A DNA stretch of 64,000 nt from Bacteroidales bacterium (GTDB taxonomy: Bacteria > Bacteroidota > Bacteroidia > Bacteroidales > JAADGE01). Of the stretch, positions 1-64,000 are shown one piece after another. Both the position numbers and the translations under genes were made by a program. The first letter of the stretch is position 1; the number at the start of each line of letters is the position of its first letter. The notes beneath the pieces are model-generated. The model ran no database searches. It was not told where the DNA came from and was given only the letters and a program-made list of their open reading frames with translations. The stretch spans positions 124,001 to 188,000 of the forward strand of contig JAIORQ010000052.1 of NCBI GenBank assembly GCA_021108035.1, given 5' to 3'.

Positions 1-1493
1 TTTGTTTCAATTAAAAGAGGTTCAGCTTCTTGGTAGCTTTCCATAACATTGTATAACATAGCAAGGCCGGAACAACTTGTTGCATAATCAAGATTCTCTG
101 TACCGAGAATATTTTCTCTTATTGTTTTTGCTTCAATATAGAGTTGTTCAGCTTTGGAATAATTGTCGACTTTTTCTTTGTCAGTTTTGGCAGAGCTGCA
201 AATATTTTCATACAAACCGGCAAGGCTGTTACAGCTTTGTACATAAACAGGATGTTCTTTCCCAAAAACTTTTTCTCTTATTGCTTTTGCTTTAATAAAA
301 AGTTGTTCTGCTTTGGAATACTTGTCTGCTCTTTCTTTATCAGTTTTAGCAGAATCGGCAAAGATTACGTATAATACTGCAAGGTTGTTACAACATTGTG
401 CATAATCGGGATTTTCTTTTTTCAATGTTTTTTCATATATATTTTTTGCTTCATTATAAAGCTGTTCGGCTTTGAAATAATTACCTATATCATTGTATAA
501 TGCGGCAAGGTTATTACAGTTTAGAGCATGTTTGGAATGCTCTTTACCATAAACTTTTTCAATAATTGTTTTTGCTTCAATCAAAAGTTGTTCAGCTTTC
601 GAATAATTACCGGTGTTTTTGTAAAATGCGGCAAGGTTGTTACAGCTTGTTGCATAATCGGGATGATCTTTACCAAGAACTTTTTCTCTTGTTGTTTTTA
701 CTTCAATCAAAAGTGGTTCAGCTTTGGAGTAATTGCCGGTAATAAGGTATAAAACAGCCAGACTGTTACAGCTTTTAATATAATATTTGTGTTCCTTACC
801 GTAATTCTTTTCATCAATATTTTTTGCCTCAATATAAAGTTGTTCTGCTTTGGAATAATATCCTGTGTTTTTATATAATACAGCAAGATTATAACAGCAG
901 GCAGAATATGAAGAATGTTCTTTTCCGTGCATCTTTTCTTTTATCGTTTTTACTTCAATCAACAGGGGTTCAGCTTTTGAATAATTCTTTGTGATTTTGT
1001 ACAAGTTTATAAGGTTGTTAGTGATTGTTGTATATTTAGAATGCTCTTTGCCGTGAATTTTTTTAATTATTTTTCTTGCTTCAATATAAAGAGGCTCTGC
1101 TTTGGAATAATTACCTGAAGCTTTGTATAAGTTTGCAAGGTTATTACATATTGTTGCAAATTGAGAATTATCTTTACCTGTTATCTTTTCGGTAATTTTT
1201 TTTGCTTCAATATATAATGGTTCAGCTTTGATATGATTGCCTGTAGCTTCATACAAGAATGCAAGATTATTGCAGCTTGTGGCATAATTCTTATGACTTG
1301 TACCAAATTCCTTTTCAGCCTGTTTTTTCGCCTTTTCAGCAAATTCAATTGCTTTTATCTTATTTCCGGATTTATTATATTCTGCAATTTGAATGTTTAA
1401 TTCTTTCCAAGTTTGTGCATAAACTGTGTTTGTTGCTGCTTGAATTAACAATGAAAATATAAATATGGAAAGAAACAGAATTTTTGTTTTCAT
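1..1493 (-). CDS. Secreted tetratricopeptide-repeat protein (partial, 3' end outside window)
   Basis: The reading frame starts with an ATG at 1493 and stays open to the window edge, giving 497 codons. A signal peptide (MKTKILFLSIFIFSLLIQ...) precedes a chain of TPR units of the kinesin-light-chain/TPR_12 type. The conserved Ala-Glu-Pro/Gln-Leu step recurs at 1226, 1100, 974, 848, 722, 596, 470, 311, 152 and 26. Spacing is 126 bp (42 residues) except for two steps of 159 bp (470 to 311 and 311 to 152), where an insert like SAKTDKER lengthens the unit. Such proteins are often scaffolds and in Bacteroidota often carry a C-terminal CHAT protease domain; that part would lie beyond base 1 and cannot be seen. 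Confidence 0.85.
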   Translation of the reverse strand, partial: MKTKILFLSIFIFSLLIQAATNTVYAQTWKELNIQIAEYNKSGNKIKAIEFAEKAKKQAEKEFGTSHKNYATSCNNLAFLYEATGNHIKAEPLYIEAKKITEKITGKDNSQFATICNNLANLYKASGNYSKAEPLYIEARKIIKKIHGKEHSKYTTITNNLINLYKITKNYSKAEPLLIEVKTIKEKMHGKEHSSYSACCYNLAVLYKNTGYYSKAEQLYIEAKNIDEKNYGKEHKYYIKSCNSLAVLYLITGNYSKAEPLLIEVKTTREKVLGKDHPDYATSCNNLAAFYKNTGNYSKAEQLLIEAKTIIEKVYGKEHSKHALNCNNLAALYNDIGNYFKAEQLYNEAKNIYEKTLKKENPDYAQCCNNLAVLYVIFADSAKTDKERADKYSKAEQLFIKAKAIREKVFGKEHPVYVQSCNSLAGLYENICSSAKTDKEKVDNYSKAEQLYIEAKTIRENILGTENLDYATSCSGLAMLYNVMESYQEAEPLLIET

Positions 1494-1647
1494 GGTGTGT
1501 TGATTATAATGAGAAAGATACAGAACCTTTAACTAATATGTTTCGGTATCAGTTTTTCCAATTTTATAAATTTACAAAAAAATATTGGTTTTGTTTGAAA
1601 GTTAATTTTTTTCAGGTTTAATAATCATAAATTGAAGATTTATAAAC

Positions 1648-4080
1648 TTATATCTTTATCGTCAGTTTAATATTAAATCGCCTCCCTGTAAGGTTGTTGG
1701 GAATGGGGAAGTTGTTGTTCACATCATTGGCAGCAATCGAAGTATTAGGTACTACATGCACCCAGCGGTATGAAATTGTATTTTTTATATCTAACATATT
1801 AAAGACCTCAACCGTAAACCAAACTGATTTAAACATATTAAAAAAACGATTGTTGTATTTCTTATCTTCTCTGATCACTACTGCTGATGCACCCAAATCA
1901 ACACGATGATACGGAAATGAACGGTAAAGAGCTTTCTCGTTTATATTTTTAGGTTGACCGAACGGGAAGCCGGTTCCGTAAACCAAATTCAAATGTGCTT
2001 TAAAATTTTTATTACCGGGTACATAATCTTGCACAAACAAATTGGCTGTAACACGTTGGTCGGTAGGGCGGGGGATATAATAAGAAGTATCTGCTCCTGC
2101 AGGTGTTGTATTTACTTGTTCTTCGGTCTTTAAAACAGAAAGGCTGAACCAAGAATCAATCCCCGGAACAAAGTCACCTGCGAGTTTAGTATCAATGCCG
2201 GCTACATAACCCGAAGTTCTTGTATCAGCATAATATCTGACACGTACATTATCCATTTCAAACGGGATAATATTATCCAATATTTTATAATACATCTCGC
2301 TATATAATCGCATATTGCGGCCGAGAGCTTTAAACTTAAAGTTATGACCAAAAACAAAATGAACAGATCGTTGAGCACTCTTATTTTCTGTTATATTGCC
2401 CGAAAATGTTCTTATTTCTTTATAGAAAACCGGTTGATGATAGATGCCGGCAGAGAATCGGAGTACATGATTATTCTTGTCAAAAGATCTGGCAGCAACT
2501 GCAAGCCTTGGGTCTAAAAGCAATTCATCGGAAAAGCTGCTGTAATTTGCTCTGATACCTCCTACTAATTCGTATTGAAACAAATAAGAATCAATATTTA
2601 TTTTATCTTGAATATATGCTGTATAGCGATTATTGATAATGCTGTTATTAGTCTTAACATTTTCATATACAGTAAGATGTTCTTCATTGAAAGGAATTGA
2701 GTAACTTGCCGAATCTTTTAAACTCCATTCATCAATTTTATCAATAAAGTTTTCGTATTTATAAATTAAACCCCAGTTTAAATAATGTTTTTTAGTTTTA
2801 TAATAGCCTGTATGTTGAGCATTGAAACCTATGATATTCAAATTATTTCGAGCATGACTCATATAAGCACCGTTTCCGAGGTTTAAAATACTGTCGCCGG
2901 CACTGTCAGATCCGATATCTTTATTTAATTCATTTAAAGAATAAAAACCTATAATATCGAAAGATTCTGACTCTATAGCATTAAAACCGGAGAAACTCAA
3001 AGAGTAATTCAAATTTTTATGAGGATGATAGTTGAATGATAATGATTCAGTATTGGAAAAGAAACGATTTGTTTCTTGTCCGTAGAAACTTACCGATAAT
3101 GAATATAACTTCTGAATTGAGCCGAAATTAGTTTCTTCACTTTCAGGAATAAAATGAAAATTATTATCGGAAATATTTGCCAGAAAGTTAATATCAAATT
3201 TTGAATTTATATAATATGTCCAAAATGTTTGAAAATCCATAAATTTTGGATCGTAAAATCCCTCTGTTTCCAATGTGTTAAGCAAGTATCTTGTTGTTTT
3301 ATATCGAATGCCGGATACATGACTGAATTTTTTATTTTTTGTGATGTCCTGATAATGCAATGATCCGCCTAATAAACTTACAGATGCAGAAAGTTCTCTG
3401 TTCCTGACCTGTTTGTAGGTAATGTCAAGTACCGAAGACATTTTTCCGCCGTATTGTGCTTCAAAACCTCCGGATGAAAATTTTGCATCAGCAACCAATT
3501 GCGGATTAATAAAGCTTAAACCTTCTTGTTGGCCTGATCTTATTAATTGCGGTCGGTAAATTTCAATATCGTTTACATAAACTAAATTTTCGTCAAAACT
3601 ACCGCCGCGTACTGAATATTTTGAACTCAACTCATTTCTGGAACCGGCTACCCCTAATTCAGTTTTGATAAGGCTTTCTATACCTCCTGTTATTGACGGA
3701 ATGATTTCTGAAATCTTTGCATCTATTGAAATAATACCTGTTGCATTGATTTTATCTGCTTCAATAACCACTACTTCAATTTCATTGCTGCTGCCAAATT
3801 TTACATTAATGCTGATGTTATCTTCAGCTTCAGGAAGCTCAACTATCATTGGTTCTGATTCTGATTGTTTAAAATAAAGCTCTTTGTATTTTTTCGGAAT
3901 ACTAATTATGAATTTTCCTTCAGAATCAGAAATTGTTTCGTATTTGCTGTCAAAAGTAAACACACTGATATACGGAAGTAAATTATTATTGTTACCGGTG
4001 ATGGTTCCTTTAACTTCTATAAGTTGGGCATTTGCAACAATAGGAAATAAAAATAATAATAAGAAGCTTAGTTTCTTCAT
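1648..4080 (-). CDS. TonB-dependent receptor with N-terminal carboxypeptidase-like domain
   Basis: This 810-residue outer-membrane protein has a signal peptide ending near ANAQ, an N-terminal CarboxypepD_reg-like beta-sandwich (about residues 20-95, including SDSEGKFIISIP), a plug domain (about 110-225, with YSVRGGSFDENLVYVNDIE and GGFEAQYGGKMSSVLD), and a long beta-barrel ending in GRRFNIKLTIKI. Receptors of this family import siderophores, glycans or other ligands using TonB energy. No SusD partner lies next to it, so a glycan role is not supported and the substrate is unknown. It is divergent from the YjbQ gene at 4146 and stands alone as a transcription unit. Confidence 0.9.
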   Translation of the reverse strand: MKKLSFLLLFLFPIVANAQLIEVKGTITGNNNNLLPYISVFTFDSKYETISDSEGKFIISIPKKYKELYFKQSESEPMIVELPEAEDNISINVKFGSSNEIEVVVIEADKINATGIISIDAKISEIIPSITGGIESLIKTELGVAGSRNELSSKYSVRGGSFDENLVYVNDIEIYRPQLIRSGQQEGLSFINPQLVADAKFSSGGFEAQYGGKMSSVLDITYKQVRNRELSASVSLLGGSLHYQDITKNKKFSHVSGIRYKTTRYLLNTLETEGFYDPKFMDFQTFWTYYINSKFDINFLANISDNNFHFIPESEETNFGSIQKLYSLSVSFYGQETNRFFSNTESLSFNYHPHKNLNYSLSFSGFNAIESESFDIIGFYSLNELNKDIGSDSAGDSILNLGNGAYMSHARNNLNIIGFNAQHTGYYKTKKHYLNWGLIYKYENFIDKIDEWSLKDSASYSIPFNEEHLTVYENVKTNNSIINNRYTAYIQDKINIDSYLFQYELVGGIRANYSSFSDELLLDPRLAVAARSFDKNNHVLRFSAGIYHQPVFYKEIRTFSGNITENKSAQRSVHFVFGHNFKFKALGRNMRLYSEMYYKILDNIIPFEMDNVRVRYYADTRTSGYVAGIDTKLAGDFVPGIDSWFSLSVLKTEEQVNTTPAGADTSYYIPRPTDQRVTANLFVQDYVPGNKNFKAHLNLVYGTGFPFGQPKNINEKALYRSFPYHRVDLGASAVVIREDKKYNNRFFNMFKSVWFTVEVFNMLDIKNTISYRWVHVVPNTSIAANDVNNNFPIPNNLTGRRFNIKLTIKI

Positions 4081-4145
4081 TAAAAAATTTAATTAAATTT
4101 GGTATTTTTATTAAACTGTTATATTTTTAAAATATTGCAAAATAA

Positions 4146-4565
4146 ATGTTAAATATGATACATCAACAGGAAATTATTCTTCCGAGCTTTAGCAGAGGTT
4201 TTCATTTGATAACAGATATTATTAAAAAGGAAATAAGTTCTTTTAATGATACAGGATTACTTCATATTTTTATTAAACATACTTCAGCAGGTATAACATT
4301 AAATGAGAATGCAGATCCGTCGGTAAGATTTGATTTTGAAACAATTATGAATAAAATTGTTCCGGAAAATCAAACTTATTACACACATGTTTTTGAAGGT
4401 TCTGATGATATGCCTGCTCACGTAAAGGCAAGTTTAACAGGTAGTTCTGTAACGGTTCCTGTTACTGAAGGAAAGATGAATCTTGGTACTTGGCAAGGTA
4501 TTTATTTGTGTGAATTTAGGAATAAAGGAGGAAGAAGGAAACTGATTTTAACATTTCACAATTAA
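4146..4565 (+). CDS. YjbQ/UPF0047 family enzyme
   Basis: The 139-residue product matches the YjbQ (UPF0047) family along its full length. Diagnostic stretches are HTSAGITLNENADPSVR, the acidic-Met-Pro-Ala-His motif (GSDDMPAHVK), and the GTWQGIYLCEFR segment near the C-terminus. Family members form trimers with a metal-like site and some have weak thiamine-phosphate synthase activity; the physiological role is unclear. A second in-frame ATG lies three codons downstream and could be the true start. The neighbours do not suggest a pathway. Confidence 0.9.
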   Translation: MLNMIHQQEIILPSFSRGFHLITDIIKKEISSFNDTGLLHIFIKHTSAGITLNENADPSVRFDFETIMNKIVPENQTYYTHVFEGSDDMPAHVKASLTGSSVTVPVTEGKMNLGTWQGIYLCEFRNKGGRRKLILTFHN

Positions 4566-4625
4566 TAATCATGCTTGTATAATAATATTTTTTTATTAAT
4601 TTAGCGAGGCTTTAAACTTTTCAAG

Positions 4626-5885
4626 ATGGATTTAATAGATTTCATAAAACAAAATGATATTGATGAAGAGAAGAGTACACTTGATTTAACAGATGAATCA
4701 AATTTGTACAAAATCAATAAGTTTGCAGAATTGTTATATAGTAAATCTTCCGGATCTGAAGAATTGGATGCGATTGAAAAGCTGATGGTAAAGAAAAAAA
4801 ATCATTACAGTTTAATTGCACATTCTTCCGTAAAAGTTGCAAAATCAAAGAAATATTTATCAGAGATTGATAAAAAAATAAGTGTTACTGTTCTTTTTTC
4901 TGTGTATAAGGAACATACAAGAATATTAATGAAAAGTGAGCATGAACACGGTGAAGATTTCTTAATAAGAAAAATCAGTCAATTGCAAAACCTTTTTGAT
5001 GATTTTAAACATATTAATTGGGATATGTTGATTATTGATGACGGTTGCCCCGAAAATAGCGGTGCTATAGTTGAGAAGATTTTAAAAAAACAATATTCAG
5101 GAAATAATGTTAAAGTATTGTATCTGCAAGATGCAATTGATAAAGGATTGGAAGTTGCGAATCAATTAAAAACAACTGACGACAGCAGAAAAGGAGGTGC
5201 AATTGAATACGGAATGTGGTATGCAACTCAACAAAAAAAGAAGAATCACATAATTATTTATACAGATGCTGACTTATCTACACATCTCGGACAAAGTGGT
5301 TTATTGATAAACAGCATTATAAAAAATAAAATGAATGCTGCAATAGCTTCAAGAAGAGAACCGGAATCAGTTGTTTTAAAAGCGGATACAAGAGACATAA
5401 GAGGCAAGTTGTTTATTTATTTTTGGAAAAGAATGTTGAAGCGATTGAATTATATCGTAGATACGCAGTGTGGGTTTAAAGCTTTCAGAGCTGAAATCGT
5501 CAGCGAAATAATACTGAATAATCAAGAAAAAAAGTTTGCATTTGATATTGAATTATTATTAAAAACTGATATTATAAAAAGAAAATCAATAGAGAAAATT
5601 CCTGTTGCATGGATAGACAGTAAAGAAGCATCAACCACTACCGATTTACAACCATATTTGGATATGCTTAAATCTGTTGCAAAGATGTATCACAGATATT
5701 TGTCGGCTAGTGCCGTATCGCATAAGTTTGCGTTTTTTGCCAAATCTTTAACAAAAGAACAGTGGGATATTTTGGTTGAAAACGTACCGGAAGGTATCCA
5801 AATAAAATCAGCGGTACATTACGATATCTATTCTGAAATTACTGTAGAAGATTTCAAAGAAATATTGAAGAGGAATTTAAATTGA
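4626..5885 (+). CDS. Glycosyltransferase family 2 (DPM1-like) protein
   Basis: This 419-residue soluble protein has a GT-A fold core from about residue 85 to 330. Visible signatures are VTVLFSVYKEHTR (nucleotide-binding start), MLIIDDGCPENSG, the metal-binding YTDADLST and QCGFKAFRAEIV followed by FAFDIELL, as in polyprenyl-phosphate mannosyl/glucosyl synthases. The N-terminal 80 residues are helical and unassigned, and the last 80 have no clear domain. There are no membrane segments, unlike many DPM-type enzymes with C-terminal helices. The donor and acceptor are unknown. It follows the YjbQ gene by 60 bp and may be cotranscribed with it. Confidence 0.8.
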   Translation: MDLIDFIKQNDIDEEKSTLDLTDESNLYKINKFAELLYSKSSGSEELDAIEKLMVKKKNHYSLIAHSSVKVAKSKKYLSEIDKKISVTVLFSVYKEHTRILMKSEHEHGEDFLIRKISQLQNLFDDFKHINWDMLIIDDGCPENSGAIVEKILKKQYSGNNVKVLYLQDAIDKGLEVANQLKTTDDSRKGGAIEYGMWYATQQKKKNHIIIYTDADLSTHLGQSGLLINSIIKNKMNAAIASRREPESVVLKADTRDIRGKLFIYFWKRMLKRLNYIVDTQCGFKAFRAEIVSEIILNNQEKKFAFDIELLLKTDIIKRKSIEKIPVAWIDSKEASTTTDLQPYLDMLKSVAKMYHRYLSASAVSHKFAFFAKSLTKEQWDILVENVPEGIQIKSAVHYDIYSEITVEDFKEILKRNLN

Positions 5886-6098
5886 TAAATACCAATAATG
5901 ATTAAATGCTATAATGCTAAAATGATTGAATATTTCAAATTGATATATAGTCGAAATATTACAGGTTTGTTGAATATCAAGATGTATTTTATTAATTAAC
6001 ATTTTTATAGTATTTAATCATTACAGTATTAGTAAATGTAACAGAAACAATTTTAATCTAAAAAATAAACAAAAATAAACAAAATAAAATTACAGACT

Positions 6099-7241
6099 AT
6101 GGTAGATTTTTCATTAACAAAACAACAACAAGAATTAATTGAGAAGTATAAAGATTTTGCAGAAAGAGTAATCATTCCCGTAAGGGCAAAATACGATGAA
6201 AGCAGTGAATTTCCGTGGGAAGTTATTAAAAAAGCTTATGATGAAGGATTAATGAATTCTCAAATTCCGAAAAAATTAGGAGGAGAAGGCTTAAATATTT
6301 TTGACAGTCAATTAGGTTCGGAAGAATTGGGAGCGGCTTGTGCCGGAATTTGTATCAGCATTGATGCAAATATGTTGGCTTTAACTCCTTGGATTATAGC
6401 TGCTGATGATGAGCAATTAAAAAGATTTATGGGTAGGTTAAATGAAGAAAAGGGTACAGCTGCATATGCTTTAACAGAGCCAAATGCAGGATCGGATGTT
6501 GCCGGAATTAAAACAACAGCAATTAAAAAAGGTGATAAATACATTCTTAACGGGCATAAAAGGTTTATAACCAACGGAGAGGTTGCAATGTACCATACTG
6601 TATTTGCTCTTACTGATCCTGAAAGAGGAGCAAGAAGCCTTACTTGTTTTGTTGTTCCGACAGATTTACCCGGCGTTGAAATTTTACCGAGATTGGATAA
6701 AATGGGACAAAGAGGTTCTGTTCAAAATGAGATTAAATATAATGATGTTGAAATTCCTGTAGAAAACCTAATAGGCAGAGAAGGCGAAGGATTTTTACTT
6801 GGGATGAAAACTTTTGACAGAACCAGAACCGGAGTTGCAGCTTTAAGTATAGGCATAGCACGTTCAGCATTTGAAATTTCCAGAGATTGGGCTAAGGACA
6901 GAATTCAATTCGGAAAACCGGTTACTGCTAACCAAGCTGTATCATTTATGTTGGCAGAAATGGCTACCAAAATTGAGTTGGCAAGGCTTATAACATGGAA
7001 AGCTGCTTGGTATTTTGAGCAAGGCTTAAAAACTCCCGGAACTTACTCAGCTATGGCTAAATATTATGCTTCAGATGTTGCTATGGAAGTTACTACAGAT
7101 GCAGTACAAGTTATGGGCGGAGACGGATATACACGTTCATTCGGAGTAGAAAAAATGATGCGTGATGCTAAACTTTGTCAAATTTATGAAGGAACAAACC
7201 AAGTTCAAAGATTGGTTATTTCAAAAGGAATATTGAGATAG
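6099..7241 (+). CDS. Acyl-CoA dehydrogenase (short/medium-chain type)
   Basis: The 380-residue protein is a standard-length FAD-dependent acyl-CoA dehydrogenase. It carries the N-terminal helical domain, YALTEPNAGSDVAGIKTTA and FITNGE around the FAD/substrate site, and the C-terminal QVMGGDGYTRSFGVEKMMRDAKLCQIYEGTNQVQRLVI region. In the last segment, YEGTNQVQ places the catalytic glutamate where butyryl-CoA-type enzymes have it. It oxidises an acyl-CoA to the trans-2-enoyl-CoA, passing electrons to ETF. No etf genes are adjacent. It converges with the long acyl-CoA dehydrogenase at 7300-9084, separated by a terminator. Confidence 0.93.
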   Translation: MVDFSLTKQQQELIEKYKDFAERVIIPVRAKYDESSEFPWEVIKKAYDEGLMNSQIPKKLGGEGLNIFDSQLGSEELGAACAGICISIDANMLALTPWIIAADDEQLKRFMGRLNEEKGTAAYALTEPNAGSDVAGIKTTAIKKGDKYILNGHKRFITNGEVAMYHTVFALTDPERGARSLTCFVVPTDLPGVEILPRLDKMGQRGSVQNEIKYNDVEIPVENLIGREGEGFLLGMKTFDRTRTGVAALSIGIARSAFEISRDWAKDRIQFGKPVTANQAVSFMLAEMATKIELARLITWKAAWYFEQGLKTPGTYSAMAKYYASDVAMEVTTDAVQVMGGDGYTRSFGVEKMMRDAKLCQIYEGTNQVQRLVISKGILR

Positions 7242-7251
7242 ATTTGTTATT

Positions 7252-7283
7252 AAAGAAGCCGGTTTTAACCGGCTTCTTTTTAA
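7252..7283. terminator. Bidirectional rho-independent terminator
   Basis: A near-perfect inverted repeat (AAAGAAGCCGGTT at 7252-7264 and its complement at 7267-7279) with a T-run on the + side lies between two convergent acyl-CoA dehydrogenase genes. On the minus strand it also offers T residues after the stem, so it can end both transcripts. Confidence 0.85.
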
Positions 7284-7299
7284 AAATGTATATCAGTTA

Positions 7300-9084
7300 T
7301 CAGAACGTATATTTATTATCATTAATTAATTTATCGGCTATTCTTCTTCTTGCATCTTTAATGTTTGCCGGACTTACTTTTGTGAAATATCGCAAAGCTT
7401 TAATATATTTTTCTTGTTCATTCTCATCAATAAAGGAATATACAGCTTCAATTCCTTGTTTATAAATCTCATTTGATGCATCAAATAAATAAACATTTAA
7501 AATATCTTTATAAATATTAAAAGCATTTTCCTGTTTTGTTTGTTGAAGTTTTGCTGTTCTTAAATAAAGAGATTCAGCAATATATGAAACCATAATAATA
7601 TCTGCAAAATTGAAAAGGATTTCTTGTTCGCGAGATAATTTTCTTTGAAATTTTTGAGCAGCAAGTTCTGCCAACATTAGAAATACTGATTTAAAGTTTG
7701 ATACCGTTAATCTTACATTATCAAAATAATTATCGTTGAATTTAGGATTCTCCGGTAAACTGTCAATATTTTTAATTATTTTTTTAGCTTCTTCAAAAAT
7801 CGGAATTTCACCTTTTTGTCCTTTTTTAATTAAGGTGTCAGCTGTAACGTTTCTGTTAATTTCATTAGTACCTTCAAAAATTCGGTTAATTCTTGAATCT
7901 CTGTAACCTCTTTCGATAGGTGTTTCTGATGAATATCCCATACCTCCGTGAATCTGAACACCTTCATCAACAACATAGTCCAACATTTCAGAACCGAAAA
8001 TTTTAATTAGTGCAGCTTCAATAACAAATTCTCTTTGTGCTTCAACATTTGCTTGTCCTTTATCAATACCGTTTGCAATATTCCGTTTTTCGGCATCGTC
8101 AATATTTCTGCTCATACGATATAATGCAGTTTCGTTTGCAAATGCTTTAATTACTTGCTGAGCAAGTTTATATTTAATGGCACCGAAATTTGAAATTAAA
8201 GTTTTAAATTGTTTTCTTTCATTTGAATATTGTACTGATTGATTTATCGAAGTTTTCGATGCACCGATAACACTTGCTCCAAGTTTAATTCGACCCAAAT
8301 TTAAAATATTAAGAGCAATTCTGAAACCTTCACCTCTTTTTCCGAGAAGGTTCTCAACAGGGACTTCACAATCGTTAAAGAAAATTTGAACGGTTGATGA
8401 CCCTTTAATTCCCATTTTATGCTCTTCAGGATTAAATGTGATTCCGGGAAAATCTTTTTCAACTATAAATGCACTAAGAATACGGTCGTCATCTATTTTA
8501 GCAAAAACAGTTAATATATCGGCAAACCCCCCGTTGGTGATCCACATCTTTGATCCGTTAAGAATGTAATGTGTACCTGCTTCATTTAAAACGGCTTTTG
8601 TTTTAGCAGAATTGGCATCTGAACCTGCTCCGGGTTCTGTTAAACAATATGCACCTATTAATTCGCCTGAAGCTAATCCGGGTAAATATTTTTGTTTTTG
8701 TTCTTCATTTCCGTAGTACATAATAGGAAGAGTACCAATACCGGTATGTGCTGAATATGCTACCGAAAAGGAATACCCGGCACCCAGAACATCTGCAACC
8801 AACATTGAAGTTGTAAAATCTTGGCCAAATCCCATGTATTCTTCAGGAATTGAAATTCCTAATAAACCTAATTCTCCTGATTTTTTCAAAATAGACGACA
8901 TTAGCCCTTCTTCATGGTTATCAAGTTTGTCAAGATTCGGTATAACTTCAGTTTCCAAAAAGTCTTGACATGTTTGAGCAATCATTCTTTGTTCTTCATT
9001 AAATTCCTCCGGAATAAATATTTCTTCCGGATTTGTTTCTCTAACAATAAACTCGCCTCCTTTTATAGTATTTTTATTATCCAT
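7300..9084 (-). CDS. Acyl-CoA dehydrogenase, long two-domain form
   Basis: At 594 residues this is longer than the neighbouring enzyme and fits the VLCAD/ACAD9-like group common in Bacteroidota. The core (residues about 25-420) has YCLTEPGAGSDANSAKTKA, MWITNGGFADILTVFAK, GIKGSSTVQIFF and QIHGGMGYSSETPIERGYRDSRINRIFEGTNEINR split over the usual positions. A C-terminal helical extension of about 170 residues follows, as in very-long-chain enzymes. It probably feeds electrons from fatty-acid beta-oxidation to ETF. The start at 9084 is followed by MDNKNTIKGGEF, and a 125-bp gap separates it from the next gene. Confidence 0.92.
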   Translation of the reverse strand: MDNKNTIKGGEFIVRETNPEEIFIPEEFNEEQRMIAQTCQDFLETEVIPNLDKLDNHEEGLMSSILKKSGELGLLGISIPEEYMGFGQDFTTSMLVADVLGAGYSFSVAYSAHTGIGTLPIMYYGNEEQKQKYLPGLASGELIGAYCLTEPGAGSDANSAKTKAVLNEAGTHYILNGSKMWITNGGFADILTVFAKIDDDRILSAFIVEKDFPGITFNPEEHKMGIKGSSTVQIFFNDCEVPVENLLGKRGEGFRIALNILNLGRIKLGASVIGASKTSINQSVQYSNERKQFKTLISNFGAIKYKLAQQVIKAFANETALYRMSRNIDDAEKRNIANGIDKGQANVEAQREFVIEAALIKIFGSEMLDYVVDEGVQIHGGMGYSSETPIERGYRDSRINRIFEGTNEINRNVTADTLIKKGQKGEIPIFEEAKKIIKNIDSLPENPKFNDNYFDNVRLTVSNFKSVFLMLAELAAQKFQRKLSREQEILFNFADIIMVSYIAESLYLRTAKLQQTKQENAFNIYKDILNVYLFDASNEIYKQGIEAVYSFIDENEQEKYIKALRYFTKVSPANIKDARRRIADKLINDNKYTF

Positions 9085-9149
9085 ATTAACGATTTTATAA
9101 AGATTTTGAAAAATGAAGTCGCAAAAATATAAATTTTTCGACCCAATAC

Positions 9150-9187
9150 AAAAAAAAACTGCTAAACATCTATGTTTAACAGTTTTA
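9150..9187 (-). terminator. Rho-independent terminator of the M14 peptidase gene
   Basis: The arms 9155-9169 and 9172-9186 form a stem (one mismatch) with a 2-nt loop. On the minus strand the stem is followed by a run of T residues (A-run 9150-9158 on the + strand), directly after the stop of the gene at 9211. Confidence 0.85.
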
Positions 9188-9210
9188 AATTTTGACTTAA
9201 TTGAAAATCT

Positions 9211-12200
9211 TTACTTTAGAAGTATTACTTTTCCGGATTGAGTATTATTGTTTGAAATAATTTTGCAAAAGTATATCCCGTTAGCAAGTCTGCCTCCGGA
9301 GTTATTGGTACCGTCCCAAATGAGTTTATGATTTCCCTTTTCTAATTCATTATTTAATAATACATTTACAAGTTCACCGGTGTATGAATAAACAGCAGCA
9401 AAAACATTTGATTTACTATCAATTGAAAACTCAATTTGAGCATTATTTGTAAACGGGTTAGGAGTGATCTTAATATTTGATAATGATAAAATTACATCTA
9501 TTGACACAGACTCGCTTAAAGTAATATTTATGTCCACATCTTGATTTATTACGTTTACCTGACTGTTGAAAGTGTTATAACCGGTTTTTGTAATGATGTA
9601 AGGTAAATTATTACCCGGTGCAATATTTTCAAATATTGCATATCCGTTAATATCCGTTAAGATATCATCTGAATTAAAATTAACATTTGCGTCTTGAACA
9701 GGATTTATTCTGTCTGATATAATAAATGTAATAATATATGTAGTTTCTGAAAGAGTAACATCATGTGTTACGTTGGCATCAGTAACATTTAATGTTCCGG
9801 TTTCAGTATTATATCCGGTTTTTGATACATTCCAAGGAAGGTTGTTTCCGGATTCAACATTATTAAATACTGCTTGTCCGCTTGTATTTGTATTAATATT
9901 TTGTGAATTAAATGTAACTGTTGCATTTTGAACAGGACTTGTTCCGTCAGTTACATTAAAAGTTACAGTATAAGTTCCCGAAACAAAATATTCGGGAAAT
10001 TCAATATAATCAACCCAAGTTGCATTATCTCCGCCACCTGCACTTCCGTCTCTGTAATACATCCACGTAAAGGTATGTGTTCCTGTGCTGACAGAGTAAC
10101 TTTCCTGTGACCAATCAACTTCACCATCCCACCAATTTTTTTCATCTCCGTCAATGCTGAAAGATAAATAATCCCATTTGCTTCCGCTACCGTTTTCACA
10201 TGAAACTTTTTTATAAAAGCTGATATCACCTGCTGTTAAAATGTTCAATTCGGTTTCCATCACTGAAGTTTCATAATGTGTAATATTACCGGACTCCATT
10301 GAATAATCACCGTCATATGCTTGATTATTGCTTCTGAACCAATCGTCATCTCCGCTGAATGTAAAGAATGAAGGAACTTCACTTTCAAAACTTATGGCAT
10401 TACTGATTGATAAAACAAAATCAACAACTGTATTCGAACTTGAAATATCAACTGTTTGAGTAACAGGAGTGTAACTGGTTTTTGATGCTTTTATTTGGTA
10501 AGTTCCTTCAAATACTCCTGAAACAGAATATTCACCATTAATATCAGTAAATACATCAGGTAATGATGTTTCCAAGAATTCAATTTTAACATCACTTAAT
10601 AGATTTCCTGATATATTTTCGGTAACAGTACCTGTTATCTCCAATGAAGGAACTAAAGATTTACTTACATCGCTGTAAGAAGTAGAAACTGTTTCGTAAT
10701 GAACAGCACTCATATAACCTGTTGCAGACATTTCAAATTTAAATGTACCTACAGTTACGTTTTCAACTGAATATTGTCCTGTTTCGTTTGTATAAATCGT
10801 ATAAGTATCATCTTGTCCTGTGATAATAATTTCGGCATTTTCAATTGCTTGGCTTGTTTCCTGATTAATAATTGTGCCTGATAATGTAGTAGTTCCGGGA
10901 GATCCGTCAAACATAACATCAATTATTGTAATTTCTTCATCAGTAACCAAAATGTTATTAACAGTAACAGGCGAATATCCGTCAACAGTAAAAGTAAGGT
11001 TATAAGTTCCGTTATCTATCATGCGGTGATAATTTCCTGTTGCCGGGTCTGTTATAACTTCGGAGTTATCTTGGTCGTGTCCGGAAATTGAGATTACAGC
11101 TTCAAGCGGATTTTCATTTTCATCAGTAACAATTCCGCGAATTCCGTAAAAAACTTCTTCAATATAACCAATCATAGCATCACGATTGTATGTAAAATGT
11201 GCCGGAAGAAGCTCACAATCAAGCATTTTATTATTTGAAAGTTCAAGAGTAACTTCTCGACAATATTGATAATATCCCATATGGTCTTGTCTGCTGCCGT
11301 CAACTACATACCAATCTCCACCATGAGTAACTCCGTTATCATATGCATTCATATAGCTTGAAGGAGCGTTTTCGTGAACAACATCAGCATAATTACGAGA
11401 AACTTGATACCACCAATCATTATCAGCATGCGGATGAGATGAAGTCCATGAATCCCAAGGAAAATTGACAAGCTCAGCACCACTGTGAGAGTTTGCAGAC
11501 ATATCAAGGCTGTGGTTTTCAGCAAAAGTTATCATCATTTGAACTTCAGCTTCATTAACTCCGGAAGGATTAGGCAAATTTGGAGAAGGAAAACTTCTGT
11601 TTAAATCAACATAATTAGCATTTGAACGAGTGGCTCCGCTTACAGTATTATCACCTGAATGATAAGTTCCGTCAGGGTTTGCGAGAGGATTAATCCAAAT
11701 TTCTACATTATTTATCAGGTCTGTAATTCTTTGGTCTATTTCATAATTTTCCAAAAGATAATAGGAAAGTCTCAAAAATAAAATATAATCAACAATTTCA
11801 TCGCCGTGCATTTGTCCGGTGTAGAAAAATTCGGGTTCGTTTTCGTTTACATCAGGGTTATCTGTTATTTTAAGAACTTTAACAGATCTTCCGTTTTCTG
11901 AAGTTCCTATAGTTTCAATTCTGCAAATATCCGGATAATCAGTTGCAAGTTGTTGCATCATTTCAAGATAAACATCATGTGTCGGGTATTTATCCCAGTC
12001 AGCCATTTCAGCAACAGTTGTAGCCATTGTTAAAGATTTGCCTTTTCCGGGGTGCGGCATCATTTCATATTTATAGCCAAGTGTTTTGAAATATTCAAAT
12101 TGTTTGGCATTTGCGTATGCAACAACTTCTCCTACACCATATCCGTGATCAATAGAAACAAGGCGGTTCATTTTTTGAAACTCTTCTTTCGTGTTCACTT

Positions 12201-12279
12201 TAAATTTAAAAATATACTCTTGCGAAAAAGAAGATAATGAGAAGATTGTCAATAAAAATAATAATATAGTTTTTTTCAT
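9211..12279 (-). CDS. Secreted M14 zinc carboxypeptidase with T9SS sorting domain
   Basis: This 1022-residue protein has a signal peptide (LLTIFSLSSFSQ), an M14 carboxypeptidase domain (about residues 95-380) with zinc ligands in MHGDE, WINPLANPDGT, DLNRSFPSPN and a downstream SHSGAEL histidine, and the catalytic Glu likely in REVTLELSN. Next come several carboxypeptidase-regulatory or CNA_B-like beta domains, and a MAM/jelly-roll segment near residues 640-760. The end is a T9SS type A sorting domain (PNPFTNNAQIEFSID ... NGIYFCKI ... GKVILLK). It is therefore exported through the T9SS machinery encoded just downstream and probably digests extracellular peptides. Its own terminator lies at 9150-9187. 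Confidence 0.92.
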   Translation of the reverse strand: MKKTILLFLLTIFSLSSFSQEYIFKFKVNTKEEFQKMNRLVSIDHGYGVGEVVAYANAKQFEYFKTLGYKYEMMPHPGKGKSLTMATTVAEMADWDKYPTHDVYLEMMQQLATDYPDICRIETIGTSENGRSVKVLKITDNPDVNENEPEFFYTGQMHGDEIVDYILFLRLSYYLLENYEIDQRITDLINNVEIWINPLANPDGTYHSGDNTVSGATRSNANYVDLNRSFPSPNLPNPSGVNEAEVQMMITFAENHSLDMSANSHSGAELVNFPWDSWTSSHPHADNDWWYQVSRNYADVVHENAPSSYMNAYDNGVTHGGDWYVVDGSRQDHMGYYQYCREVTLELSNNKMLDCELLPAHFTYNRDAMIGYIEEVFYGIRGIVTDENENPLEAVISISGHDQDNSEVITDPATGNYHRMIDNGTYNLTFTVDGYSPVTVNNILVTDEEITIIDVMFDGSPGTTTLSGTIINQETSQAIENAEIIITGQDDTYTIYTNETGQYSVENVTVGTFKFEMSATGYMSAVHYETVSTSYSDVSKSLVPSLEITGTVTENISGNLLSDVKIEFLETSLPDVFTDINGEYSVSGVFEGTYQIKASKTSYTPVTQTVDISSSNTVVDFVLSISNAISFESEVPSFFTFSGDDDWFRSNNQAYDGDYSMESGNITHYETSVMETELNILTAGDISFYKKVSCENGSGSKWDYLSFSIDGDEKNWWDGEVDWSQESYSVSTGTHTFTWMYYRDGSAGGGDNATWVDYIEFPEYFVSGTYTVTFNVTDGTSPVQNATVTFNSQNINTNTSGQAVFNNVESGNNLPWNVSKTGYNTETGTLNVTDANVTHDVTLSETTYIITFIISDRINPVQDANVNFNSDDILTDINGYAIFENIAPGNNLPYIITKTGYNTFNSQVNVINQDVDINITLSESVSIDVILSLSNIKITPNPFTNNAQIEFSIDSKSNVFAAVYSYTGELVNVLLNNELEKGNHKLIWDGTNNSGGRLANGIYFCKIISNNNTQSGKVILLK

Positions 12280-12388
12280 TTTTAGGTATATTTGTTATTT
12301 GGATATTGTCATTTGTTATTTCCGGTAAATCTGCGATAGTACCGTTAATATAAGATTGTTTTAATTATAAATGGTTGCACTATTAAAT

Positions 12389-13705
12389 TTAAATTACATT
12401 CAAATGTTCAATAACTTCCTCAAGTTTCATTCCTCTTGACCCTTTTATTAAAAACCAACATTTTTTAAATTCTTGAGTTTTAATATGTTTGATTAAATCT
12501 TCGGTTGATTCGGAATAATGAATGTTTTCAGATATTTTATGTCTTAAACATGAGGAATAAAAATCTTTGCCTGCTAAGAATATCTTTATTTTGGGATCAT
12601 TGTTTTTAATATTGATTAATTGTTTTAATACTTTTTTATGCTCTTCTTCAGAAAATTTACCTAACTCGAACATATCTCCCAATATCATAACTTTATTTTT
12701 TGATTTAATTGTTACGAAGTTTTCAACAGCAATTTGCATACTTGTCGGATTAGCATTATATGCATCTGAAATTATGTTTGAATTTCCTCTTTTAATTAAT
12801 TGGGATCTGTTGTTTACAGGAATATATGTTTCTACAGCAGTTTTTATTTTTTCAATTTCAATATTAAGAAATAAACCGATACATAATGCTGCCAAAATAT
12901 TTTCAAAATTATATTTTCCTATTAATTGAGAATTTATTCTGTATTTTTTGTCAGAGATTAAATCTAAAGAAACAAAAGGATCGGATGAAACAAGTTCAGC
13001 TTTACAAAAAACATTATTTTGTGTACCGTATGTAATAATCTTGTGATTTTTTATCAGACTTTTTAATTGATTATTATTATCGTTTATAAAAATAATACCG
13101 TTTTTTTCGAGATAAGAATACATCTCTGCTTTAGAATTTATTAATTTTTCATAAGAACCGAATCCTTCGAGATGTGCTTTACCTATATTGGTTATTAAAC
13201 CGTAATCAGGTTCAGCAATTTTACAAAGAGATTTAATTTCTCCGGGGTGGTTTGCACCCATTTCAACAATTCCGAATTCTGTATTTTTTTTAAATGATAA
13301 TAAAGTTAATGGTACTCCGATATGATTATTAAAATTTCCTTTAGTAGCCAATACCTTATATTTGGAATTTAAAATCTTTGATGCTAATTCTTTTGTAGTT
13401 GTTTTCCCGTTTGTACCTGTTATGGCAATTATTTTTATATTTAATTGTTTACGATGATAATTAGCAAGATTTTGAAGCGTTTTTAAACTGTTTTCAACAT
13501 AAATAACTTGTTTTCTTCCTTTATATTCTTTGTTATCACTAATTGCATATGATGCTCCGTATCTTACAGCATCTTTTACAAATTTATTACCGTCAAAATT
13601 TTCTCCTTTTAATGCCCAAAAAATATCATTATTATTTACATTACGGCTATCTGTTGAAATTGACGGATATTTAAGAAAAATATTATATATATCTTCAATA
13701 ATCAT
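12389..13705 (-). CDS. murF: UDP-N-acetylmuramoyl-tripeptide--D-alanyl-D-alanine ligase
   Basis: The product joins D-Ala-D-Ala to the UDP-MurNAc-tripeptide in the cytoplasmic phase of peptidoglycan synthesis. It shows the Mur ligase signatures: TDSRNV in the N-terminal domain, the ATP-binding ITGTNGKTTTKE, GNFNNHIGVPLTLL, EMGANHPGEI and ITNIGKAHLEGFGS in the central domain, and SDAYNANPTSM in the C-terminal domain. I place the start at 13705 (MIIEDIYN) rather than the upstream in-frame codon at 13795, because the upstream extension would run through the gldJ terminator and into the gldJ gene. The gldJ-murF order matches what I recall from Flavobacterium. Confidence 0.95.
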   Translation of the reverse strand: MIIEDIYNIFLKYPSISTDSRNVNNNDIFWALKGENFDGNKFVKDAVRYGASYAISDNKEYKGRKQVIYVENSLKTLQNLANYHRKQLNIKIIAITGTNGKTTTKELASKILNSKYKVLATKGNFNNHIGVPLTLLSFKKNTEFGIVEMGANHPGEIKSLCKIAEPDYGLITNIGKAHLEGFGSYEKLINSKAEMYSYLEKNGIIFINDNNNQLKSLIKNHKIITYGTQNNVFCKAELVSSDPFVSLDLISDKKYRINSQLIGKYNFENILAALCIGLFLNIEIEKIKTAVETYIPVNNRSQLIKRGNSNIISDAYNANPTSMQIAVENFVTIKSKNKVMILGDMFELGKFSEEEHKKVLKQLINIKNNDPKIKIFLAGKDFYSSCLRHKISENIHYSESTEDLIKHIKTQEFKKCWFLIKGSRGMKLEEVIEHLNVI

Positions 13706-13731
13706 TTTGTGCTGATAAAATTTGCGAATAT

Positions 13732-13762
13732 AAAAAAAGACCTCGAATTTTGAGGTCTTTTT
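13732..13762 (-). terminator. Rho-independent terminator after gldJ
   Basis: AAAAGACCTC (13735-13744) pairs with GAGGTCTTTT (13752-13761) around a 7-nt loop. On the minus strand the hairpin is followed by T residues and lies 20 bp beyond the gldJ stop. It also argues against a murF start upstream of it. Confidence 0.85.
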
Positions 13763-13781
13763 ATGATTTTGTTGTAATTTT

Positions 13782-15320
13782 TTATCTGTTACCACCCGGG
13801 CTTCCTAATCGAATCATTGAACATCGGAAACCTAAGTCATCTCTTGATTCTTTTTCATCTAAAAACCTTCTGTTTCCCGGTACTAACCAATATGCTTTAT
13901 CTCGCCATCCGCCGCCTTTATAAACTCTTGATTTATCTGTAACTATTGAACTCATACCAACACCGTTTTCATCTCCTTGTTTGTACATTCTTGAAGAACC
14001 TGCTTCATCTTCAGCTAACCAATCGTCAACAACAGATGATCCGACATCTCCGTCATTATAGTTTATATTATAAGATCTTTGATAATTATGTCTTCCCAAG
14101 TTTTCTTCTTCAGTCATTTCACGATATTTCATTTGTCCCAAACTGTCTTTTTCAACAAATCTACCGTCAGAATCTTTTTCTTTAACCATAAATATATTTC
14201 CTCTAAACGGGTTAAAATCGTCAAAATCTTGAGAAGAATTGGTTCTGTAAACATCTCTTACCCATTCATTAACGTTTCCTGCCATACAATATAAACCGAA
14301 GTCATTAGGCCAGTATGAATCAACAGGTACAGTAATTGAGCCGTTATCATTAAGAGCTCCTGCAACTCCCATCATATCACCGCGGCCTCTTTTGAAGTTA
14401 GCCAAAAAACGGCCAAGTTCTCTTTTGGTATCTTTTCTTAAATAGTGTCCGTTCCATGGATATAATCTGTGAGACCAGATACGTTCAGGAGAAGTTCTTG
14501 AGTTTCCTATTAGAGCAAGGGCTGCATATTCCCATTCTGCTTCTGTAGGAAGTTGATATTTCGGTAATAAGATTCCGTCTTCCATTCTGACTCTTCTTTC
14601 GCCGTCACCGCTTAAGCTTGGCAATCCCTGTTCAACTCCTACATCATATTGCCCTGCCAGATATGCATCTGTATTGAAGTTTTCAGCTCCGTGTTGATCA
14701 TCCGGACTAAATCTCAATATACCTTCATCAACAAGAATTTGTTCGTTTACACGATCAGTTCTCCAATCACAAAATTTTGATGCTTGAATCCAACTTACAC
14801 CTATAACAGGATAAGTGTAATAATTAGGTGATCTGAAATAATAATCAACGAATGGTTCATTATATGCAAGTTTTCTTCTCCATGCAAGGGTATCCGGTAA
14901 AGCATCTTGATAAATTTGGGGCATATCAATGAATACTCTTCTTAACCAGAATAAGTATTCAAGATAATCCACATTTGTTACTTCTGTTTCATCCATATAA
15001 TATGATGATACTGTAATTCTTCTGGGCATATTGTTCCATGAATACATCATATCTTGTTCAACTCTACCCATTTGGAATGCTCCACCTTCTATAAAAACTA
15101 AACCCGGCCCTGTATTTTGTTCATTAAAAGAAGATACTTCAAAACCTCCGTTGTCTGCAGAGTTATACATCCATCCTGTTGAAGATGAATGTGTCCCTAA
15201 ATTTACGGAAGTAGTTGAACCGCCGCTTCCGCATGAATTTAAAACAAAAGCTAAAGCAACAAAAGCTGCAATCGGAAATAATAATTTCATTTTCATCTGT
15301 CTTTTTTTTATTTTTTTCAA
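13782..15320 (-). CDS. gldJ: Gliding motility/T9SS lipoprotein GldJ
   Basis: GldJ is an outer-membrane-associated lipoprotein required with GldK for type IX secretion and, where present, gliding. The 512-residue protein has a lipoprotein signal (FVALAFVLNSC) and then an SUMF/FGE-like fold. Telling segments are SSTGWMYN, GPGLVFIEGGAFQMGRVEQD, YYMDETEVTNVDYLEYL, YPVIGVSWIQASKFCDWRTD, LPTEAEWEYAAL, MAGNVNEWVRDVYR and a C-terminal YKGGGWRDKAYWL plus DLGFRCSMI. These match GldJ better than GldK. The start may be the internal Met at 15296 or 15290, giving a shorter signal peptide. It lies next to murF and close to porU, the expected neighbourhood. Confidence 0.9.
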   Translation of the reverse strand: MKKIKKRQMKMKLLFPIAAFVALAFVLNSCGSGGSTTSVNLGTHSSSTGWMYNSADNGGFEVSSFNEQNTGPGLVFIEGGAFQMGRVEQDMMYSWNNMPRRITVSSYYMDETEVTNVDYLEYLFWLRRVFIDMPQIYQDALPDTLAWRRKLAYNEPFVDYYFRSPNYYTYPVIGVSWIQASKFCDWRTDRVNEQILVDEGILRFSPDDQHGAENFNTDAYLAGQYDVGVEQGLPSLSGDGERRVRMEDGILLPKYQLPTEAEWEYAALALIGNSRTSPERIWSHRLYPWNGHYLRKDTKRELGRFLANFKRGRGDMMGVAGALNDNGSITVPVDSYWPNDFGLYCMAGNVNEWVRDVYRTNSSQDFDDFNPFRGNIFMVKEKDSDGRFVEKDSLGQMKYREMTEEENLGRHNYQRSYNINYNDGDVGSSVVDDWLAEDEAGSSRMYKQGDENGVGMSSIVTDKSRVYKGGGWRDKAYWLVPGNRRFLDEKESRDDLGFRCSMIRLGSPGGNR

Positions 15321-15458
15321 TTAGTAAATGCTCGCCTGTCTTATCAGAAAAGGAGAACTTACATAAATAATTTCCGCTAAATTTGTTTTATAAATTAAAA
15401 ATTATTTATGTTAATTTTATTTAAAAACCTGTTTTAATTTTTCAATTCACAAATATAA

Positions 15459-16460
15459 CTAAAAATCTGAACAATATATTGTGTTCTTGAATTTTCTTTT
15501 TTCAGAACATTTAAACTTATATTTCAGACTAATTTGATTAAAACTGATTGGTATTGTTATAAATCTGGTAAAATTAATTTCGTAAATATATGATATTCTG
15601 ACATTTCTGTAATTCAGCCCTAATGATATAATTGATCCTAAAGTGTTGAATTTTATATTATGTTTTAAATAAAACCTTGTTGAAAAAATGTTATTAATTA
15701 TATGTACAGCATATATTATTTGATGAAAATTATTTTGAAAGTTGTATATAACTTCCGGTATCACAAAAATATACGATTTATACTGTTCTTTTTTAATAGA
15801 AAAAATCTTGCCAAAATTAAAATTAATTGCCGGATTGAGTAAATTATTTTTATCTTTTAAAAATAATTTGTCTATATGTTGAACTGATAATCCTGTTCTG
15901 TATTTATTAGATAAGAATGATGTTCCTACAGAAAAATCGTATGTTTTTACATCACGGAATCCGGATTCTGATGATACCTGATTTATAAGTCCTGAAATCG
16001 GATCAATTTGATCATTGAAAATTAACTTATCTGTGTTTATATTCTGCTGAAAATATGAAGCTTGAATAGCTGTATTAATTAGCTTTCGTTCATTAATATT
16101 TATTTTATATGAATAAATACCTGAAACAGAAAGATTGTTAATTGAGCCTTTTCCCTGTCGGTTGTTATATAATAAGAACGCAAAACCGCTGTTGTGTCCG
16201 GATAGATTCTGATTATATGAAAATGAAAAAAGATTATTAAAAAGATTCATTTTGTAATTCAAATCAATTTCAGGGCATTTACTTAAGCCGGAATATGAAG
16301 GGTTTAATAAAATTTTTTCGGAATAAGGATCAGAGAAACTAAAATCTTGTGAAATTGCATTATGATTATTTAAAAAAAACATACTCAAAAATATAAAAAT
16401 TCGTTTAACAGAATAAATTAGTTTTAATTTTGTTAAATATATATTATTGAATATAAACAT
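15459..16460 (-). CDS. T9SS membrane protein of the PorP/SprF family
   Basis: The 333-residue protein has an N-terminal hydrophobic export signal ending near NAISQ, the hallmark DPYSEKILLNPSYSG near the mature N-terminus, and alternating beta-strand segments to the end. PorP/SprF proteins are outer-membrane barrels; some anchor T9SS components or help export a paired partner (SprF-SprB type). No large partner adhesin is adjacent, so it is unclear whether this is the core PorP or an accessory paralogue. Its start lies only 8 bp from the divergent porU start, so the two genes must have overlapping upstream signals or read-in transcription. Confidence 0.82.
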   Translation of the reverse strand: MFIFNNIYLTKLKLIYSVKRIFIFLSMFFLNNHNAISQDFSFSDPYSEKILLNPSYSGLSKCPEIDLNYKMNLFNNLFSFSYNQNLSGHNSGFAFLLYNNRQGKGSINNLSVSGIYSYKININERKLINTAIQASYFQQNINTDKLIFNDQIDPISGLINQVSSESGFRDVKTYDFSVGTSFLSNKYRTGLSVQHIDKLFLKDKNNLLNPAINFNFGKIFSIKKEQYKSYIFVIPEVIYNFQNNFHQIIYAVHIINNIFSTRFYLKHNIKFNTLGSIISLGLNYRNVRISYIYEINFTRFITIPISFNQISLKYKFKCSEKRKFKNTIYCSDF

Positions 16461-16468
16461 TAATAAAA

Positions 16469-19400
16469 ATGATTAAAATTTCTGCAAAAGTTTTGTTGAT
16501 CAGCTGTTTCTTATTTTTTTATAAAGTTGAAAAAATATCTTCGCAAACATTCTCAAAAAAAATCAATTGGCAAAATAAAAGATTTGTTTCTGATTCAATA
16601 ACGGGATATTATGTATTAGATTTTGAAAAAGCAGCAATGTTTTCTGATAATAAATTACCATATTTTGCTGAAAATATTAATATAAGAAAGTTTTATGACC
16701 AAAACTTTGATTATAAAGTAAAACTTGAAAATCCTGAATATATTGTATTTAAAAATGATGAATTATCAGGTGTGTTAGGACTTGAAAATATTAAAGAATC
16801 AATAATCATTGAATCTGAAGTTCATTTAGCAAGAGGAGTTCCGTATTTACAATATAAACTTATTCCTGCTAAAAGAAATAAAACTACCGGAAAGATTGAA
16901 AAACTCACCGGTTTTAAAATAAAGATTATAAAAACTCCAAGAAAAAAATCCGGTAAGCAAAAGTTATATGCGGAAAATTCCGTTTTACAAAGCGGAACAT
17001 GGGTGAAAATAAGAATAAGTAAAACGGGTTTATATAAACTGACATTTGAAGAATTACAGAATATGGGAGTTGCAAACCCGGAAAATGTACGTGTATTCGG
17101 TAATGATGCCGGATGGTTACCGATGATTGCCGGAGAGGAAAGACCTGATGATCTTATTGAAAATGATATATTATTTTCGAGCAATTCAATTATTTTCTTT
17201 GCCTATGGTCCTGATAAATATAATTATAATGAAAATAAAGGTATTTTCGAGCCTCGGCATCACTATTATTCAAAGTATGCATATTATTTCTTAACATCAG
17301 AATATAACAGCGGATATGATAATTCCGTAAAAACTATTAATTCAACAACACAAGCGGAAACTCACAGTGTAAATACATATGATGCTTTTGCAGTTCATGA
17401 TAATGACGTATTGAATATTGCTCAAACAGGCAGAATATGGTATGGTGAGTCTTTTGATATTAATAATAATCAAAATTTTGATTTCTCTTTTCCGAATTTA
17501 ATTAATAGTAATACCGCACATATAAATATAAATGTTGCCTCAACTTCTTTAAGTTCATATTTTACAGTAAGTGTGAACGGCGAATCTCAAAATATTACAT
17601 TTTCCGGAAATTATGATAATCACATTACTGCTTTTAGGTCATCAAAGAGTTTTGATTTTAATACAGGTACTTCAGATAATATTTCAGTTAATCTGAATTT
17701 TAACAGTAGTTCACCGGCAGTTCGATCATGGTTGGATAATATATATATTAATGCAAAATGTAATCTTCGTTTTACAAGCGGACAAATGTTATTTCGTAAT
17801 GCAGAAACTTTGGGTGAGACTAATATTACGAAATACACTTTAAGTAATGCAGGAAGTTCAGTAATAATTTGGGATATTACTGATCCTGTAAAACCAAAAA
17901 GAGTAAATTCAAATATTACAGGAACTAATCAAACATTTATATTCTCAAGTTCAGAATTAAAAGAATTTACAGCATTCGATAATACATCTTTTTTAAAACC
18001 TGATCTTGAAAATGTTGAACAAGTTTCAAATCAGAATTTACACGCTACGCCGGGGAGTACTGATATGATAATTGTTACAAATCCGGATTTTACGGCTCAA
18101 GCAAATGAATTAAAAAATTTGCATGAAACCATGGATAATATGAATATAAAGGTTGTTACACAACAACAGGTTTATAACGAGTTTTCATGCGGTGCTGACG
18201 ATTTTTCGGCAATACGAGATTATGCAAGAATGGTATATCATAAAGCAAGTTCGCAAGATACCTTAAGATATTTATTGCTTTTTGGCGACGGTTCATATGA
18301 TAACAGAACCGGCATAGGTGAAAACGGTAACTATATGATAACTTATCAACGCAAATACTCCGAGGGACTGACTGTTAAAGGTGTATCAGATGATTTTTTC
18401 GGAATGTTGGATGATGATGAAGGCGATTTCGAAGACAGCCTTGACGGTATGTTGGATATTGGTGTAGGACGAATACCGGTGAGTACAGTTCAACAAGCTT
18501 CAGAGCATATTGCAAAAATTAAAAATTATATGAGTCCCTCTACTTACGGAGATTGGAGAAACCAATTATGTTTTATAGCTGATGATTTAGGTGAAAACGA
18601 TTCTGTTCATATGACACAAACTGAAGATATAATTGATACTATTAGTAAGTATTATCCCGGTTTGTGTTTTAATATTGAAAAAATATATCTTGATGCTTAT
18701 ACACAATATACTGAATCGGGTGGTGAACGATATCCGGATGCTAATAATGCCATAAATAACAGAGTGCAAAAAGGAGCTTTATTATTAAACTATATCGGGC
18801 ATGGAGGTGAACATGGTTTAGCGCACGAAAGAGTTGTTTCAATAAGTGAAATTGAAAGTTGGAAAAACTTTGATAAGTTGCCGATATTTGTAACAGCAAC
18901 TTGTGAGTTTACCAGATTTGACGATTATGAGTTTACATCTGCAGGAGAACGAGTTTTTTTAAATCCCGATGGCGGTGCTATAGCATTGTTCACTACAGCA
19001 AGAGTTGCATATATTGGCTCAAACGGTCAGTTAACAAAAGAATTTTACAGAAATGCTTTTAAAAGTTTTGATACAGGTGAAAGATACAGATTAGGTGATA
19101 TAATCAGGATTACAAAAACAAATGTAAATTCTGATAATAATTTAATCTTCTTTTTGATGGGAGACCCTGCATTAAAGCTTGGCTATGCGGCTGATAATAA
19201 CGTTGTTACGACATTAATAAATGATCATTCAATTTCAGAAATTGATACATTAAAAGCTTTAAGTGAAGCCTCTTTTTCCGGTGAGGTTCAGGATAAATAC
19301 GGAAATAAATTAACCAATTTTAACGGATTTGTATATCCAACGGTATTTGATAAAGAAAGGCTTGTTACTACTCAAAATAATGACGGAGAGGGTGCATTTA

Positions 19401-20269
19401 CTTATTTAACAAGAAATAATACTGTATATAAAGGAAAAGCAAGTGTTACAAACGGAAATTTCAGGTTCAATTTTATTGTTCCGAGAGATATTGCTTTAAA
19501 TGTTGATTCCGGAAAAGTAAGTTATTATGCTGATAACGGTGTTATTGATGCAAAAGGATATTCGTTTGATTTCCTTGTGGGAGATATTGCAGATGATTAT
19601 CCGGAGGATAATACCGGACCGGAAATTAATTTATATATGAATGATGAAAATTTTGTTTCAGGCGGAATGACTGATAAAAACCCGAGAATATTTGCTAAAC
19701 TTTATGATGAACACGGCATTAATACCGCATCAGGCGGTATAGGACATGATATTACAGGTATTATTGATGATGATGTTCAAAATATCATTGTAATGAATGA
19801 TGATTACAGAGCAGATGAAGATACATATAAAAGCGGCAAACTTGAACATTTTTTGTTTAATTTGGACCCCGGAGAGCATAAACTTAAATTTAAGGCATTT
19901 GATGTTTATAATAATTCTTCCGAAGAGTATCTTGAATTTGTAGTTATTGAATCTGAAAATTTATCAATTGACAGATTGCTTAATTACCCGAATCCGTTCA
20001 CAACTCATACTGATTTTTATTTTGAACATAATCAAGCAGGAACTGAAATAGATGTTTTAATTCAGATTTTTACAATTTCGGGAAAATTGGTAAAAACAAT
20101 TGAATCTACGGTTTTAGCAGGCGGATACAGAGCCGGCCCATATGCTTGGAACGGAACGGATGATTTCGGTAACAGAATAGGAAGAGGTGTTTATGTTTAC
20201 AGAGTAAAACTTAGATCATCAACTGGTGAAATTGCTGAAAAATTTGAAAAGCTTCTGATTTTAAAATAG
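16469..20269 (+). CDS. porU: T9SS sortase PorU (C25 gingipain-like peptidase)
   Basis: PorU removes the C-terminal sorting domain of T9SS cargo at the cell surface and attaches cargo to lipopolysaccharide. The 1266-residue protein has a signal peptide (ISAKVLLISCFLFFYK), beta-rich N-terminal domains, and a C25 peptidase domain from about residue 520 to 900. The catalytic His778 lies in NYIGHGGEHG and Cys812 in TATCEFTRFDDYE, followed by ALFTTARVAY. The end is the CTD typical of PorU itself (YPNPFTTHTDFYFEH ... GRGVYVYRVKL ... EKLLILK). Its vicinity to gldJ and murF supports the assignment. Paired palindromes follow the stop. Confidence 0.93.
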   Translation: MIKISAKVLLISCFLFFYKVEKISSQTFSKKINWQNKRFVSDSITGYYVLDFEKAAMFSDNKLPYFAENINIRKFYDQNFDYKVKLENPEYIVFKNDELSGVLGLENIKESIIIESEVHLARGVPYLQYKLIPAKRNKTTGKIEKLTGFKIKIIKTPRKKSGKQKLYAENSVLQSGTWVKIRISKTGLYKLTFEELQNMGVANPENVRVFGNDAGWLPMIAGEERPDDLIENDILFSSNSIIFFAYGPDKYNYNENKGIFEPRHHYYSKYAYYFLTSEYNSGYDNSVKTINSTTQAETHSVNTYDAFAVHDNDVLNIAQTGRIWYGESFDINNNQNFDFSFPNLINSNTAHININVASTSLSSYFTVSVNGESQNITFSGNYDNHITAFRSSKSFDFNTGTSDNISVNLNFNSSSPAVRSWLDNIYINAKCNLRFTSGQMLFRNAETLGETNITKYTLSNAGSSVIIWDITDPVKPKRVNSNITGTNQTFIFSSSELKEFTAFDNTSFLKPDLENVEQVSNQNLHATPGSTDMIIVTNPDFTAQANELKNLHETMDNMNIKVVTQQQVYNEFSCGADDFSAIRDYARMVYHKASSQDTLRYLLLFGDGSYDNRTGIGENGNYMITYQRKYSEGLTVKGVSDDFFGMLDDDEGDFEDSLDGMLDIGVGRIPVSTVQQASEHIAKIKNYMSPSTYGDWRNQLCFIADDLGENDSVHMTQTEDIIDTISKYYPGLCFNIEKIYLDAYTQYTESGGERYPDANNAINNRVQKGALLLNYIGHGGEHGLAHERVVSISEIESWKNFDKLPIFVTATCEFTRFDDYEFTSAGERVFLNPDGGAIALFTTARVAYIGSNGQLTKEFYRNAFKSFDTGERYRLGDIIRITKTNVNSDNNLIFFLMGDPALKLGYAADNNVVTTLINDHSISEIDTLKALSEASFSGEVQDKYGNKLTNFNGFVYPTVFDKERLVTTQNNDGEGAFTYLTRNNTVYKGKASVTNGNFRFNFIVPRDIALNVDSGKVSYYADNGVIDAKGYSFDFLVGDIADDYPEDNTGPEINLYMNDENFVSGGMTDKNPRIFAKLYDEHGINTASGGIGHDITGIIDDDVQNIIVMNDDYRADEDTYKSGKLEHFLFNLDPGEHKLKFKAFDVYNNSSEEYLEFVVIESENLSIDRLLNYPNPFTTHTDFYFEHNQAGTEIDVLIQIFTISGKLVKTIESTVLAGGYRAGPYAWNGTDDFGNRIGRGVYVYRVKLRSSTGEIAEKFEKLLILK

Positions 20270-20331
20270 GATTTCAGTATTAATAGTTCAATGCTTTTCT
20301 GTAATTGTATGAAAATAAGCTGTTTCAGTAG

Positions 20332-20387
20332 CCCCGACTTTTAAGTCGGGGTTTGATTAAGCTCCACAATAACAGGACTTTAGTCCT
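20332..20387. terminator. Two palindromes after porU, probable terminator
   Basis: A perfect 9-bp stem with 2-nt loop (ccccgactt/aagtcgggg, 20332-20351) is followed by T residues, and a second short palindrome (aggact..agtcct, 20374-20387) is followed by another T-run. Both can act as terminators. The same kind of paired palindrome recurs at 21156-21203, so they may instead be a dispersed small repeat. Confidence 0.6.
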
Positions 20388-20429
20388 TTTAAAATTATGA
20401 CATTTTGAAAATTTAACGAACATTTAATT

Positions 20430-21143
20430 ATGTCATCGAAAGATAATTTTAACCTCCGGTTAATTGAATTGTTTCAGATTAATAAATTAAATCCTGATGA
20501 AAAGAAACGATTTCATTTTGTTACTTTTGAAAAATACGGGTTCAAAACAAATGATACTGCATTTACAGTCTATGAAGATTGGTGGATTCAAAATCCGGAA
20601 ATCGTTAAAAGTAAAATTACATCAATTTTAAAATTGAGTAACAGAATTTATGCTCGACAATGTTCTGTCAAAAAAATTAATAAACCCGAAGCAGATATTT
20701 TTCTTAATCAAAATCATTTATACGGTTCAACAAATTCAAAGGTTAAATTCGGTTTATTTTATGAAGGAATTTTATACGGTATAGCTACATTTGCAGGGCA
20801 AAGACAATTCAGAAAAGGCAGGTCTGTTGAATTGTTAAGATTTTGTACTAAAAACGGATATGCAATAATCGGCGGTTTAGATAAATTGCTGCAAGCATAC
20901 ATTAAAGATTATCAGCCGGATACGATAATGACTTATATTGATTTAGATTGGGGCAAAGGAGATGCTTTCATAAAACTTGGCTTTAAACCAAAAGAAACCA
21001 AAGCTTCAATGATATTCTATGCAAATAAACAATCAGGAATTAGAATTCCCGAAAAGTATTTTAATGATTTTGAAAATATTAATGATTATGTTACAGTTAA
21101 AAACAAAGGCAGTATTAAAATGATTAAAATAATTAAGTTTTAA
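20430..21143 (+). CDS. GNAT-fold-like protein of unknown function
   Basis: The 237-residue soluble protein has a central segment resembling a GNAT-like acyltransferase fold found in phage- and Bacteroidota-encoded proteins: VKFGLFYEGILYGIATFAGQ, VELLRFCTKNGYAIIGGLDKLL, TIMTYIDLDWGKGDAFIKLGF. These map to the GNAT strand-turn-helix with the acetyl-CoA loop, though no clear Q/RxxGxG/A motif is present. The N-terminal 75 residues (MSSKDNFNLRLIELFQ...) look like a short helical DNA- or partner-binding module. Palindromes on both sides make it look like a free-standing unit. The substrate is unknown. Confidence 0.5.
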   Translation: MSSKDNFNLRLIELFQINKLNPDEKKRFHFVTFEKYGFKTNDTAFTVYEDWWIQNPEIVKSKITSILKLSNRIYARQCSVKKINKPEADIFLNQNHLYGSTNSKVKFGLFYEGILYGIATFAGQRQFRKGRSVELLRFCTKNGYAIIGGLDKLLQAYIKDYQPDTIMTYIDLDWGKGDAFIKLGFKPKETKASMIFYANKQSGIRIPEKYFNDFENINDYVTVKNKGSIKMIKIIKF

Positions 21144-21155
21144 TAAGTTGCTCTT

Positions 21156-21203
21156 TCGGATTTTAAATCCGAGAGAAGACTGCATCGGGATTTCAAATCC
21201 CGA
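21156..21203. repeat. Pair of perfect palindromes
   Basis: Two palindromes lie side by side: tcggattttaaatccga (21156-21172) and tcgggatttcaaatcccga (21185-21203). They sit between convergent genes (stops at 21143 and 21240) and may terminate transcription, although neither is followed by a strong T-run. They resemble the pair after porU in layout (two short stems, about 12-22 bp apart). Confidence 0.55.
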
Positions 21204-21239
21204 TAAGCAAAGAAATTGTCCGGTATATAAATATTATTT

Positions 21240-22091
21240 TTACTTATTTTCAGAAAGAAGTAAATTTACTTCTTTTATTAAACTACTGTAAAAGTAGTCC
21301 GTTTCATGATAATAATCTTTATTATGTACATATCTGACAGTTAAATTTTTATTTATGATAACAGCTCCCGGTGTTGTTTCTGTATCTAATTCTTTAAAAA
21401 AGTTATTATCACCGTCAAATAAAATATTATAATTATAAGCAGTATCTCTTATAATTCCTTTGTAATTATGCACAAAAACAGATTCTTCAACAATTTTTGC
21501 AACATATACATCATTATTTTTATTGAAATGTTTTGAAACTTCATCTATTTTTGAATTTTTACCTTTAAAAAAAAATAAAACAACTTTTTCTTTTAAGTCA
21601 TTTTCTTTAAGTTTTTCTCCGGTTAATTTTGTAAGTTCAAAATTAGTTAATTGTTCTTCAGTTTGTGTTTTATTAATATGAAACATAAAAACAGGAAAAT
21701 AAAAATATGAACTTGCAATAAAAATAATTGAGAAAAATATAATTAAAATTGATTTCAAAACATTCTTTTTGAATTTTATTGAATGTCCTGCAACAAACAT
21801 CAGATAAATAACAATCGGAAAGATAAAGCAATAATTAAACGAATAATCTCTGACATAAAAGTTAAAGACAGGAAACATGACAAGAGCAGAAGACATAAAT
21901 AATAATGACTTTATCTTGAAAGATGTTTTATTTTTACGCAATAAAATCCCTGATAAAAAGCTTAATGAAGTTGAATAAATAAAAGTCAACCAAAATAAAT
22001 CCATATCAAATTGATGATAAGCACCGAGGATAAAAGTAAGAGCTCCGAATAAAAATACAGAAAGTCGGCTTATTGTTGTTTTTTCATTCAT
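21240..22091 (-). CDS. Membrane protein with degenerate thioredoxin-like domain
   Basis: The 283-residue protein has four or five N-terminal membrane helices (residues about 10-135) and a periplasmic thioredoxin-like domain (about 145-280). It is a paralogue of the product of 22084-22956: the order of segments, ITEDL-type linker and a TlpA-like beta-strand VVLFFF are shared. The redox motif is lost: where the paralogue has Cys-Gly-Gln-Cys this one reads FKGKNSKID, while the cis-Pro position (TETTPGAVII) is kept. It thus cannot act as a dithiol oxidoreductase and may bind a peptide or regulate its partner. The genes overlap by 8 bp, so they are translationally coupled. Confidence 0.7.
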   Translation of the reverse strand: MNEKTTISRLSVFLFGALTFILGAYHQFDMDLFWLTFIYSTSLSFLSGILLRKNKTSFKIKSLLFMSSALVMFPVFNFYVRDYSFNYCFIFPIVIYLMFVAGHSIKFKKNVLKSILIIFFSIIFIASSYFYFPVFMFHINKTQTEEQLTNFELTKLTGEKLKENDLKEKVVLFFFKGKNSKIDEVSKHFNKNNDVYVAKIVEESVFVHNYKGIIRDTAYNYNILFDGDNNFFKELDTETTPGAVIINKNLTVRYVHNKDYYHETDYFYSSLIKEVNLLLSENK

Positions 22092-22956
22092 TTAAAATAA
22101 TTTTAATTCGTTTTGTAACATCTTTTATATAAACATTTTCGGTTGATTTTTGATAACCTGCATGATGATATCGAATATTCAAATTTTTATCAATAATAAA
22201 GGAATGAGGAAAAGCAAAACAATTCATTTTTGCAGCAAAACTTGCAGATTTATCAAATAGTACCGGAATTTTAATTTCTCTTTTTTTTACAAATTTCCGA
22301 ATATATTCTAAATCATCACTAGGTCCGTTATAGTTTATTAAATAGAACTTAACATCCGGATTATCTTTAAAATTATTCATTATTTTTTCAATAGAAGGAA
22401 ATTGTGCAATACATTGCCCGCATGTTACAGCCCAAAAATCAAAAAAAACGACTTTTCCTTTAAAATCATTTTGTGTTATTTTGTTATTTTCTAAATCTAT
22501 TATTTCAAAATCCGGTATTTTTTTAAATTGTTGTTCATTTACTGCTATATTTTTAATATCATATATAATTTTTTTCGTAAATGCAAATTGCAAGGTGATA
22601 AATATAAGAGCTAGAATTATTAACAGTACTGACCTTTTTTTATATTTTTTAAAATTTATGAAATTACCAATGGTAAACATTATTGAAATTGCAGTTATTT
22701 CTTGCAAATGGTATAATAAATAGTTAATATCCTGATTACTTAATGTTGCACTTCCTATTAGAATAAACCAAGAAACAGTGAATAACAGCAATTTTATGAA
22801 AAAATTAAGTTTTATACTTCTTAAATACAAAGATGATATTAAACTTAAAAAAGAAAGTGAGATAAATGTTAAAAAAGCATTATCTGCCAGAAAATGAATA
22901 GTACTGAATGCTAAGCAAACAATCCCTAATAAAAAAATTAGAATATGTTTTTTCAT
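22084..22956 (-). CDS. Membrane-anchored TlpA/ResA-like thioredoxin
   Basis: The 290-residue protein has four or five N-terminal membrane helices (residues about 5-130) and a periplasmic thioredoxin-like domain (about 145-290). The active site is Cys179-Gly-Gln-Cys182 in FDFWAVTCGQC, with a cis-proline in NCFAFPHSF. Proteins of this design reduce or shuffle disulphides in exported proteins. The upstream gene on the same strand encodes a protein with eight clustered C-terminal cysteines (23014-23657), a plausible substrate. The downstream overlapping gene is a paralogue without the CxxC. The three form a leftward transcription unit. Confidence 0.75.
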   Translation of the reverse strand: MKKHILIFLLGIVCLAFSTIHFLADNAFLTFISLSFLSLISSLYLRSIKLNFFIKLLLFTVSWFILIGSATLSNQDINYLLYHLQEITAISIMFTIGNFINFKKYKKRSVLLIILALIFITLQFAFTKKIIYDIKNIAVNEQQFKKIPDFEIIDLENNKITQNDFKGKVVFFDFWAVTCGQCIAQFPSIEKIMNNFKDNPDVKFYLINYNGPSDDLEYIRKFVKKREIKIPVLFDKSASFAAKMNCFAFPHSFIIDKNLNIRYHHAGYQKSTENVYIKDVTKRIKIILNE

Positions 22957-23013
22957 TGTTTATATGTGTAAAAAGAGATTGTATTAATTAAAATACAATC
23001 TCAAAATTTTGGT

Positions 23014-23657
23014 TTAATGATGTTGGATACATTTTTTTACACATGGTGATGTGTAAAATACACCGCAACCATATAAAGTTGGAACACATTCTGTTCCTTT
23101 ACAGTTACAAAAACCACCCCAAGAGCAGTTGCAAGTACCACCACCTATAAAATAAGGATCATCATGGCCTGCTTTATCAGTCTCAATATTATCTGCTAAA
23201 ATAAAAAAAGTAGGTATCATATTCTCATAATCCTCCAAATCATCAGCAACTATTTGCAACCAACTTTCTTTTAATTTCTCCTTAAATTCTTCATTCTCTG
23301 TTGTTTCATTTTCATATATTTTATAATTTAAATCATTATAAGCCATAACTATATAATCATATTGCCATTTTAAAAATTCTTTGTTTTTTAATTCACATAT
23401 ATTAATTTGTCTTTCCATACCATTGCTTTCTCTTCACTATTTAATTTAACAAATTCTTCAACAACTTCACCGCAATATTTATTTTCAGTAATTGATGTTC
23501 TTAATTGATGAGCTTCATCATTGTATTCTCCAACAATAATGCTGACATTTTGTAATAATATTGTGTTATCTTCTAACACATTCTCAAATTCAAATTCACC
23601 TGGTTGTAATTCTGTTTTGTCATTACAAGAAAATGTAATAACTGCAAAGATAATATT
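23014..23657 (-). pseudogene. Frameshifted fulvocin C-like cysteine-rich lipoprotein
   Basis: Two reading frames cover one apparent gene. Frame A (23657 to about 23389) reads ...IIFAVITFSCNDKTELQPG, a lipoprotein-like signal with Cys, then a region ending LNSEEKAMVWKDKL. Frame B (from 23418) continues INICELKNKEFLKWQYDYI and ends at 23014. A -1 shift near 23405-23418 joins them. The last 39 residues of frame B carry eight cysteines at its positions 96, 98, 104, 106, 111, 118, 126 and 130, with the layout CxC-x5-CxC-x4-C-x6-C-x7-C-x3-C and a GCG. This resembles what I remember of fulvocin C-related bacteriocin-like proteins. No start codon remains upstream: frame A meets TAA at 23658-23660. 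It is thus either decayed or affected by assembly errors. Confidence 0.6.
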
Positions 23658-23817
23658 TTATTCCGTATCCTTCTTCTCTTAATTCAGCGATCATTCTTTT
23701 TGCAGTTCTTTCACTTCAAGTAAAATTATTTGCAACCTGTTGTAATGAGAGACATCTTCCTTTTTCTATCATTTCAAGAAGATATTCTGATTTTTGTTTT
23801 CGTTCAATAAATCTCAT
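23623..23817 (-). pseudogene. Small HTH (WYL/DeoR-like N-terminal) regulator, interrupted
   Basis: An ATG at 23817 opens MRFIERKQKSEYLLEMIEK, then GRCLSLQQVANNFT, a TGA at 23716-23718, and SERTAKRMIAELREEGYGIKY, ending at TAA 23623-23625. The halves form a complete helix-turn-helix of the small Bacteroidota HTH type, in which the residue at the stop is usually Cys or Ser, so TGA probably replaced TGC/TGT. The last ten residues (YLCSYYIFL) do not fit the family and come from the out-of-frame signal sequence of the next gene. A deletion seems to have fused the two genes and removed the start of the cysteine-rich protein. Confidence 0.65.
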
Positions 23818-24101
23818 AATTTACCGGATTTTTGATAATTATTTAAAAAATAAAAGTTCAGTGCAATAAATCAATTTCATTGATTATATTGTTTATTATT
23901 TTAAGGAAAGAAATATAACCGGGGTAAATCAGTAATTTATTTTTTATTATGAATGAAAATTAAGTTATTCATTGTTAATCAGAAGATTATCAAATAATAT
24001 TTTTAAATATTTGTTGATAAAAATATTAACTGATTTCAGTTGCATATTTCAGAGATATTCTGTTTAAGGAGTGTTATTTTTCTGTTTGCAGTTTAAAAAA
24101 A

Positions 24102-25286
24102 TTATCTAAAACTGCTTTTCCTAAAAATTTTCAGCAACATAAAAGTAACAGCAAATGTAACAAGACCTGCAACAATTGCAAATACTACACTTCCGACAAT
24201 ATATTGCAATAAATCTTGTGTAACAGTTTTAAAGCTGATATCAGTTGTAAAGTGAAGCAAATCCATATCATTACCCAGAACCAAAGCTCCGGTATAAAAA
24301 CTTCCGAATAAAATAAAAGGCAACATAGGCGGGATACTGATGTTTGCTGCCAATATTACGATTACTTTATTTAATTTAAAATAATGAGACAATGCTAAAG
24401 CAACAATTGTTTGCCAACCCCAGACAGGAAGAATGCCCATAAAAAAGCCAAAGCCTACAGCTTTGCTTATTTTAAGATTTGAATCTTTGCTTTGAAGTAT
24501 ATTTTCTTTAATGATTGTTCTGAAACTTTTCTTCTTAATGTTATGAACCAATCTTGCAGGCAGCCCGTAAAAGAATGCAACAATAACTAATATCGTATTT
24601 AAAATACTGATTCTTAAAAAATCTGTAAAGGGTCTGAAATGAGAAATGCGTTTATCTTCTTCCGGATAAAAAACATTTATCGGAACAACAAGAACATCAA
24701 GCCCTCTCCATGAATTACGAACAATAACTTCAATTTCAAATTCGTATTTATTAGAAAAGTATCTTCTTTTATTGATTTTTTTTAAAGGATATAATCGATA
24801 ACCGGATTGAGTATCAGGATGTTTAACAGCGGTTTCAATACGAAACCAGAAATTTGAAAAATTATTGGCAAAACTGCTGCCGTGTTTTTGGTCTTGTCCC
24901 TCCATATTTCGAGCACCTATGATAATTGCATTTTTATGCTCGTCAAGTTTTGAGAGAAATTGAGGCAAGTCAGAGGCAAAGTGCTGACCGTCTGAATCTA
25001 TTGTTATTGCAAATTCATACCCTAATTCTTCAGCATATTTAAAACCGGTTTTTAGTGCGTAGCCTTTGCCTTTATTTTTTGTGTATGATTTGATATGAAT
25101 ACCTGAATGTTTCGACAAGATATCTGAAGTATTATCTGTTGAACCGTCATTTACTACAATAATGTTGCTTGTATATTTCAGTACATCTTCAATAACGTCT
25201 GACAGAAAAGGAGCATTATTGTATGTTGGTATAAGAACGCAACATTTTTTTTCTTCAAAAATTTTATAGTATTTTTCGGCACTCAT
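24102..25286 (-). CDS. GT2 glycosyltransferase fused to DUF2062
   Basis: Residues about 15-235 are a GT2 glycosyltransferase: CVLIPTYNNAPFL, IIVVNDGSTDNT, GKGYALKTGFKYA, TIDSDGQH (metal-binding DxD) and QSGYRLYPL. A membrane helix follows, then a DUF2062 domain (about 275-390) with GFGFFMGILPVWGWQT and NISIPPMLPFILFG. This fusion is a regular member of aryl-polyene/flexirubin-type gene clusters in Bacteroidota, where it probably decorates the lipid at the inner membrane. It faces away from the C45 gene, with a 148-bp spacer holding short repeats. Confidence 0.85.
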   Translation of the reverse strand: MSAEKYYKIFEEKKCCVLIPTYNNAPFLSDVIEDVLKYTSNIIVVNDGSTDNTSDILSKHSGIHIKSYTKNKGKGYALKTGFKYAEELGYEFAITIDSDGQHFASDLPQFLSKLDEHKNAIIIGARNMEGQDQKHGSSFANNFSNFWFRIETAVKHPDTQSGYRLYPLKKINKRRYFSNKYEFEIEVIVRNSWRGLDVLVVPINVFYPEEDKRISHFRPFTDFLRISILNTILVIVAFFYGLPARLVHNIKKKSFRTIIKENILQSKDSNLKISKAVGFGFFMGILPVWGWQTIVALALSHYFKLNKVIVILAANISIPPMLPFILFGSFYTGALVLGNDMDLLHFTTDISFKTVTQDLLQYIVGSVVFAIVAGLVTFAVTFMLLKIFRKSSFR

Positions 25287-25377
25287 AGCGAATGCAAATA
25301 AATAGTTTTTTTCGGAAGTTTCCTAAAAAAAGGATTGAATTAGATTGAATTATTTATTGATAATTTAACAGTGTAAC

Positions 25378-25450
25378 AATTCAGCAATAAAACAATTTAA
25401 CAATGAAACAATTTAACAATAAAGCAATTTAACAATGAAACAATTTAAAA
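25378..25450 (+). repeat. Short 16-bp tandem repeats leading into a start codon
   Basis: About four imperfect copies of caatttaacaataaaa run from 25387 through the start codon at 25435, and the coding start itself (ATGAAACAATTTAAA) is one more copy. Two earlier ATG codons in the array lead to immediate stops. The array thus supplies the leader and first codons of the gene. Confidence 0.7.
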
Positions 25451-27120
25451 AGATATTAAATTATTTCTTCATAAGCTTATTGCTGTTCTTAATCGGATTT
25501 ATAATATATTTTTTTCAAGCCATAAAAATGCCTCCGCCTGAAGTTCAGGATAAATCTTCTTTAGATGAGAATAGAGAAGTCTTGGGTGAAAATTTTTACG
25601 GAATAAAAAATAATCGATTGAGAAAAAGTGAAAGCGGATTGTATGAATTATATATTGAAGGAAAACCCTTTGAAAGAGGTGTATATCACGGAAAGTTAAC
25701 AGCCGAACTTGGTAAAAAACAAGAAGATGCTTTTGTTGAAGAAATTAAAAAGATGATACCGTCGGAAAGTTTTTTAAAGTTTCTTAAATATATGACAGCC
25801 TGGTTTAATCGAAATATGGATGATTATATCCCGAAGGAATATTTGAAAGAAATTTATGGTGAATCCGAATCAGCATCAAAAGAATATGAATTTATCGGTG
25901 AGAATTACCAACGCATTTTAAATTATCACGGAGCACATGATATTGGGCATGCTTTGCAAAACCTCACAAAAGTCGGGTGTACATCTTTTTCTTGTAATCA
26001 TGAAAAATCAGCTGACGGGAGATTAATCATCGGCAGGAATTTTGATTTTTATGTAGGTGATAAATTTGCAGAAGATAAAATCGTTACCTTTTATAATCCG
26101 GAGAGCGGATATCAATTTGCAATGATTACTTGGGGAGGTTTTCACGGTGTAGTTTCCGGTATGAACGACCAAGGATTAACAGTAACTTTAAATGCTACAA
26201 AATCTGAAATCCCGTTTTCTTCTGCTAATCCTATTTCGCTGATTGCGAGAGAGATATTGCAATATGCATCAAGCATTGAAGAAGCTTTTGAAACAGCAAA
26301 AAAACGAAAAGCATTTGTGGCAGAGGCAATTATGATAGGTTCTGCAAAAGATAATGCAACGGCAATTATTGAGATTACGCCTAATAATTGTTCTCTTTTT
26401 TATCCGAAACAAAATATTGTTATCGGACCGAATCATTTTCAATCGGATGAATTAAAAGCAACAGAGTTGAATATTGAAAATATAAGAGAAAGTTCTTCAA
26501 TGTATCGTTACAATCGGATGACAGAATTGATAAATCGTTATAATAAAATTGATTATCAGGAAGCAGCAAGAATATTGAGAGATAAAAAAGGTTTGAAGGA
26601 TGCCGATATCGGAATGGGTAATGAAAAAAATATTTGCCAATTGATTTCACATCATTCAATAATATTTAAGCCAAATGAGTTGAAGTTCTGGATATCTACA
26701 AATCCTTATCAATTGGGAAAATATGTTTGCTATGATTTAGACAGTGTTTTTTCTGTGTTTCCGGGAATGACTGAAAACAGGGAAATATATGAAAATGAAT
26801 TTACAATACCTGCGGACAGTTTTTTATATACAGATGATTATCAGAATTTTAAATATTTCAGAAAACAAAAAGACATTATTAAGAAAGCAACAAATGATGA
26901 GACTTATCAGATAAAAGATGTTAAAGAAATTTCTGAACTGATTGATTCAAACCCTGAATATTTTTATGTTTATCAATTAGCAGGGGATTATTATTTTGAA
27001 AAAGAGGATTTTAAAAATGCAAAATATTATTACAAACTTGCTTTAACAAAAGAAATTACAACGATTCCGGAAAGGAGAGAGATTGAAGAAAAATTAAATG
27101 AAATTTTGGAAAATAAATAA
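25435..27120 (+). CDS. C45 family (acyl-CoA:6-APA acyltransferase-like) N-terminal hydrolase
   Basis: The 561-residue protein has one N-terminal membrane helix (LLLFLIGFIIYFFQA) and a C45/AAT-type Ntn-hydrolase domain. The probable nucleophile is Cys182 in TKVGCTSFSC, with GRLIIGRNFDF, MITWGGFHGVVSGMNDQGL and IIEITPNN following as expected for the four-layer fold. Precursor cleavage before Cys182 would activate it. The C-terminal 60 residues look like a TPR pair (FYVYQLAGDYYFEKEDFKNA). C45 proteins are common in aryl-polyene/flexirubin clusters, possibly moving or cleaving amide-linked acyl groups. Confidence 0.85.
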   Translation: MKQFKKILNYFFISLLLFLIGFIIYFFQAIKMPPPEVQDKSSLDENREVLGENFYGIKNNRLRKSESGLYELYIEGKPFERGVYHGKLTAELGKKQEDAFVEEIKKMIPSESFLKFLKYMTAWFNRNMDDYIPKEYLKEIYGESESASKEYEFIGENYQRILNYHGAHDIGHALQNLTKVGCTSFSCNHEKSADGRLIIGRNFDFYVGDKFAEDKIVTFYNPESGYQFAMITWGGFHGVVSGMNDQGLTVTLNATKSEIPFSSANPISLIAREILQYASSIEEAFETAKKRKAFVAEAIMIGSAKDNATAIIEITPNNCSLFYPKQNIVIGPNHFQSDELKATELNIENIRESSSMYRYNRMTELINRYNKIDYQEAARILRDKKGLKDADIGMGNEKNICQLISHHSIIFKPNELKFWISTNPYQLGKYVCYDLDSVFSVFPGMTENREIYENEFTIPADSFLYTDDYQNFKYFRKQKDIIKKATNDETYQIKDVKEISELIDSNPEYFYVYQLAGDYYFEKEDFKNAKYYYKLALTKEITTIPERREIEEKLNEILENK

Positions 27121-27246
27121 TAAAATAATAACTTTGTAAAGTTGAGGTATATCTATTATTAACAAATAAATTAAAAAAATTATGCTGAACAACTTTTTTC
27201 TTGATGAAATTATGATGCTGAAAATTATAAATTTGACAGAAAATAA

Positions 27247-27687
27247 ATGAAATTACCGCGATACGAATTGCAGGCTGAAAAATCTTTAATGGTTTATGAA
27301 TTTATTAGTGAAGGGAACCAAGGGAAAATTTCTAAATTGATAAAATTTAGCGAAACATCTTTAAAAGGTTTTTATAATTTAGCTTTTGGCGATAAAGATT
27401 TAGAGACGGGTGATATTGATGATATGTCAATATCAAATAACGGGGATAGTGAAAAAGTATTGGCAACAGTTGTATCGGCAGTTTATTCATTTACAGAAGC
27501 AAATAAAGACGCATGGGTTTATGCAACCGGCAGCACAAAAGCAAGAACAAGACTTTACAGAATGGGTATTTCAAAATACTTTGATGAAGTTAGGCAAGAT
27601 TTTGAAATTTATGGGCTTAAAGAGGGAGAATGGCAAGATTTTGAATTAGAAAATGATTATGACGCATTTTTAGCAAGAAAGAAATAG
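27247..27687 (+). CDS. DUF6934-like small protein
   Basis: This 146-residue soluble protein resembles a Bacteroidota family (DUF6934, from memory) marked by LMVYEFISEGNQGKISKLIKF, an acidic middle, and WVYATGSTKARTRLYRMGI followed by a Tyr/Phe-rich strand. Members usually stand next to a very small gene, as here (27695, 7 bp downstream). This two-gene arrangement and patchy occurrence suggest a toxin-antitoxin-like or nuclease-related unit, but no catalytic motif is evident. It interrupts the lipid gene cluster and is probably an insertion. Confidence 0.6.
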   Translation: MKLPRYELQAEKSLMVYEFISEGNQGKISKLIKFSETSLKGFYNLAFGDKDLETGDIDDMSISNNGDSEKVLATVVSAVYSFTEANKDAWVYATGSTKARTRLYRMGISKYFDEVRQDFEIYGLKEGEWQDFELENDYDAFLARKK

Positions 27688-27694
27688 AAATATT

Positions 27695-27862
27695 ATGAAA
27701 TCAATTAAAGAAATCAATAAGAAAAAAATTCCGATAGTTTGTATTAACGACTCATTGGAAAAATATAAAACTATGCCTATTTTTCAGGATAAAGTAGATA
27801 AAGCAAATGAAGTTTTAAGAACAATAGGACTTCCTAAAAGGAAGAAGATAAAATCCCGTTAA
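27695..27862 (+). CDS. Small basic protein paired with DUF6934-like gene
   Basis: A 55-residue ORF (MKSIKEINKKKIPIVCINDS start, IGLPKRKKIKSR end) begins 7 bp after the preceding gene and is probably cotranslated. It is Lys/Arg-rich with one Cys and no recognised domain. Its 3' end overlaps the 3' end of the opposing dehydratase gene by 29 bp. The pair structure is typical of two-component addiction-like modules, but the role of each is not known. Confidence 0.55.
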   Translation: MKSIKEINKKKIPIVCINDSLEKYKTMPIFQDKVDKANEVLRTIGLPKRKKIKSR

Positions 27863-28214
27863 ACTTCAAAAACACAGTTTCTTCAAAAAATATTTGAGCA
27901 ATAACTTTATAGTTTTTGTCTTCTGTTACAGAATAATTTATTTTAAAAATAAGATTAGGATTAGCTTTCGGGTTAATCATCGATGTAAATTTTATGCTTC
28001 TTGCTTTTGAAGTCATCAGCTTAATTTTCAGATGCTCCGATAAAATTTCATTAATCATTTGCACACTTACTACACCCGGAACAACAGGATTGCCGGGAAA
28101 ATGCCCTTTATATATTTTGTGATTTGGATTTAATTCAATTTCTGCAATTAATTCACATTCAGTAGCATTTTTTAAAGTCGTTATTTTAAAAAAATCATTC
28201 AAAAGCATATTCAA
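27834..28214 (-). CDS. FabZ/FabA-like hot-dog dehydratase
   Basis: The 126-residue protein is a single hot-dog domain with the 3-hydroxyacyl-ACP dehydratase signature KGHFPGNPVVPGVVSVQM; the His is the catalytic residue and the acidic partner may be the Glu in INEIL. It would dehydrate 3-hydroxyacyl-ACP during polyene chain building. It ends an apparent leftward operon that begins with the ketosynthases near 36.8 kb. The gene after it on the opposite strand overlaps its last 29 bp. Confidence 0.8.
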   Translation of the reverse strand: MNMLLNDFFKITTLKNATECELIAEIELNPNHKIYKGHFPGNPVVPGVVSVQMINEILSEHLKIKLMTSKARSIKFTSMINPKANPNLIFKINYSVTEDKNYKVIAQIFFEETVFLKFNGILSSSF

Positions 28215-28216
28215 AC

Positions 28217-28816
28217 TTATTTAATGAAAGTCATTTTCATTACAAACTTAATATTTTTATGTTTAATACTTATTTTTTCAGGAATTTCGCCTTTGTATTC
28301 TTCATAAGTCAAAAAAGTATTTTTTCTGATTAAAGAATATCGAACTGCTTTTTGAGGAAGATGTGTTTGCCGGTTGAAATAATAAATTTCTTTTTCCCCT
28401 TTTGGCTTAACAGCATCTGAACCCGATTTTCTTTCTCGAAGATATTTTATTTCAGAATTAATATTTTGCATTAAAATAAATCTAAAATCACTGACCAATA
28501 ATTTTACGAACATTTTTTTGTTCATCGGTTCAAAGATGTGATATATTTTGTAAGTTTCCGAAAATATCTCAATATCAAAGAATTTCATTCCTATTTCATT
28601 AATAAAAACAATTCTGTGGCTGTTTGCTTGAGGCTTTATCACAATCATCCCCGATAAATCATTTTCGTATAAGTTGACTTTTGCTCTGTATATATATGAT
28701 TTTGATGTATCAGAAAGAACTTTTTTAAATTCAAATTCTTTGCTTACAGGTTGTAAGCTCGTTGTGATGCATGATTGCAGAAATATTGTGAGAATTATTA
28801 TTGTTAGTTTTTTCAT
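28217..28816 (-). CDS. Outer-membrane lipoprotein of lipid cluster
   Basis: A 199-residue lipoprotein with a lipobox-like signal (IILTIFLQSC) and a beta-rich body (LSGMIVIKPQANSHRIVFINEIGMKFFDIEIF). It resembles the small lipoproteins that accompany LolA-like carriers in aryl-polyene clusters (DUF3261-like role, uncertain). It lies 2 bp upstream of the dehydratase gene, so the two are probably cotranscribed. A likely role is acceptance or insertion of the lipid at the outer membrane, by analogy with LolB. Confidence 0.6.
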   Translation of the reverse strand: MKKLTIIILTIFLQSCITTSLQPVSKEFEFKKVLSDTSKSYIYRAKVNLYENDLSGMIVIKPQANSHRIVFINEIGMKFFDIEIFSETYKIYHIFEPMNKKMFVKLLVSDFRFILMQNINSEIKYLRERKSGSDAVKPKGEKEIYYFNRQTHLPQKAVRYSLIRKNTFLTYEEYKGEIPEKISIKHKNIKFVMKMTFIK

Positions 28817-28956
28817 TTTATAAGACGCATTTTTATCAGACGCTGATTAACGCAGATTTTTTATGATTGTTTTAGTTTTATCATAATAATCAGCGTAAAT
28901 CAGCGTCTGTATTTTATTTTTATCATAATAATCTTAATAAATCAGCGTCTAACTTT
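28817..28956. repeat. Copies of the agacgctgattt/atcataataatcagcg repeat family
   Basis: The spacer holds an L-orientation unit (agacgctgattaacgcag, near 28838-28857) and two R-orientation units (atcataataatcagcg with aatcagcgtct, near 28879-28905, and tcataataatcttaataaatcagcgtct, near 28922-28948). The last one ends 8 bp from the stop of the lolA-like gene at 28957. The same family surrounds the GxxExxY gene 2.3 kb away. Orientation changes give a hairpin-forming layout. Confidence 0.8.
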
Positions 28957-29589
28957 TTATCTTACCAAAAACTTCGACTTCGGAATATCAATATTTGTTT
29001 TTCTGTTGAAAAATTCAATCAATGTATAATCACCGGAATGTTCCAGCATTTTTATTTTGGAAACAGAATAATCTTTTTTATCAAAATAGAGATTTATTTC
29101 ACTTAAAAATTCTTTCATCTCGGCAGATAACGGAATTAGTTTTGCCAATATTTGTTTGCTGTTTTCAAAAAAACTGATTTTAAAGTTCTTACTTTCCAGA
29201 ATTTTACCTTGAAGCATCCCTACCATCAAATCATTGATTTCTTTGAACATCTTGTTTGAACCGGTATCAAACTTTTGTGTTTTATTGCCGTCATTTATCC
29301 ACATTATTCCGGCATTCATTATTATAAGATATTTGTACGGTTTAAAATATTCCCATCGTACTTTATCGGAAGCCTGAAAACTAAAATGACCGGTACTTTC
29401 AATATCATTTTCCAGAATATCAAGATGTTTGTATTGTTTAAAATCACTGTCAATAGTTTTGGTGTTTTTTGATGTTGCATTCAGTTTTTGAGCAATTGCT
29501 TTTTCATTTAAAACCTTTTTAAATGAAGTTGATTGAGCAATAGATGATAATGTCAAAATTATTGACAGAGCAGTAGTTATTAGTTTCAT
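28957..29589 (-). CDS. LolA-like periplasmic carrier
   Basis: The 210-residue exported protein has a signal peptide (ALSIILTLSSIAQS) and a LolA/LolB half-barrel pattern: DFKQYKHLDILENDIESTGHF, SDKVRWEYFKPYKYLIIMN, ISFFENSKQILAKLIP and YFDKKDYSVSKIKMLEHSGDYTLIEF. Cluster-associated LolA homologues probably ferry the polyene lipid or its lipoprotein to the outer membrane. It sits 5 bp from the preceding gene in the leftward unit. Confidence 0.8.
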   Translation of the reverse strand: MKLITTALSIILTLSSIAQSTSFKKVLNEKAIAQKLNATSKNTKTIDSDFKQYKHLDILENDIESTGHFSFQASDKVRWEYFKPYKYLIIMNAGIMWINDGNKTQKFDTGSNKMFKEINDLMVGMLQGKILESKNFKISFFENSKQILAKLIPLSAEMKEFLSEINLYFDKKDYSVSKIKMLEHSGDYTLIEFFNRKTNIDIPKSKFLVR

Positions 29590-29593
29590 TTTT

Positions 29594-30316
29594 TTACTTA
29601 TTGAGCTTAATATTAGGTAATTTTATTGAAGATCCCGTATTTTTATCTTTTAATCGAACAGATAAATAAAGTTGATTATAATTTTCAATTATTTCTTTGA
29701 CCTTTTCTGTTATTTTACAACCGGGCACTTTGTATTCACCGTCTGTACCGTTACCGGCATAAGAAATACTGTAACTTGTTACGGAATAATTGCTTGTTTC
29801 AATTATAATGCATTTAAAATTATTAAATTTAGTTTTATCATATCTTCCGATATATTCTTGACTGAAATAGTTGTCAGATTGTTTATGTAACTTGTCATTT
29901 TGGGATACCTTTATAATTGGGCTTATCAAATAATTGTCGAATTTATTTTTATATAGTTCTGCTTTATTACTGTAGAACTCATATAATTTTTGACTTGCAT
30001 TTTTATAATCACCGCTGAAGAAAAATTGCTTTTTCATTTTACTGTCATAGACGCTGAAGAACTTTCCGTTCCACCAGTAATATTTTTTTTTGTTTCCGTT
30101 TTCTTCTTCAACGACTTTATATAGGTCAAAATTGAAATGACCTGTTAATTTAGTTGTTCCTTCGTTAATAGTTGTCTTTAAATATTGGAAGCAATTATCA
30201 ATGGCATATACTTTATCTTTCGAATTATCGTAAGAAGTGTTCAATTCATTATCGCTGATTTGAGCTGTAATTGAAGTTGCTGTAAACAACATCAAAATAA
30301 AAAGAATGTTTTTCAT
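29594..30316 (-). CDS. Exported protein of unknown function in lipid cluster
   Basis: A 240-residue protein with a clear signal peptide (ILFILMLFTATSITAQ). The mature part has alternating short strands and many Tyr/Lys/Asn residues and no motif I recognise (TKLTGHFNFDLYKVVEEENG, YYWWNGKFFSVYDSKMKKQF). The phrase TGHFNF is also seen in the LolA-like neighbour (STGHFSF), and the segment KFFSVYDSKMKKQFFFSGDYKNA hints at a related LolA-like fold. It is only 4 bp from both neighbours. Confidence 0.5.
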   Translation of the reverse strand: MKNILFILMLFTATSITAQISDNELNTSYDNSKDKVYAIDNCFQYLKTTINEGTTKLTGHFNFDLYKVVEEENGNKKKYYWWNGKFFSVYDSKMKKQFFFSGDYKNASQKLYEFYSNKAELYKNKFDNYLISPIIKVSQNDKLHKQSDNYFSQEYIGRYDKTKFNNFKCIIIETSNYSVTSYSISYAGNGTDGEYKVPGCKITEKVKEIIENYNQLYLSVRLKDKNTGSSIKLPNIKLNK

Positions 30317-30320
30317 GTGT

Positions 30321-31043
30321 TTATGATTTTTTATTTTTTAAACGTAAAAACTCCTCTAAAATTTCAACAGTATTCGTTTTTGTATCATGAAATAAAACAA
30401 TGTTTCCCGGTTTAGCTTTTTCAAGTCTTTTTAAAACTGTTTTTTTATCTTTAACAGTATCCAAAGAACGTATACTCCAACCAATTGTTTCCAAATTTAA
30501 TTTTTTGACAGCTTTTGCAATATTAGGATTTGTAACTCCGAAAGGCGGTCGAAAAATAATGCAATCTTTTCCGGAAATTTTTTTAATGAGTTTATTTGTT
30601 TTATCAAGTTCTTTAATAACTTTTGAAGTTCTGAAAAAATCAAAATAATATGAGTGAGAGTAGGAGTGATTACCGATTTCATGTCCTTGTTCTGCAATTT
30701 GTTTTAGAATTTCAGGATGTTTTTCAATTTTTTCACCGATACAAAAAAAAGTAGCTTTTTTATTATACTTTTTTAAGACTTTCAAGATTTTTGGAGTAGT
30801 GTTCGGGTCGGGTCCGTCGTCAAAAGTTAAGTGTATTTTACTTTTGTCTTCTGAAATACACTTTATATTCATATAAAACTGTGAGCATACATTCTTTGCA
30901 CCGAGGAACAATATAAAGGAATAAATTAAAAAAGGGATTACAAAGTAAAGAGCAGAAAACGGATACAAAATTCTTAATACAATAATAATTAAGAAAATGG
31001 TAAGAAAAGCGAATGTTGTATTTTTGAAATTAAAAACTTTCAT
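30321..31043 (-). CDS. Polysaccharide deacetylase (NodB domain), membrane-anchored
   Basis: Two N-terminal membrane helices (FAFLTIFLIIIVLRILYPF and ALYFVIPFLIYSFILFLG) are followed by a NodB domain: THLTFDDGPDPNTTP-like metal site (HLTFDDGPD), EIGNHSYSHSYY, IFRPPFGVTNP, and IVLFHDT near the end. These are the family's Asp-His-His metal ligands and catalytic residues. I start at 31043 (MKVFNFKN). The in-frame ATG at 31097 would lie inside the flanking repeat, and a TAAATTTG promoter-like box (31062-31069) lies between the two. Such deacetylases occur in flexirubin/aryl-polyene clusters. Confidence 0.85.
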   Translation of the reverse strand: MKVFNFKNTTFAFLTIFLIIIVLRILYPFSALYFVIPFLIYSFILFLGAKNVCSQFYMNIKCISEDKSKIHLTFDDGPDPNTTPKILKVLKKYNKKATFFCIGEKIEKHPEILKQIAEQGHEIGNHSYSHSYYFDFFRTSKVIKELDKTNKLIKKISGKDCIIFRPPFGVTNPNIAKAVKKLNLETIGWSIRSLDTVKDKKTVLKRLEKAKPGNIVLFHDTKTNTVEILEEFLRLKNKKS

Positions 31044-31082
31044 ATTCGATGCGATATTTCGCAAATTTATATGCTTTTTTTT

Positions 31083-31192
31083 TATCATAATAATCATAGT
31101 AAATCATAGTAAATTTTTTCAGACGCAGATTTACACAGATTTTTTATGATTTTTTTGCAGATGCAGATTATCACTAATTATTTATGATTTTT
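31083..31192. repeat. L-oriented repeat copies beside GxxExxY relic
   Basis: This stretch contains tatcataataatcatag followed by inverted units cagacgcagatttacacag (about 31120-31138) and gcagatgcagattatcacta (about 31157-31176), each followed by tttatgattttt. They are in the opposite orientation to the tandem array at 31705-31960, so the GxxExxY gene and its relic are bracketed by inverted members of one repeat family. Confidence 0.75.
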
Positions 31193-31194
31193 AC

Positions 31195-31227
31195 TTAAAT
31201 GTCTGAATGCTTGTAATTTTCTTTCAT
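31195..31227 (-). pseudogene. 10-codon relic of a second GxxExxY gene
   Basis: The minus strand reads MKENYKHSDI then TAA. The intact gene 440 bp upstream begins MKSNFKHSDISEK, so seven of ten residues match. The 45 bp upstream of both ATG codons also match (31225-31270 against 31669-31714). The relic breaks directly into repeat units at its 3' side. Confidence 0.75.
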
Positions 31228-31270
31228 AACTTATTTTTTAAATCATAATAATCATAAAAAATCAGCGTCA
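31225..31270. repeat. Direct repeat, left copy (promoter-side sequence of GxxExxY)
   Basis: cataacttattttttaaatcataataatcat... aligns without gaps to 31669-31714, with a few mismatches. It includes a GxxExxY start codon on the minus strand and one R unit ending atcagcgtc. This copy also encodes the last residues and the stop of the intact gene. Confidence 0.8.
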
Positions 31271-31671
31271 ATTTTTTTTATCTTGTTTTTGTATTCTTTG
31301 GTTAATACACGTCTTGTAATTTGTGGTTTAGGGCCAAAATTTAAAATTAATCCTACTTCAATATTAGTAGCTTTCAGATAATTGACAAGTTGAATTTCGT
31401 GTTCATCAATTATATTTTTTACAGCTTTTAATTCAACAATTACGTTATCTTCAACAATTATATCCGGATAATAATCACCAATGTTTTGATTTTTATACAG
31501 AACTTCAACAGCTTGTTGTCTTTTTCTCTCTAAACCTAAATCTTTCAATTCAATCATCATTGCCTTTTCATAAACTTTCTCTAAAAAGCCGTAACCTAAT
31601 TCGTTATAAACATTATAAAATGCTTTGATAATTTTTTCTGAAATGTCGGAATGTTTAAAATTTGATTTCAT
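31252..31671 (-). CDS. GxxExxY protein (PD-(D/E)XK nuclease-like)
   Basis: The 139-residue protein shows the family's name motif GFLEKVYEKAM (residues about 29-39) and a PD-(D/E)XK-type core: YYPDIIVEDNVIVELKAVK holds the Asp and the Glu-x-Lys, with HEIQLVNYLKATNIEVGLILNFG as the following helix-strand. The fold suggests a nuclease, but the biological role of the family is unknown. The last residues (DADFL) and the TGA are encoded by repeat sequence, and the gene is wholly enclosed by copies of one repeat family, as if gene and repeats move or persist together. Confidence 0.85.
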   Translation of the reverse strand: MKSNFKHSDISEKIIKAFYNVYNELGYGFLEKVYEKAMMIELKDLGLERKRQQAVEVLYKNQNIGDYYPDIIVEDNVIVELKAVKNIIDEHEIQLVNYLKATNIEVGLILNFGPKPQITRRVLTKEYKNKIKKIDADFL

Positions 31672-31990
31672 AACTTATTTTTTTTATCATAATAATCATA
31701 GTCAATCAGCGTCTCATTATTTTTTAATCATAATAATCAGCGAAAATCAGCGTCTCATTATTTTTTAATCATAATAATCAGCGAAAATCAGCGTCTCATT
31801 ATTTTTTAATCATAATAATCAGCGAAAATCAGCGTCTCATTATTTTTTAATCATAATAATCAGCGAAAATCAGCGTCTCATTATTTTTTAATCATAATAA
31901 TCAGCGAAAATCAGCGTCTCATTATTTTTTAATCATAATAATCAGCGAAAATCAGCGTCTAAATTTTTAAACATAACAATCAGCGAAAAT
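31669..31990. repeat. 41-bp tandem array (seven units)
   Basis: The decamer atcagcgtct starts at 31705, 31746, 31787, 31828, 31869, 31910 and 31951, exactly 41 bp apart. The unit is cgaaaatcag-cgtctcatta-ttttttaatc-ataataatca-g, almost invariant. There is no variable spacer, so this is not a CRISPR array. An eighth, diverged half unit (aaatcagcatcag) lies at 31986-31998, where it forms the 3' end of the ketosynthase-like gene. The left end merges with the direct-repeat copy at 31669-31714. Confidence 0.9.
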
Positions 31991-33053
31991 CAGCATCAGC
32001 ATTCGACAATAACATAAACGAATGATTAATATTAAAATAATGATTATAAATTAAGATATTTTTAATTTTTGTCGGTTTTTTTTCATTTAACATAATAAAT
32101 TCCGGTATTTTTTGTGATTTCATAATATTTGCACCCAACCATAAAGCAAAAGCACTTGCTGTTTGATATTCACCTGTTAAATGTTTAAAGTATGCAGAAG
32201 GCATACCGGAGAAGTTATCGTTCAAAAAAATATCATATATTTTATCTCTTTCAAAATCACCACTGTTACCGGTAATAATTAAATCAATATCTTCTTTAAT
32301 TGTATTGTTTTCTTTCAAAAAAGTATGTAATTCATTATTTATATCATTGTTATTTTCAGGCTTATATATCATTTTAAGACCTTTTAGTGATGCATAAGTT
32401 TCTTCTTTTTTTTCAGATGATAAAACAAAAAAAGAAACTCCTTCACCGCATAAAGCACCTGAAGTATTTGACTTTAATATGTTTGTATTGTTAATTGCTT
32501 TCTGTTTCCACCAACCTGTTTTTTTTGAAATATTAAAATAATGCTTTGTCATTTCATCGGCACCACCAATTAAAATATTTTTTTTGCCTTCATTAATATG
32601 CATTATTCCGTCAAATAATGCAGATTCAAAAGAAAATCCTCTGTGGACATATGTGAAGTTATAAGCATGGCATTTAATCCTTAATGCTATTTGAGCAGCA
32701 ACCGTATTATGTGTTGATTGAATAAAAGACGTAGGTGTTAGAAATTTTTCATCATTTCCAAGCATATTTTCCAGAAACCGTTCAGTATCTGTAACAATTC
32801 CTAATCCTGTTCCTGCAATAACAGCATCAGGCATATCAATCTCGGCTTCTTGCATTGCAATTTGCGAGCAAATAATTCCGTTTTTAACGGTTTTGCTCAT
32901 TCGTCTTGCTTCAATCGGTTTCATGTATTCTTTGTAGCTTGGTTTAATCGACTGTAAAAATTCTTCGTTATATTCAACAATTCCCTTTAAGAAATTTTCA
33001 AAGTTCAAAGAATTTTGAGGTGATAAACTTGCTGTACCGTTTATATAAAACAT
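31980..33053 (-). CDS. Ketosynthase-like protein lacking the catalytic Cys (chain-length-factor type)
   Basis: The 357-residue protein has a thiolase fold (FYINGTASLSPQN start, DAVIAGTGLGIVTDTERFLENM, LTPTSFIQSTHNTVAAQIAL, NILIGGADEMTKHYF). At the nucleophile position it reads TYVHRGFSFESALFDG instead of the usual ACSS motif, so it is probably a structural or chain-length-determining partner of an active ketosynthase. It is 3 bp from the active ketosynthase gene. Its last residues (NADADFR) and the stop codon fall in repeat sequence, so the natural C-terminus may have been altered by the repeat. Confidence 0.82.
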   Translation of the reverse strand: MFYINGTASLSPQNSLNFENFLKGIVEYNEEFLQSIKPSYKEYMKPIEARRMSKTVKNGIICSQIAMQEAEIDMPDAVIAGTGLGIVTDTERFLENMLGNDEKFLTPTSFIQSTHNTVAAQIALRIKCHAYNFTYVHRGFSFESALFDGIMHINEGKKNILIGGADEMTKHYFNISKKTGWWKQKAINNTNILKSNTSGALCGEGVSFFVLSSEKKEETYASLKGLKMIYKPENNNDINNELHTFLKENNTIKEDIDLIITGNSGDFERDKIYDIFLNDNFSGMPSAYFKHLTGEYQTASAFALWLGANIMKSQKIPEFIMLNEKKPTKIKNILIYNHYFNINHSFMLLSNADADFR

Positions 33054-33056
33054 TTT

Positions 33057-34256
33057 TTAAACCTTTGAAATTACAAGCGATGTTCCGTTTCCGCCAAAAC
33101 CAAATGAATTTGACAAAATGTGATTGATATTAATATTTTTTATTAATTTAGTTTCAGGAATTAAATTTAAGGATTCTATCGGAGTTTTGAATCTTAAATT
33201 CGGAAAAATTATTTGATTTTGTATAGACAGAACAGAAAAAATAGCTTCAACACTTCCGGCAGCAGCCAATGTATGCCCGGTATATGCTTTTGTTGAGCTG
33301 AATTTCGGAATTTTGTTTTTAAATAATCTGTTTATAGCTTTACCTTCCGAAAAATCATTGTTCTCTGTTCCGGTTCCGTGAACATTGATGTAATCTATAT
33401 CATCAGCTTGAAGTTTTGCTTTTTTTAATGCCTCACTCATTGCTAAAAAAGGACCGTAACCGTCAGGCGATGATGCTGTTTGGTGATAAGCGTCATTAGC
33501 ATTTGCATAAGCTGATAAAACTGCAAGAGGTGTTTTTCTTTCTTTTTTAACAAGTTCTTCAGATTCCAAAATTAAGAATGCGGCAGCTTCACCCAAATTA
33601 AGACCCTTTCTTTCATTGTCAAAAGGTTTGCAAGGCTCTTTGTCTAAAATCATTAATGTATTAAAACCGTTTAATGTGAATTTTGCTAATGCATCTGTTC
33701 CTCCTGCGACAACTCTGTCAAGAAAACCGTTTTTTATAAGACGAGCTCCTGTCATAATTGCATTTGATGAAGATGAACATGCAGTACTGATGGTTGTCAT
33801 AAATTCCTTTATCCCGAAATAATCGGCAATTTTTTCAGTACTGTCAGCAGCTTCGTGAGTTTTTATAAAATCATTAGTATAATCTGTATTCAGAAAATCC
33901 AAATAATATTTCTCACTGGATCCCATACCGGCGACTGTTGTTGCTGAAACTATGCCTGTTTTATATTGATTAATATCCGTGATGCCTGAATTTAAAATCG
34001 CCTCTTTTGCAGCTTTAATACCTAATAAGGCATTTCTTGTATAAGCATCGTTTTTATTAAGATTTAATATTTGAAGCAGTTCATCATCAGTTAACTTTAC
34101 TTCTCCTACAGGTATTTCATCTTTATAAACAGTATCTAATTGAGTAATTTTGCTGATTCCGGACTTCTTTTCTTTAAGAGATTTAAAGTTTTCAGCAACA
34201 TTATTACCAATAGCTGTAACAACGCCAATGCCTGTTATGTATATTTTGTTATTCAA
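33057..34256 (-). CDS. Active beta-ketoacyl-ACP synthase (FabF type)
   Basis: The 399-residue enzyme has the full Cys-His-His triad: Cys160 in TTISTACSSSSNA, His in YINVHGTGTENND, and His in AYTGHTLAAAGSVEA. The tail (SNSFGFGGNGTSLVISKV) is typical of KAS II. It would extend acyl-ACP by malonyl condensation in the polyene pathway, with the adjacent Cys-less homologue as its partner and the adjacent ACP as carrier. Its start overlaps the ACP stop by 4 bp (ATGA), showing tight coupling. Confidence 0.92.
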   Translation of the reverse strand: MNNKIYITGIGVVTAIGNNVAENFKSLKEKKSGISKITQLDTVYKDEIPVGEVKLTDDELLQILNLNKNDAYTRNALLGIKAAKEAILNSGITDINQYKTGIVSATTVAGMGSSEKYYLDFLNTDYTNDFIKTHEAADSTEKIADYFGIKEFMTTISTACSSSSNAIMTGARLIKNGFLDRVVAGGTDALAKFTLNGFNTLMILDKEPCKPFDNERKGLNLGEAAAFLILESEELVKKERKTPLAVLSAYANANDAYHQTASSPDGYGPFLAMSEALKKAKLQADDIDYINVHGTGTENNDFSEGKAINRLFKNKIPKFSSTKAYTGHTLAAAGSVEAIFSVLSIQNQIIFPNLRFKTPIESLNLIPETKLIKNININHILSNSFGFGGNGTSLVISKV

Positions 34257-34510
34257 TTTTTTTGATGTTCATTTATGTATTCAGCCAATGTTTTTACGGA
34301 GAAAAATATCTTTTGCCCGTCTTTCGGATTTTCAATTTTTATTCCGTAATTTTTTTCCAACAATACGATAAGTTCAAGAGCATCAATTGAGTCTAAACCC
34401 AGCCCGTCACCAAATAACGGTTCTTCCGTATCAATTTCATCAGGCTCCATATCTTCAAGATTAAGTGCTTCTATGATTTGTTCTTTCAGTTTTAAAATTA
34501 ATTCTTCCAT
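34253..34510 (-). CDS. Acyl carrier protein
   Basis: The 85-residue acidic protein is a carrier protein with the phosphopantetheine attachment Ser41 in GDGLGLDSIDALELIVLL. It lies inside the ketosynthase genes and is therefore a dedicated carrier for this cluster rather than the housekeeping AcpP. Its stop codon overlaps the next gene's start. Confidence 0.93.
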   Translation of the reverse strand: MEELILKLKEQIIEALNLEDMEPDEIDTEEPLFGDGLGLDSIDALELIVLLEKNYGIKIENPKDGQKIFFSVKTLAEYINEHQKN

Positions 34511-34517
34511 TAAAGTT

Positions 34518-34961
34518 TTATTTAATATTTATTCGTTCATAAAATATTGAGGACTTTTGCGGGTCACTATTGCCTTTTGCAAGTCCTATTTTGTTATCAT
34601 TAATAAATTCTGCTTGAAACTCATTGCTTGTACTGTTACCGTACATTGCGAATAATTCGGCTGCAATTTTTGATTCAGTTATTGTAAATGCAAAATTTGA
34701 ATTTCTTTTGATTTGTTTTATCCATACATCACCTTCTTCGGCAAACATTTTTACATATTTTGAATCTGAAAGCTTTATTATTTTTCCTTTAAGATTTCCA
34801 TCTTCTTCAAAAATTTTAATTTGCATACCGATAAATGAACCTCTTCCTTTCAATTCCCATTCACCAATAAACTTTTGTTCTTCAACATATTTATATTTTG
34901 AATTGCAGCTTATTGAAAGAGTTAATATTATGAAGATGATGATATATTGTAATTGTCTCAT
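34518..34961 (-). CDS. Small lipoprotein of unknown function
   Basis: A 147-residue lipoprotein (signal IIIFIILTLSISC) with a lipocalin-like beginning: KFIGEWELKGRGSFIGMQIKIFEEDGNLKGKI. The pattern of a GxW motif followed by beta-strands suggests a small calycin-like barrel, but this is a guess. It lies between the ACP and the fused ketosynthase genes, 7 bp from the former, so it is probably part of the lipid cluster. Confidence 0.55.
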   Translation of the reverse strand: MRQLQYIIIFIILTLSISCNSKYKYVEEQKFIGEWELKGRGSFIGMQIKIFEEDGNLKGKIIKLSDSKYVKMFAEEGDVWIKQIKRNSNFAFTITESKIAAELFAMYGNSTSNEFQAEFINDNKIGLAKGNSDPQKSSIFYERINIK

Positions 34962-35041
34962 ATTTAGAGTTCTTCTTTATACTCTGTTTTTTAAATCGGA
35001 TATTTTTTAAACCAAATTTAATCCGGCAATATTAACAATAA

Positions 35042-36802
35042 TTATCCTATATTTTTTGATTCTAAAAGATAAAGTTCAGCATCATAGTTTCCGTTCGGAT
35101 AATTGTATTCTACTCTTCCCGTTATGCATGCTTTTGCTTTGCCTGTTTTAAATAAAATATCAGCATAATCGAATATAAATTCTTTGTTAAAGTCTTTTGA
35201 GATAAATATTGTATTTTCACCTTTTATCTTATTTCTGATACATATTTCTCCGATCATTACATTGGCTAATGTATAGACAAAAACTGAAGGACTCGGAAAA
35301 TAGTTATCTCTGTCATTTATAGTTTGTTGATATTCAACATCTGTGTCTAATGAAGAACTTCCGTTTGACAGAATGACGGCAATTTCATCTTCTTTATATT
35401 TTTTTAACAGTTCAATATTTTTTAACAAGATTTCTGATGATAAAAAAGCTAATTTGCTTAAATTATCCATTTTATAATACTTTGGATATTTTATTCCGTA
35501 CGATTTATAAACTTCTTTGGCATATTTTGAAAATGATAAACCCATATTGCTTTCAATTGTCTTAATTTCTTCATCATTAATAAATAATCTGTTATCGTAC
35601 AACTTCACTTTTTTCTTAATTTTATATTCTGTTTTTTTAAATTGAGATTTACTTTTATTTTCTTTGCTTATTACTAATGATGCATTGCAGCCGCCGAAAC
35701 CCGATGCAGTTTTTAAAATATTAATCACCGGAACTTCTATATTTTCAGTAATAATATTTATCTTACTGTCAGTTCCTTGTTCATTATAACCTAATGATTT
35801 GTATAGTTTGTTTTTTGTTAATGAATTAATTGCAACTATTGTTTCTATAATTCCTGCAGCTCCGAATGTATGACCCAAATATCCTTTAATACTGTTTACG
35901 GGAACATTATTTAATCCGGAAAATTTTAATGCTTTAGCTTCCATTTCATCATTAAACAAAGTTGCCGTTCCGTGAGCAGATATATAATCAATGTTTTGGG
36001 AATTTATGCCGGCTTCTTTTAATGATTTATTAATTGATATTGCAAGTTCTTCTCCGGTTCTTGAAGGGCCGGAAATATGATTGGCATCATTGCTGCTTGT
36101 TTCACCGGTTATTTGAATATATGGTTTCGATGCTTTATTCTTATCATTAGTAAGAATAATTGTTCCTGCACCTTCTCCGGGAGTCATACCGGAACGATCT
36201 TTATCAAAAGGTTTGCATGCTCCTTCACTAACAGCTTTGAATGCTTGAAATCCGGATAAAGTAAATTCAGGCAAAATATCAGCGCCTGCAACTACTGCAT
36301 GGTCATATTTTCCGGCTTCAATTAATCGTTTTGCAACAATTATTGATAATAAACCTGATATACATGCATTTGAAACAGTAACAGCTTTATTAGGATGATT
36401 AAAAAAATCTTTAATTATTTCGGAAGACTTCCAAAGTTGAACTCTTTCAGCTTCAAAAGAATTTAATTTATCTTTTTGAAGAAGATCAATATTCCCTTTT
36501 GTCGTTGATATTATTAATAAGGTTTTTGAATTTTTTATATCAATATTTGTTTTAGCAAGAGCATCATTAATTGAGAGTATCAACAATTTTTCAAAACGAG
36601 TATATTTATTTGAGTTTGATATTTGTGAAAATCCGGAATTAAGTTCTTCAGTATTAACAAGTGATACAGCAACAGATTCAGGTGATAAATTTAAATCATT
36701 AATAATTTTAATTCCTGTAATATTATCTGATATATTAATTAGATTTTCATCTGAATTAAATCCTAAAGATGAAATAATATTATGTGAAGAGATATATACC
36801 AT
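35042..36802 (-). CDS. Ketosynthase fused to a ketosynthase-like C-terminal domain
   Basis: I use the start at 36802 (MVYISSHNIISSLGF), as in other ketosynthases; the frame is open to 36913 but the extension has no homology. Residues about 1-390 are a ketosynthase with VSNACISGLLS (Cys), ISAHGTATLFNDE and KGYLGHTFGAAG (His residues) and ASGFGGCNASLVISK. The remaining 190 residues resemble the short 3-oxoacyl-ACP-synthase-like proteins that are usually encoded separately in Bacteroidota aryl-polyene clusters (KMDNLSKLAFLSSEILL, VILSNGSSSLDTDVEYQQ, FPSPSVFVYTLANVMIGE). It is therefore a fusion of two normally separate subunits. Confidence 0.82.
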   Translation of the reverse strand: MVYISSHNIISSLGFNSDENLINISDNITGIKIINDLNLSPESVAVSLVNTEELNSGFSQISNSNKYTRFEKLLILSINDALAKTNIDIKNSKTLLIISTTKGNIDLLQKDKLNSFEAERVQLWKSSEIIKDFFNHPNKAVTVSNACISGLLSIIVAKRLIEAGKYDHAVVAGADILPEFTLSGFQAFKAVSEGACKPFDKDRSGMTPGEGAGTIILTNDKNKASKPYIQITGETSSNDANHISGPSRTGEELAISINKSLKEAGINSQNIDYISAHGTATLFNDEMEAKALKFSGLNNVPVNSIKGYLGHTFGAAGIIETIVAINSLTKNKLYKSLGYNEQGTDSKINIITENIEVPVINILKTASGFGGCNASLVISKENKSKSQFKKTEYKIKKKVKLYDNRLFINDEEIKTIESNMGLSFSKYAKEVYKSYGIKYPKYYKMDNLSKLAFLSSEILLKNIELLKKYKEDEIAVILSNGSSSLDTDVEYQQTINDRDNYFPSPSVFVYTLANVMIGEICIRNKIKGENTIFISKDFNKEFIFDYADILFKTGKAKACITGRVEYNYPNGNYDAELYLLESKNIG

Positions 36803-36921
36803 AAAATTTTGGCGTTTTAAAAATAATATACAAAAGTATATTTCTTCGTTAAGATTGAAAATATATTTTGTTACAATTTCTTTTAAGGCAAGGATTTTGT
36901 ATTGTTTACTCAAATATTTGA

Positions 36922-37761
36922 ATGATTTTTAATATAAACAAGCTAATGAGACCAAGAAGAACTATTATTTTAATATTTTTTGTTTTTTTCACTTCAGTCG
37001 TTTATTCTCAAAAAGAAATAAAGATGGTTTTAGTTAACGGCGGTACTTTTGAAATGGGCAGCAGCAGTGATTTTTTTAAAGATGAAATACCCAAACATGA
37101 AGTTACGCTTAACAGTTTTTATATATCACAATATGAAATAAGTTTTGATGAGTATTCTGCGTTTTGTGGTATTGCCGGCTATAGTGAACCATACGGCACT
37201 TTCGGTTTTCCTGTAACAAATATTTCTTGGGAAAGAGCAGTTATGATGTGTAATTGGTTAAGCAGAAGAGACGGTTACGATAAAGCATATAAAATTGTGA
37301 GAAACGAGAAAGAGAAAATCTTTATTGTTATTTGTAACTTTCAATCTAACGGTTACAGATTACCAACTGAAGCTGAATGGGAATATGCTGCTAAAGGCGG
37401 TCATCGGTCAAAAGACTATACATTCAGCGGAAGTAACAGTCCGTATCTTGTTGCGTGGTTCAGTGAAACATATCAAGGTCTTGAACATAAATCAGGTGAA
37501 TTATTACCTAATGAATTAGGGATATATGATATGTCGGGAAACATAGCAGAATTTTGTTGGGATTATTATTATGAGTTATATTATAAGAAAAAAGAAGTTG
37601 ATAATCCGAAAGGCCCTGATGTAGGAAACAAAAGAGTATTCAGAGGCGGAACAAGAAGAGATAAAATGATTAATATTGAAATTCCCAGACGTTCATTTTT
37701 GGAGCAAAATAAAAAGAATTTTTATGTAGGGTTTAGAGTTGTGAGAACTAAAACTGATTAA
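36922..37761 (+). CDS. Exported SUMF/FGE-fold protein without catalytic cysteines
   Basis: The 279-residue protein has a signal peptide (IILIFFVFFTSVVYSQ) and one formylglycine-generating-enzyme-like domain: MVLVNGGTFEMGSSSD, FYISQYEISFDEYSAFCG, YRLPTEAEWEYAAKGG, YDMSGNIAEFCWDYY and RVFRGGTRRDK...FYVGFRVV. The C-terminal cysteine pair that binds copper in true FGE is absent here (Asp, Lys and Met in that stretch), so it is probably a binding or structural protein like GldJ/GldK relatives. A start at 36946 (MRPRRT) is possible. It is divergent from the fused ketosynthase gene. Confidence 0.8.
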   Translation: MIFNINKLMRPRRTIILIFFVFFTSVVYSQKEIKMVLVNGGTFEMGSSSDFFKDEIPKHEVTLNSFYISQYEISFDEYSAFCGIAGYSEPYGTFGFPVTNISWERAVMMCNWLSRRDGYDKAYKIVRNEKEKIFIVICNFQSNGYRLPTEAEWEYAAKGGHRSKDYTFSGSNSPYLVAWFSETYQGLEHKSGELLPNELGIYDMSGNIAEFCWDYYYELYYKKKEVDNPKGPDVGNKRVFRGGTRRDKMINIEIPRRSFLEQNKKNFYVGFRVVRTKTD

Positions 37762-37825
37762 AACAGTTCTGCCATTTTTTTACCGAATTGAAATAATTAA
37801 TTCCAAATTATAAGCAACAAATCTT

Positions 37826-37860
37826 AAACCTGCCTGCCGGAAAGCCGGCGGGTTTGTTTT
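37826..37860 (+). terminator. Probable rho-independent terminator
   Basis: A GC-rich imperfect hairpin (aaacctgcctgccgg / ccggcgggttt with a small bulge) followed by a T-run lies about 60 bp after the SUMF-type gene, the only GC-rich spot in an AT-rich spacer. Confidence 0.7.
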
Positions 37861-37933
37861 TTGAGTATTGATATTTATTATTTTTGCTTTACTCGCTAAA
37901 TTTGTAGTAGTACTATTTAAAACTTACGAAAAA

Positions 37934-38449
37934 CTATAATATTGAAACGTTTGAAAACTTTCCGTTTGTAATTTCTATTTCTTCCAACGATTTGTTTCTT
38001 GCAGTAAATGAGAATGTTCCGTTTATCTTTTTTCCATCAACTGAACTGATTATTACAGAGCCTGAGGTTGAATAATAATTTGTTTCAGCTTCATCGTCTT
38101 CTTCATCTTTATTGACCAAATAAGATCCGTATGTAGTTAACTCAGGTAAATTCAAATTTCCGTCATCTCCGAAAGGATTCAAACTTATTGTATAAGTTCC
38201 TGTGCTTATTGCATCACCGCTCATTTTAACGACTATATTTATTTTATTTCCGTTAAGATTATAACCCATGAAAGAAAAATAGCCGCTGTCTTCTTTACCG
38301 GCAACAACCGAAGGTGTCGCTTTCCATTCTGTTCCGTCAACAGTTGCGCTCATATTTGGTAAAATTTCAATAACATCTTCTTTTTTACAGCTTGTAAATA
38401 ATGATGAAAAAGTAAAAATTGCGAATAATAATAATAATTTAGTTTTCAT
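37934..38449 (-). CDS. Lipoprotein, DUF6252-like
   Basis: A 171-residue lipoprotein with signal LLLFAIFTFSSLFTSC followed by KKEDV. The body is a beta-sandwich-like pattern with MSATVDGTEWKATP at the N-terminus, GDAISTGTYTISLN in the middle, and INGTFSFTARN near the end, as in a large Bacteroidota lipoprotein family (DUF6252, from memory). It is monocistronic. The function is unknown. Confidence 0.7.
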   Translation of the reverse strand: MKTKLLLLFAIFTFSSLFTSCKKEDVIEILPNMSATVDGTEWKATPSVVAGKEDSGYFSFMGYNLNGNKINIVVKMSGDAISTGTYTISLNPFGDDGNLNLPELTTYGSYLVNKDEEDDEAETNYYSTSGSVIISSVDGKKINGTFSFTARNKSLEEIEITNGKFSNVSIL

Positions 38450-38529
38450 TTATCAGAAAATTTTGGAATTAAAAATTATTCAGTAAAGTTATTAATAAAT
38501 ATTTAAATAAGCATAAATATAATTCTACT

Positions 38530-39054
38530 TTAATAATTTACTCTTTTGACCGCAACTATTCTTCTTAAAAAGTCTTTAAATAAAAAGCTGATAACTGATT
38601 GCGAATTTGATAACGAATGATCATCATTAACAATATGTAATTCACATTGTTGCTTCTCTGCAAATTTCACTGAATTTTTGTAAGATATGATTGTGTCATT
38701 ATAGCCGTGAACTATTGTAACAGGTATATTAAAATTTACAAATTCTGTTAGATTATAACCCGGAATAAATAATGCAGGTGCACATAAAAACAGACCTTTC
38801 GGTTTTATTGTTTCCGAAGCTGCTAATGAAACATATGCTCCCATACTTGAACCGTAAAGAACAATATTTTCTTTCGAATTGTTACATGAGTTCAATAAAA
38901 TATTTACTCTGTAATCCGGATCTTTTGTCGATCTGTAATCTATACTTTCTGTTTTGAAATTCATTTCTTCAGCGATTGAATTCAAATAAGCGATTTTTTT
39001 ACCGTTAGGACCGGAATCTCTTCCGTGAGAGAAGTATATTTTGAAAAGACTCAT
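38530..39054 (-). CDS. Small alpha/beta hydrolase (YqiA/YcfP-like esterase)
   Basis: The 174-residue protein is a compact alpha/beta hydrolase. It starts with IYFSHGRDSGPNGKK, has the nucleophile elbow GSSMGAYVSL (Ser), an acid in IVHGYNDTI and a His in VNDDHSLSN, in the order of the catalytic triad. UPF0227-type esterases of this size act on small acyl esters; the substrate is unknown. It is transcribed away from xseA. Confidence 0.8.
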   Translation of the reverse strand: MSLFKIYFSHGRDSGPNGKKIAYLNSIAEEMNFKTESIDYRSTKDPDYRVNILLNSCNNSKENIVLYGSSMGAYVSLAASETIKPKGLFLCAPALFIPGYNLTEFVNFNIPVTIVHGYNDTIISYKNSVKFAEKQQCELHIVNDDHSLSNSQSVISFLFKDFLRRIVAVKRVNY

Positions 39055-39130
39055 AGGCTAAAATAATTATTTAATTCTTGTTTAAAAATCAAATATACTT
39101 AAATTTGCTGTATAATATAAAACATATAAT

Positions 39131-40492
39131 TTGGATCAGAGTATTTCATTATCAGAACTTAACGAACTTGTAAAGGATACTATACAAGAAGGATTTCCGA
39201 GCAAGTATAATATTATTGCGGAAATTAGCGAATTCAATGAGAGTAGGGGACATGCTTATCTGGAATTAATAGAAAAGAATGAAAATGATCAATTATCAGC
39301 TAAGGCACGTGCAACAATATGGGCAAGCACTTACAGAATGATTAAACCATATTTTGAAACAACTGCCGGACATCATTTACAAGCAGGGTTAAAGATATTA
39401 ATTGTTGTTACTGTTGAGTTTCACGAAATTTATGGTTTCAGTTTGAATATAAAAGATATTGACCCCACATATACTATTGGTGATATTGAGCAAAAACGAC
39501 TTGCAATTATAAAAATGCTTGAAGAAGAAGGAGTTTTTGAAATGAATAAGGAGTTAGAATTTCCGCTTGTGCCTCAAAGAATTGCCGTTATCTCTTCTGA
39601 AACTGCAGCCGGCTATGGCGATTTTTCAGAACAATTATTGGAAAACAGTTACGGATTCAGTTTTGAACTTATACTTTTTCAATCTGCTGTGCAAGGTGAG
39701 GAAACCGAAAATTCAATAATTGAAGCGCTTGAAAAAATATATGAAAAAATTGATGATTTTGATGTAGTTGTTATTATAAGAGGAGGCGGTTCGAAATCTG
39801 ATTTAAGTTGGTTTGATTCATATAATATTGCTGTAAATATTGCACAATTTCCTGTTCCGATTATTACAGGTATCGGACATGAAAAAGATGAGTCGGTTGC
39901 AGATATGGTTGCACATACTAATTTGAAAACACCTACTGCTGCTGCAGAATTTATTATTAATAAGGTTTTAAAATTTGATACATATTTAAGTGATCTCGGA
40001 AATCAATTTTTCGAACTTATAAAAAATAAGTTAATAAATGAAAAAAATAGTTTAGAACTAATAAAAAACAGTTTTCATCCTCTCTTTTTGCAGATAATTA
40101 AAGCTGAAGAATCAGAATTAAAATTAATTAAAGAGCGTTTTAAAAATTCTGTAAAGGAAAATATTAATAATCAGAAAAATGATTTAAATCAGTACCCTTC
40201 AGCAATTAAGAACCTATTAATTTCTGAAATAAAAGACAAATCAAGGAGTTTTGAGATTTTAAAAATGAATTTCAGGAATAAAATTTCCGAATATTTTTCA
40301 AAACACAAACATGAACTTGAAGTTTTTAAGCAAAAAAATAATTTTTTAAGCCCTGTTAATGTTTTGAAAAGAGGATACAGTATTACAACTTATAACGGAA
40401 AAACTGTTAAATCAATTTCAGATATAAGTAATAATGATATTATTAAAACAAAATTGATTGACGGAAGTTTTAAATCAAAAGTGAGAAAGTAA
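39131..40492 (+). CDS. xseA: Exodeoxyribonuclease VII large subunit
   Basis: The 453-residue protein has the N-terminal OB fold (SLSELNELVKDTIQ...NIIAEISEFNESRGHAYLELIEK) and the catalytic domain: PQRIAVISSETAAGYGDF, DVVVIIRGGGSKSDLSWFD, PIITGIGHEKDESVADMVAHTNLKTPTAAAEFI. A coiled-coil region and a final beta segment (LKRGYSITTYNGKTVKSIS) follow. ExoVII degrades single-stranded DNA from both ends. The frame begins at a TTG, with no nearby ATG that keeps the OB fold. The small subunit gene xseB, often the next gene, is not here: only 67 bp separate it from the permease gene. Confidence 0.93.
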   Translation: MDQSISLSELNELVKDTIQEGFPSKYNIIAEISEFNESRGHAYLELIEKNENDQLSAKARATIWASTYRMIKPYFETTAGHHLQAGLKILIVVTVEFHEIYGFSLNIKDIDPTYTIGDIEQKRLAIIKMLEEEGVFEMNKELEFPLVPQRIAVISSETAAGYGDFSEQLLENSYGFSFELILFQSAVQGEETENSIIEALEKIYEKIDDFDVVVIIRGGGSKSDLSWFDSYNIAVNIAQFPVPIITGIGHEKDESVADMVAHTNLKTPTAAAEFIINKVLKFDTYLSDLGNQFFELIKNKLINEKNSLELIKNSFHPLFLQIIKAEESELKLIKERFKNSVKENINNQKNDLNQYPSAIKNLLISEIKDKSRSFEILKMNFRNKISEYFSKHKHELEVFKQKNNFLSPVNVLKRGYSITTYNGKTVKSISDISNNDIIKTKLIDGSFKSKVRK

Positions 40493-40559
40493 TAAATATG
40501 TTTTTCAGAAAGAACCAAAATTATTACTATTTTTGAAAAATTAATTATTTAAATGATTT

Positions 40560-41657
40560 ATGAAACAATACCCGATCATAGTCAGATTGACTATTATATT
40601 ATTTTTTCTGATACTTGTAATTTATTCACTGATTGAGGCAAAGCATATTTTATATCCTCTTGCGCTTTCAGTATTATTTTCATACTTGTTATATCCAATA
40701 GCATCATTTTTGGAATATAAAGCACGATTCCCAAGGATTATTGCAGTGATTTTATCAGTTTTATTTCTGTTAGCTGTTATTACAGGTGCTGTGAATATAT
40801 TAATAAATCAGATTCAGAAATTTGCTCAAGATGAAGAATTAAAGCAACAAGCAATAGTAAATTTTGCAGAAATTCAATTGTTTATCGAAAGTAGGTTTAA
40901 AGTTGCAACTGATAAACAAAATTTATGGATAACTGAAAAAGTAAAAGATTTTTTTGAAACAGGCGGACATATAAAAAATATTGTCAGGAAAGCTGTAGGT
41001 ACAATTGAAGCTTTGCTGTTTATCCCGATTTTTACTGTATTTATGTTATTTTTCAGAGAAAGAGCAGAAAGATTTATTCATAAACTTGCAGAAAGACGAC
41101 ATGCTGAACTGGCTGAAAATTTGATCAAGCAAATCTCTCAAGTTACAATAAAATACGTAAGTGGTGTAACAACAGTAGTTATAATATTAGCAATTGTTCA
41201 TTCTGCAGCTTTATCTGTTATCGGAATTAAATATGCCGTTATTTTTGGTATTATTACTGCATGTTTTTCATTTATACCGTATTTCGGAACAGTGGTAAGC
41301 GGTATTGTACCTGTTACATTTGTATTATTTGCACAAGGTGATCCTTATTTGGCATTAGCAGTTGTTATTTATTATGTAATTATTTCTGTGATAGATCATA
41401 ATATATTAACACCCGGAATAGTTGGAGGAAAAGTACATCTGAATCCTTTTGTAACAATATTAAGTATTATTATTGGTGCAACTATATGGGGTATTCCCGG
41501 AATGATTATAGTAGTTCCGTTTATGGCGATTATAAAAATTATTTGTGATAATATTGACAGTTTAAAACCGTTTGGTTATATATTGGGAACAGATAAATAC
41601 GGAGGTTTGTCAATAAAAAAAGTCGCTGATTTCTTCTTTTTAAAAAGGAAAAAATGA
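40560..41657 (+). CDS. AI-2E family (PerM-like) transporter
   Basis: The 365-residue membrane protein has the AI-2E/PerM layout: two helices at the N-terminus (FFLILVIYSLIEAKHILYPLALSVLFSYLLYPI), a hairpin, a cytoplasmic loop, then a C-terminal bundle with ISVIDHNILTPGIVGGKVHLNPFVTILSIIIGATIWGIPGM split over the usual signature. Members export small molecules or act in Na+/H+ exchange. Its two neighbours are unrelated, and it could be cotranscribed with xseA. Confidence 0.9.
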   Translation: MKQYPIIVRLTIILFFLILVIYSLIEAKHILYPLALSVLFSYLLYPIASFLEYKARFPRIIAVILSVLFLLAVITGAVNILINQIQKFAQDEELKQQAIVNFAEIQLFIESRFKVATDKQNLWITEKVKDFFETGGHIKNIVRKAVGTIEALLFIPIFTVFMLFFRERAERFIHKLAERRHAELAENLIKQISQVTIKYVSGVTTVVIILAIVHSAALSVIGIKYAVIFGIITACFSFIPYFGTVVSGIVPVTFVLFAQGDPYLALAVVIYYVIISVIDHNILTPGIVGGKVHLNPFVTILSIIIGATIWGIPGMIIVVPFMAIIKIICDNIDSLKPFGYILGTDKYGGLSIKKVADFFFLKRKK

Positions 41658-41720
41658 TTTAATAATAAAATGTGTAATACTCATAATCGCTCATTTTAGG
41701 TTTAACAAAACAAAAAAAGA

Positions 41721-44045
41721 ATGTCTTTAGTTGTCGTTATAGTTGTTGTTATTGTAATACTATTGTTTTTATTAGTATTTACATTAGGATTTTTTATGGG
41801 CTTGGGCAGAAAAAAAAAGGACATTGCATTAATTGAAAAAGAACAACAACTGCAAAAGAAAACACAAGAAAATATTATTAGTCGGTTTCTGTTTGAAGAT
41901 AAAGAAGATATTTCTACAAAAGGTGAAGAATCTTTGATATATCCTATTAAAATTATTAACAGAGGATATAGAAGGATAAAAAAATATATTAAGATAAAGC
42001 AAATTGTAAATCAATTGAAAGAAATTCAGACAGTCAGATATTTCAGGAAATATTTGTTAAGTTATGTCGGAATTGCTGTATTGGTTTTCGGATTTGGTTA
42101 TTTTGTTAAATTTGCGGTATCAGCAACAGTTGTTCCCATATCAGGCAGGTTTATTATTTCAGTTTTCATTAGTCTGATTATAATTGGCCTTTCTCATTTT
42201 ATCAGAAAAAAATATAAGACATTCAGTTCAATATTAATGGGAGGAGCATTAGGGTCTCTCTATATTACATTTACTATTTCATTTTATGTTTATAATATTT
42301 TTACGAATCTGCAGATTTTTGGTGTCTTTTTTATTCTTACCGCTTTTTCGGTTGCATTATCAATATTCTATAATCGATTTGAACTTATGCTTCTTGCAGT
42401 AATCGCAGGTTTTATCGGCCCTTTATTTTCATCATTTGATTTTAATGAAGCAAGAATATTGCTTATATATATATTAGTTTTGGATATTGGTGCAATATTT
42501 ATTTCCGTAAGATTTAAAAACTTTTTTATCAGATTGATTCCTGCACTCTTTACAGGAGGTTATATGATATTTTGGATGAGATATTGTTTGATGAATAATG
42601 ATTACGAAGGGTTTAATATTGATTTTTTTATATTGACTTTAATTTATTTAGTTTTAGTTATTTTGGCTGTAATATATAATGTAAAAACAAAAACTTCATA
42701 TAAGCCTTATGAATTAATGGCGGTTTTAGTAATAAACTTGATATATTATTCTATAGGAATGTATATGTTGAATGAATTAAATCCTGATTACAAAGGAATT
42801 TATACTGCTGTAGTTGCGATATTTAATATTATTTTTTTAATCATAATTCTTCAGTTTAGAAAAGATTCCTCTGAACAATTGATCTATTTCTTTGCAATTA
42901 TAAGTTTATTGTTTCTTACATTAATCCCGCCGGTTGAATTGGTAGGCAAATCTATTACGATGATATGGGCTGTAGAGATTGTTCTTTTAATGTGGGTTTC
43001 AATTAAATTAGATATAAAGATGCTGAAACTTGTTTCAACATTTCTGATGATAGGTTTGACAGCAAGTTTTGTTCTTGATGTAATTGATAACTACATAGTA
43101 ATTTCAGTTAATGCTCCCGATAAAAAATTATTAATAAATAAAAGTTTTATTTCCGGAATAATGACAAGCTTAGGTTTAGGATTGAACGTAATAATAATGG
43201 GAAAAAGTCATGATAAATATCTTTTAAAACCCGTTAGGATGAGTCATTTGAGGATATTTATTGCTGTAGTTGCAATAGGTGCTTTATATATATCTTTACA
43301 TTCTGAAATTTTATACCATCTGACATTGTCTGTCGAAGACAGCAGTTTGTTGAATATGTATATGGGGATTTATAATTTTGCTTTTATTCTGATAAGTGTA
43401 GTAATTCTGACATTTATAAATAAAAAATCGATTAGATTATTTTCCGGAATTATTGCTGTACTGTCAACTGCTTTTTTCTTTTCAGTATATTTATATGATA
43501 TTATTGCAGTGAGAGATCATCTTTTGTTATTTCTGTCAATTTCAATGAAAGAATTTATTTTACATTTGGTATTAATTACACTCATTTTGTTTATAATATT
43601 TTTTGCATATATAAATATGAAGAAGATGAACGAATTAATGAGAAGAATATCGCAATGGATAAGTACATTTTTAATCATTGCAGTATTGATAACTGAAATA
43701 GATCATCTTATAGTTATAAATAATCACGGTTCCGGTATTCCTGTAAGTTCTGTATTAGCAAGTGCTCATTATTTTTATTATACAATTTTTTGGGCATTTT
43801 CTGCTCTGGTTTTATCTGTTTCTGCATTATTGTTTAACGATAAGGAACTCATCAGAATATCAATATTTATAATTTTTGCGACATTAATTAAACTTTTTGC
43901 TGTTGATATTTCTAATATTGATACTTGGGAAAGGACTTTCAGTTATATAAGTGTCGGTATAATTACATTGTTTATTGCGTTTGTAAGACAAAGATTATTT
44001 GAACGACTTGATCAAGATAAATCACATGTGTTTAAGAATGTTTAG
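41721..44045 (+). CDS. DUF2339 multi-spanning membrane protein
   Basis: The 774-residue protein begins with one helix (LVVVIVVVIVILLFLLVFTLGFFMG) and a charged linker, then has about 20 membrane helices with sparse loops. The arrangement, including VRYFRKYLLSYVGIAVLVFGFGYFVKFA and the GGALGSLYITFTISFYVY region, matches the DUF2339 family. The following gene encodes a DUF3999-like protein, the partner usually found beside DUF2339 in other phyla. A cell-envelope role is likely; the precise function is unknown. Confidence 0.82.
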   Translation: MSLVVVIVVVIVILLFLLVFTLGFFMGLGRKKKDIALIEKEQQLQKKTQENIISRFLFEDKEDISTKGEESLIYPIKIINRGYRRIKKYIKIKQIVNQLKEIQTVRYFRKYLLSYVGIAVLVFGFGYFVKFAVSATVVPISGRFIISVFISLIIIGLSHFIRKKYKTFSSILMGGALGSLYITFTISFYVYNIFTNLQIFGVFFILTAFSVALSIFYNRFELMLLAVIAGFIGPLFSSFDFNEARILLIYILVLDIGAIFISVRFKNFFIRLIPALFTGGYMIFWMRYCLMNNDYEGFNIDFFILTLIYLVLVILAVIYNVKTKTSYKPYELMAVLVINLIYYSIGMYMLNELNPDYKGIYTAVVAIFNIIFLIIILQFRKDSSEQLIYFFAIISLLFLTLIPPVELVGKSITMIWAVEIVLLMWVSIKLDIKMLKLVSTFLMIGLTASFVLDVIDNYIVISVNAPDKKLLINKSFISGIMTSLGLGLNVIIMGKSHDKYLLKPVRMSHLRIFIAVVAIGALYISLHSEILYHLTLSVEDSSLLNMYMGIYNFAFILISVVILTFINKKSIRLFSGIIAVLSTAFFFSVYLYDIIAVRDHLLLFLSISMKEFILHLVLITLILFIIFFAYINMKKMNELMRRISQWISTFLIIAVLITEIDHLIVINNHGSGIPVSSVLASAHYFYYTIFWAFSALVLSVSALLFNDKELIRISIFIIFATLIKLFAVDISNIDTWERTFSYISVGIITLFIAFVRQRLFERLDQDKSHVFKNV

Positions 44046-44079
44046 ATTCTAATATTTAATAATTAACTTTGTTCTGTTT

Positions 44080-45327
44080 ATGAAAAGAATATTAATAATA
44101 CTGCCGATTATTTTTCTGTATCAAATTATAATTGCTCAAGAATTTAATTGGCATGCAAAAATCGAAGATGTAAACACTGCCGGCTATTATAAAATGTTTT
44201 TATCTCCGGATATTATTTCACAACTTAATCATTCATTTCCTGATATAAGAATTACAGATCAGTATAATAATGAAGTTCAGTACATATTAAAAAAGCAAAA
44301 AACGGTATATGACAGAGGATTACGGAAAGAACTTAAAATAATAAAAAATAAACATAAAAAGTTCAAACATTATACAGAGTTAATTATTGAAAACGAAGAA
44401 TCAATTAATATTTCTAATCTAATATTTAAAGTTGTAAATATTCATAACCCTGTATATATAAAAATATATGGTGCAAACGATCAAAAGAGATGGTATGTAT
44501 TGAAAAACAGTTTTCCTGTTGTTCCTGAAATTACTGTTGCAGACTCTACCGAGTTTAAAGTAATGGATATTCCTGAAAGTAAATTTCAATTTTATAAGGT
44601 TTTATTTCACGATTATGATGAAAAGCCAATTGAAGTAGGTCATGTTTTTTATCACAGACTTTCCGATATCAGAGCTGAATATATTCAATTACCTTCCCCG
44701 AAAGTCAGCCAAATTGATACAATGGGAAAAAGTATTGTAACTGTTGAATTTGCAAAACCTGAATTTGTTGATATGATAACATTCGGCATTAAAGGTCCTG
44801 AATATTATCTCAGAAAAGTTCAAATGAGAAAAAAGGACACTTCTTCAACGGAAACTTCAGATAATGAGTTTTATGATCAATTCAGAAAAGATTTTTATTT
44901 TGGCTCTTTAAAAAGTAACAGAATTAATCTTTATGATTATAAAGCTGAAAAAATAGAATTAATAGTTGATAATAAAGATAATCAACCGTTGGTTTGTTTT
45001 AAAGCTAATGCATATCAATTAAAGAACTATATTATAGCATACTTAAAACCGGATATCGAATATTATATCTTATACGGAAGTGAAACAGCAAGTTTTCCGA
45101 GCTATGATTTGCCTTATTTTAAGGATACAATACCTGAATTATTACCTGAAACATATATTTATAACGTAAAGAAGACAAAAAGATCAACTGAGAAGGAAGA
45201 ATATATTTGGAATTTTCCGTCTCAATATCTTTGGTATATGGTTGGTTTATTAGGTTTAGTCTTGATCTTAATCAGCATAAAATTATTAAGAGAACGATTT
45301 GGGAATAATGACAGAATGACTGAATGA
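44080..45327 (+). CDS. DUF3999-like exported protein
   Basis: The 415-residue protein has a signal peptide (ILPIIFLYQIIIAQ) and a periplasmic beta-rich body (FNWHAKIEDVNTAGYYKMFLSPDIISQL; VYIKIYGANDQKRWYVLKNSFP), followed by one C-terminal helix (YLWYMVGLLGLVLILISIKLL) and a short cytoplasmic tail. The discoidin-like DIRITDQ and MVTFG-type segments fit DUF3999. Separated by 34 bp from the DUF2339 gene, it forms an operon with it. Confidence 0.72.
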   Translation: MKRILIILPIIFLYQIIIAQEFNWHAKIEDVNTAGYYKMFLSPDIISQLNHSFPDIRITDQYNNEVQYILKKQKTVYDRGLRKELKIIKNKHKKFKHYTELIIENEESINISNLIFKVVNIHNPVYIKIYGANDQKRWYVLKNSFPVVPEITVADSTEFKVMDIPESKFQFYKVLFHDYDEKPIEVGHVFYHRLSDIRAEYIQLPSPKVSQIDTMGKSIVTVEFAKPEFVDMITFGIKGPEYYLRKVQMRKKDTSSTETSDNEFYDQFRKDFYFGSLKSNRINLYDYKAEKIELIVDNKDNQPLVCFKANAYQLKNYIIAYLKPDIEYYILYGSETASFPSYDLPYFKDTIPELLPETYIYNVKKTKRSTEKEEYIWNFPSQYLWYMVGLLGLVLILISIKLLRERFGNNDRMTE

Positions 45328-45362
45328 TAAAATGATAGAATGATAGAATGATTGAATGATAT
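45312..45362 (+). repeat. atgatagaatg short tandem repeats overlapping a gene end
   Basis: Imperfect copies of aatgatagaatg (9-10 bp apart) start inside the last codons of the DUF3999-like gene and continue past its stop. They may be slippage products that set the C-terminus. Confidence 0.6.
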
Positions 45363-45426
45363 ATTAATCAAAAAATGAAGTTACATATATTTTTTTAATC
45401 TCAAACAAATAAATAAATACAGATAA

Positions 45427-46125
45427 ATGAAAAAACTTTTTTTAATTACAGTAATTACTTTGATTGCATTTACTTCTGTTTATGCACAAAGCGGAGTATC
45501 TTTCGGCTTGCGTGTGATACCAACTTTTAATTGGACATCATTAACTGATACCGATACAAGCTATTCATATAAGGATACAGGTACAAACCTCGGTTTTGGA
45601 TTCGGGCCTTCGTTCAAATTTAACTTTTCTGATAATTTTAATATTGATGTTTCCGGGATTTTCACATGGCAAAAATTCGGAATAAATCAAACAAATGAAG
45701 TTACAAACCCGACACCTGTAAATATAACAGAAGATTTTAAAATTCAGTATTTAAAAATTCCCGTAAATTTAAACGGACAATTTAATGTTGTCGGAGACCT
45801 TCAAGCATTGATAAATTTTGGTTTAGGGGCCGGAATTAAGTTGAATTCATATCGTGTTATTTCTGATGAACCTAACAGTAATTCATATTCAACAGATTAT
45901 GAGGAGGTTTCTGTTTTAACTTTTGCAGATATTTATCTAACAGCCGGTGCCGGAGTTGTATATAATATTGTTGATAAAGTCCATGTGTCTTTAACTTGTC
46001 AATATAATCACGGTGTTTTAGACGGCTGGTACAACAATAAAAATGAAGATCCGTCAACAATTCAAGACTTAACATTAAAACACAGAAATATTGGATTAAG
46101 CATAGGTTTTTATATTGATATATAG
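45427..46125 (+). CDS. Outer-membrane beta-barrel protein (PorT-like family)
   Basis: The 232-residue protein has a signal peptide (LITVITLIAFTSVYAQ) and an eight-strand-like OmpA/PorT barrel: GVSFGLRVIPTFNWTS, GTNLGFGFGPSFKFNF, FKIQYLKIPVNLNGQF, DIYLTAGAGVVYNIVDKVHVSLTCQYNHG and a final strand NIGLSIGFYIDI. It ends in a TAG at 46123-46125. The next reading frame (RHS tip) starts one codon later in the same frame, so suppression of this single TAG would add 350 residues. Confidence 0.85.
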   Translation: MKKLFLITVITLIAFTSVYAQSGVSFGLRVIPTFNWTSLTDTDTSYSYKDTGTNLGFGFGPSFKFNFSDNFNIDVSGIFTWQKFGINQTNEVTNPTPVNITEDFKIQYLKIPVNLNGQFNVVGDLQALINFGLGAGIKLNSYRVISDEPNSNSYSTDYEEVSVLTFADIYLTAGAGVVYNIVDKVHVSLTCQYNHGVLDGWYNNKNEDPSTIQDLTLKHRNIGLSIGFYIDI

Positions 46126-46128
46126 AGA

Positions 46129-47178
46129 TTGGGTTACTACCCTTTTGGTATGTTGCAACCGGAGAGGTTCGCAAATACGGAAGATTACCGTTACGGCTTC
46201 CAAGGGCAGGAACCGGATAATGAGATTAAGGGAACAGGTAACAGTATAAATTATAAATATAGAATACATGACCCGAGGTTGGGCAGGTTCTTGAGTATTG
46301 ATCCGTTAACGGGTTCTTATCCTTGGAATTCTCCTTATGCTTTTAGTGAGAATAGAGTTATTGATGGTGTTGAGTTGGAGGGTTTGGAGTATTTAGATTA
46401 CAAAATCTCATATAAATTAAAAACAGCAACACAAGAATTTGGTGATGATGTAGGGTCAATACCGAAATTACGATTATGGAATGGAGATAATGAATTAAGC
46501 TCACGAGATATTTTTTATAAAAAATCTTATTTAGAAAAAGCTAAATCACCAAATCCAAATTTTTATAAAAATAATACTGGTTGGAAAACTACTGATTATG
46601 AATTTCATAAAGGACCATATGAAATTTCTGGAAAATTAGGTAGTAAAACTAATAAACCATTTCAAACAAGAGCAAATAATGTTATTTTTGCACATGAAAA
46701 TAGGTTTAAAAGAGGAAGTGCTAGTGCTGATGCTTTTTATAGTTTTATGGAGTCAGTTTATAATACAACTTTGACATACTCAGCATTAGAGGGTTATGAC
46801 CGTTCTGTTATATTTGAATCTTTTAAAAATGCTGCAAATGTGTCCTTTAACAATCAGAATTTTGTTTTTAGTCAATTTTATAGTCTTAATTTTGGGAACG
46901 GCGATGTAAGTGTTTTAGATTTTAATGCTGATGTAATAAATTATATGGTCTCTGGAGATATTGAGTGTGTAAATTATAATGGTCATTCAAGGACTGATTT
47001 TAAAAATTATAAAAATAAAGTTTACCAAACAGGTCAAAAATTATTAGATGAAAATGGACTTAACTTTAAAATTAAACCAAATGCTACTTTTTGGAACTCT
47101 CTATATCAGAATTCATGGATTAAAGGATGGGTTGATGGACCTCCTGGAGGTTGGAGTGGAGATGAAGACGAAGATTAA
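46129..47178 (+). CDS. Orphan RHS-repeat tip with C-terminal toxin-like domain
   Basis: The 349-residue frame opens at a TTG (no upstream ATG) with GYYPFGMLQPERFANTEDYRYGFQGQE split over the start, then the RHS core end: IHDPRLGRFLSIDPLTGSYP, WNSPYAFSENRVIDGVELEG. From about residue 90 onward the sequence is variable and AT-rich (TATQEFGDDVG ... GWSGDEDED end), i.e. the toxin part of a polymorphic toxin. I recognise no nuclease or deaminase motif there. The large RHS body and signal peptide are missing, so this is a cassette ready for recombination or a relic, not a complete secreted toxin. A probable immunity gene follows 9 bp later. Confidence 0.75.
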   Translation: MGYYPFGMLQPERFANTEDYRYGFQGQEPDNEIKGTGNSINYKYRIHDPRLGRFLSIDPLTGSYPWNSPYAFSENRVIDGVELEGLEYLDYKISYKLKTATQEFGDDVGSIPKLRLWNGDNELSSRDIFYKKSYLEKAKSPNPNFYKNNTGWKTTDYEFHKGPYEISGKLGSKTNKPFQTRANNVIFAHENRFKRGSASADAFYSFMESVYNTTLTYSALEGYDRSVIFESFKNAANVSFNNQNFVFSQFYSLNFGNGDVSVLDFNADVINYMVSGDIECVNYNGHSRTDFKNYKNKVYQTGQKLLDENGLNFKIKPNATFWNSLYQNSWIKGWVDGPPGGWSGDEDED

Positions 47179-47187
47179 TTAATTGAA

Positions 47188-47697
47188 ATGAAAAAAAGGA
47201 AGAAGAAATTATTTTTTTTAGCATTCCCATTTTATTTGGCTTGTTTTTTTATTGAAATTTTGTTTTTATTAAATTTTATAAAAAATGGGTTTGATATTAT
47301 TCTCACGATTTTGTTTGTTGTATGTTTTATATGTATGGGTTTTTATTACAGCATTGAATTATATAATAAAAATTGTGAATTCTATTTCTACATTTTCTTT
47401 ATTAAGTTTAAAAGAAAAATAATTGATTTTGGAAATATCAAAGAAATAGGTTTAATAACAAATGAACGAAATAGAACCTTTTATGCATCATCTATCAGTA
47501 AAGGATCATTTCTTAATACCAAAAAAATAGTCTATGAATTATACATTATTAATGACGAAAATGAACATATAACAATTGAAATATCAAACAATTACAATAA
47601 GTTGTTAAAGGTGGGAACTCATTTTTCAACTTTTTTTTCTTTGCCAATAAATGAAACAACTAAAATAAATTCCTATACAGATATTGAGAATTATTAA
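47188..47697 (+). CDS. Putative membrane immunity protein
   Basis: A 169-residue basic protein with two N-terminal helices (FFLAFPFYLACFFIEILFLLNFI and IILTILFVVCFICMGFYY) and a cytoplasmic beta-rich C-terminal domain of the PH-like type (CEFYFYIFFIKFKRKIIDFGNIKEIGLI; YELYIINDENEHITIEI). It lies 9 bp after the toxin tip on the same strand and is as AT-rich, which is the usual place for an immunity gene. The family is not recognised. Confidence 0.55.
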   Translation: MKKRKKKLFFLAFPFYLACFFIEILFLLNFIKNGFDIILTILFVVCFICMGFYYSIELYNKNCEFYFYIFFIKFKRKIIDFGNIKEIGLITNERNRTFYASSISKGSFLNTKKIVYELYIINDENEHITIEISNNYNKLLKVGTHFSTFFSLPINETTKINSYTDIENY

Positions 47698-47720
47698 AAT
47701 CCACACCTGTGGGATTGTAT

Positions 47721-47825
47721 CTCTGACCAGCGTAGTTTATAAAAAAGAAGCTCGGCGAAGTTTTTAACTTCGTTGTTCTGTCTATTCACACCCAAGTCGG
47801 TACAGAAAATTTCATTTAAAAATTA
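47721..47825. repeat. 105-bp direct repeat, copy 1
   Basis: The stretch beginning ctctgaccagcgtagtttat and ending atttaaaaatta is repeated at 48755-48859 with only two mismatches seen. It contains a short dyad (gaagttttt-aacttc). It separates the first toxin/immunity pair from the second. Confidence 0.92.
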
Positions 47826-47945
47826 CCTGTTCTTGCCAATAAATATAATCCAGCGAATAATATATTCTACCGAAATGCTGGTAAAAACTGGTTAAATAAA
47901 AACGTTCCTAATTGGGAGAAATTGTTTAAATTTACAAATGAATAA
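47820..47945 (+). pseudogene. C-terminal relic of a second polymorphic-toxin tip
   Basis: After a TAA at 47817-47819 the frame is open: KLPVLANKYNPANNIFYRN then AGKNWLNKNVPNWEKLFKFTNE and a stop at 47943-47945. It has no start codon and looks like the last 40 residues of a secreted toxin, cut off by the 105-bp repeat. The Imm26-like gene begins 8 bp later, the spacing of a toxin-immunity pair, so this may be the rest of its cognate toxin. Confidence 0.5.
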
Positions 47946-47953
47946 AAAAAAAT

Positions 47954-48583
47954 ATGAAGATAGAAAATGGAACTATATTGGAAATACCATTGGATAAAGA
48001 ATTTGGTTTCGCATATTCAAGATATTTAGATATTAGTTCTTCAATTAATAGAGAATTTGGTTCTGATTTATTAATGGTTTATTCAAATACTTCACTAAAT
48101 TCAATTAATGATATTAATGATATCATAAAATCAGAGTTATTATTTGCTCCAGTATTGATTGATGGCAAACCATCAATTAAAGGAAAAAATAAGTGGCGCA
48201 TTATTGGGAATTACATTGATAAATCAGATGATTTCATTCCAGATTTTAAAAGTGCAAGATGTTTTCCCTATATAGTGGAAGATGAATCGAAAATTGGACC
48301 TTGGAACCTTGTTAAATTAGGTATTGATGAGATTGAAACGGACTATCATAAGATAAAGCATTTAGAACAAAATTCAATGCATTCCGAAGATCAAATTGTA
48401 GCAAGAATTATTATGGAACTTTTAAGAACGAAAGGAATAAAAATTGAGGATTATTTTAATTTTAGTAAAGAAGAAGAACATATAAAAAGAACTTATTTTA
48501 AAATGAAAAATGTACCAATATATTCAAAAGTACCAAAAGAAATAAGAGGTCGCATTAATAAAAAAAATATCAAAATTTTATAG
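47954..48583 (+). CDS. Imm26-like immunity protein
   Basis: The 209-residue soluble protein begins IENGTILEIPLDKEFGFAYSRYL, close to the opening of the Imm26 immunity family (G-D/T-I-xx-IPL...G-x-A-x-x-R), and has LLFAPVLIDGKPSIKGKNKWRIIGN downstream. The C-terminal 60 residues (EDQIVARIIMELLRTKGIKIEDYF...) are not part of that family as I recall it. It follows a toxin-tip relic by 8 bp and is bounded by the two 105-bp repeats, as expected for an immunity gene kept after toxin loss. Confidence 0.55.
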   Translation: MKIENGTILEIPLDKEFGFAYSRYLDISSSINREFGSDLLMVYSNTSLNSINDINDIIKSELLFAPVLIDGKPSIKGKNKWRIIGNYIDKSDDFIPDFKSARCFPYIVEDESKIGPWNLVKLGIDEIETDYHKIKHLEQNSMHSEDQIVARIIMELLRTKGIKIEDYFNFSKEEEHIKRTYFKMKNVPIYSKVPKEIRGRINKKNIKIL

Positions 48584-48599
48584 TTTCTGCCGCAAGTAG

Positions 48600-48754
48600 T
48601 ATGCAAAAATAAAAGACGATGCTAAGCATTCTCTGCTAAGCGAAGAATAAAATAAAAAGACGATGCTAAGCGTAAAATTTTTCTACGCTTTTTCATTTTT
48701 GACAGTTTTTAACTGTTATTGCGTATGCAAAATAAAACGAAAACTGTAAAAAAA
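48600..48754. other. Spacer with short internal repeats, no gene
   Basis: The stretch holds two copies of aaaagacgatgctaagc (near 48610 and 48656), two copies of atgcaaaataaaa-like sequence and a weak hairpin agcgtaaaatttttctacgct (48667-48687). No open frame of note. It looks like rearranged debris of the toxin island. Confidence 0.5.
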
Positions 48755-48859
48755 CTCTGACCGGCGAAGTTTATAAAAAAGAAGCTCGGCGAAGTTTTTA
48801 ACTTCGTTGTTCTGTCTATTCACACCCAAGTCGGTACAGAAAATTTCATTTAAAAATTA
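48755..48859. repeat. 105-bp direct repeat, copy 2
   Basis: It is almost identical to 47721-47825. Its last 10 bp (48850-48859) form the stop and the C-terminal end of the AAA/DUF4143 gene on the minus strand, so the rearrangement that made the copy touched the end of that gene. Confidence 0.92.
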
Positions 48860-50196
48860 TCAATAAAATATTCAGCATATTCATATATTTTTGATGACAA
48901 ATAATAAGGCATATTCATAAGTGTATATTTTTTTCTTGCCGGTGTTTCTTGTTCTTCTATTTTAAATTCTCCTGCATAAATGCGTATTACATATTTATGT
49001 TCGGAGCGATTAATAAATTCATGTAAAGACCTTAAACTTCCAGTACTGCCCGATTTTATTTTAACCGGTATTATCAGATTTTTACAATTAATTATTAAAT
49101 CAACTTCTGATGATGCTTGCATTTTTTCTCTTACCCAAAAATGAGGTTTTTGTTTGTTTTTATTGTTTAATGCAATTAATTCTTGTGTTACAATATGCGG
49201 AATTATTGCTCCTTTATAACTGTTGCTCAAATCATTCATTCCAATCATTTCTGCCTGAATACCTAATGAATAGTTTAACAATCCTGTATCTAAAAATTGC
49301 AAACGTGGTGATTTTTTAAAATTTGCTTGTATAGGCGGTTCAGTAACTGTTGCAGGATATATGAGTTGAATAATCTGTGCTGCATCCAAGCTTCGCATTG
49401 CTTCGCCTACTTCGCGTGAGCGATAATTAGAATTTCCGAAATTATGAAATTTAATTCGTTTATCAATTGAAAGATGTGCAACATCCATTATGTGTTTGAT
49501 TGTTTTTTTTTCAGTATCATTACTTGCATATTTTTCTGCATCGTCTTGATATGAACTCCAAAGACTTTCGTAAATATCCGAAAGGTTTAACATGCTTTTA
49601 TTTTCTGCATAAACTTTAACTACTTCCGGCATTCCTCCTGTTATAACATAATTATTATACAGTTCCAGTAAAGTGTCATGTGCAAACTTATTGACCGGTA
49701 TTTGTTCTATTTGTTTCAGTGCTTGTGTATGTTGTATTGCTCCGATAAATTCAATAAAATTAAGCGGGTGCAAATACAGATATTCTACCCTGCCGACGGG
49801 AAATGATTTTACTTCACTTAATGCAAATTCCAACAAAGAACCTGCTGCTATTACATGAATTTCAGGATATTTTTCGAGAAAATATCGTAACATTCGTATT
49901 GCTTCAGGAGATTCTTGTATTTCATCTATAAAAAGCAATATTGGTTCTTTACCGGAATCAATGTTATAATTAACGAAGATTGACTCAACAATTTCTTTAA
50001 TGTCATCGGTTTTCTCAAAAAAAGTACGATCTTTATTATTTTCAAGATTTAATATGATACTTTGAGAATAGGTTTCAGAAAACATTTTAATTAAAGTTGT
50101 TTTTCCTACTTGCCTTGCACCTCTTAAAATGAGAGGTTTTCGATGTTTCTTTGTTTTCCACCGTTCTAATTCGGTATAAATATTTCTTTTAAACAT
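48850..50196 (-). CDS. AAA ATPase with DUF4143 domain
   Basis: The 448-residue protein has a P-loop (LILRGARQVGKTTLIKMF, residues about 22-39), Walker B (ILLFIDEIQESPEAIRMLRYFLE) and a sensor-type IHVIAAGSLLEFAL, followed by the DUF4143 region (RLQFLDTGLLNYSLG...HFWVREKMQASSEVDLII), which contains a PD-(D/E)XK-like core. Such ATPases are numerous, patchy and often associated with toxin-antitoxin or mobile DNA. The last residues (YFIDNF) lie in the repeat. Confidence 0.9.
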   Translation of the reverse strand: MFKRNIYTELERWKTKKHRKPLILRGARQVGKTTLIKMFSETYSQSIILNLENNKDRTFFEKTDDIKEIVESIFVNYNIDSGKEPILLFIDEIQESPEAIRMLRYFLEKYPEIHVIAAGSLLEFALSEVKSFPVGRVEYLYLHPLNFIEFIGAIQHTQALKQIEQIPVNKFAHDTLLELYNNYVITGGMPEVVKVYAENKSMLNLSDIYESLWSSYQDDAEKYASNDTEKKTIKHIMDVAHLSIDKRIKFHNFGNSNYRSREVGEAMRSLDAAQIIQLIYPATVTEPPIQANFKKSPRLQFLDTGLLNYSLGIQAEMIGMNDLSNSYKGAIIPHIVTQELIALNNKNKQKPHFWVREKMQASSEVDLIINCKNLIIPVKIKSGSTGSLRSLHEFINRSEHKYVIRIYAGEFKIEEQETPARKKYTLMNMPYYLSSKIYEYAEYFIDNF

Positions 50197-50486
50197 AGTA
50201 TTGTAATATAATCAGGGCAAATATAGTAATTATTTGTAACATAATAAGGGTAAATTGTTTATTATTTTGTTACAAAATCAGGCTTGTTATGTATTATGCA
50301 AATTTTCCGGCTATTTCTTTTGGGTTTCTTAATTTTTTGCTGAAAAATTCTTTGTGCGATCGGCTTTGCTGCCGTCATTCTTTCTATTCACACATGCTAA
50401 ACTGTAATATGCCATATAAAAAACAACTTATCTTCAAAATTTAAAATTATATTTACTATAATTGCATAGATTAGAATTGATATCCT

Positions 50487-53400
50487 ATGGCTAAAGCAAA
50501 AAAATTCGGTGCATTTGCAGGAGTATTTACACCTTCTGTATTAACAATTCTCGGTGTAATTATGTATATGCGACTCGGTTGGGTTGTCGGAAATGCCGGT
50601 TTAATAACTGCACTTGTTATTATTGTTATTTCTCATGTAATTTCTTTAACAACAGGATTAAGCATTTCCTCGGTTGCAACAGATAAAAAAATAAAAACCG
50701 GCGGTATCTATTACATTTTGTCTCGAAGCCTCGGTTTTCCGATGGGAGGAGCTATCGGTATAGCTTTATTTGTTGGTACTGCACTTGGTATATCTTTATA
50801 TCTCGTTGGTTTTTCAGAAAGTTTACTGGCAGTAGATCAGATTAGGGAATTTTTACAATTAGAACAAGACATTAACAGTTACAGAATTATAGCTTCGGCA
50901 TCATTATTACTTTTGGTTACTATTGCATTTATCAGTACCTCACTTGCAATTAAGTCTCAATATTTCGTTTTGGCAGCTATTGCAATTTCAATAGTATCAA
51001 TTGTTATAGGATTTTTTACAAATACACATTTGGCTCCTGAAACTGTTTCATTTACACCGGCAAGAGACAGTGTTGATATACAAGTTATTTTCGGAGTATT
51101 TTTTCCTGCTGTTACCGGTTTTACTGCCGGAGTTGCAATGTCAGGTGATTTGCGAGACCCTAAAAAAAATATACCTGTCGGTACATTATCGGCAATTATT
51201 GTCGGATTTGTTATTTATATAGGTCTTGCAGTATCATTTGCAGTATTTGTGAACAGAGATTTATTAATAAATGATTATAATTTTTTACTTAAAATTGCTT
51301 GGTTTTCGCCTCTTGTTCTTGCCGGAATATGGGGAGCTACATTATCGTCTGCATTGGGAGGTATTCTCGGCGGTCCCAGAATTTTACAGGCAATTTCAAA
51401 AGATAAAATAACACCGAGAATATTTGCAAAAGGTTACGGAGCTTCAAATGAACCGCGTAATGCATTAATTTTTATTTTCCTTATTGCTGAAGGAGGTATT
51501 CTTATCGGGGAATTAAATGTGATTGCAGGTGTTGTATCAATGTTCTATTTAGCTTCATACGGTTTTATTAATCTGGCATTTTTTCTCGAAAATTGGGCAA
51601 GTACTGATTTCAGACCTACTTTTAAAGTAAAGGGTGTTGTTGGATTAATCGGGTTTATTGCAAGTTTTGCCGTGATGGCTCAACTCGGCATGCTCTCAAT
51701 GATTGCATCACTTGTTATTATGTTTGGTTTATTTGCTTGGCTTAACAGAAAACAACTTAAATCAGAATCCGGTGATGTGTGGCAAAGTGTATGGATGTCG
51801 GTTATAAGAAAAGCATTACACAGTTTAGATAAGAAAAATCTTGAAGACAGAAACTGGCAACCTAATATTATATTATTCAGCGGCGGGCAAGAACAAAGAC
51901 CTCATTTAATTGAATTCGGGAAAGATTTGGTGGGGCAATACGGCTTATTATCAAATTTTGACCTTCATGAATCAAAAGATAAAAAATACTTATTCCCGAA
52001 ACATCTGCAATCTTATTCACAAAAAACAATTGAAGGTAAAGGAGTCTTTACACGCAAACAATCATGCAGTGATATTTATACAGGAATTGAAACAATAATA
52101 AGTACATACGGATTTTCGGGTATAGAACCGAATACCGTAATAATGGGATGGATGAGGCAGAGTAAGAATCCGGTAAGGTTTTCTCAAATGATAAAACGTA
52201 TTTACGAATTAGATGTGAATCTTTTATTGATTGATTATGATAAAAAAAACAGATACGGGAAATATAAAACAGTGGATATTTGGTGGAGAGGTTCCGGGAA
52301 TAACGGTAATTTTGCCTTAAATTTAATTAAACTTTTGTGGATTTCAGAAAATTGGGGCGATGCTAAATTGCGATTACTCGTAGGGAATTCCGTAAATGAA
52401 AATGCTTTAAAAATTAAAAATCATGCCGAACAAGTTGTCAGCAATATGAGAATTAATGCAGAAGTAAAAATTATTAATAATCAAATTGAGCAAAAACCGT
52501 TTTATGAATTAATAAGAATTGAGTCAATAAATACTGACCTAATTATTTTGGGAATGCCTGAAATAAAAGAAGGCAAAGAGAAAGAATTTGTTGAAAAAAC
52601 AAATGACCTCATGCATCAAATAGGAACTGTTGTGTTAATTAAAGCTTCTTCTCAATTTAAGGATTTGAGCCTTGGTTTAAAATATAAATTGCACACACAA
52701 AAAGAAGAAAAAGAACTTAATTCAATTATTTCCGGAGCTAATAAAAATATAAAGTTAATTCTGCCTGAAAGTCCGATTGCTAATGAAAAAATTAGTTCTC
52801 TGAATAATCAAATTCAAGAATTAAATACTGAAGTAATTAAAGAAAATCTTAATACTTTCTTTGTTCAACAAAATAATTTAACCAATAATATTATTAATGA
52901 TGCTGAAAGTCTTATCAATGAACGAATTATACCGTTAATAAATAATAAAAAGAAAAATTTACATCTTCTGACCGGACTTGATATATTTATTAAAAAAACG
53001 TTTGCATGTGTTCAAAAATTTAATGACGAACCCACCGAAATTCAGGAAGAAAGCCTTGACATCTCTTTCAATAAAATGATTGCCGGAATTGAACAAATGA
53101 TTGAAAAATTACCCGAATATTTTTATTATTCTTATAATGAAGAAGATTTGAAATATAAAGAAGACGATAAGGAGCAAGTAAGGAAATTTAAAAAGAAAAT
53201 GCGGCAAAAAACTTCTCGACTTAATTCCGGCAGTGTTCAATATAAGGTGAAATATAAGAAGTTAATAAATTTGCATTTGCCGTACAAGTATTTCCTGATT
53301 AGTCAAAATTGCGGAGAATTAACAGGAACTGTAAGCATTCGACATATTATTGAGATTCAAAAACTAATAAGGGAATTAAGAAATTCTGTTTTGAAATTGC

Positions 53401-55679
53401 AAAGAGCAATAAATAATAAAAGAATAACTGATAAAATTATAAAAGAAGAGATTAGTATTTTAAAAGAAAAAGTATCTTTTCTGAAAAAAATAAGCGGAGA
53501 TTCGGCAATGACTGTATATAATACTATTCAATATGAAAGTACCGCTATTATTAACAATATTAGTGATAATATTAAAATTCTTGATGTAAATAAAATAACC
53601 GGTAGTGAAGATATTAAGAATAATAATAAAATATCTTCTTCGCTAAAAGAATATATTTCAAATATTCCTTCATATTTTAAACGTAATCAAAAACTTCTGA
53701 TAAATTCATGGAAAGTTGAACTTTTGTTAACAGAATTTGAAAATAAACTGTTAAGAATTACCGAAGATTCATTTAATTCTTTCGACACATACATTAAAAA
53801 GGAAGTATTAAGTAAGATAATTAATGTTAAGGGAAGTTTGTCAAATTACCTTAATGAACTAATCGAAGGAAACAAAGCAACATTTATTGCTCCGGAGTTT
53901 TCTGAAATACCCGATAAAGGAATTATCAGCAAAAATTTTAAATTAATTCTTGATAATAAGTTTGAGAAATTAAAATATTTGATTGAAAAATTTCCGAAGA
54001 AAATTAATTTACTTTCAAATGATTCCTATAATGATATAATTGAGAAACAATTCAGTGAAGTTAATACAGTTGAAATTAATGTATCTTCTTTTATTGAATA
54101 TATAATTCAAACAAAGTTTAATGCTCCTTTAACAAAATTGGCAGAAGAACTTCCTGAAGATATAATTGATATTGAAAACAATACTCAAAACATCTTAAGG
54201 CTGGTAACTTTCAGCTTATTCGATTCTGAAAGAAAGACAGTTGATAATGAAATAAATACAACAGAGAAAGCCGTAGAATTTATTAATAAGCAAATTGAAG
54301 TATTAGAACAAACCGAAAAAAGAGTAATAAAAATTACAGATACAATAAACAGAAAAATAAACGAACGTTTAAGTGATTTGTCTAATCATTTGAGTCTGTA
54401 TTCTGTTATTAATGAGGCTGGTACAAGTTTCAGGTTTTCAAAAATATATTCCAAAAAGAAAAATAGTTTAAAAGCAAAAATGAAACATTTTGCCGATAAC
54501 ACAAACAGCATATTTAACAATTTATGGTACAGGCAAAGTGAGGCTGTTTTATTAAGAAAGGAAATTATTAACAGCAGCAAAAAAGATGTTTCACAAATAA
54601 ATGCAATATTGGATCTTCTTGAAAAAGTTTCGGTTTCAAATGAGACATTAAAAAAATTACCTTTCTATTACAAGCAACTTTTCCTTAATACAGGCAATTA
54701 CAGTAATGAGTTCTTTACAGGCCGCCACAAGGAACTTAACGAAATTAATAAAGCTTTTAACAGATATAAAATCGGCTATAACGGAGCAATACTTATTAAC
54801 GGGGACAGGTATTCAGGTAAAACTTTTTTTACAAATTATTCCGTTTCAAAGTTTTTTCCGAATACTGATGTTTATAAAATCAGTCCTCCTCCGGAAGGTT
54901 CAGTAAGTTTAAAAACATTCAGAACAAAAATAGCTGTTGCATTTGATGCTAAAGGTTCGTATGATTTAAAATTCAGTAATATTAAGAAAGGAAGTATAAT
55001 TATTTTTGATGAATTTGAATTATGGTGGGAAAAATCAGAAACCGGTTTTGTGATAATTGATGAAGTAATAAATCTTATTGAAACATACGGAAACCGATTT
55101 ATTTTTATAATTAATATAAATACTGATGCTTTAAAGCTGATTAATAAGATTAAAAATATTGAAGCTTATTTTTTAAATATTATTGAATGTAAAGCTTTTA
55201 ATGCCTCTGAATTGAAAGAAGCAATAATGTTGAGGCACAATGCAGGAGGATTACAATTAAGTTATAAAGGCAAGTTTCAAGATAAAATAAGGCAATTCGA
55301 TTATGCAAAACTATTTGTTAAGCATTTTAATAATACAAGAGGCAATATCGGTACAGCATTATCTTCGTGGTTGTCAAATATTGACGATGTAAAAGAAAGT
55401 ATCATTTATTTAAATTCTTTTAAAATTGAGAAATCAAATTTATTTGAAAATTTTGATACTGATATTAATATAATATTAGTACAGTTTATTTTACATAAAA
55501 GATTGAATATTTCCAAGTTATCAAGAATTTTATTAGAGGGTGAAGATACAATTGAAAAGAAATTATCTTATTTAAAAAGATCCGGGATTATTTCTGAAAT
55601 TTCAAAAGGAGTATTCGAATTAAATCAATATTTATATATTTATATTAAAGACAGTTTGGAACAATTAGAAATGATATAG
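50487..55679 (+). CDS. SLC12-type transporter fused to a P-loop ATPase and winged helix
   Basis: The 1730-residue protein is one uninterrupted frame. Residues 1 to about 425 are a 12-helix APC/SLC12 cation-chloride transporter (FGAFAGVFTPSVLTILGVIM, MRLGWVVGNAGL, PAVTGFTAGVAMSGDLRDP, SSALGGILGGPRILQAI). Residues about 445-690 resemble the cytosolic SLC12 C-domain (WQPNIILFSGG, TVIMGWMRQSK, DLIILGMPEI). Residues about 700-1400 are helical and Lys/Glu/Asn-rich. A P-loop ATPase follows: Walker A Gly1439 to Thr1446 (GDRYSGKT) and Walker B Asp1508-Glu1509 (GSIIIFDEFELWW). The end (about 1650-1720) looks like a winged helix. I know no described protein with this combination. An ion-transport protein coupled to a large ATP-dependent cytosolic machine is inferred. 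Confidence 0.88.
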   Translation: MAKAKKFGAFAGVFTPSVLTILGVIMYMRLGWVVGNAGLITALVIIVISHVISLTTGLSISSVATDKKIKTGGIYYILSRSLGFPMGGAIGIALFVGTALGISLYLVGFSESLLAVDQIREFLQLEQDINSYRIIASASLLLLVTIAFISTSLAIKSQYFVLAAIAISIVSIVIGFFTNTHLAPETVSFTPARDSVDIQVIFGVFFPAVTGFTAGVAMSGDLRDPKKNIPVGTLSAIIVGFVIYIGLAVSFAVFVNRDLLINDYNFLLKIAWFSPLVLAGIWGATLSSALGGILGGPRILQAISKDKITPRIFAKGYGASNEPRNALIFIFLIAEGGILIGELNVIAGVVSMFYLASYGFINLAFFLENWASTDFRPTFKVKGVVGLIGFIASFAVMAQLGMLSMIASLVIMFGLFAWLNRKQLKSESGDVWQSVWMSVIRKALHSLDKKNLEDRNWQPNIILFSGGQEQRPHLIEFGKDLVGQYGLLSNFDLHESKDKKYLFPKHLQSYSQKTIEGKGVFTRKQSCSDIYTGIETIISTYGFSGIEPNTVIMGWMRQSKNPVRFSQMIKRIYELDVNLLLIDYDKKNRYGKYKTVDIWWRGSGNNGNFALNLIKLLWISENWGDAKLRLLVGNSVNENALKIKNHAEQVVSNMRINAEVKIINNQIEQKPFYELIRIESINTDLIILGMPEIKEGKEKEFVEKTNDLMHQIGTVVLIKASSQFKDLSLGLKYKLHTQKEEKELNSIISGANKNIKLILPESPIANEKISSLNNQIQELNTEVIKENLNTFFVQQNNLTNNIINDAESLINERIIPLINNKKKNLHLLTGLDIFIKKTFACVQKFNDEPTEIQEESLDISFNKMIAGIEQMIEKLPEYFYYSYNEEDLKYKEDDKEQVRKFKKKMRQKTSRLNSGSVQYKVKYKKLINLHLPYKYFLISQNCGELTGTVSIRHIIEIQKLIRELRNSVLKLQRAINNKRITDKIIKEEISILKEKVSFLKKISGDSAMTVYNTIQYESTAIINNISDNIKILDVNKITGSEDIKNNNKISSSLKEYISNIPSYFKRNQKLLINSWKVELLLTEFENKLLRITEDSFNSFDTYIKKEVLSKIINVKGSLSNYLNELIEGNKATFIAPEFSEIPDKGIISKNFKLILDNKFEKLKYLIEKFPKKINLLSNDSYNDIIEKQFSEVNTVEINVSSFIEYIIQTKFNAPLTKLAEELPEDIIDIENNTQNILRLVTFSLFDSERKTVDNEINTTEKAVEFINKQIEVLEQTEKRVIKITDTINRKINERLSDLSNHLSLYSVINEAGTSFRFSKIYSKKKNSLKAKMKHFADNTNSIFNNLWYRQSEAVLLRKEIINSSKKDVSQINAILDLLEKVSVSNETLKKLPFYYKQLFLNTGNYSNEFFTGRHKELNEINKAFNRYKIGYNGAILINGDRYSGKTFFTNYSVSKFFPNTDVYKISPPPEGSVSLKTFRTKIAVAFDAKGSYDLKFSNIKKGSIIIFDEFELWWEKSETGFVIIDEVINLIETYGNRFIFIININTDALKLINKIKNIEAYFLNIIECKAFNASELKEAIMLRHNAGGLQLSYKGKFQDKIRQFDYAKLFVKHFNNTRGNIGTALSSWLSNIDDVKESIIYLNSFKIEKSNLFENFDTDINIILVQFILHKRLNISKLSRILLEGEDTIEKKLSYLKRSGIISEISKGVFELNQYLYIYIKDSLEQLEMI

Positions 55680-55723
55680 AATATTGGTAACTATACATTT
55701 AGTTATAACTTTTCTTTTTAAAG

Positions 55724-56518
55724 TTATTCTTTATCGTCCTTAAAAAACCGAACACTGAGGCCTAAACCACATTCGCCTTTCTCAAATTCAGCTTTATGGT
55801 CATATGCACACAATTTAAAGTGCCATGCTTCATTTTCTCCTTCAGCAGTATTGCTCCAATAGTGACCACTTGCCATAAGACTGTTGTAAGCACCGCGAAC
55901 ATAGCGCCAACCTGCATACATGCAATTAAAACCGGAATCTTTTGCTTTTTCATAAACATTGTGAGAATCCCCGCCTAAATATGTGTATAAAGTTTCCCAT
56001 TCTGCTTTTGTAGGTAAATGCCAACCCTCAGGTTCTATAGATTTTGCAGTTTCAAAATCATATAAATATCCGTATTTATTTGCATTATATTCATCGTCAT
56101 CATATACCCAACAGTTACCTTCCTTAGGTTTTTTGGCAAAATTTTCTGCCATTATTATTTGTTTGCCAATTTTTATTATTTTATATTTTTTCCCGTTACT
56201 TTTATCAATAAAAGTTCCTTTGCCGCATATCTGACATATATCATCGACTATACGATGACTGTCCTTTCTTATTTTACCGCATTTAGAACATTTTTCGCAA
56301 TCATGAGACCATACATGATATCCTTCTCGGGTTTTGCCGCATTTAGAACATTTCTCACAGTCTTCAGACCAATCATGCTGATTATCAAATTCTTTCCCGC
56401 ATCTTGAACACTTATTACAATCATTTGATAAATCATGTTTATAGTCTCTTATTTTTCCGCAATCGGAACATATACAACCATCCCACGAATGAATACCAAT
56501 TTTACATTTTAATGACAT
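55724..56518 (-). CDS. Zinc-ribbon-repeat protein with FISUMP domain
   Basis: The first 100 residues hold five zinc-ribbon-like repeats with a Cys-x-x-Cys-Gly core and a His-x-Trp/Asp segment (CSDCGKIRDYKHD, CSRCGKEFDNQHDW, CSKCGKTREGYHVW, CSKCGKIRKDSH, CQICGKG), each about 20 residues. The remaining 160 residues match the Fibrobacter succinogenes major domain (FISUMP): MAENFAKKPKEGNCWVYDDD, YGYLYDFETAK, GWHLPTKAEWETLYTYLGG and a C-terminal GLGLSVRFFKD. FISUMP domains are usually surface-exposed; the absence of a signal peptide here is unusual. The start MSLKCKIGIHSW is intact. Confidence 0.85.
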   Translation of the reverse strand: MSLKCKIGIHSWDGCICSDCGKIRDYKHDLSNDCNKCSRCGKEFDNQHDWSEDCEKCSKCGKTREGYHVWSHDCEKCSKCGKIRKDSHRIVDDICQICGKGTFIDKSNGKKYKIIKIGKQIIMAENFAKKPKEGNCWVYDDDEYNANKYGYLYDFETAKSIEPEGWHLPTKAEWETLYTYLGGDSHNVYEKAKDSGFNCMYAGWRYVRGAYNSLMASGHYWSNTAEGENEAWHFKLCAYDHKAEFEKGECGLGLSVRFFKDDKE

Positions 56519-57148
56519 ATTTATACCTCCTTATTTTAAACCAAATTCAGTAATAATCAAAAACTATCATATAACTTAGCGTAGCAAAGCTACAAATAAT
56601 TAATTAAGATACAATTTTGTTTAGTGTGTAATGTTTAACTGTTTATTCCAACTAACGTTAAAGTTTAGTTGCTGATTATTAATTGCTTACATTTTTTCAG
56701 CTTTATGCTTATTTTTCTTTTTTCCTTCCCAAGTTAGCTAAAATATTCAACTGAATTTTTCAGTAGGGGGATTGCTTATAACGATTCGATGCAAAATCAT
56801 AATCAAATAAACAGTTAAACAAATAAACAATTTTTACGTATCAATTTAAATTTATTCACAAATTTTGCTAAAAAAATAAAGTTTCACAATATAATATATA
56901 TAAGAATTAGGTTCAAATATACAAAAAAATCTGTCATTATTTTGAAATATTATCTTTTAAATTAAAAGTTGAATCCGCTCCGAAAAGTATAAAAGCCACG
57001 AATGCACGAATTATATTAAACATTAAAACGCTATAAATCAAATTGTTATACTTTATCAAATTACCTCTAATTTTCTAAAGCTTCATTTTATTACAGCATT
57101 AAAGTATTATTATATTTATAAATATTCCGTTAAATTTGTAGCAGAACT
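56519..57148. other. Intergenic stretch of 630 bp with no gene
   Basis: I see no open frame, repeat array or RNA in this AT-rich stretch between the FISUMP gene and the tracrRNA. It includes a ccacgaatgcacgaatt-like dispersed sequence near 56998. I searched by eye for CRISPR repeats matching the tracrRNA anti-repeat and found none. Confidence 0.6.
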
Positions 57149-57247
57149 AAAAAGCCTCTACCGAAGCAGAGGCAAAGTTCTTTTTGAACTACGGCATTTA
57201 GCCTTATTGTGATAAGATTACAAAAGGAAATATTTTTTAATCTTATG
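57149..57247 (-). ncRNA. Type II-C tracrRNA
   Basis: Read on the minus strand, the RNA contains an anti-repeat (ttgtaatcttatcacaa, 57208-57224), the nexus (aataaggctaaatgccg; GGC 57202-57204 pairs with GCC 57194-57196), a second stem agttc-aaaaa-gaact (57178-57192), and a terminator hairpin gcctctgc-ttcg-gtagaggc (57154-57173) followed by T residues. This order (anti-repeat, short nexus beginning caataaggc, terminator with UUCG loop) is that of type II-C tracrRNAs. It lies directly upstream of, and divergent from, a cas9 start codon. No complementary array is in the window. Confidence 0.78.
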
Positions 57248-57251
57248 TTTG

Positions 57252-57281
57252 TAAAAGTACTTATTTTTTATTACTTTTCAA
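57252..57281 (-). promoter_or_regulatory. Promoter of the tracrRNA
   Basis: On the minus strand a TTG (57279-57281) is followed after 19 bp by TACTTTTA (57252-57259), close to the Bacteroidota -33 TTG / -7 TAnnTTTG consensus. A start site near 57246 would give a tracrRNA of about 98 nt. Confidence 0.5.
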
Positions 57282-57305
57282 AATCTTTTTCTAAAAATTC
57301 TTATT

Positions 57306-57446
57306 ATGGCAAAAATACTCGGATTAGATATCGGAACAAATTCAATTGGTTGGGCGGTTGTTGATGAAAAAAATGAAGAAATACTCGGAACAGAAATAGA
57401 ATTTTTCCGGAAGGGGTTGTTGACAGAGGACAGAAAAAAGAAATGA
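57306..57446 (+). pseudogene. cas9: Truncated cas9 (RuvC-I start only)
   Basis: An ATG at 57306 opens MAKILGLDIGTNSIGWAVVDE, the RuvC-I motif and N-terminus of Cas9, with the catalytic Asp8. After about 34 codons the similarity ends and the frame runs through FFRKGLLTEDRKKK to a TGA at 57444-57446, instead of the arginine-rich bridge helix. The remaining 1000-plus codons are absent from the window, and no cas1 or cas2 is visible. The break coincides with the start of an IS1595 transposase frame. Confidence 0.9.
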
Positions 57447-57960
57447 AGAATTTCAATTATTAAAGGTAAGAGAATATCAATTAAACGAGAAGCAAGGAGT
57501 TTGTCCTCATTGTGGTTATGAGAAATATGTAAAAGCAGGCAAAGATAAAGCAGTGCAAAGATATAAATGTAAAAAGTGCCACAGAAGATTTACTTCGTAT
57601 TCCGGTACATGGATGGCTCATATTCACAAAAAGGAAAAACTTACGGATTATTTAAAATTAATGAAGCAAGGGTTAAGTTTGGAGAAAATAAGAAAGCTGC
57701 TAAAAATAAATAAGAAAACTGCATTTGATTGGCGACATAAAATATTAATATCAATAAAAGATACTTATGAAGAAGATTTTACCGGAATAACAGAAAGTGA
57801 TGAAACTTTTTTTTTGCAATCAGAAAAAGGCTCCTTGAATTTGAAACGAAAGCCTCGCAAAAGAGGAAAACAAGTAAAAAGTAAAGGGATAAGCGATAAA
57901 TAAATACCGGTAATTGTTTCAGTTGACAGAAAGGGAGAATTGTTTACAGTAAAGTACTGA
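57424..57960 (+). pseudogene. IS1595-family transposase relic
   Basis: A frame open from 57424 shows a zinc ribbon (VCPHCGYEKYVKAGKDKAVQRY, KCKKCHRRFTSYSGTW), a helical region (GLSLEKIRKLLKINKKTAFDWRHKIL) and the start of the DDE domain (ESDETFFLQSEKGSLNLKRKPRKRG). A TAA at 57901-57903 interrupts the frame; it continues IPVIVSVDRKGELFTVK to a TGA at 57958. There is no N-terminal start codon in this frame and the rest of the DDE domain is missing. It probably inserted into or replaced most of cas9 and then decayed. No terminal inverted repeats are evident. Confidence 0.8.
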
Positions 57961-58023
57961 AAGCCCGTGATGCAAAAAGGCAACAAATACAAACATCTTA
58001 ATAATACAATACTTAAAAATAAT

Positions 58024-58062
58024 AAAATCCGGAGTTTATAAACATTTTAAGCTCCGGATTTT
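58024..58062 (-). terminator. Rho-independent terminator
   Basis: aaaatccggag (58024-58034) pairs with ctccggatttt (58052-58062); on the minus strand it follows the stop of the gene at 58086 and has a T-run after it. It may also stop reading from the transposase relic. Confidence 0.85.
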
Positions 58063-58085
58063 ATTTATGAGTTTGTTTAAAAAAC

Positions 58086-59009
58086 TTACAATAAATCCTT
58101 TATTCTTTGATAAACAATCTTGAACCTTTCTTCATAGAAATAGCCTAATTCATCATTTTCTTTAAGTTTATTATAATTTCTGTCCATTTTTTTAAGCAAC
58201 TTCTCAATTTCTTCCTTATTCAGTTTTGAAATAATTTGTTCTGTAACCGCTTGTCGGGTCATTTCTGAGCCGTTATACAAATAAATAGTTTCATTAATAT
58301 ATTCTTTATCCGATTTGGGCCATATGTTTTGAACAATTAATCCCCAATCTGCTGCCTGAATTTCAGTTAACATACTGTCAACTTTTGAATATTTAATCCA
58401 ATTGGTTTTTGGATATTCAAGGAAAATTGAAGAAAAAAATGAACTGTCAATTTCAACTACTTTTTTATTATAAATATTGACAGAATAAGATTTGCTGTAT
58501 TTTTTTTGCATTGAACATCTCTGTATAGAATCATCAGCTGTTCTTGCCCAATCAATCCAAAATTTCCATTCTGTATTTGGTGTAATCTTGTAATAAATAA
58601 ATGTATCTGCAAAAGCCAAATTTATTACCCATCTGTGTCTGTTTGTTCCTATAACTTCAACTAAGTCATTAAAGTTGATTATTTCAGTCAACTGCTTCTT
58701 TTCGGGGTTTAAAACATAAAGACCGACTTCTTTAATTAAATATTCCGGAGTACCGCCGTCAGGGAATCTTGACATACCTGTCGGAAGCCGATATGCTTTT
58801 TTAGATGCTATGAAAGCTATTTCAGTATGTTTATTATTCCAAGTTTCATTCCTGTTAAGTTCATAATCCAAAGAGAGATACTCAGAATAGGTGCAAGATG
58901 TAATGAACAATAATAAATTTATAAAAAGTATAAACAGAAATCGTTTATTTAAGAAGCTGTAAAAGTTAATAATTTCAAAATGCAACTTTTGTTTTTTAGA
59001 GTTTTCCAT
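58086..59009 (-). CDS. Lipoprotein of unknown function
   Basis: A 307-residue protein with an unusually long N-terminal arm before a lipoprotein signal (LFILFINLLLFITSC at residues about 25-39). The body has SLDYELNRNETWNNKHTEIAF, RLPTGMSRFPDGGTPEYL, and a charged helical end (LNKEEIEKLLKKMDRNYNKLKEN). No family recognised. The start may lie nearer to the signal peptide, although no internal Met precedes it. It is monocistronic, with its own terminator. Confidence 0.6.
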   Translation of the reverse strand: MENSKKQKLHFEIINFYSFLNKRFLFILFINLLLFITSCTYSEYLSLDYELNRNETWNNKHTEIAFIASKKAYRLPTGMSRFPDGGTPEYLIKEVGLYVLNPEKKQLTEIINFNDLVEVIGTNRHRWVINLAFADTFIYYKITPNTEWKFWIDWARTADDSIQRCSMQKKYSKSYSVNIYNKKVVEIDSSFFSSIFLEYPKTNWIKYSKVDSMLTEIQAADWGLIVQNIWPKSDKEYINETIYLYNGSEMTRQAVTEQIISKLNKEEIEKLLKKMDRNYNKLKENDELGYFYEERFKIVYQRIKDLL

Positions 59010-59122
59010 CTGTTTTTTATTTATTATTGTTTATTGTATGTTTTAAATATACAATAAAAACATCGAAATTCAAAATTCAAATCAAACTGTTAAGCTTATA
59101 TTCATATTTCTTATTTCTTATT

Positions 59123-59815
59123 TCAGTTAATAAAAAGAATACCGCCTCCGTCATATAAAAAATTATCGTGCAGACATATTATTTCGTAGTTTAAATCAGA
59201 TAAAAAAGTGCGTAATTCTTTTCCGTGCTTATGTTTATCAATATTTCCGTTAAAGAAAATTTTGTTTCCGGATATTCCGCAAGTTCCTCCGAAAAAACCG
59301 TTTTTATGGTCAGATATGCGAATATCTTCCGGTGAGAAATAAAAATTTTCAAGATTATTTTTGTCCAAAACTTTTTTAATTCCCAAATCTGAACTAATAA
59401 AAATATCATTTTGCAAATGTATCATACTGCAACGAGTATATGCTTGCGGTAAATTAATAAACTTTTTATTTCTGCTGTGTTCGAGAATCAAGCTTTCAGT
59501 CATGTCTTTTTTATGAAGCAGAAAATTACCGGTAGCTATGCAATTATATTTTACACTGTTATCGAAATTTTTGCCTACTTTGCCGGTTCCCGGTTGAAAG
59601 TTTACTTTATGCTTTTTTAAAAAAATAATAAGCTGTTCGGGAGAATTAGGAGCAATAATAAGATTGTTCTTTTCTTGGAAAATAAAAATATCGGGGTGTC
59701 CCGAAATTGAGTTATACGTTATTCCGCTTGAAGCGAAAAATAAAATATCTTCAGCGTATTTTCGTAGGTTTTTTTTTGCCTCTTCAGAAGAACGTGCATC
59801 AATTACAGCTAACAT
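59123..59815 (-). CDS. DUF6873-like protein (GME fold)
   Basis: The 230-residue soluble protein begins LAVIDARSSEEAKKNL and carries HPDIFIFQEKNNLIIAPNSP, TGKVGKNFDNSVKYNCIATG, NGFFGGTCGISGNKIFFNGN and a C-terminal CLHDNFLYDGGGILFIN. These glycine-rich loops and the terminal GGGI strand fit the family I remember as DUF6873, predicted to have a guanidine-modifying (amidinotransferase-like) fold. The catalytic triad is not clear (Cys in FGGTCG is a candidate). It overlaps the radical SAM gene by 17 bp, so the two are coupled. Confidence 0.65.
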   Translation of the reverse strand: MLAVIDARSSEEAKKNLRKYAEDILFFASSGITYNSISGHPDIFIFQEKNNLIIAPNSPEQLIIFLKKHKVNFQPGTGKVGKNFDNSVKYNCIATGNFLLHKKDMTESLILEHSRNKKFINLPQAYTRCSMIHLQNDIFISSDLGIKKVLDKNNLENFYFSPEDIRISDHKNGFFGGTCGISGNKIFFNGNIDKHKHGKELRTFLSDLNYEIICLHDNFLYDGGGILFIN

Positions 59816-60806
59816 TTATTTCATATTTTTGTAAAGAATTATTTGCAACAAATTTCACTTTTCTGAATTTCTTCAATAATATATTTTTGTTCTTTGCTTT
59901 ATACCCCACAGCATAATTTAATTGTGTTTTATTTACCTGAATAACAACATCTTCTGCAATAACACCTTTAAGTTTCTCAGTTAAAAGATCAAACCAAATT
60001 TCGGTTAACACAAGTTCTTTAAATGATGAGTGATACGGCCCTGCAATCAGGGATTTTTCAGGTGTTAATTCTTCCGACGGATGTAAACCTGTGCGAATTA
60101 TCTTAACATTATTTTCTTCCAATATTTTATAAATTGTTTTGGTAATTTCAACAGCTTCATCAAGTTGTAAAGCTGTGTATTTACCGGAATGATACATTTT
60201 TTCAAGAGCTGTTCCCTTTACGACAAGTGTAGGATAAATTCGAGAATTCTCGGCACCAAATTTAATAATATCATTTGCTGTTTTTACCGACTTTTCAGAA
60301 GTGTCGCCCGGCAAACCGATCATCATTTGCAAACCGAGATTAAATTCGTAACTGTTAATAAGTTGCGATGCCTTTTCAATATCTTTGTATGTATGTCCTC
60401 TGCCTGATTTCTTTAATACATAATCATCGGTTGATTGAGCCCCGAGTTCAATTGTTTCAACTTTATATATTTTAAGCAAGTCTAAAATTTTTGTGTCGAT
60501 ATAATCGGGCCTTGTTGATAATCTGATACCGGCAACTTGCTTTGTTTCAACAAATTTATATGCTTCTTTTAAATAGCTTTCTTGCATGTTGTAAGGAATT
60601 CCGGTAAAACTTCCGCCGAAAAATGCAATATTTATGTGCCTTTCGGCAGGAATTGTAAGCAAATGCCGGTTTACAATATCTGAAATTTCAGACGGTTGCG
60701 GAATTTTTTGTGCACCGCTTATTTTTGTTTGGTCACAAAACACACATTGATGCGGACAAGCTAATTCAGGTATAAAAATTGGGATGTTGTTGTGTTTTTT
60801 TTTCAT
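59799..60806 (-). CDS. Elp3-like radical SAM protein
   Basis: The 335-residue protein starts HNNIPIFIPELACPHQCVFC, with the 4Fe-4S cluster motif CxxxCxxC, then NIAFFGGSFTGIPYNMQ, AGIRLSTRPDYID, TIELGAQSTDDYVL, GLQMMIGLPGDTSEKS and YPTLVVKGTALEKMY. This follows the Elp3/HemN-like radical SAM domain, without the acetyltransferase domain of true Elp3. Bacterial relatives may modify tRNA or an unknown substrate. Its first 281 bp are duplicated downstream of the AbiEi gene (61984-62264). Confidence 0.88.
   Translation of the reverse strand: MKKKHNNIPIFIPELACPHQCVFCDQTKISGAQKIPQPSEISDIVNRHLLTIPAERHINIAFFGGSFTGIPYNMQESYLKEAYKFVETKQVAGIRLSTRPDYIDTKILDLLKIYKVETIELGAQSTDDYVLKKSGRGHTYKDIEKASQLINSYEFNLGLQMMIGLPGDTSEKSVKTANDIIKFGAENSRIYPTLVVKGTALEKMYHSGKYTALQLDEAVEITKTIYKILEENNVKIIRTGLHPSEELTPEKSLIAGPYHSSFKELVLTEIWFDLLTEKLKGVIAEDVVIQVNKTQLNYAVGYKAKNKNILLKKFRKVKFVANNSLQKYEINVSCN
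60521..60801. repeat. 281-bp direct repeat, parent copy inside radical SAM gene
   Basis: It aligns without gaps to 61984-62264 (offset 1463 bp), with only about seven mismatches noticed by eye. The AbiEi gene with its toxin relic lies between the copies. Confidence 0.88.
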
Positions 60807-60846
60807 AATTCTGTATGCAAATGTTATGTTGGCTTTTCATCATGCT

Positions 60847-60984
60847 TTACTGTTCTATCTTTCTAAAATGTTTTCTTAATTCTCTCATCACTTGCGAAAA
60901 ATCGGGCAAATCATGAATTTGGTTTTTTGCAAACTGTTTTTCCATTCTCTTTCAAAAAGAGCTTTCTTTGCTTGAACGTATCAT
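60847..60984 (-). pseudogene. AbiEii toxin relic (C-terminal tail, frameshifted)
   Basis: Right after the AbiEi stop the minus strand reads NDTFKQRKLFLKE in one frame, then EKQFAKNQIHDLPDFSQVM and RELRKHFRKIEQ plus stop (60847-60849) in another. Together they match the C-terminal end I recall of AbiEii nucleotidyltransferase toxins (FxQRKxFL ... DLPDF). The nucleotidyltransferase core (GGTxL, DxD) is missing, so about 80% of the toxin gene is gone. Confidence 0.6.
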
Positions 60985-61806
60985 TTATGTATATATAGAA
61001 TTTTTTACAGTTTCTAAATCGCAATTTATTTGCAAATTCCATTTGCTAATCCGGTTACCTGTTTTTGGTAAAGTTGTATCTAATAAAGCATAAGAACTCA
61101 TTTTTACAGATTGTAATTTTTTAATAATTTTAGTTTCAATTTCAAACAATTCTAATAAAAAACCTAATCTTTTTATTACAGATTGACTGTCAAATTTTTT
61201 TGTATATTCAAATAATCGCGTATAGTCTAATTGTTTTCTTGCTTTATAAAGAGCTTTTGATATTTCGACTATTCCGCCTGCATAGTCAGGTTTATACAAA
61301 CAATCAACAATTGTTTTTTCTAAATCACTGCATAAAACTTTGTCATAATCATTTATCCATATTTTTTTGTAACCGAAAAAATGTTTTTCATTATGATAAA
61401 TAAATTGAAATTCAATATTTTTAATTTTACTCTTTGACGGTTTAATTTGTTTACTTACAACAATTTGCTCTGTTAATGCCGGTTGAGTTATTAATCCGTG
61501 AATTTCTAACGCACTGTAATATGCGATGTAATATTTTGCATTATCTACAAAATATTTTACTATCAAATGCCACTCGGGTATGAATGTTTGCGGGTCTTTC
61601 TCATAAGGTATAATATAGTAAAGTCCTTTTTTCAACCGCATTAATAAACCTCGTGAAACAAGATTACTCAATAATTTCCTGACATTCTCTTCATTAGCAT
61701 CTTTTAAAATTTCATAGGCATCCTTTGATGTAAAACACAGCTTCTCATTAACATTTAATTCGTTTATAAATCTTGCAGATTGTGTTGATAATGTTTTATG
61801 TTTCAT
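60985..61806 (-). CDS. abiEi: AbiEi-family antitoxin / transcriptional regulator
   Basis: The 273-residue protein has an N-terminal winged helix (CFTSKDAYEILKDANEENVRKLLSNLVSRGLLMRLKKGLYYIIP) and the AbiEi C-terminal domain (YYIAYYSALEIHGLITQ, QIVVSKQIKPSKSKIKNIEF, VLCSDLEKTIVDCLYKPDYAGGI). AbiEi represses its own promoter and neutralises the type IV toxin AbiEii. Here the toxin gene survives only as a tail, so the antitoxin is orphaned. It is flanked by two copies of a radical SAM gene fragment. Confidence 0.85.
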   Translation of the reverse strand: MKHKTLSTQSARFINELNVNEKLCFTSKDAYEILKDANEENVRKLLSNLVSRGLLMRLKKGLYYIIPYEKDPQTFIPEWHLIVKYFVDNAKYYIAYYSALEIHGLITQPALTEQIVVSKQIKPSKSKIKNIEFQFIYHNEKHFFGYKKIWINDYDKVLCSDLEKTIVDCLYKPDYAGGIVEISKALYKARKQLDYTRLFEYTKKFDSQSVIKRLGFLLELFEIETKIIKKLQSVKMSSYALLDTTLPKTGNRISKWNLQINCDLETVKNSIYT

Positions 61807-61834
61807 ATCTGAAATTAGAATTTAAAAATCACAA

Positions 61835-61865
61835 CAAAGATATGAATGATATATATTGAAAACAA
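61835..61865 (-). promoter_or_regulatory. Promoter of abiEi
   Basis: On the minus strand, TTG (61863-61865) is followed after 20 bp by TATCTTTG (61835-61842), a perfect match to TAnnTTTG. The start codon lies 29 bp beyond. It is the best Bacteroidota promoter I saw in the window. Confidence 0.65.
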
Positions 61866-61869
61866 ATTT

Positions 61870-61983
61870 TTACTGCTTTTTTACAAACCATTCTTTTACT
61901 GCTTCTATTATTGTGTTACAATAATCCTTTTCTGTAATTCCGTTATATTCAGGATTACCTTTTGTTGCAGCAGGATGAAAAAC
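61870..61983 (-). pseudogene. C-terminal fragment of an unidentified gene
   Basis: The minus strand reads FHPAATKGNPEYNGITEKDY, CNTIIEAVKEWFVKKQ, then a stop at 61870-61872. It joins the radical SAM duplicate at 61984 without a start codon. I do not recognise the family. The junction shows that the radical SAM fragment was fused to, or inserted into, another gene. Confidence 0.45.
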
Positions 61984-62264
61984 ATCTGATACCGGCAACT
62001 TGCTTTGTTTCAACAAATTTATATGCTTCTTTTAAATAGCTTTCTTGCATGTTGTAAGGAATTCCGGTAAAACTTCCGCCGAAAAATGCAATATTTATGT
62101 GCCTTTCGGCAGGAATTGTAAGCAAATGCCGGTTTACAATATCTGAAATATCAGCCGGTTGCGGAATTTTTTGTGCACCGCTTATTTTTGTTTGGTCGCA
62201 AAATACACATTGATGCGGACAAGCTAATTCGGGTATAAAAATTGGGATGTTGTTGTGTTTTTTT
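61984..62264 (-). pseudogene. Truncated duplicate of the radical SAM gene
   Basis: It encodes the first 93 or so residues of the radical SAM protein again (HNNIPIFIPELACPHQCVFC ... VETKQVAGIR), and the frame then runs out of homology into CFSSCCNKR and a stop at 61955. The frame is open from 62296 with a new N-terminus (MRTISYFTMLI). The FeS motif is intact but the barrel is not, so the product is not an enzyme. Confidence 0.88.
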
Positions 62265-62352
62265 ATTAACATGGTAAAATATGATATTGTCCTCAAATCA
62301 TTTGCATTTATTACTTGAATTTTGTTATTATAAAATTAAAGGTTGTGTAACA

Positions 62353-62427
62353 TTTTGTGTGCCGCTGTTTTTTGTCTGATCGCAAAATATACATTGATGC
62401 AGACAAGCCAATTCGGGTATAAAAAAA
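62353..62427 (-). pseudogene. Third, degenerate copy of the radical SAM 5' end
   Basis: ttttgtgtgccgctgttttttgtctgatcgcaaaatatacattgatgcagacaagcc-type sequence (broken here for length) aligns to the FeS-motif region at 60708-60781 with many substitutions. It is the oldest of the three copies. Confidence 0.7.
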
Positions 62428-62744
62428 CACCTTGCCTATTCATATTTTACAATTAACTCATCTTCAAATTCAAATTTTCCTAATGTGTATTTTAATTTGT
62501 CGAATTTCTCATTTGATTATATTTTATATGCAAATATACGCATAAAATCATAAAATGTTTCATAACATTGATACATATCAATTTTAATCGCAATTATCAA
62601 TTTGTATTTTTAAATAATTTAAAATTTTATTAATATTTTTTAAATTAAACTCATAAATATTTTGTATATTGCTTTATCTTTTAAAAAAAATAGGACATAG
62701 CTGAAAATCCTTTAAAAGAGTAAGCAAAACTTTAAATTTATTTT
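62428..62744. other. Intergenic stretch of 317 bp with no gene
   Basis: AT-rich, no open frame of note, no clear hairpin. It is the upstream region of the glycine-rich T9SS cargo gene. I could not pick out a convincing promoter. Confidence 0.55.
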
Positions 62745-64000
62745 ATGAAAAAAGAAATACTTAAATTCAGTTTAGTTTTTATTGTACTGATGTTTTTTAT
62801 TAACAGCATTGTAATTTCGCAATGCACCTATACTGATACCTATAGTTTTACCGGAGATGTACAAACTTGGACAGTTCCTTACGGTGTAACTGAAATAACT
62901 GTTGATATGTACGGAGCCGGAGGAGGATATTCTGCAATAGGTTCGACAGTAATGAGAATTCAAATACCGGGTGAAGGAGGAAGACTTGAAGCTGTTTTAG
63001 CAGTTACTCCCGGTCAGATTTTAAATATTTATATAGGTGGCAGAGGAGAAGATGCAGGAACTTATTCTAACACGATCGGAGGTTGGAACGGAGGCGGAAA
63101 TGCTTATAATGGTGCAGGACTATATTTTGGTGGTGCAGGAGGCGGTGCGTCAGATATTAGAGTTGACGGTACAGCATTAGAAGACAGAGTATTGGTTGCC
63201 GGCGGAGGTGCCGGTGCTGCTTATGATTGTGAGACAGGAGATGACGGCGGAAACGGAGGAGATTTAATTGGCGAAGACGGCTTGGCCTGTGGTAGTGTAA
63301 ATGGATGGAATGGCTATGGCGGTACTCAAGTTGCCGGTGGTGCCGGAGGTGTTATGGGCGGTTACGACAGTGGAGAACCCGGAACTCTCGGAGTAGGTGG
63401 TGAAGGAGGAAATGATAATTCCGGCGGCGGCGGCGGCGGCGGTTACTACGGTGGCGGCGGCGGTTGTTGGTCCGGTGGCGGCGGCGGTAGCAGCTATACA
63501 AGCACAGCAGTTATAAGTTATACACATACACAAGGAGGAAATCCGGATGACGGTATAATAATTATTACTTATTTAGGTGATAATGAAGATCCGACAATTA
63601 CTTGTACAGGAGATCAAGAAGTTGATGCAGACGTAACAGGATATTATACTGTTGCAGGAACAGAATTTGATCCGACTGAATATAATGATATATGCTCTGA
63701 TGCTACAATAGAAAACGATTATAATAATTCTGCAACATTAGCCGGTGAAGATATACCTGCCGGAACATATACTATTACATGGACTGTTACTGATACTTAC
63801 AGTAATACAGCAGATTGCAGTTTTGAACTTATTGTAAACGAATATGTCGGTATAAACAGAGGATATTCAGGTATTTCAATTTATCCGAATCCTTCTTCAG
63901 GTGTATTTAACATTACAAATGCTGATGGATATAAATTAACTGTTACTGATATTACAGGTAAAATAGTTGAACAATTTTCAATTGACAGTAAACAATATTT
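62745..64000 (+). CDS. Glycine-rich T9SS cargo protein (3' end outside window)
   Basis: The frame begins at 62745 with a signal peptide (FSLVFIVLMFFINSIVISQ) and is open to the window edge (418 codons). A glycine-rich domain (about residues 25-285; GGGGGGGYYGGGGGCWSGGG at its end) resembles the Gly-rich domain of ALK-type proteins (YSFTGDVQTWTVPYGVTEIT start). A HYR-like beta-domain follows (DPTITCTGDQEVDADV, ITWTVTDTYSNTADCSFE), then the start of a T9SS type A sorting domain (YPNPSSGVFNITN). It would be a surface or secreted adhesin-like protein. Confidence 0.85.
   Translation, partial: MKKEILKFSLVFIVLMFFINSIVISQCTYTDTYSFTGDVQTWTVPYGVTEITVDMYGAGGGYSAIGSTVMRIQIPGEGGRLEAVLAVTPGQILNIYIGGRGEDAGTYSNTIGGWNGGGNAYNGAGLYFGGAGGGASDIRVDGTALEDRVLVAGGGAGAAYDCETGDDGGNGGDLIGEDGLACGSVNGWNGYGGTQVAGGAGGVMGGYDSGEPGTLGVGGEGGNDNSGGGGGGGYYGGGGGCWSGGGGGSSYTSTAVISYTHTQGGNPDDGIIIITYLGDNEDPTITCTGDQEVDADVTGYYTVAGTEFDPTEYNDICSDATIENDYNNSATLAGEDIPAGTYTITWTVTDTYSNTADCSFELIVNEYVGINRGYSGISIYPNPSSGVFNITNADGYKLTVTDITGKIVEQFSIDSKQY

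Follow-up and report, generated by a model that had tools for sequence, protein, structure and literature searches.

Introduction

The described arrangement closest to the locus reported here is that of REP sequences and REPINs with their RAYT genes (REPtrons). In both, a nuclease gene lies between inverted palindromic units of a kind that also occurs dispersed, the dispersed units lie mostly in spacers and are often hairpin doublets, and the type of repeat is linked to the type of resident gene. RAYTs are HUH tyrosine transposases, and the REPs associated with them bear an unpaired GTAG tag (PMC3733652); the RAYT genes themselves are single-copy and vertically inherited (PMC3116915). CGTC-tagged REPs, for which a dedicated transposase is not known (PMC3733652), are likewise palindromic dispersed repeats, and the units studied here end in GCGTC. 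The intervening sequences (IVS) of 23S rRNA, elements of about 430 nt which have been called selfish, also have a small ORF (about 120-130 aa), of the S23p family (PF05635), bounded by terminal inverted repeats; RNase III excises them (PMC4990558). MITEs and insertion sequences offer a further parallel in their terminal inverted arms, their autonomous and gene-less copies and their insertion polymorphism. Free-standing homing endonucleases of the PD-(D/E)XK type are comparable in fold class and small gene size, and in a selfish spread by site-specific cutting that is conceivable here as well. The literature searched gives neither a function nor associated repeats for GxxExxY proteins; subscription papers and preprints lay outside that search, so a prior description is possible.

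Results

A GxxExxY gene among inverted repeat units

The window analysed, a 64,000-nucleotide stretch of a Bacteroidales contig, contains a GxxExxY gene which a first-pass annotation had described as enclosed by a dispersed repeat family. Rereading of the locus confirmed that the gene lies among L- and R-oriented units in inverted arrangement (Table 1). Read on the minus strand, the window repeat unit is GACGCTGATTTACGCTGATTATTATGATT, composed of three words of about 10 bp, and the unit of the 41-bp array is GACGCTGATTTTCGCTGATTATTATGATT, with a word spacing of 10 bp. The units on the low-coordinate side are repeats as annotated, but the stretch 31181-31240 is not purely repeat: in it the start of a second GxxExxY gene survives as a relic, so these units belong partly to a decayed second copy.

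Table 1 Features of the GxxExxY locus and of the related palindrome in the window.
Feature	Position	Strand	Basis
Gene-less palindrome, same words as the window element, between LolA-like and lipoprotein genes	28831..28955	.	hairpin fold
Polysaccharide-deacetylase-like gene, opposite side of element	30321..31097	-	comparison with relatives
Additional R-oriented unit, degenerate (ATCATAATAATCATAGTAAATCATAGTA)	31083..31113	+	sequence reading, genome pattern match
Two L-oriented units (AGACGCAGATTTACACAGATTTTTTATGAT), inverted partner of R units	31114..31192	-	repeat reading
5'-end relic of second GxxExxY gene (MKENYKHSDI*VKII)	31181..31240	-	49/60 nt equal to the intact gene's start
R-oriented unit, overlaps GxxExxY 3' end	31231..31279	+	sequence reading
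GxxExxY / PDDEXK_3 gene, 139 aa	31252..31671	-	profile matches; E31, D70, E80-x-K82 intact
41-bp unit AATCATAATAATCAGCGAAAATCAGCGTC, 7.8 tandem copies, 5' of GxxExxY start	31679..31994	+	repeat reading
Ketosynthase-like (KS) gene adjoining the insertion	31980..33053	-	comparison with relatives

Repeat sequence extends into the coding regions. The R-oriented unit at the 3' end of the GxxExxY gene encodes its C-terminal IDADFL*, and the C-terminus of the KS gene (..LLSNADADFR*) is also encoded by the repeat; relatives of the KS gene end in ..LLSRP* or similar. Stop-codon insertions of this kind rewrite the C-termini of neighbours at a further locus too (..LYDDADFR* at L088, beside ..NADADFR* in the window).

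The same units had been noted in the LolA/lipoprotein spacer, and this holds: a near-complete palindrome fills it, and its core (28835-28912) is predicted to form a DNA hairpin (z = -10; z-scores of word palindromes ranged from -7 to -15). In the 4.96-Mb source genome, the pattern ATCATAATAATCN6AATCAGCGTC, allowing at most 3 mismatches, gave 28 copies at about 18 places and the reversed control pattern gave 0 matches, indicating that the window repeat is not due to chance. Copies of the window type are mostly solo and located in spacers. The genome contains three GxxExxY genes with three words, CGCTGATTTA-type in the window, CACAGAATAA-type on contig C72 and CACAGATT/CCACTGATT on contig C39.

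The protein is a conserved nuclease-like protein

Profile matches of the window protein to PF13366 (E=6e-42, 143 bits, cut-off 22) and TIGR04256 (E=2.4e-40, 137.5 bits, cut-off 35) bore out the family assignment given in the first-pass annotation. The catalytic set is kept: E31 (of GxxExxY), D70, E80 and K82 are invariant in alignments of 26 and 44 sequences. G26, G28, Y34, N111 and F112 are invariant too. The AlphaFold model (pLDDT 88.9) has Cas4 (4ic1, E=2e-4), lambda exonuclease and Hjc as its nearest PDB folds, and a PDB search with the protein sequence returned no match. PF13366 was the only domain found, and the fold is other than that of an HUH Y1 transposase. The protein qualifies for the PD-(D/E)XK superfamily, having the catalytic E, D and ExK on a modelled restriction-endonuclease-like core. 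Its fold kinship with the Holliday-junction resolvase Hjc makes the cutting of extruded word cruciforms a plausible step. PADLOC reported weak Cas4-like profile matches (E about 7e-4); a Cas4 function was rejected because these matches are marginal and are explained by the shared fold. Values of dN/dS were 0.04-0.14, taken only from pairs with unsaturated dS, and the gene is under strong purifying selection.

Occupied, solo and empty sites among species of one genus

We compared the spacers around the locus, and the purH/purC spacer, among species of the genus. The KS/deacetylase junction has a short spacer (less than about 80 bp) and no element in G003, G007, G008, G011 and G012, and G009 has a solo arm there. 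Between the deacetylase and LolA genes lie about 2-70 bp in other species of the genus, but G009 has at this position a complete ~450-bp element that is bounded by GACGC..GCGTC and overwrites the deacetylase stop. In the LolA/lipoprotein spacer, G003 has a frameshifted GxxExxY gene and the window species has gene-less palindromes. Between purH and purC, the spacer is empty in G002 (~40 bp), carries a GxxExxY gene with the CACAAGG word in G005 and with the CATTAAG word in G003, carries a PF05635 gene in G001, and has solo palindromes, arms or fragments in G000, G006, G010, G011 and G012. Four junctions are empty, solo or occupied among species of one genus, which is insertion polymorphism; the compared sites are from different species and too diverged for exact ends or target duplications to be read. 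A different palindrome, GTAGAGACAGTCTGCAGGCTGTCT / GTAGAGACAGCCCGGCAGGCTGTCTC, belonging to another dispersed repeat family, was also seen in the purH-purC spacer (L345, L352; G000, G011).

Minimal elements with GxxExxY as the sole gene were found in G009, G018, G003 and Bacteroides finegoldii (L344). Three of these (G009, with GACGC..GCGTC, G018 and L344) have terminal inverted repeats with defined ends, as do insertion sequences and MITEs.

A seemingly recent duplication in G096 (contigs C3 and C14; L121/L122) was discarded on finding one GxxExxY locus assembled twice with a different tandem copy number. The two assemblies differ in how many copies of a 79-bp tandem unit they have, so arrays grow and contract. 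Arrays of words are often found only a few bases from a contig end (G030, G056, G076, G073), which suggests that short-read assemblies break at them.

Word-built inverted arms surround GxxExxY genes in many phyla

The link between gene and repeat had been described as one of location only. We compared the 200 bp upstream with the reverse-complemented 200 bp downstream of 58 GxxExxY genes in related genomes, and did the same for 501 control ORFs from those contigs. The median arm score was 30.5 for GxxExxY genes and 19 for the controls (p=2e-13); 34/58 genes exceeded the control 95th percentile and 24/58 had no significant inverted pair under this strict score. Relative to controls, recurrence of the same short word was raised about 7-fold at lags of 9 and 10 bp and up to about 5.5-fold at 18-20 bp. 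The recurrence of flank words every 8-10 bp fell to background at about 600 bp from the gene. A second sample of 80 independent loci from named genomes (Bacteroidota, Ignavibacteria, Chlorobiota, Desulfuromonadaceae) was drawn with a narrow alignment, A2, and so is biased to the ELGPGLLE clade; 65 of these 80 loci exceeded their control 95th percentile for inverted arms.

The commonest form of the word, C[AG]CNNA[GT], occurred 17.7 versus 4.7 times per kb (3.8-fold enriched), and pairs of it at 8-10 bp spacing were enriched about 30-40-fold; some clades fall outside this form, for example those with CATTAAG. The same word-arm architecture was present at single loci from Gemmatimonadota and Fusobacteriota, a short inverted pair at a single Spirochaetota locus, and only the left arm at a single alphaproteobacterial locus. 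GC-rich words of the same design occur in Gemmatirosa (CCGCAGAGGACGCAGAGG) and Sphingomonas (CGCGAAGGCGCGAGG). The placement of GxxExxY inside word palindromes is general across many phyla and well supported. The enrichment of repeats near these genes that the first-pass annotation had proposed to look for was found, in both the inverted arms and the words at lags of 9-10 bp, and "location only" no longer describes a link that is statistical over 138 genes, decays within about 600 bp and has a word that tracks the gene clade.

Coupling of repeat word to gene clade

Gene distance and flank-word similarity were correlated (Mantel permutation p<0.0005). In the second sample the Mantel r was 0.575 near the gene versus 0.256 at one kilobase, the latter indicating that host relatedness accounts for part of the signal. 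In genomes with several GxxExxY genes, the closest homologue in another genome shared words with a gene better than did its same-genome paralogues in 65/75 cases, and with syntenic pairs (homologous neighbours) removed the foreign homologue still won 63/74 (p=2.7e-10). Because the foreign homologue outscores the paralogues, gene and word travel together, independent of the host. The ends of the units also differ by clade, being GCGTC in the window and CCAC or CCATTAAG elsewhere. The coupling shows linkage of gene and word; the protein may recognise its word, but co-divergence could also arise from linkage without recognition.

A parallel family with a different period

Genes of PF05635 (23S_rRNA_IVP; the S23p/IVP family, a four-helix bundle) are multicopy in the same genomes and are also enclosed by inverted word arms. 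These arms have a strict 7-bp period (lag 7 = 30 versus 2.5 per kb) and show no 9-10-bp signal, so the 9-10-bp grammar is specific to GxxExxY. For PF05635, the correlation of gene with word could not be told apart from the effect of host relatedness (r=0.63 near the gene, 0.50 far from it). The source genome has 13 PF05635 genes; words at PF05635 loci (L230-L259, for example L242, L237 and L254) include GAGATTT, TAGGCAT and CAGTAGC, and the gene in the purH-purC spacer of G001 (L348) belongs to this parallel 7-bp system.

Gene presence and word copy number

Of 99 related genomes, 52 had GxxExxY; a single genome gave as many as 12 matches, and many copies were broken. At least 2 copies of tandem CGCAAAG were found in 24/52 genomes with the gene versus 4/47 without (p=2e-5), at least 2 of tandem CACAGAG in 20/52 versus 3/47 (p=1e-4), and the window unit in 8/52 versus 0/47 (p=0.004). 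The comparison of unit counts called for earlier thus gave the enrichment in genomes with the gene, but copies were not absent from those lacking it: G076 (66 copies), G051 (19) and G083 (12) have no detected gene, and G030 has 18 window-type word copies with the cognate gene absent from the assembly. Because many arrays are located at contig ends, the assemblies may lack some genes. The arrays of gene-less, copy-rich genomes, when opened, contained no other recurring gene family. Repeats equally common far from GxxExxY genes, or as numerous in genomes lacking them, would have spoken against the association, and on this the outcome was mixed: the surroundings of the gene are enriched in units, but solo copies make up the majority genome-wide, and large numbers occur in a few genomes with no detected gene.

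One CGCAAAG palindrome array of G076 (L360, contig C86), a genome in which GxxExxY was not detected, adjoins an ORF that by eye resembles a DUF1016/YhcG-type nuclease. A scan of IMG/VR yielded 105 candidate stretches, none a confirmed relative of the A2 clade; a phage-cargo origin for that clade accordingly has no support.

Discussion

The first-pass annotation had called the locus REP/RAYT-like, and it does work alike, with inverted copies of a dispersed palindromic repeat on either side of the gene; membership of that class did not hold. Unlike REP/RAYT systems, the enzyme here is of the PD-(D/E)XK type and not an HUH Y1 transposase, GTAG tags are absent from the window units as read, the arms consist of tandem 7-mers with a spacing of ~10 bp, and the gene, rather than being single-copy and vertically inherited, is mobile and multicopy. 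The CGTC of CGTC REPs is an unpaired tag, whereas that of the window units would base-pair with GACG in the predicted hairpin stem. Unlike 23S rRNA IVS, which are located in rRNA, encode an unrelated protein and lack 10-bp words, the window element lies in an operon of protein genes with a PF13366 ORF. It differs from MITEs and insertion sequences in having no known transposase fold and in its helically phased word arms, and from homing endonucleases in that GxxExxY sits in neither intron nor intein and has a word array of its own as well as dispersed copies without the gene.

We favour, as moderately probable, the reading that the GxxExxY gene and its flanking word palindromes form one mobile unit of which the gene-less palindromes are copies. 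Mobility of the unit is well supported, and the whole resembles a selfish mobile element of an undescribed kind. The left arm consists of a short word, most often C[AG]CNNA[GT], about once per helical turn, and the right arm of its reverse complement; the gene lies between or within the palindromes, the unit inserts into intergenic spacers, and gene-less palindromes would be miniature, solo or decayed copies. The nuclease, probably a multimer reading one word per turn, would bind and cut its own arms or the extruded cruciform, and repair or transposition from the cut would place copies of the unit in further spacers. We infer, as the best explanation, that the nuclease mobilises the unit. A broader proposal is that GxxExxY mobilises an undescribed cross-phylum class of element, in which one small nuclease reads a clade-specific heptamer, placed once per DNA turn in the inverted arms, and spreads palindromes with and without the gene, the unrelated PF05635 family having evolved a parallel 7-bp system; we hold this tentatively, with doubt slightly outweighing belief.

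GxxExxY might instead be cargo that co-diverges with palindromes spread by other machinery, either a transposase resident in the genome or the action of host replication and repair on hairpins. Linkage alone would yield the gene-word correlation, many solo copies occur in genomes without a detected cognate gene, and the unrelated PF05635 rides in analogous palindromes. We nevertheless consider this unlikely, since the minimal elements contain no other gene, the two families each have their own period (9-10 bp for GxxExxY, 7 bp for PF05635), and strong purifying selection together with an intact nuclease site is unexpected for inert cargo.

An element of the IVS type, whose RNA stem would be excised from operon transcripts by RNase III, rendering operon insertions harmless, while the protein serves spread or RNA handling, is improbable. 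Known IVS elements do carry an S23p ORF and are excised in this way (PMC4990558), and GxxExxY lies inside operons, for example fabD-GxxExxY-fabG, and is co-directional with both neighbours in 40/52 cases. This orientation bias is weak, however (77% versus 64% of control genes), the protein, unrelated to S23p, is folded like a DNA nuclease, and a period of 9-10 bp corresponds to the DNA helical turn and is not an RNA requirement.

The weak PADLOC matches and the Cas4 structural neighbour would fit a host function, in which a genome-defence or recombination nuclease uses the dispersed words as recognition or self marks. Presence of the gene is patchy, though, several clades with different words coexist in one genome, the truncated and frameshifted copies and the insertion polymorphism fit a selfish element, and IMG/VR gave no confirmed A2-clade relative; we regard this account as very improbable. 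An artefact of AT-rich or simple-sequence spacers, suggested by the AT-rich spacers of the window, can be dismissed as negligible given the 0 versus 28 matches of the pattern controls, the same design in the GC-rich Gemmatirosa and Sphingomonas, the hairpin z-scores and the lack of an equal period-10 signal beside random small genes among the first-sample controls.

Palindromic words such as CCACAGAGGACACAGAG or CGCTAAGGCGCAAAG are scattered in many bacterial genomes, and we found no described origin for them. One large class of such words is now tied to the widespread GxxExxY family, which thereby gains a testable role. Mobile word units would also account for the variable spacers and the assembly breaks of these genomes, and the natural series of gene-word pairs might allow a protein-DNA recognition code to be read. 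If the nuclease does move the unit, it would represent a mobile-element chemistry apart from the DDE, HUH, serine and tyrosine enzymes.
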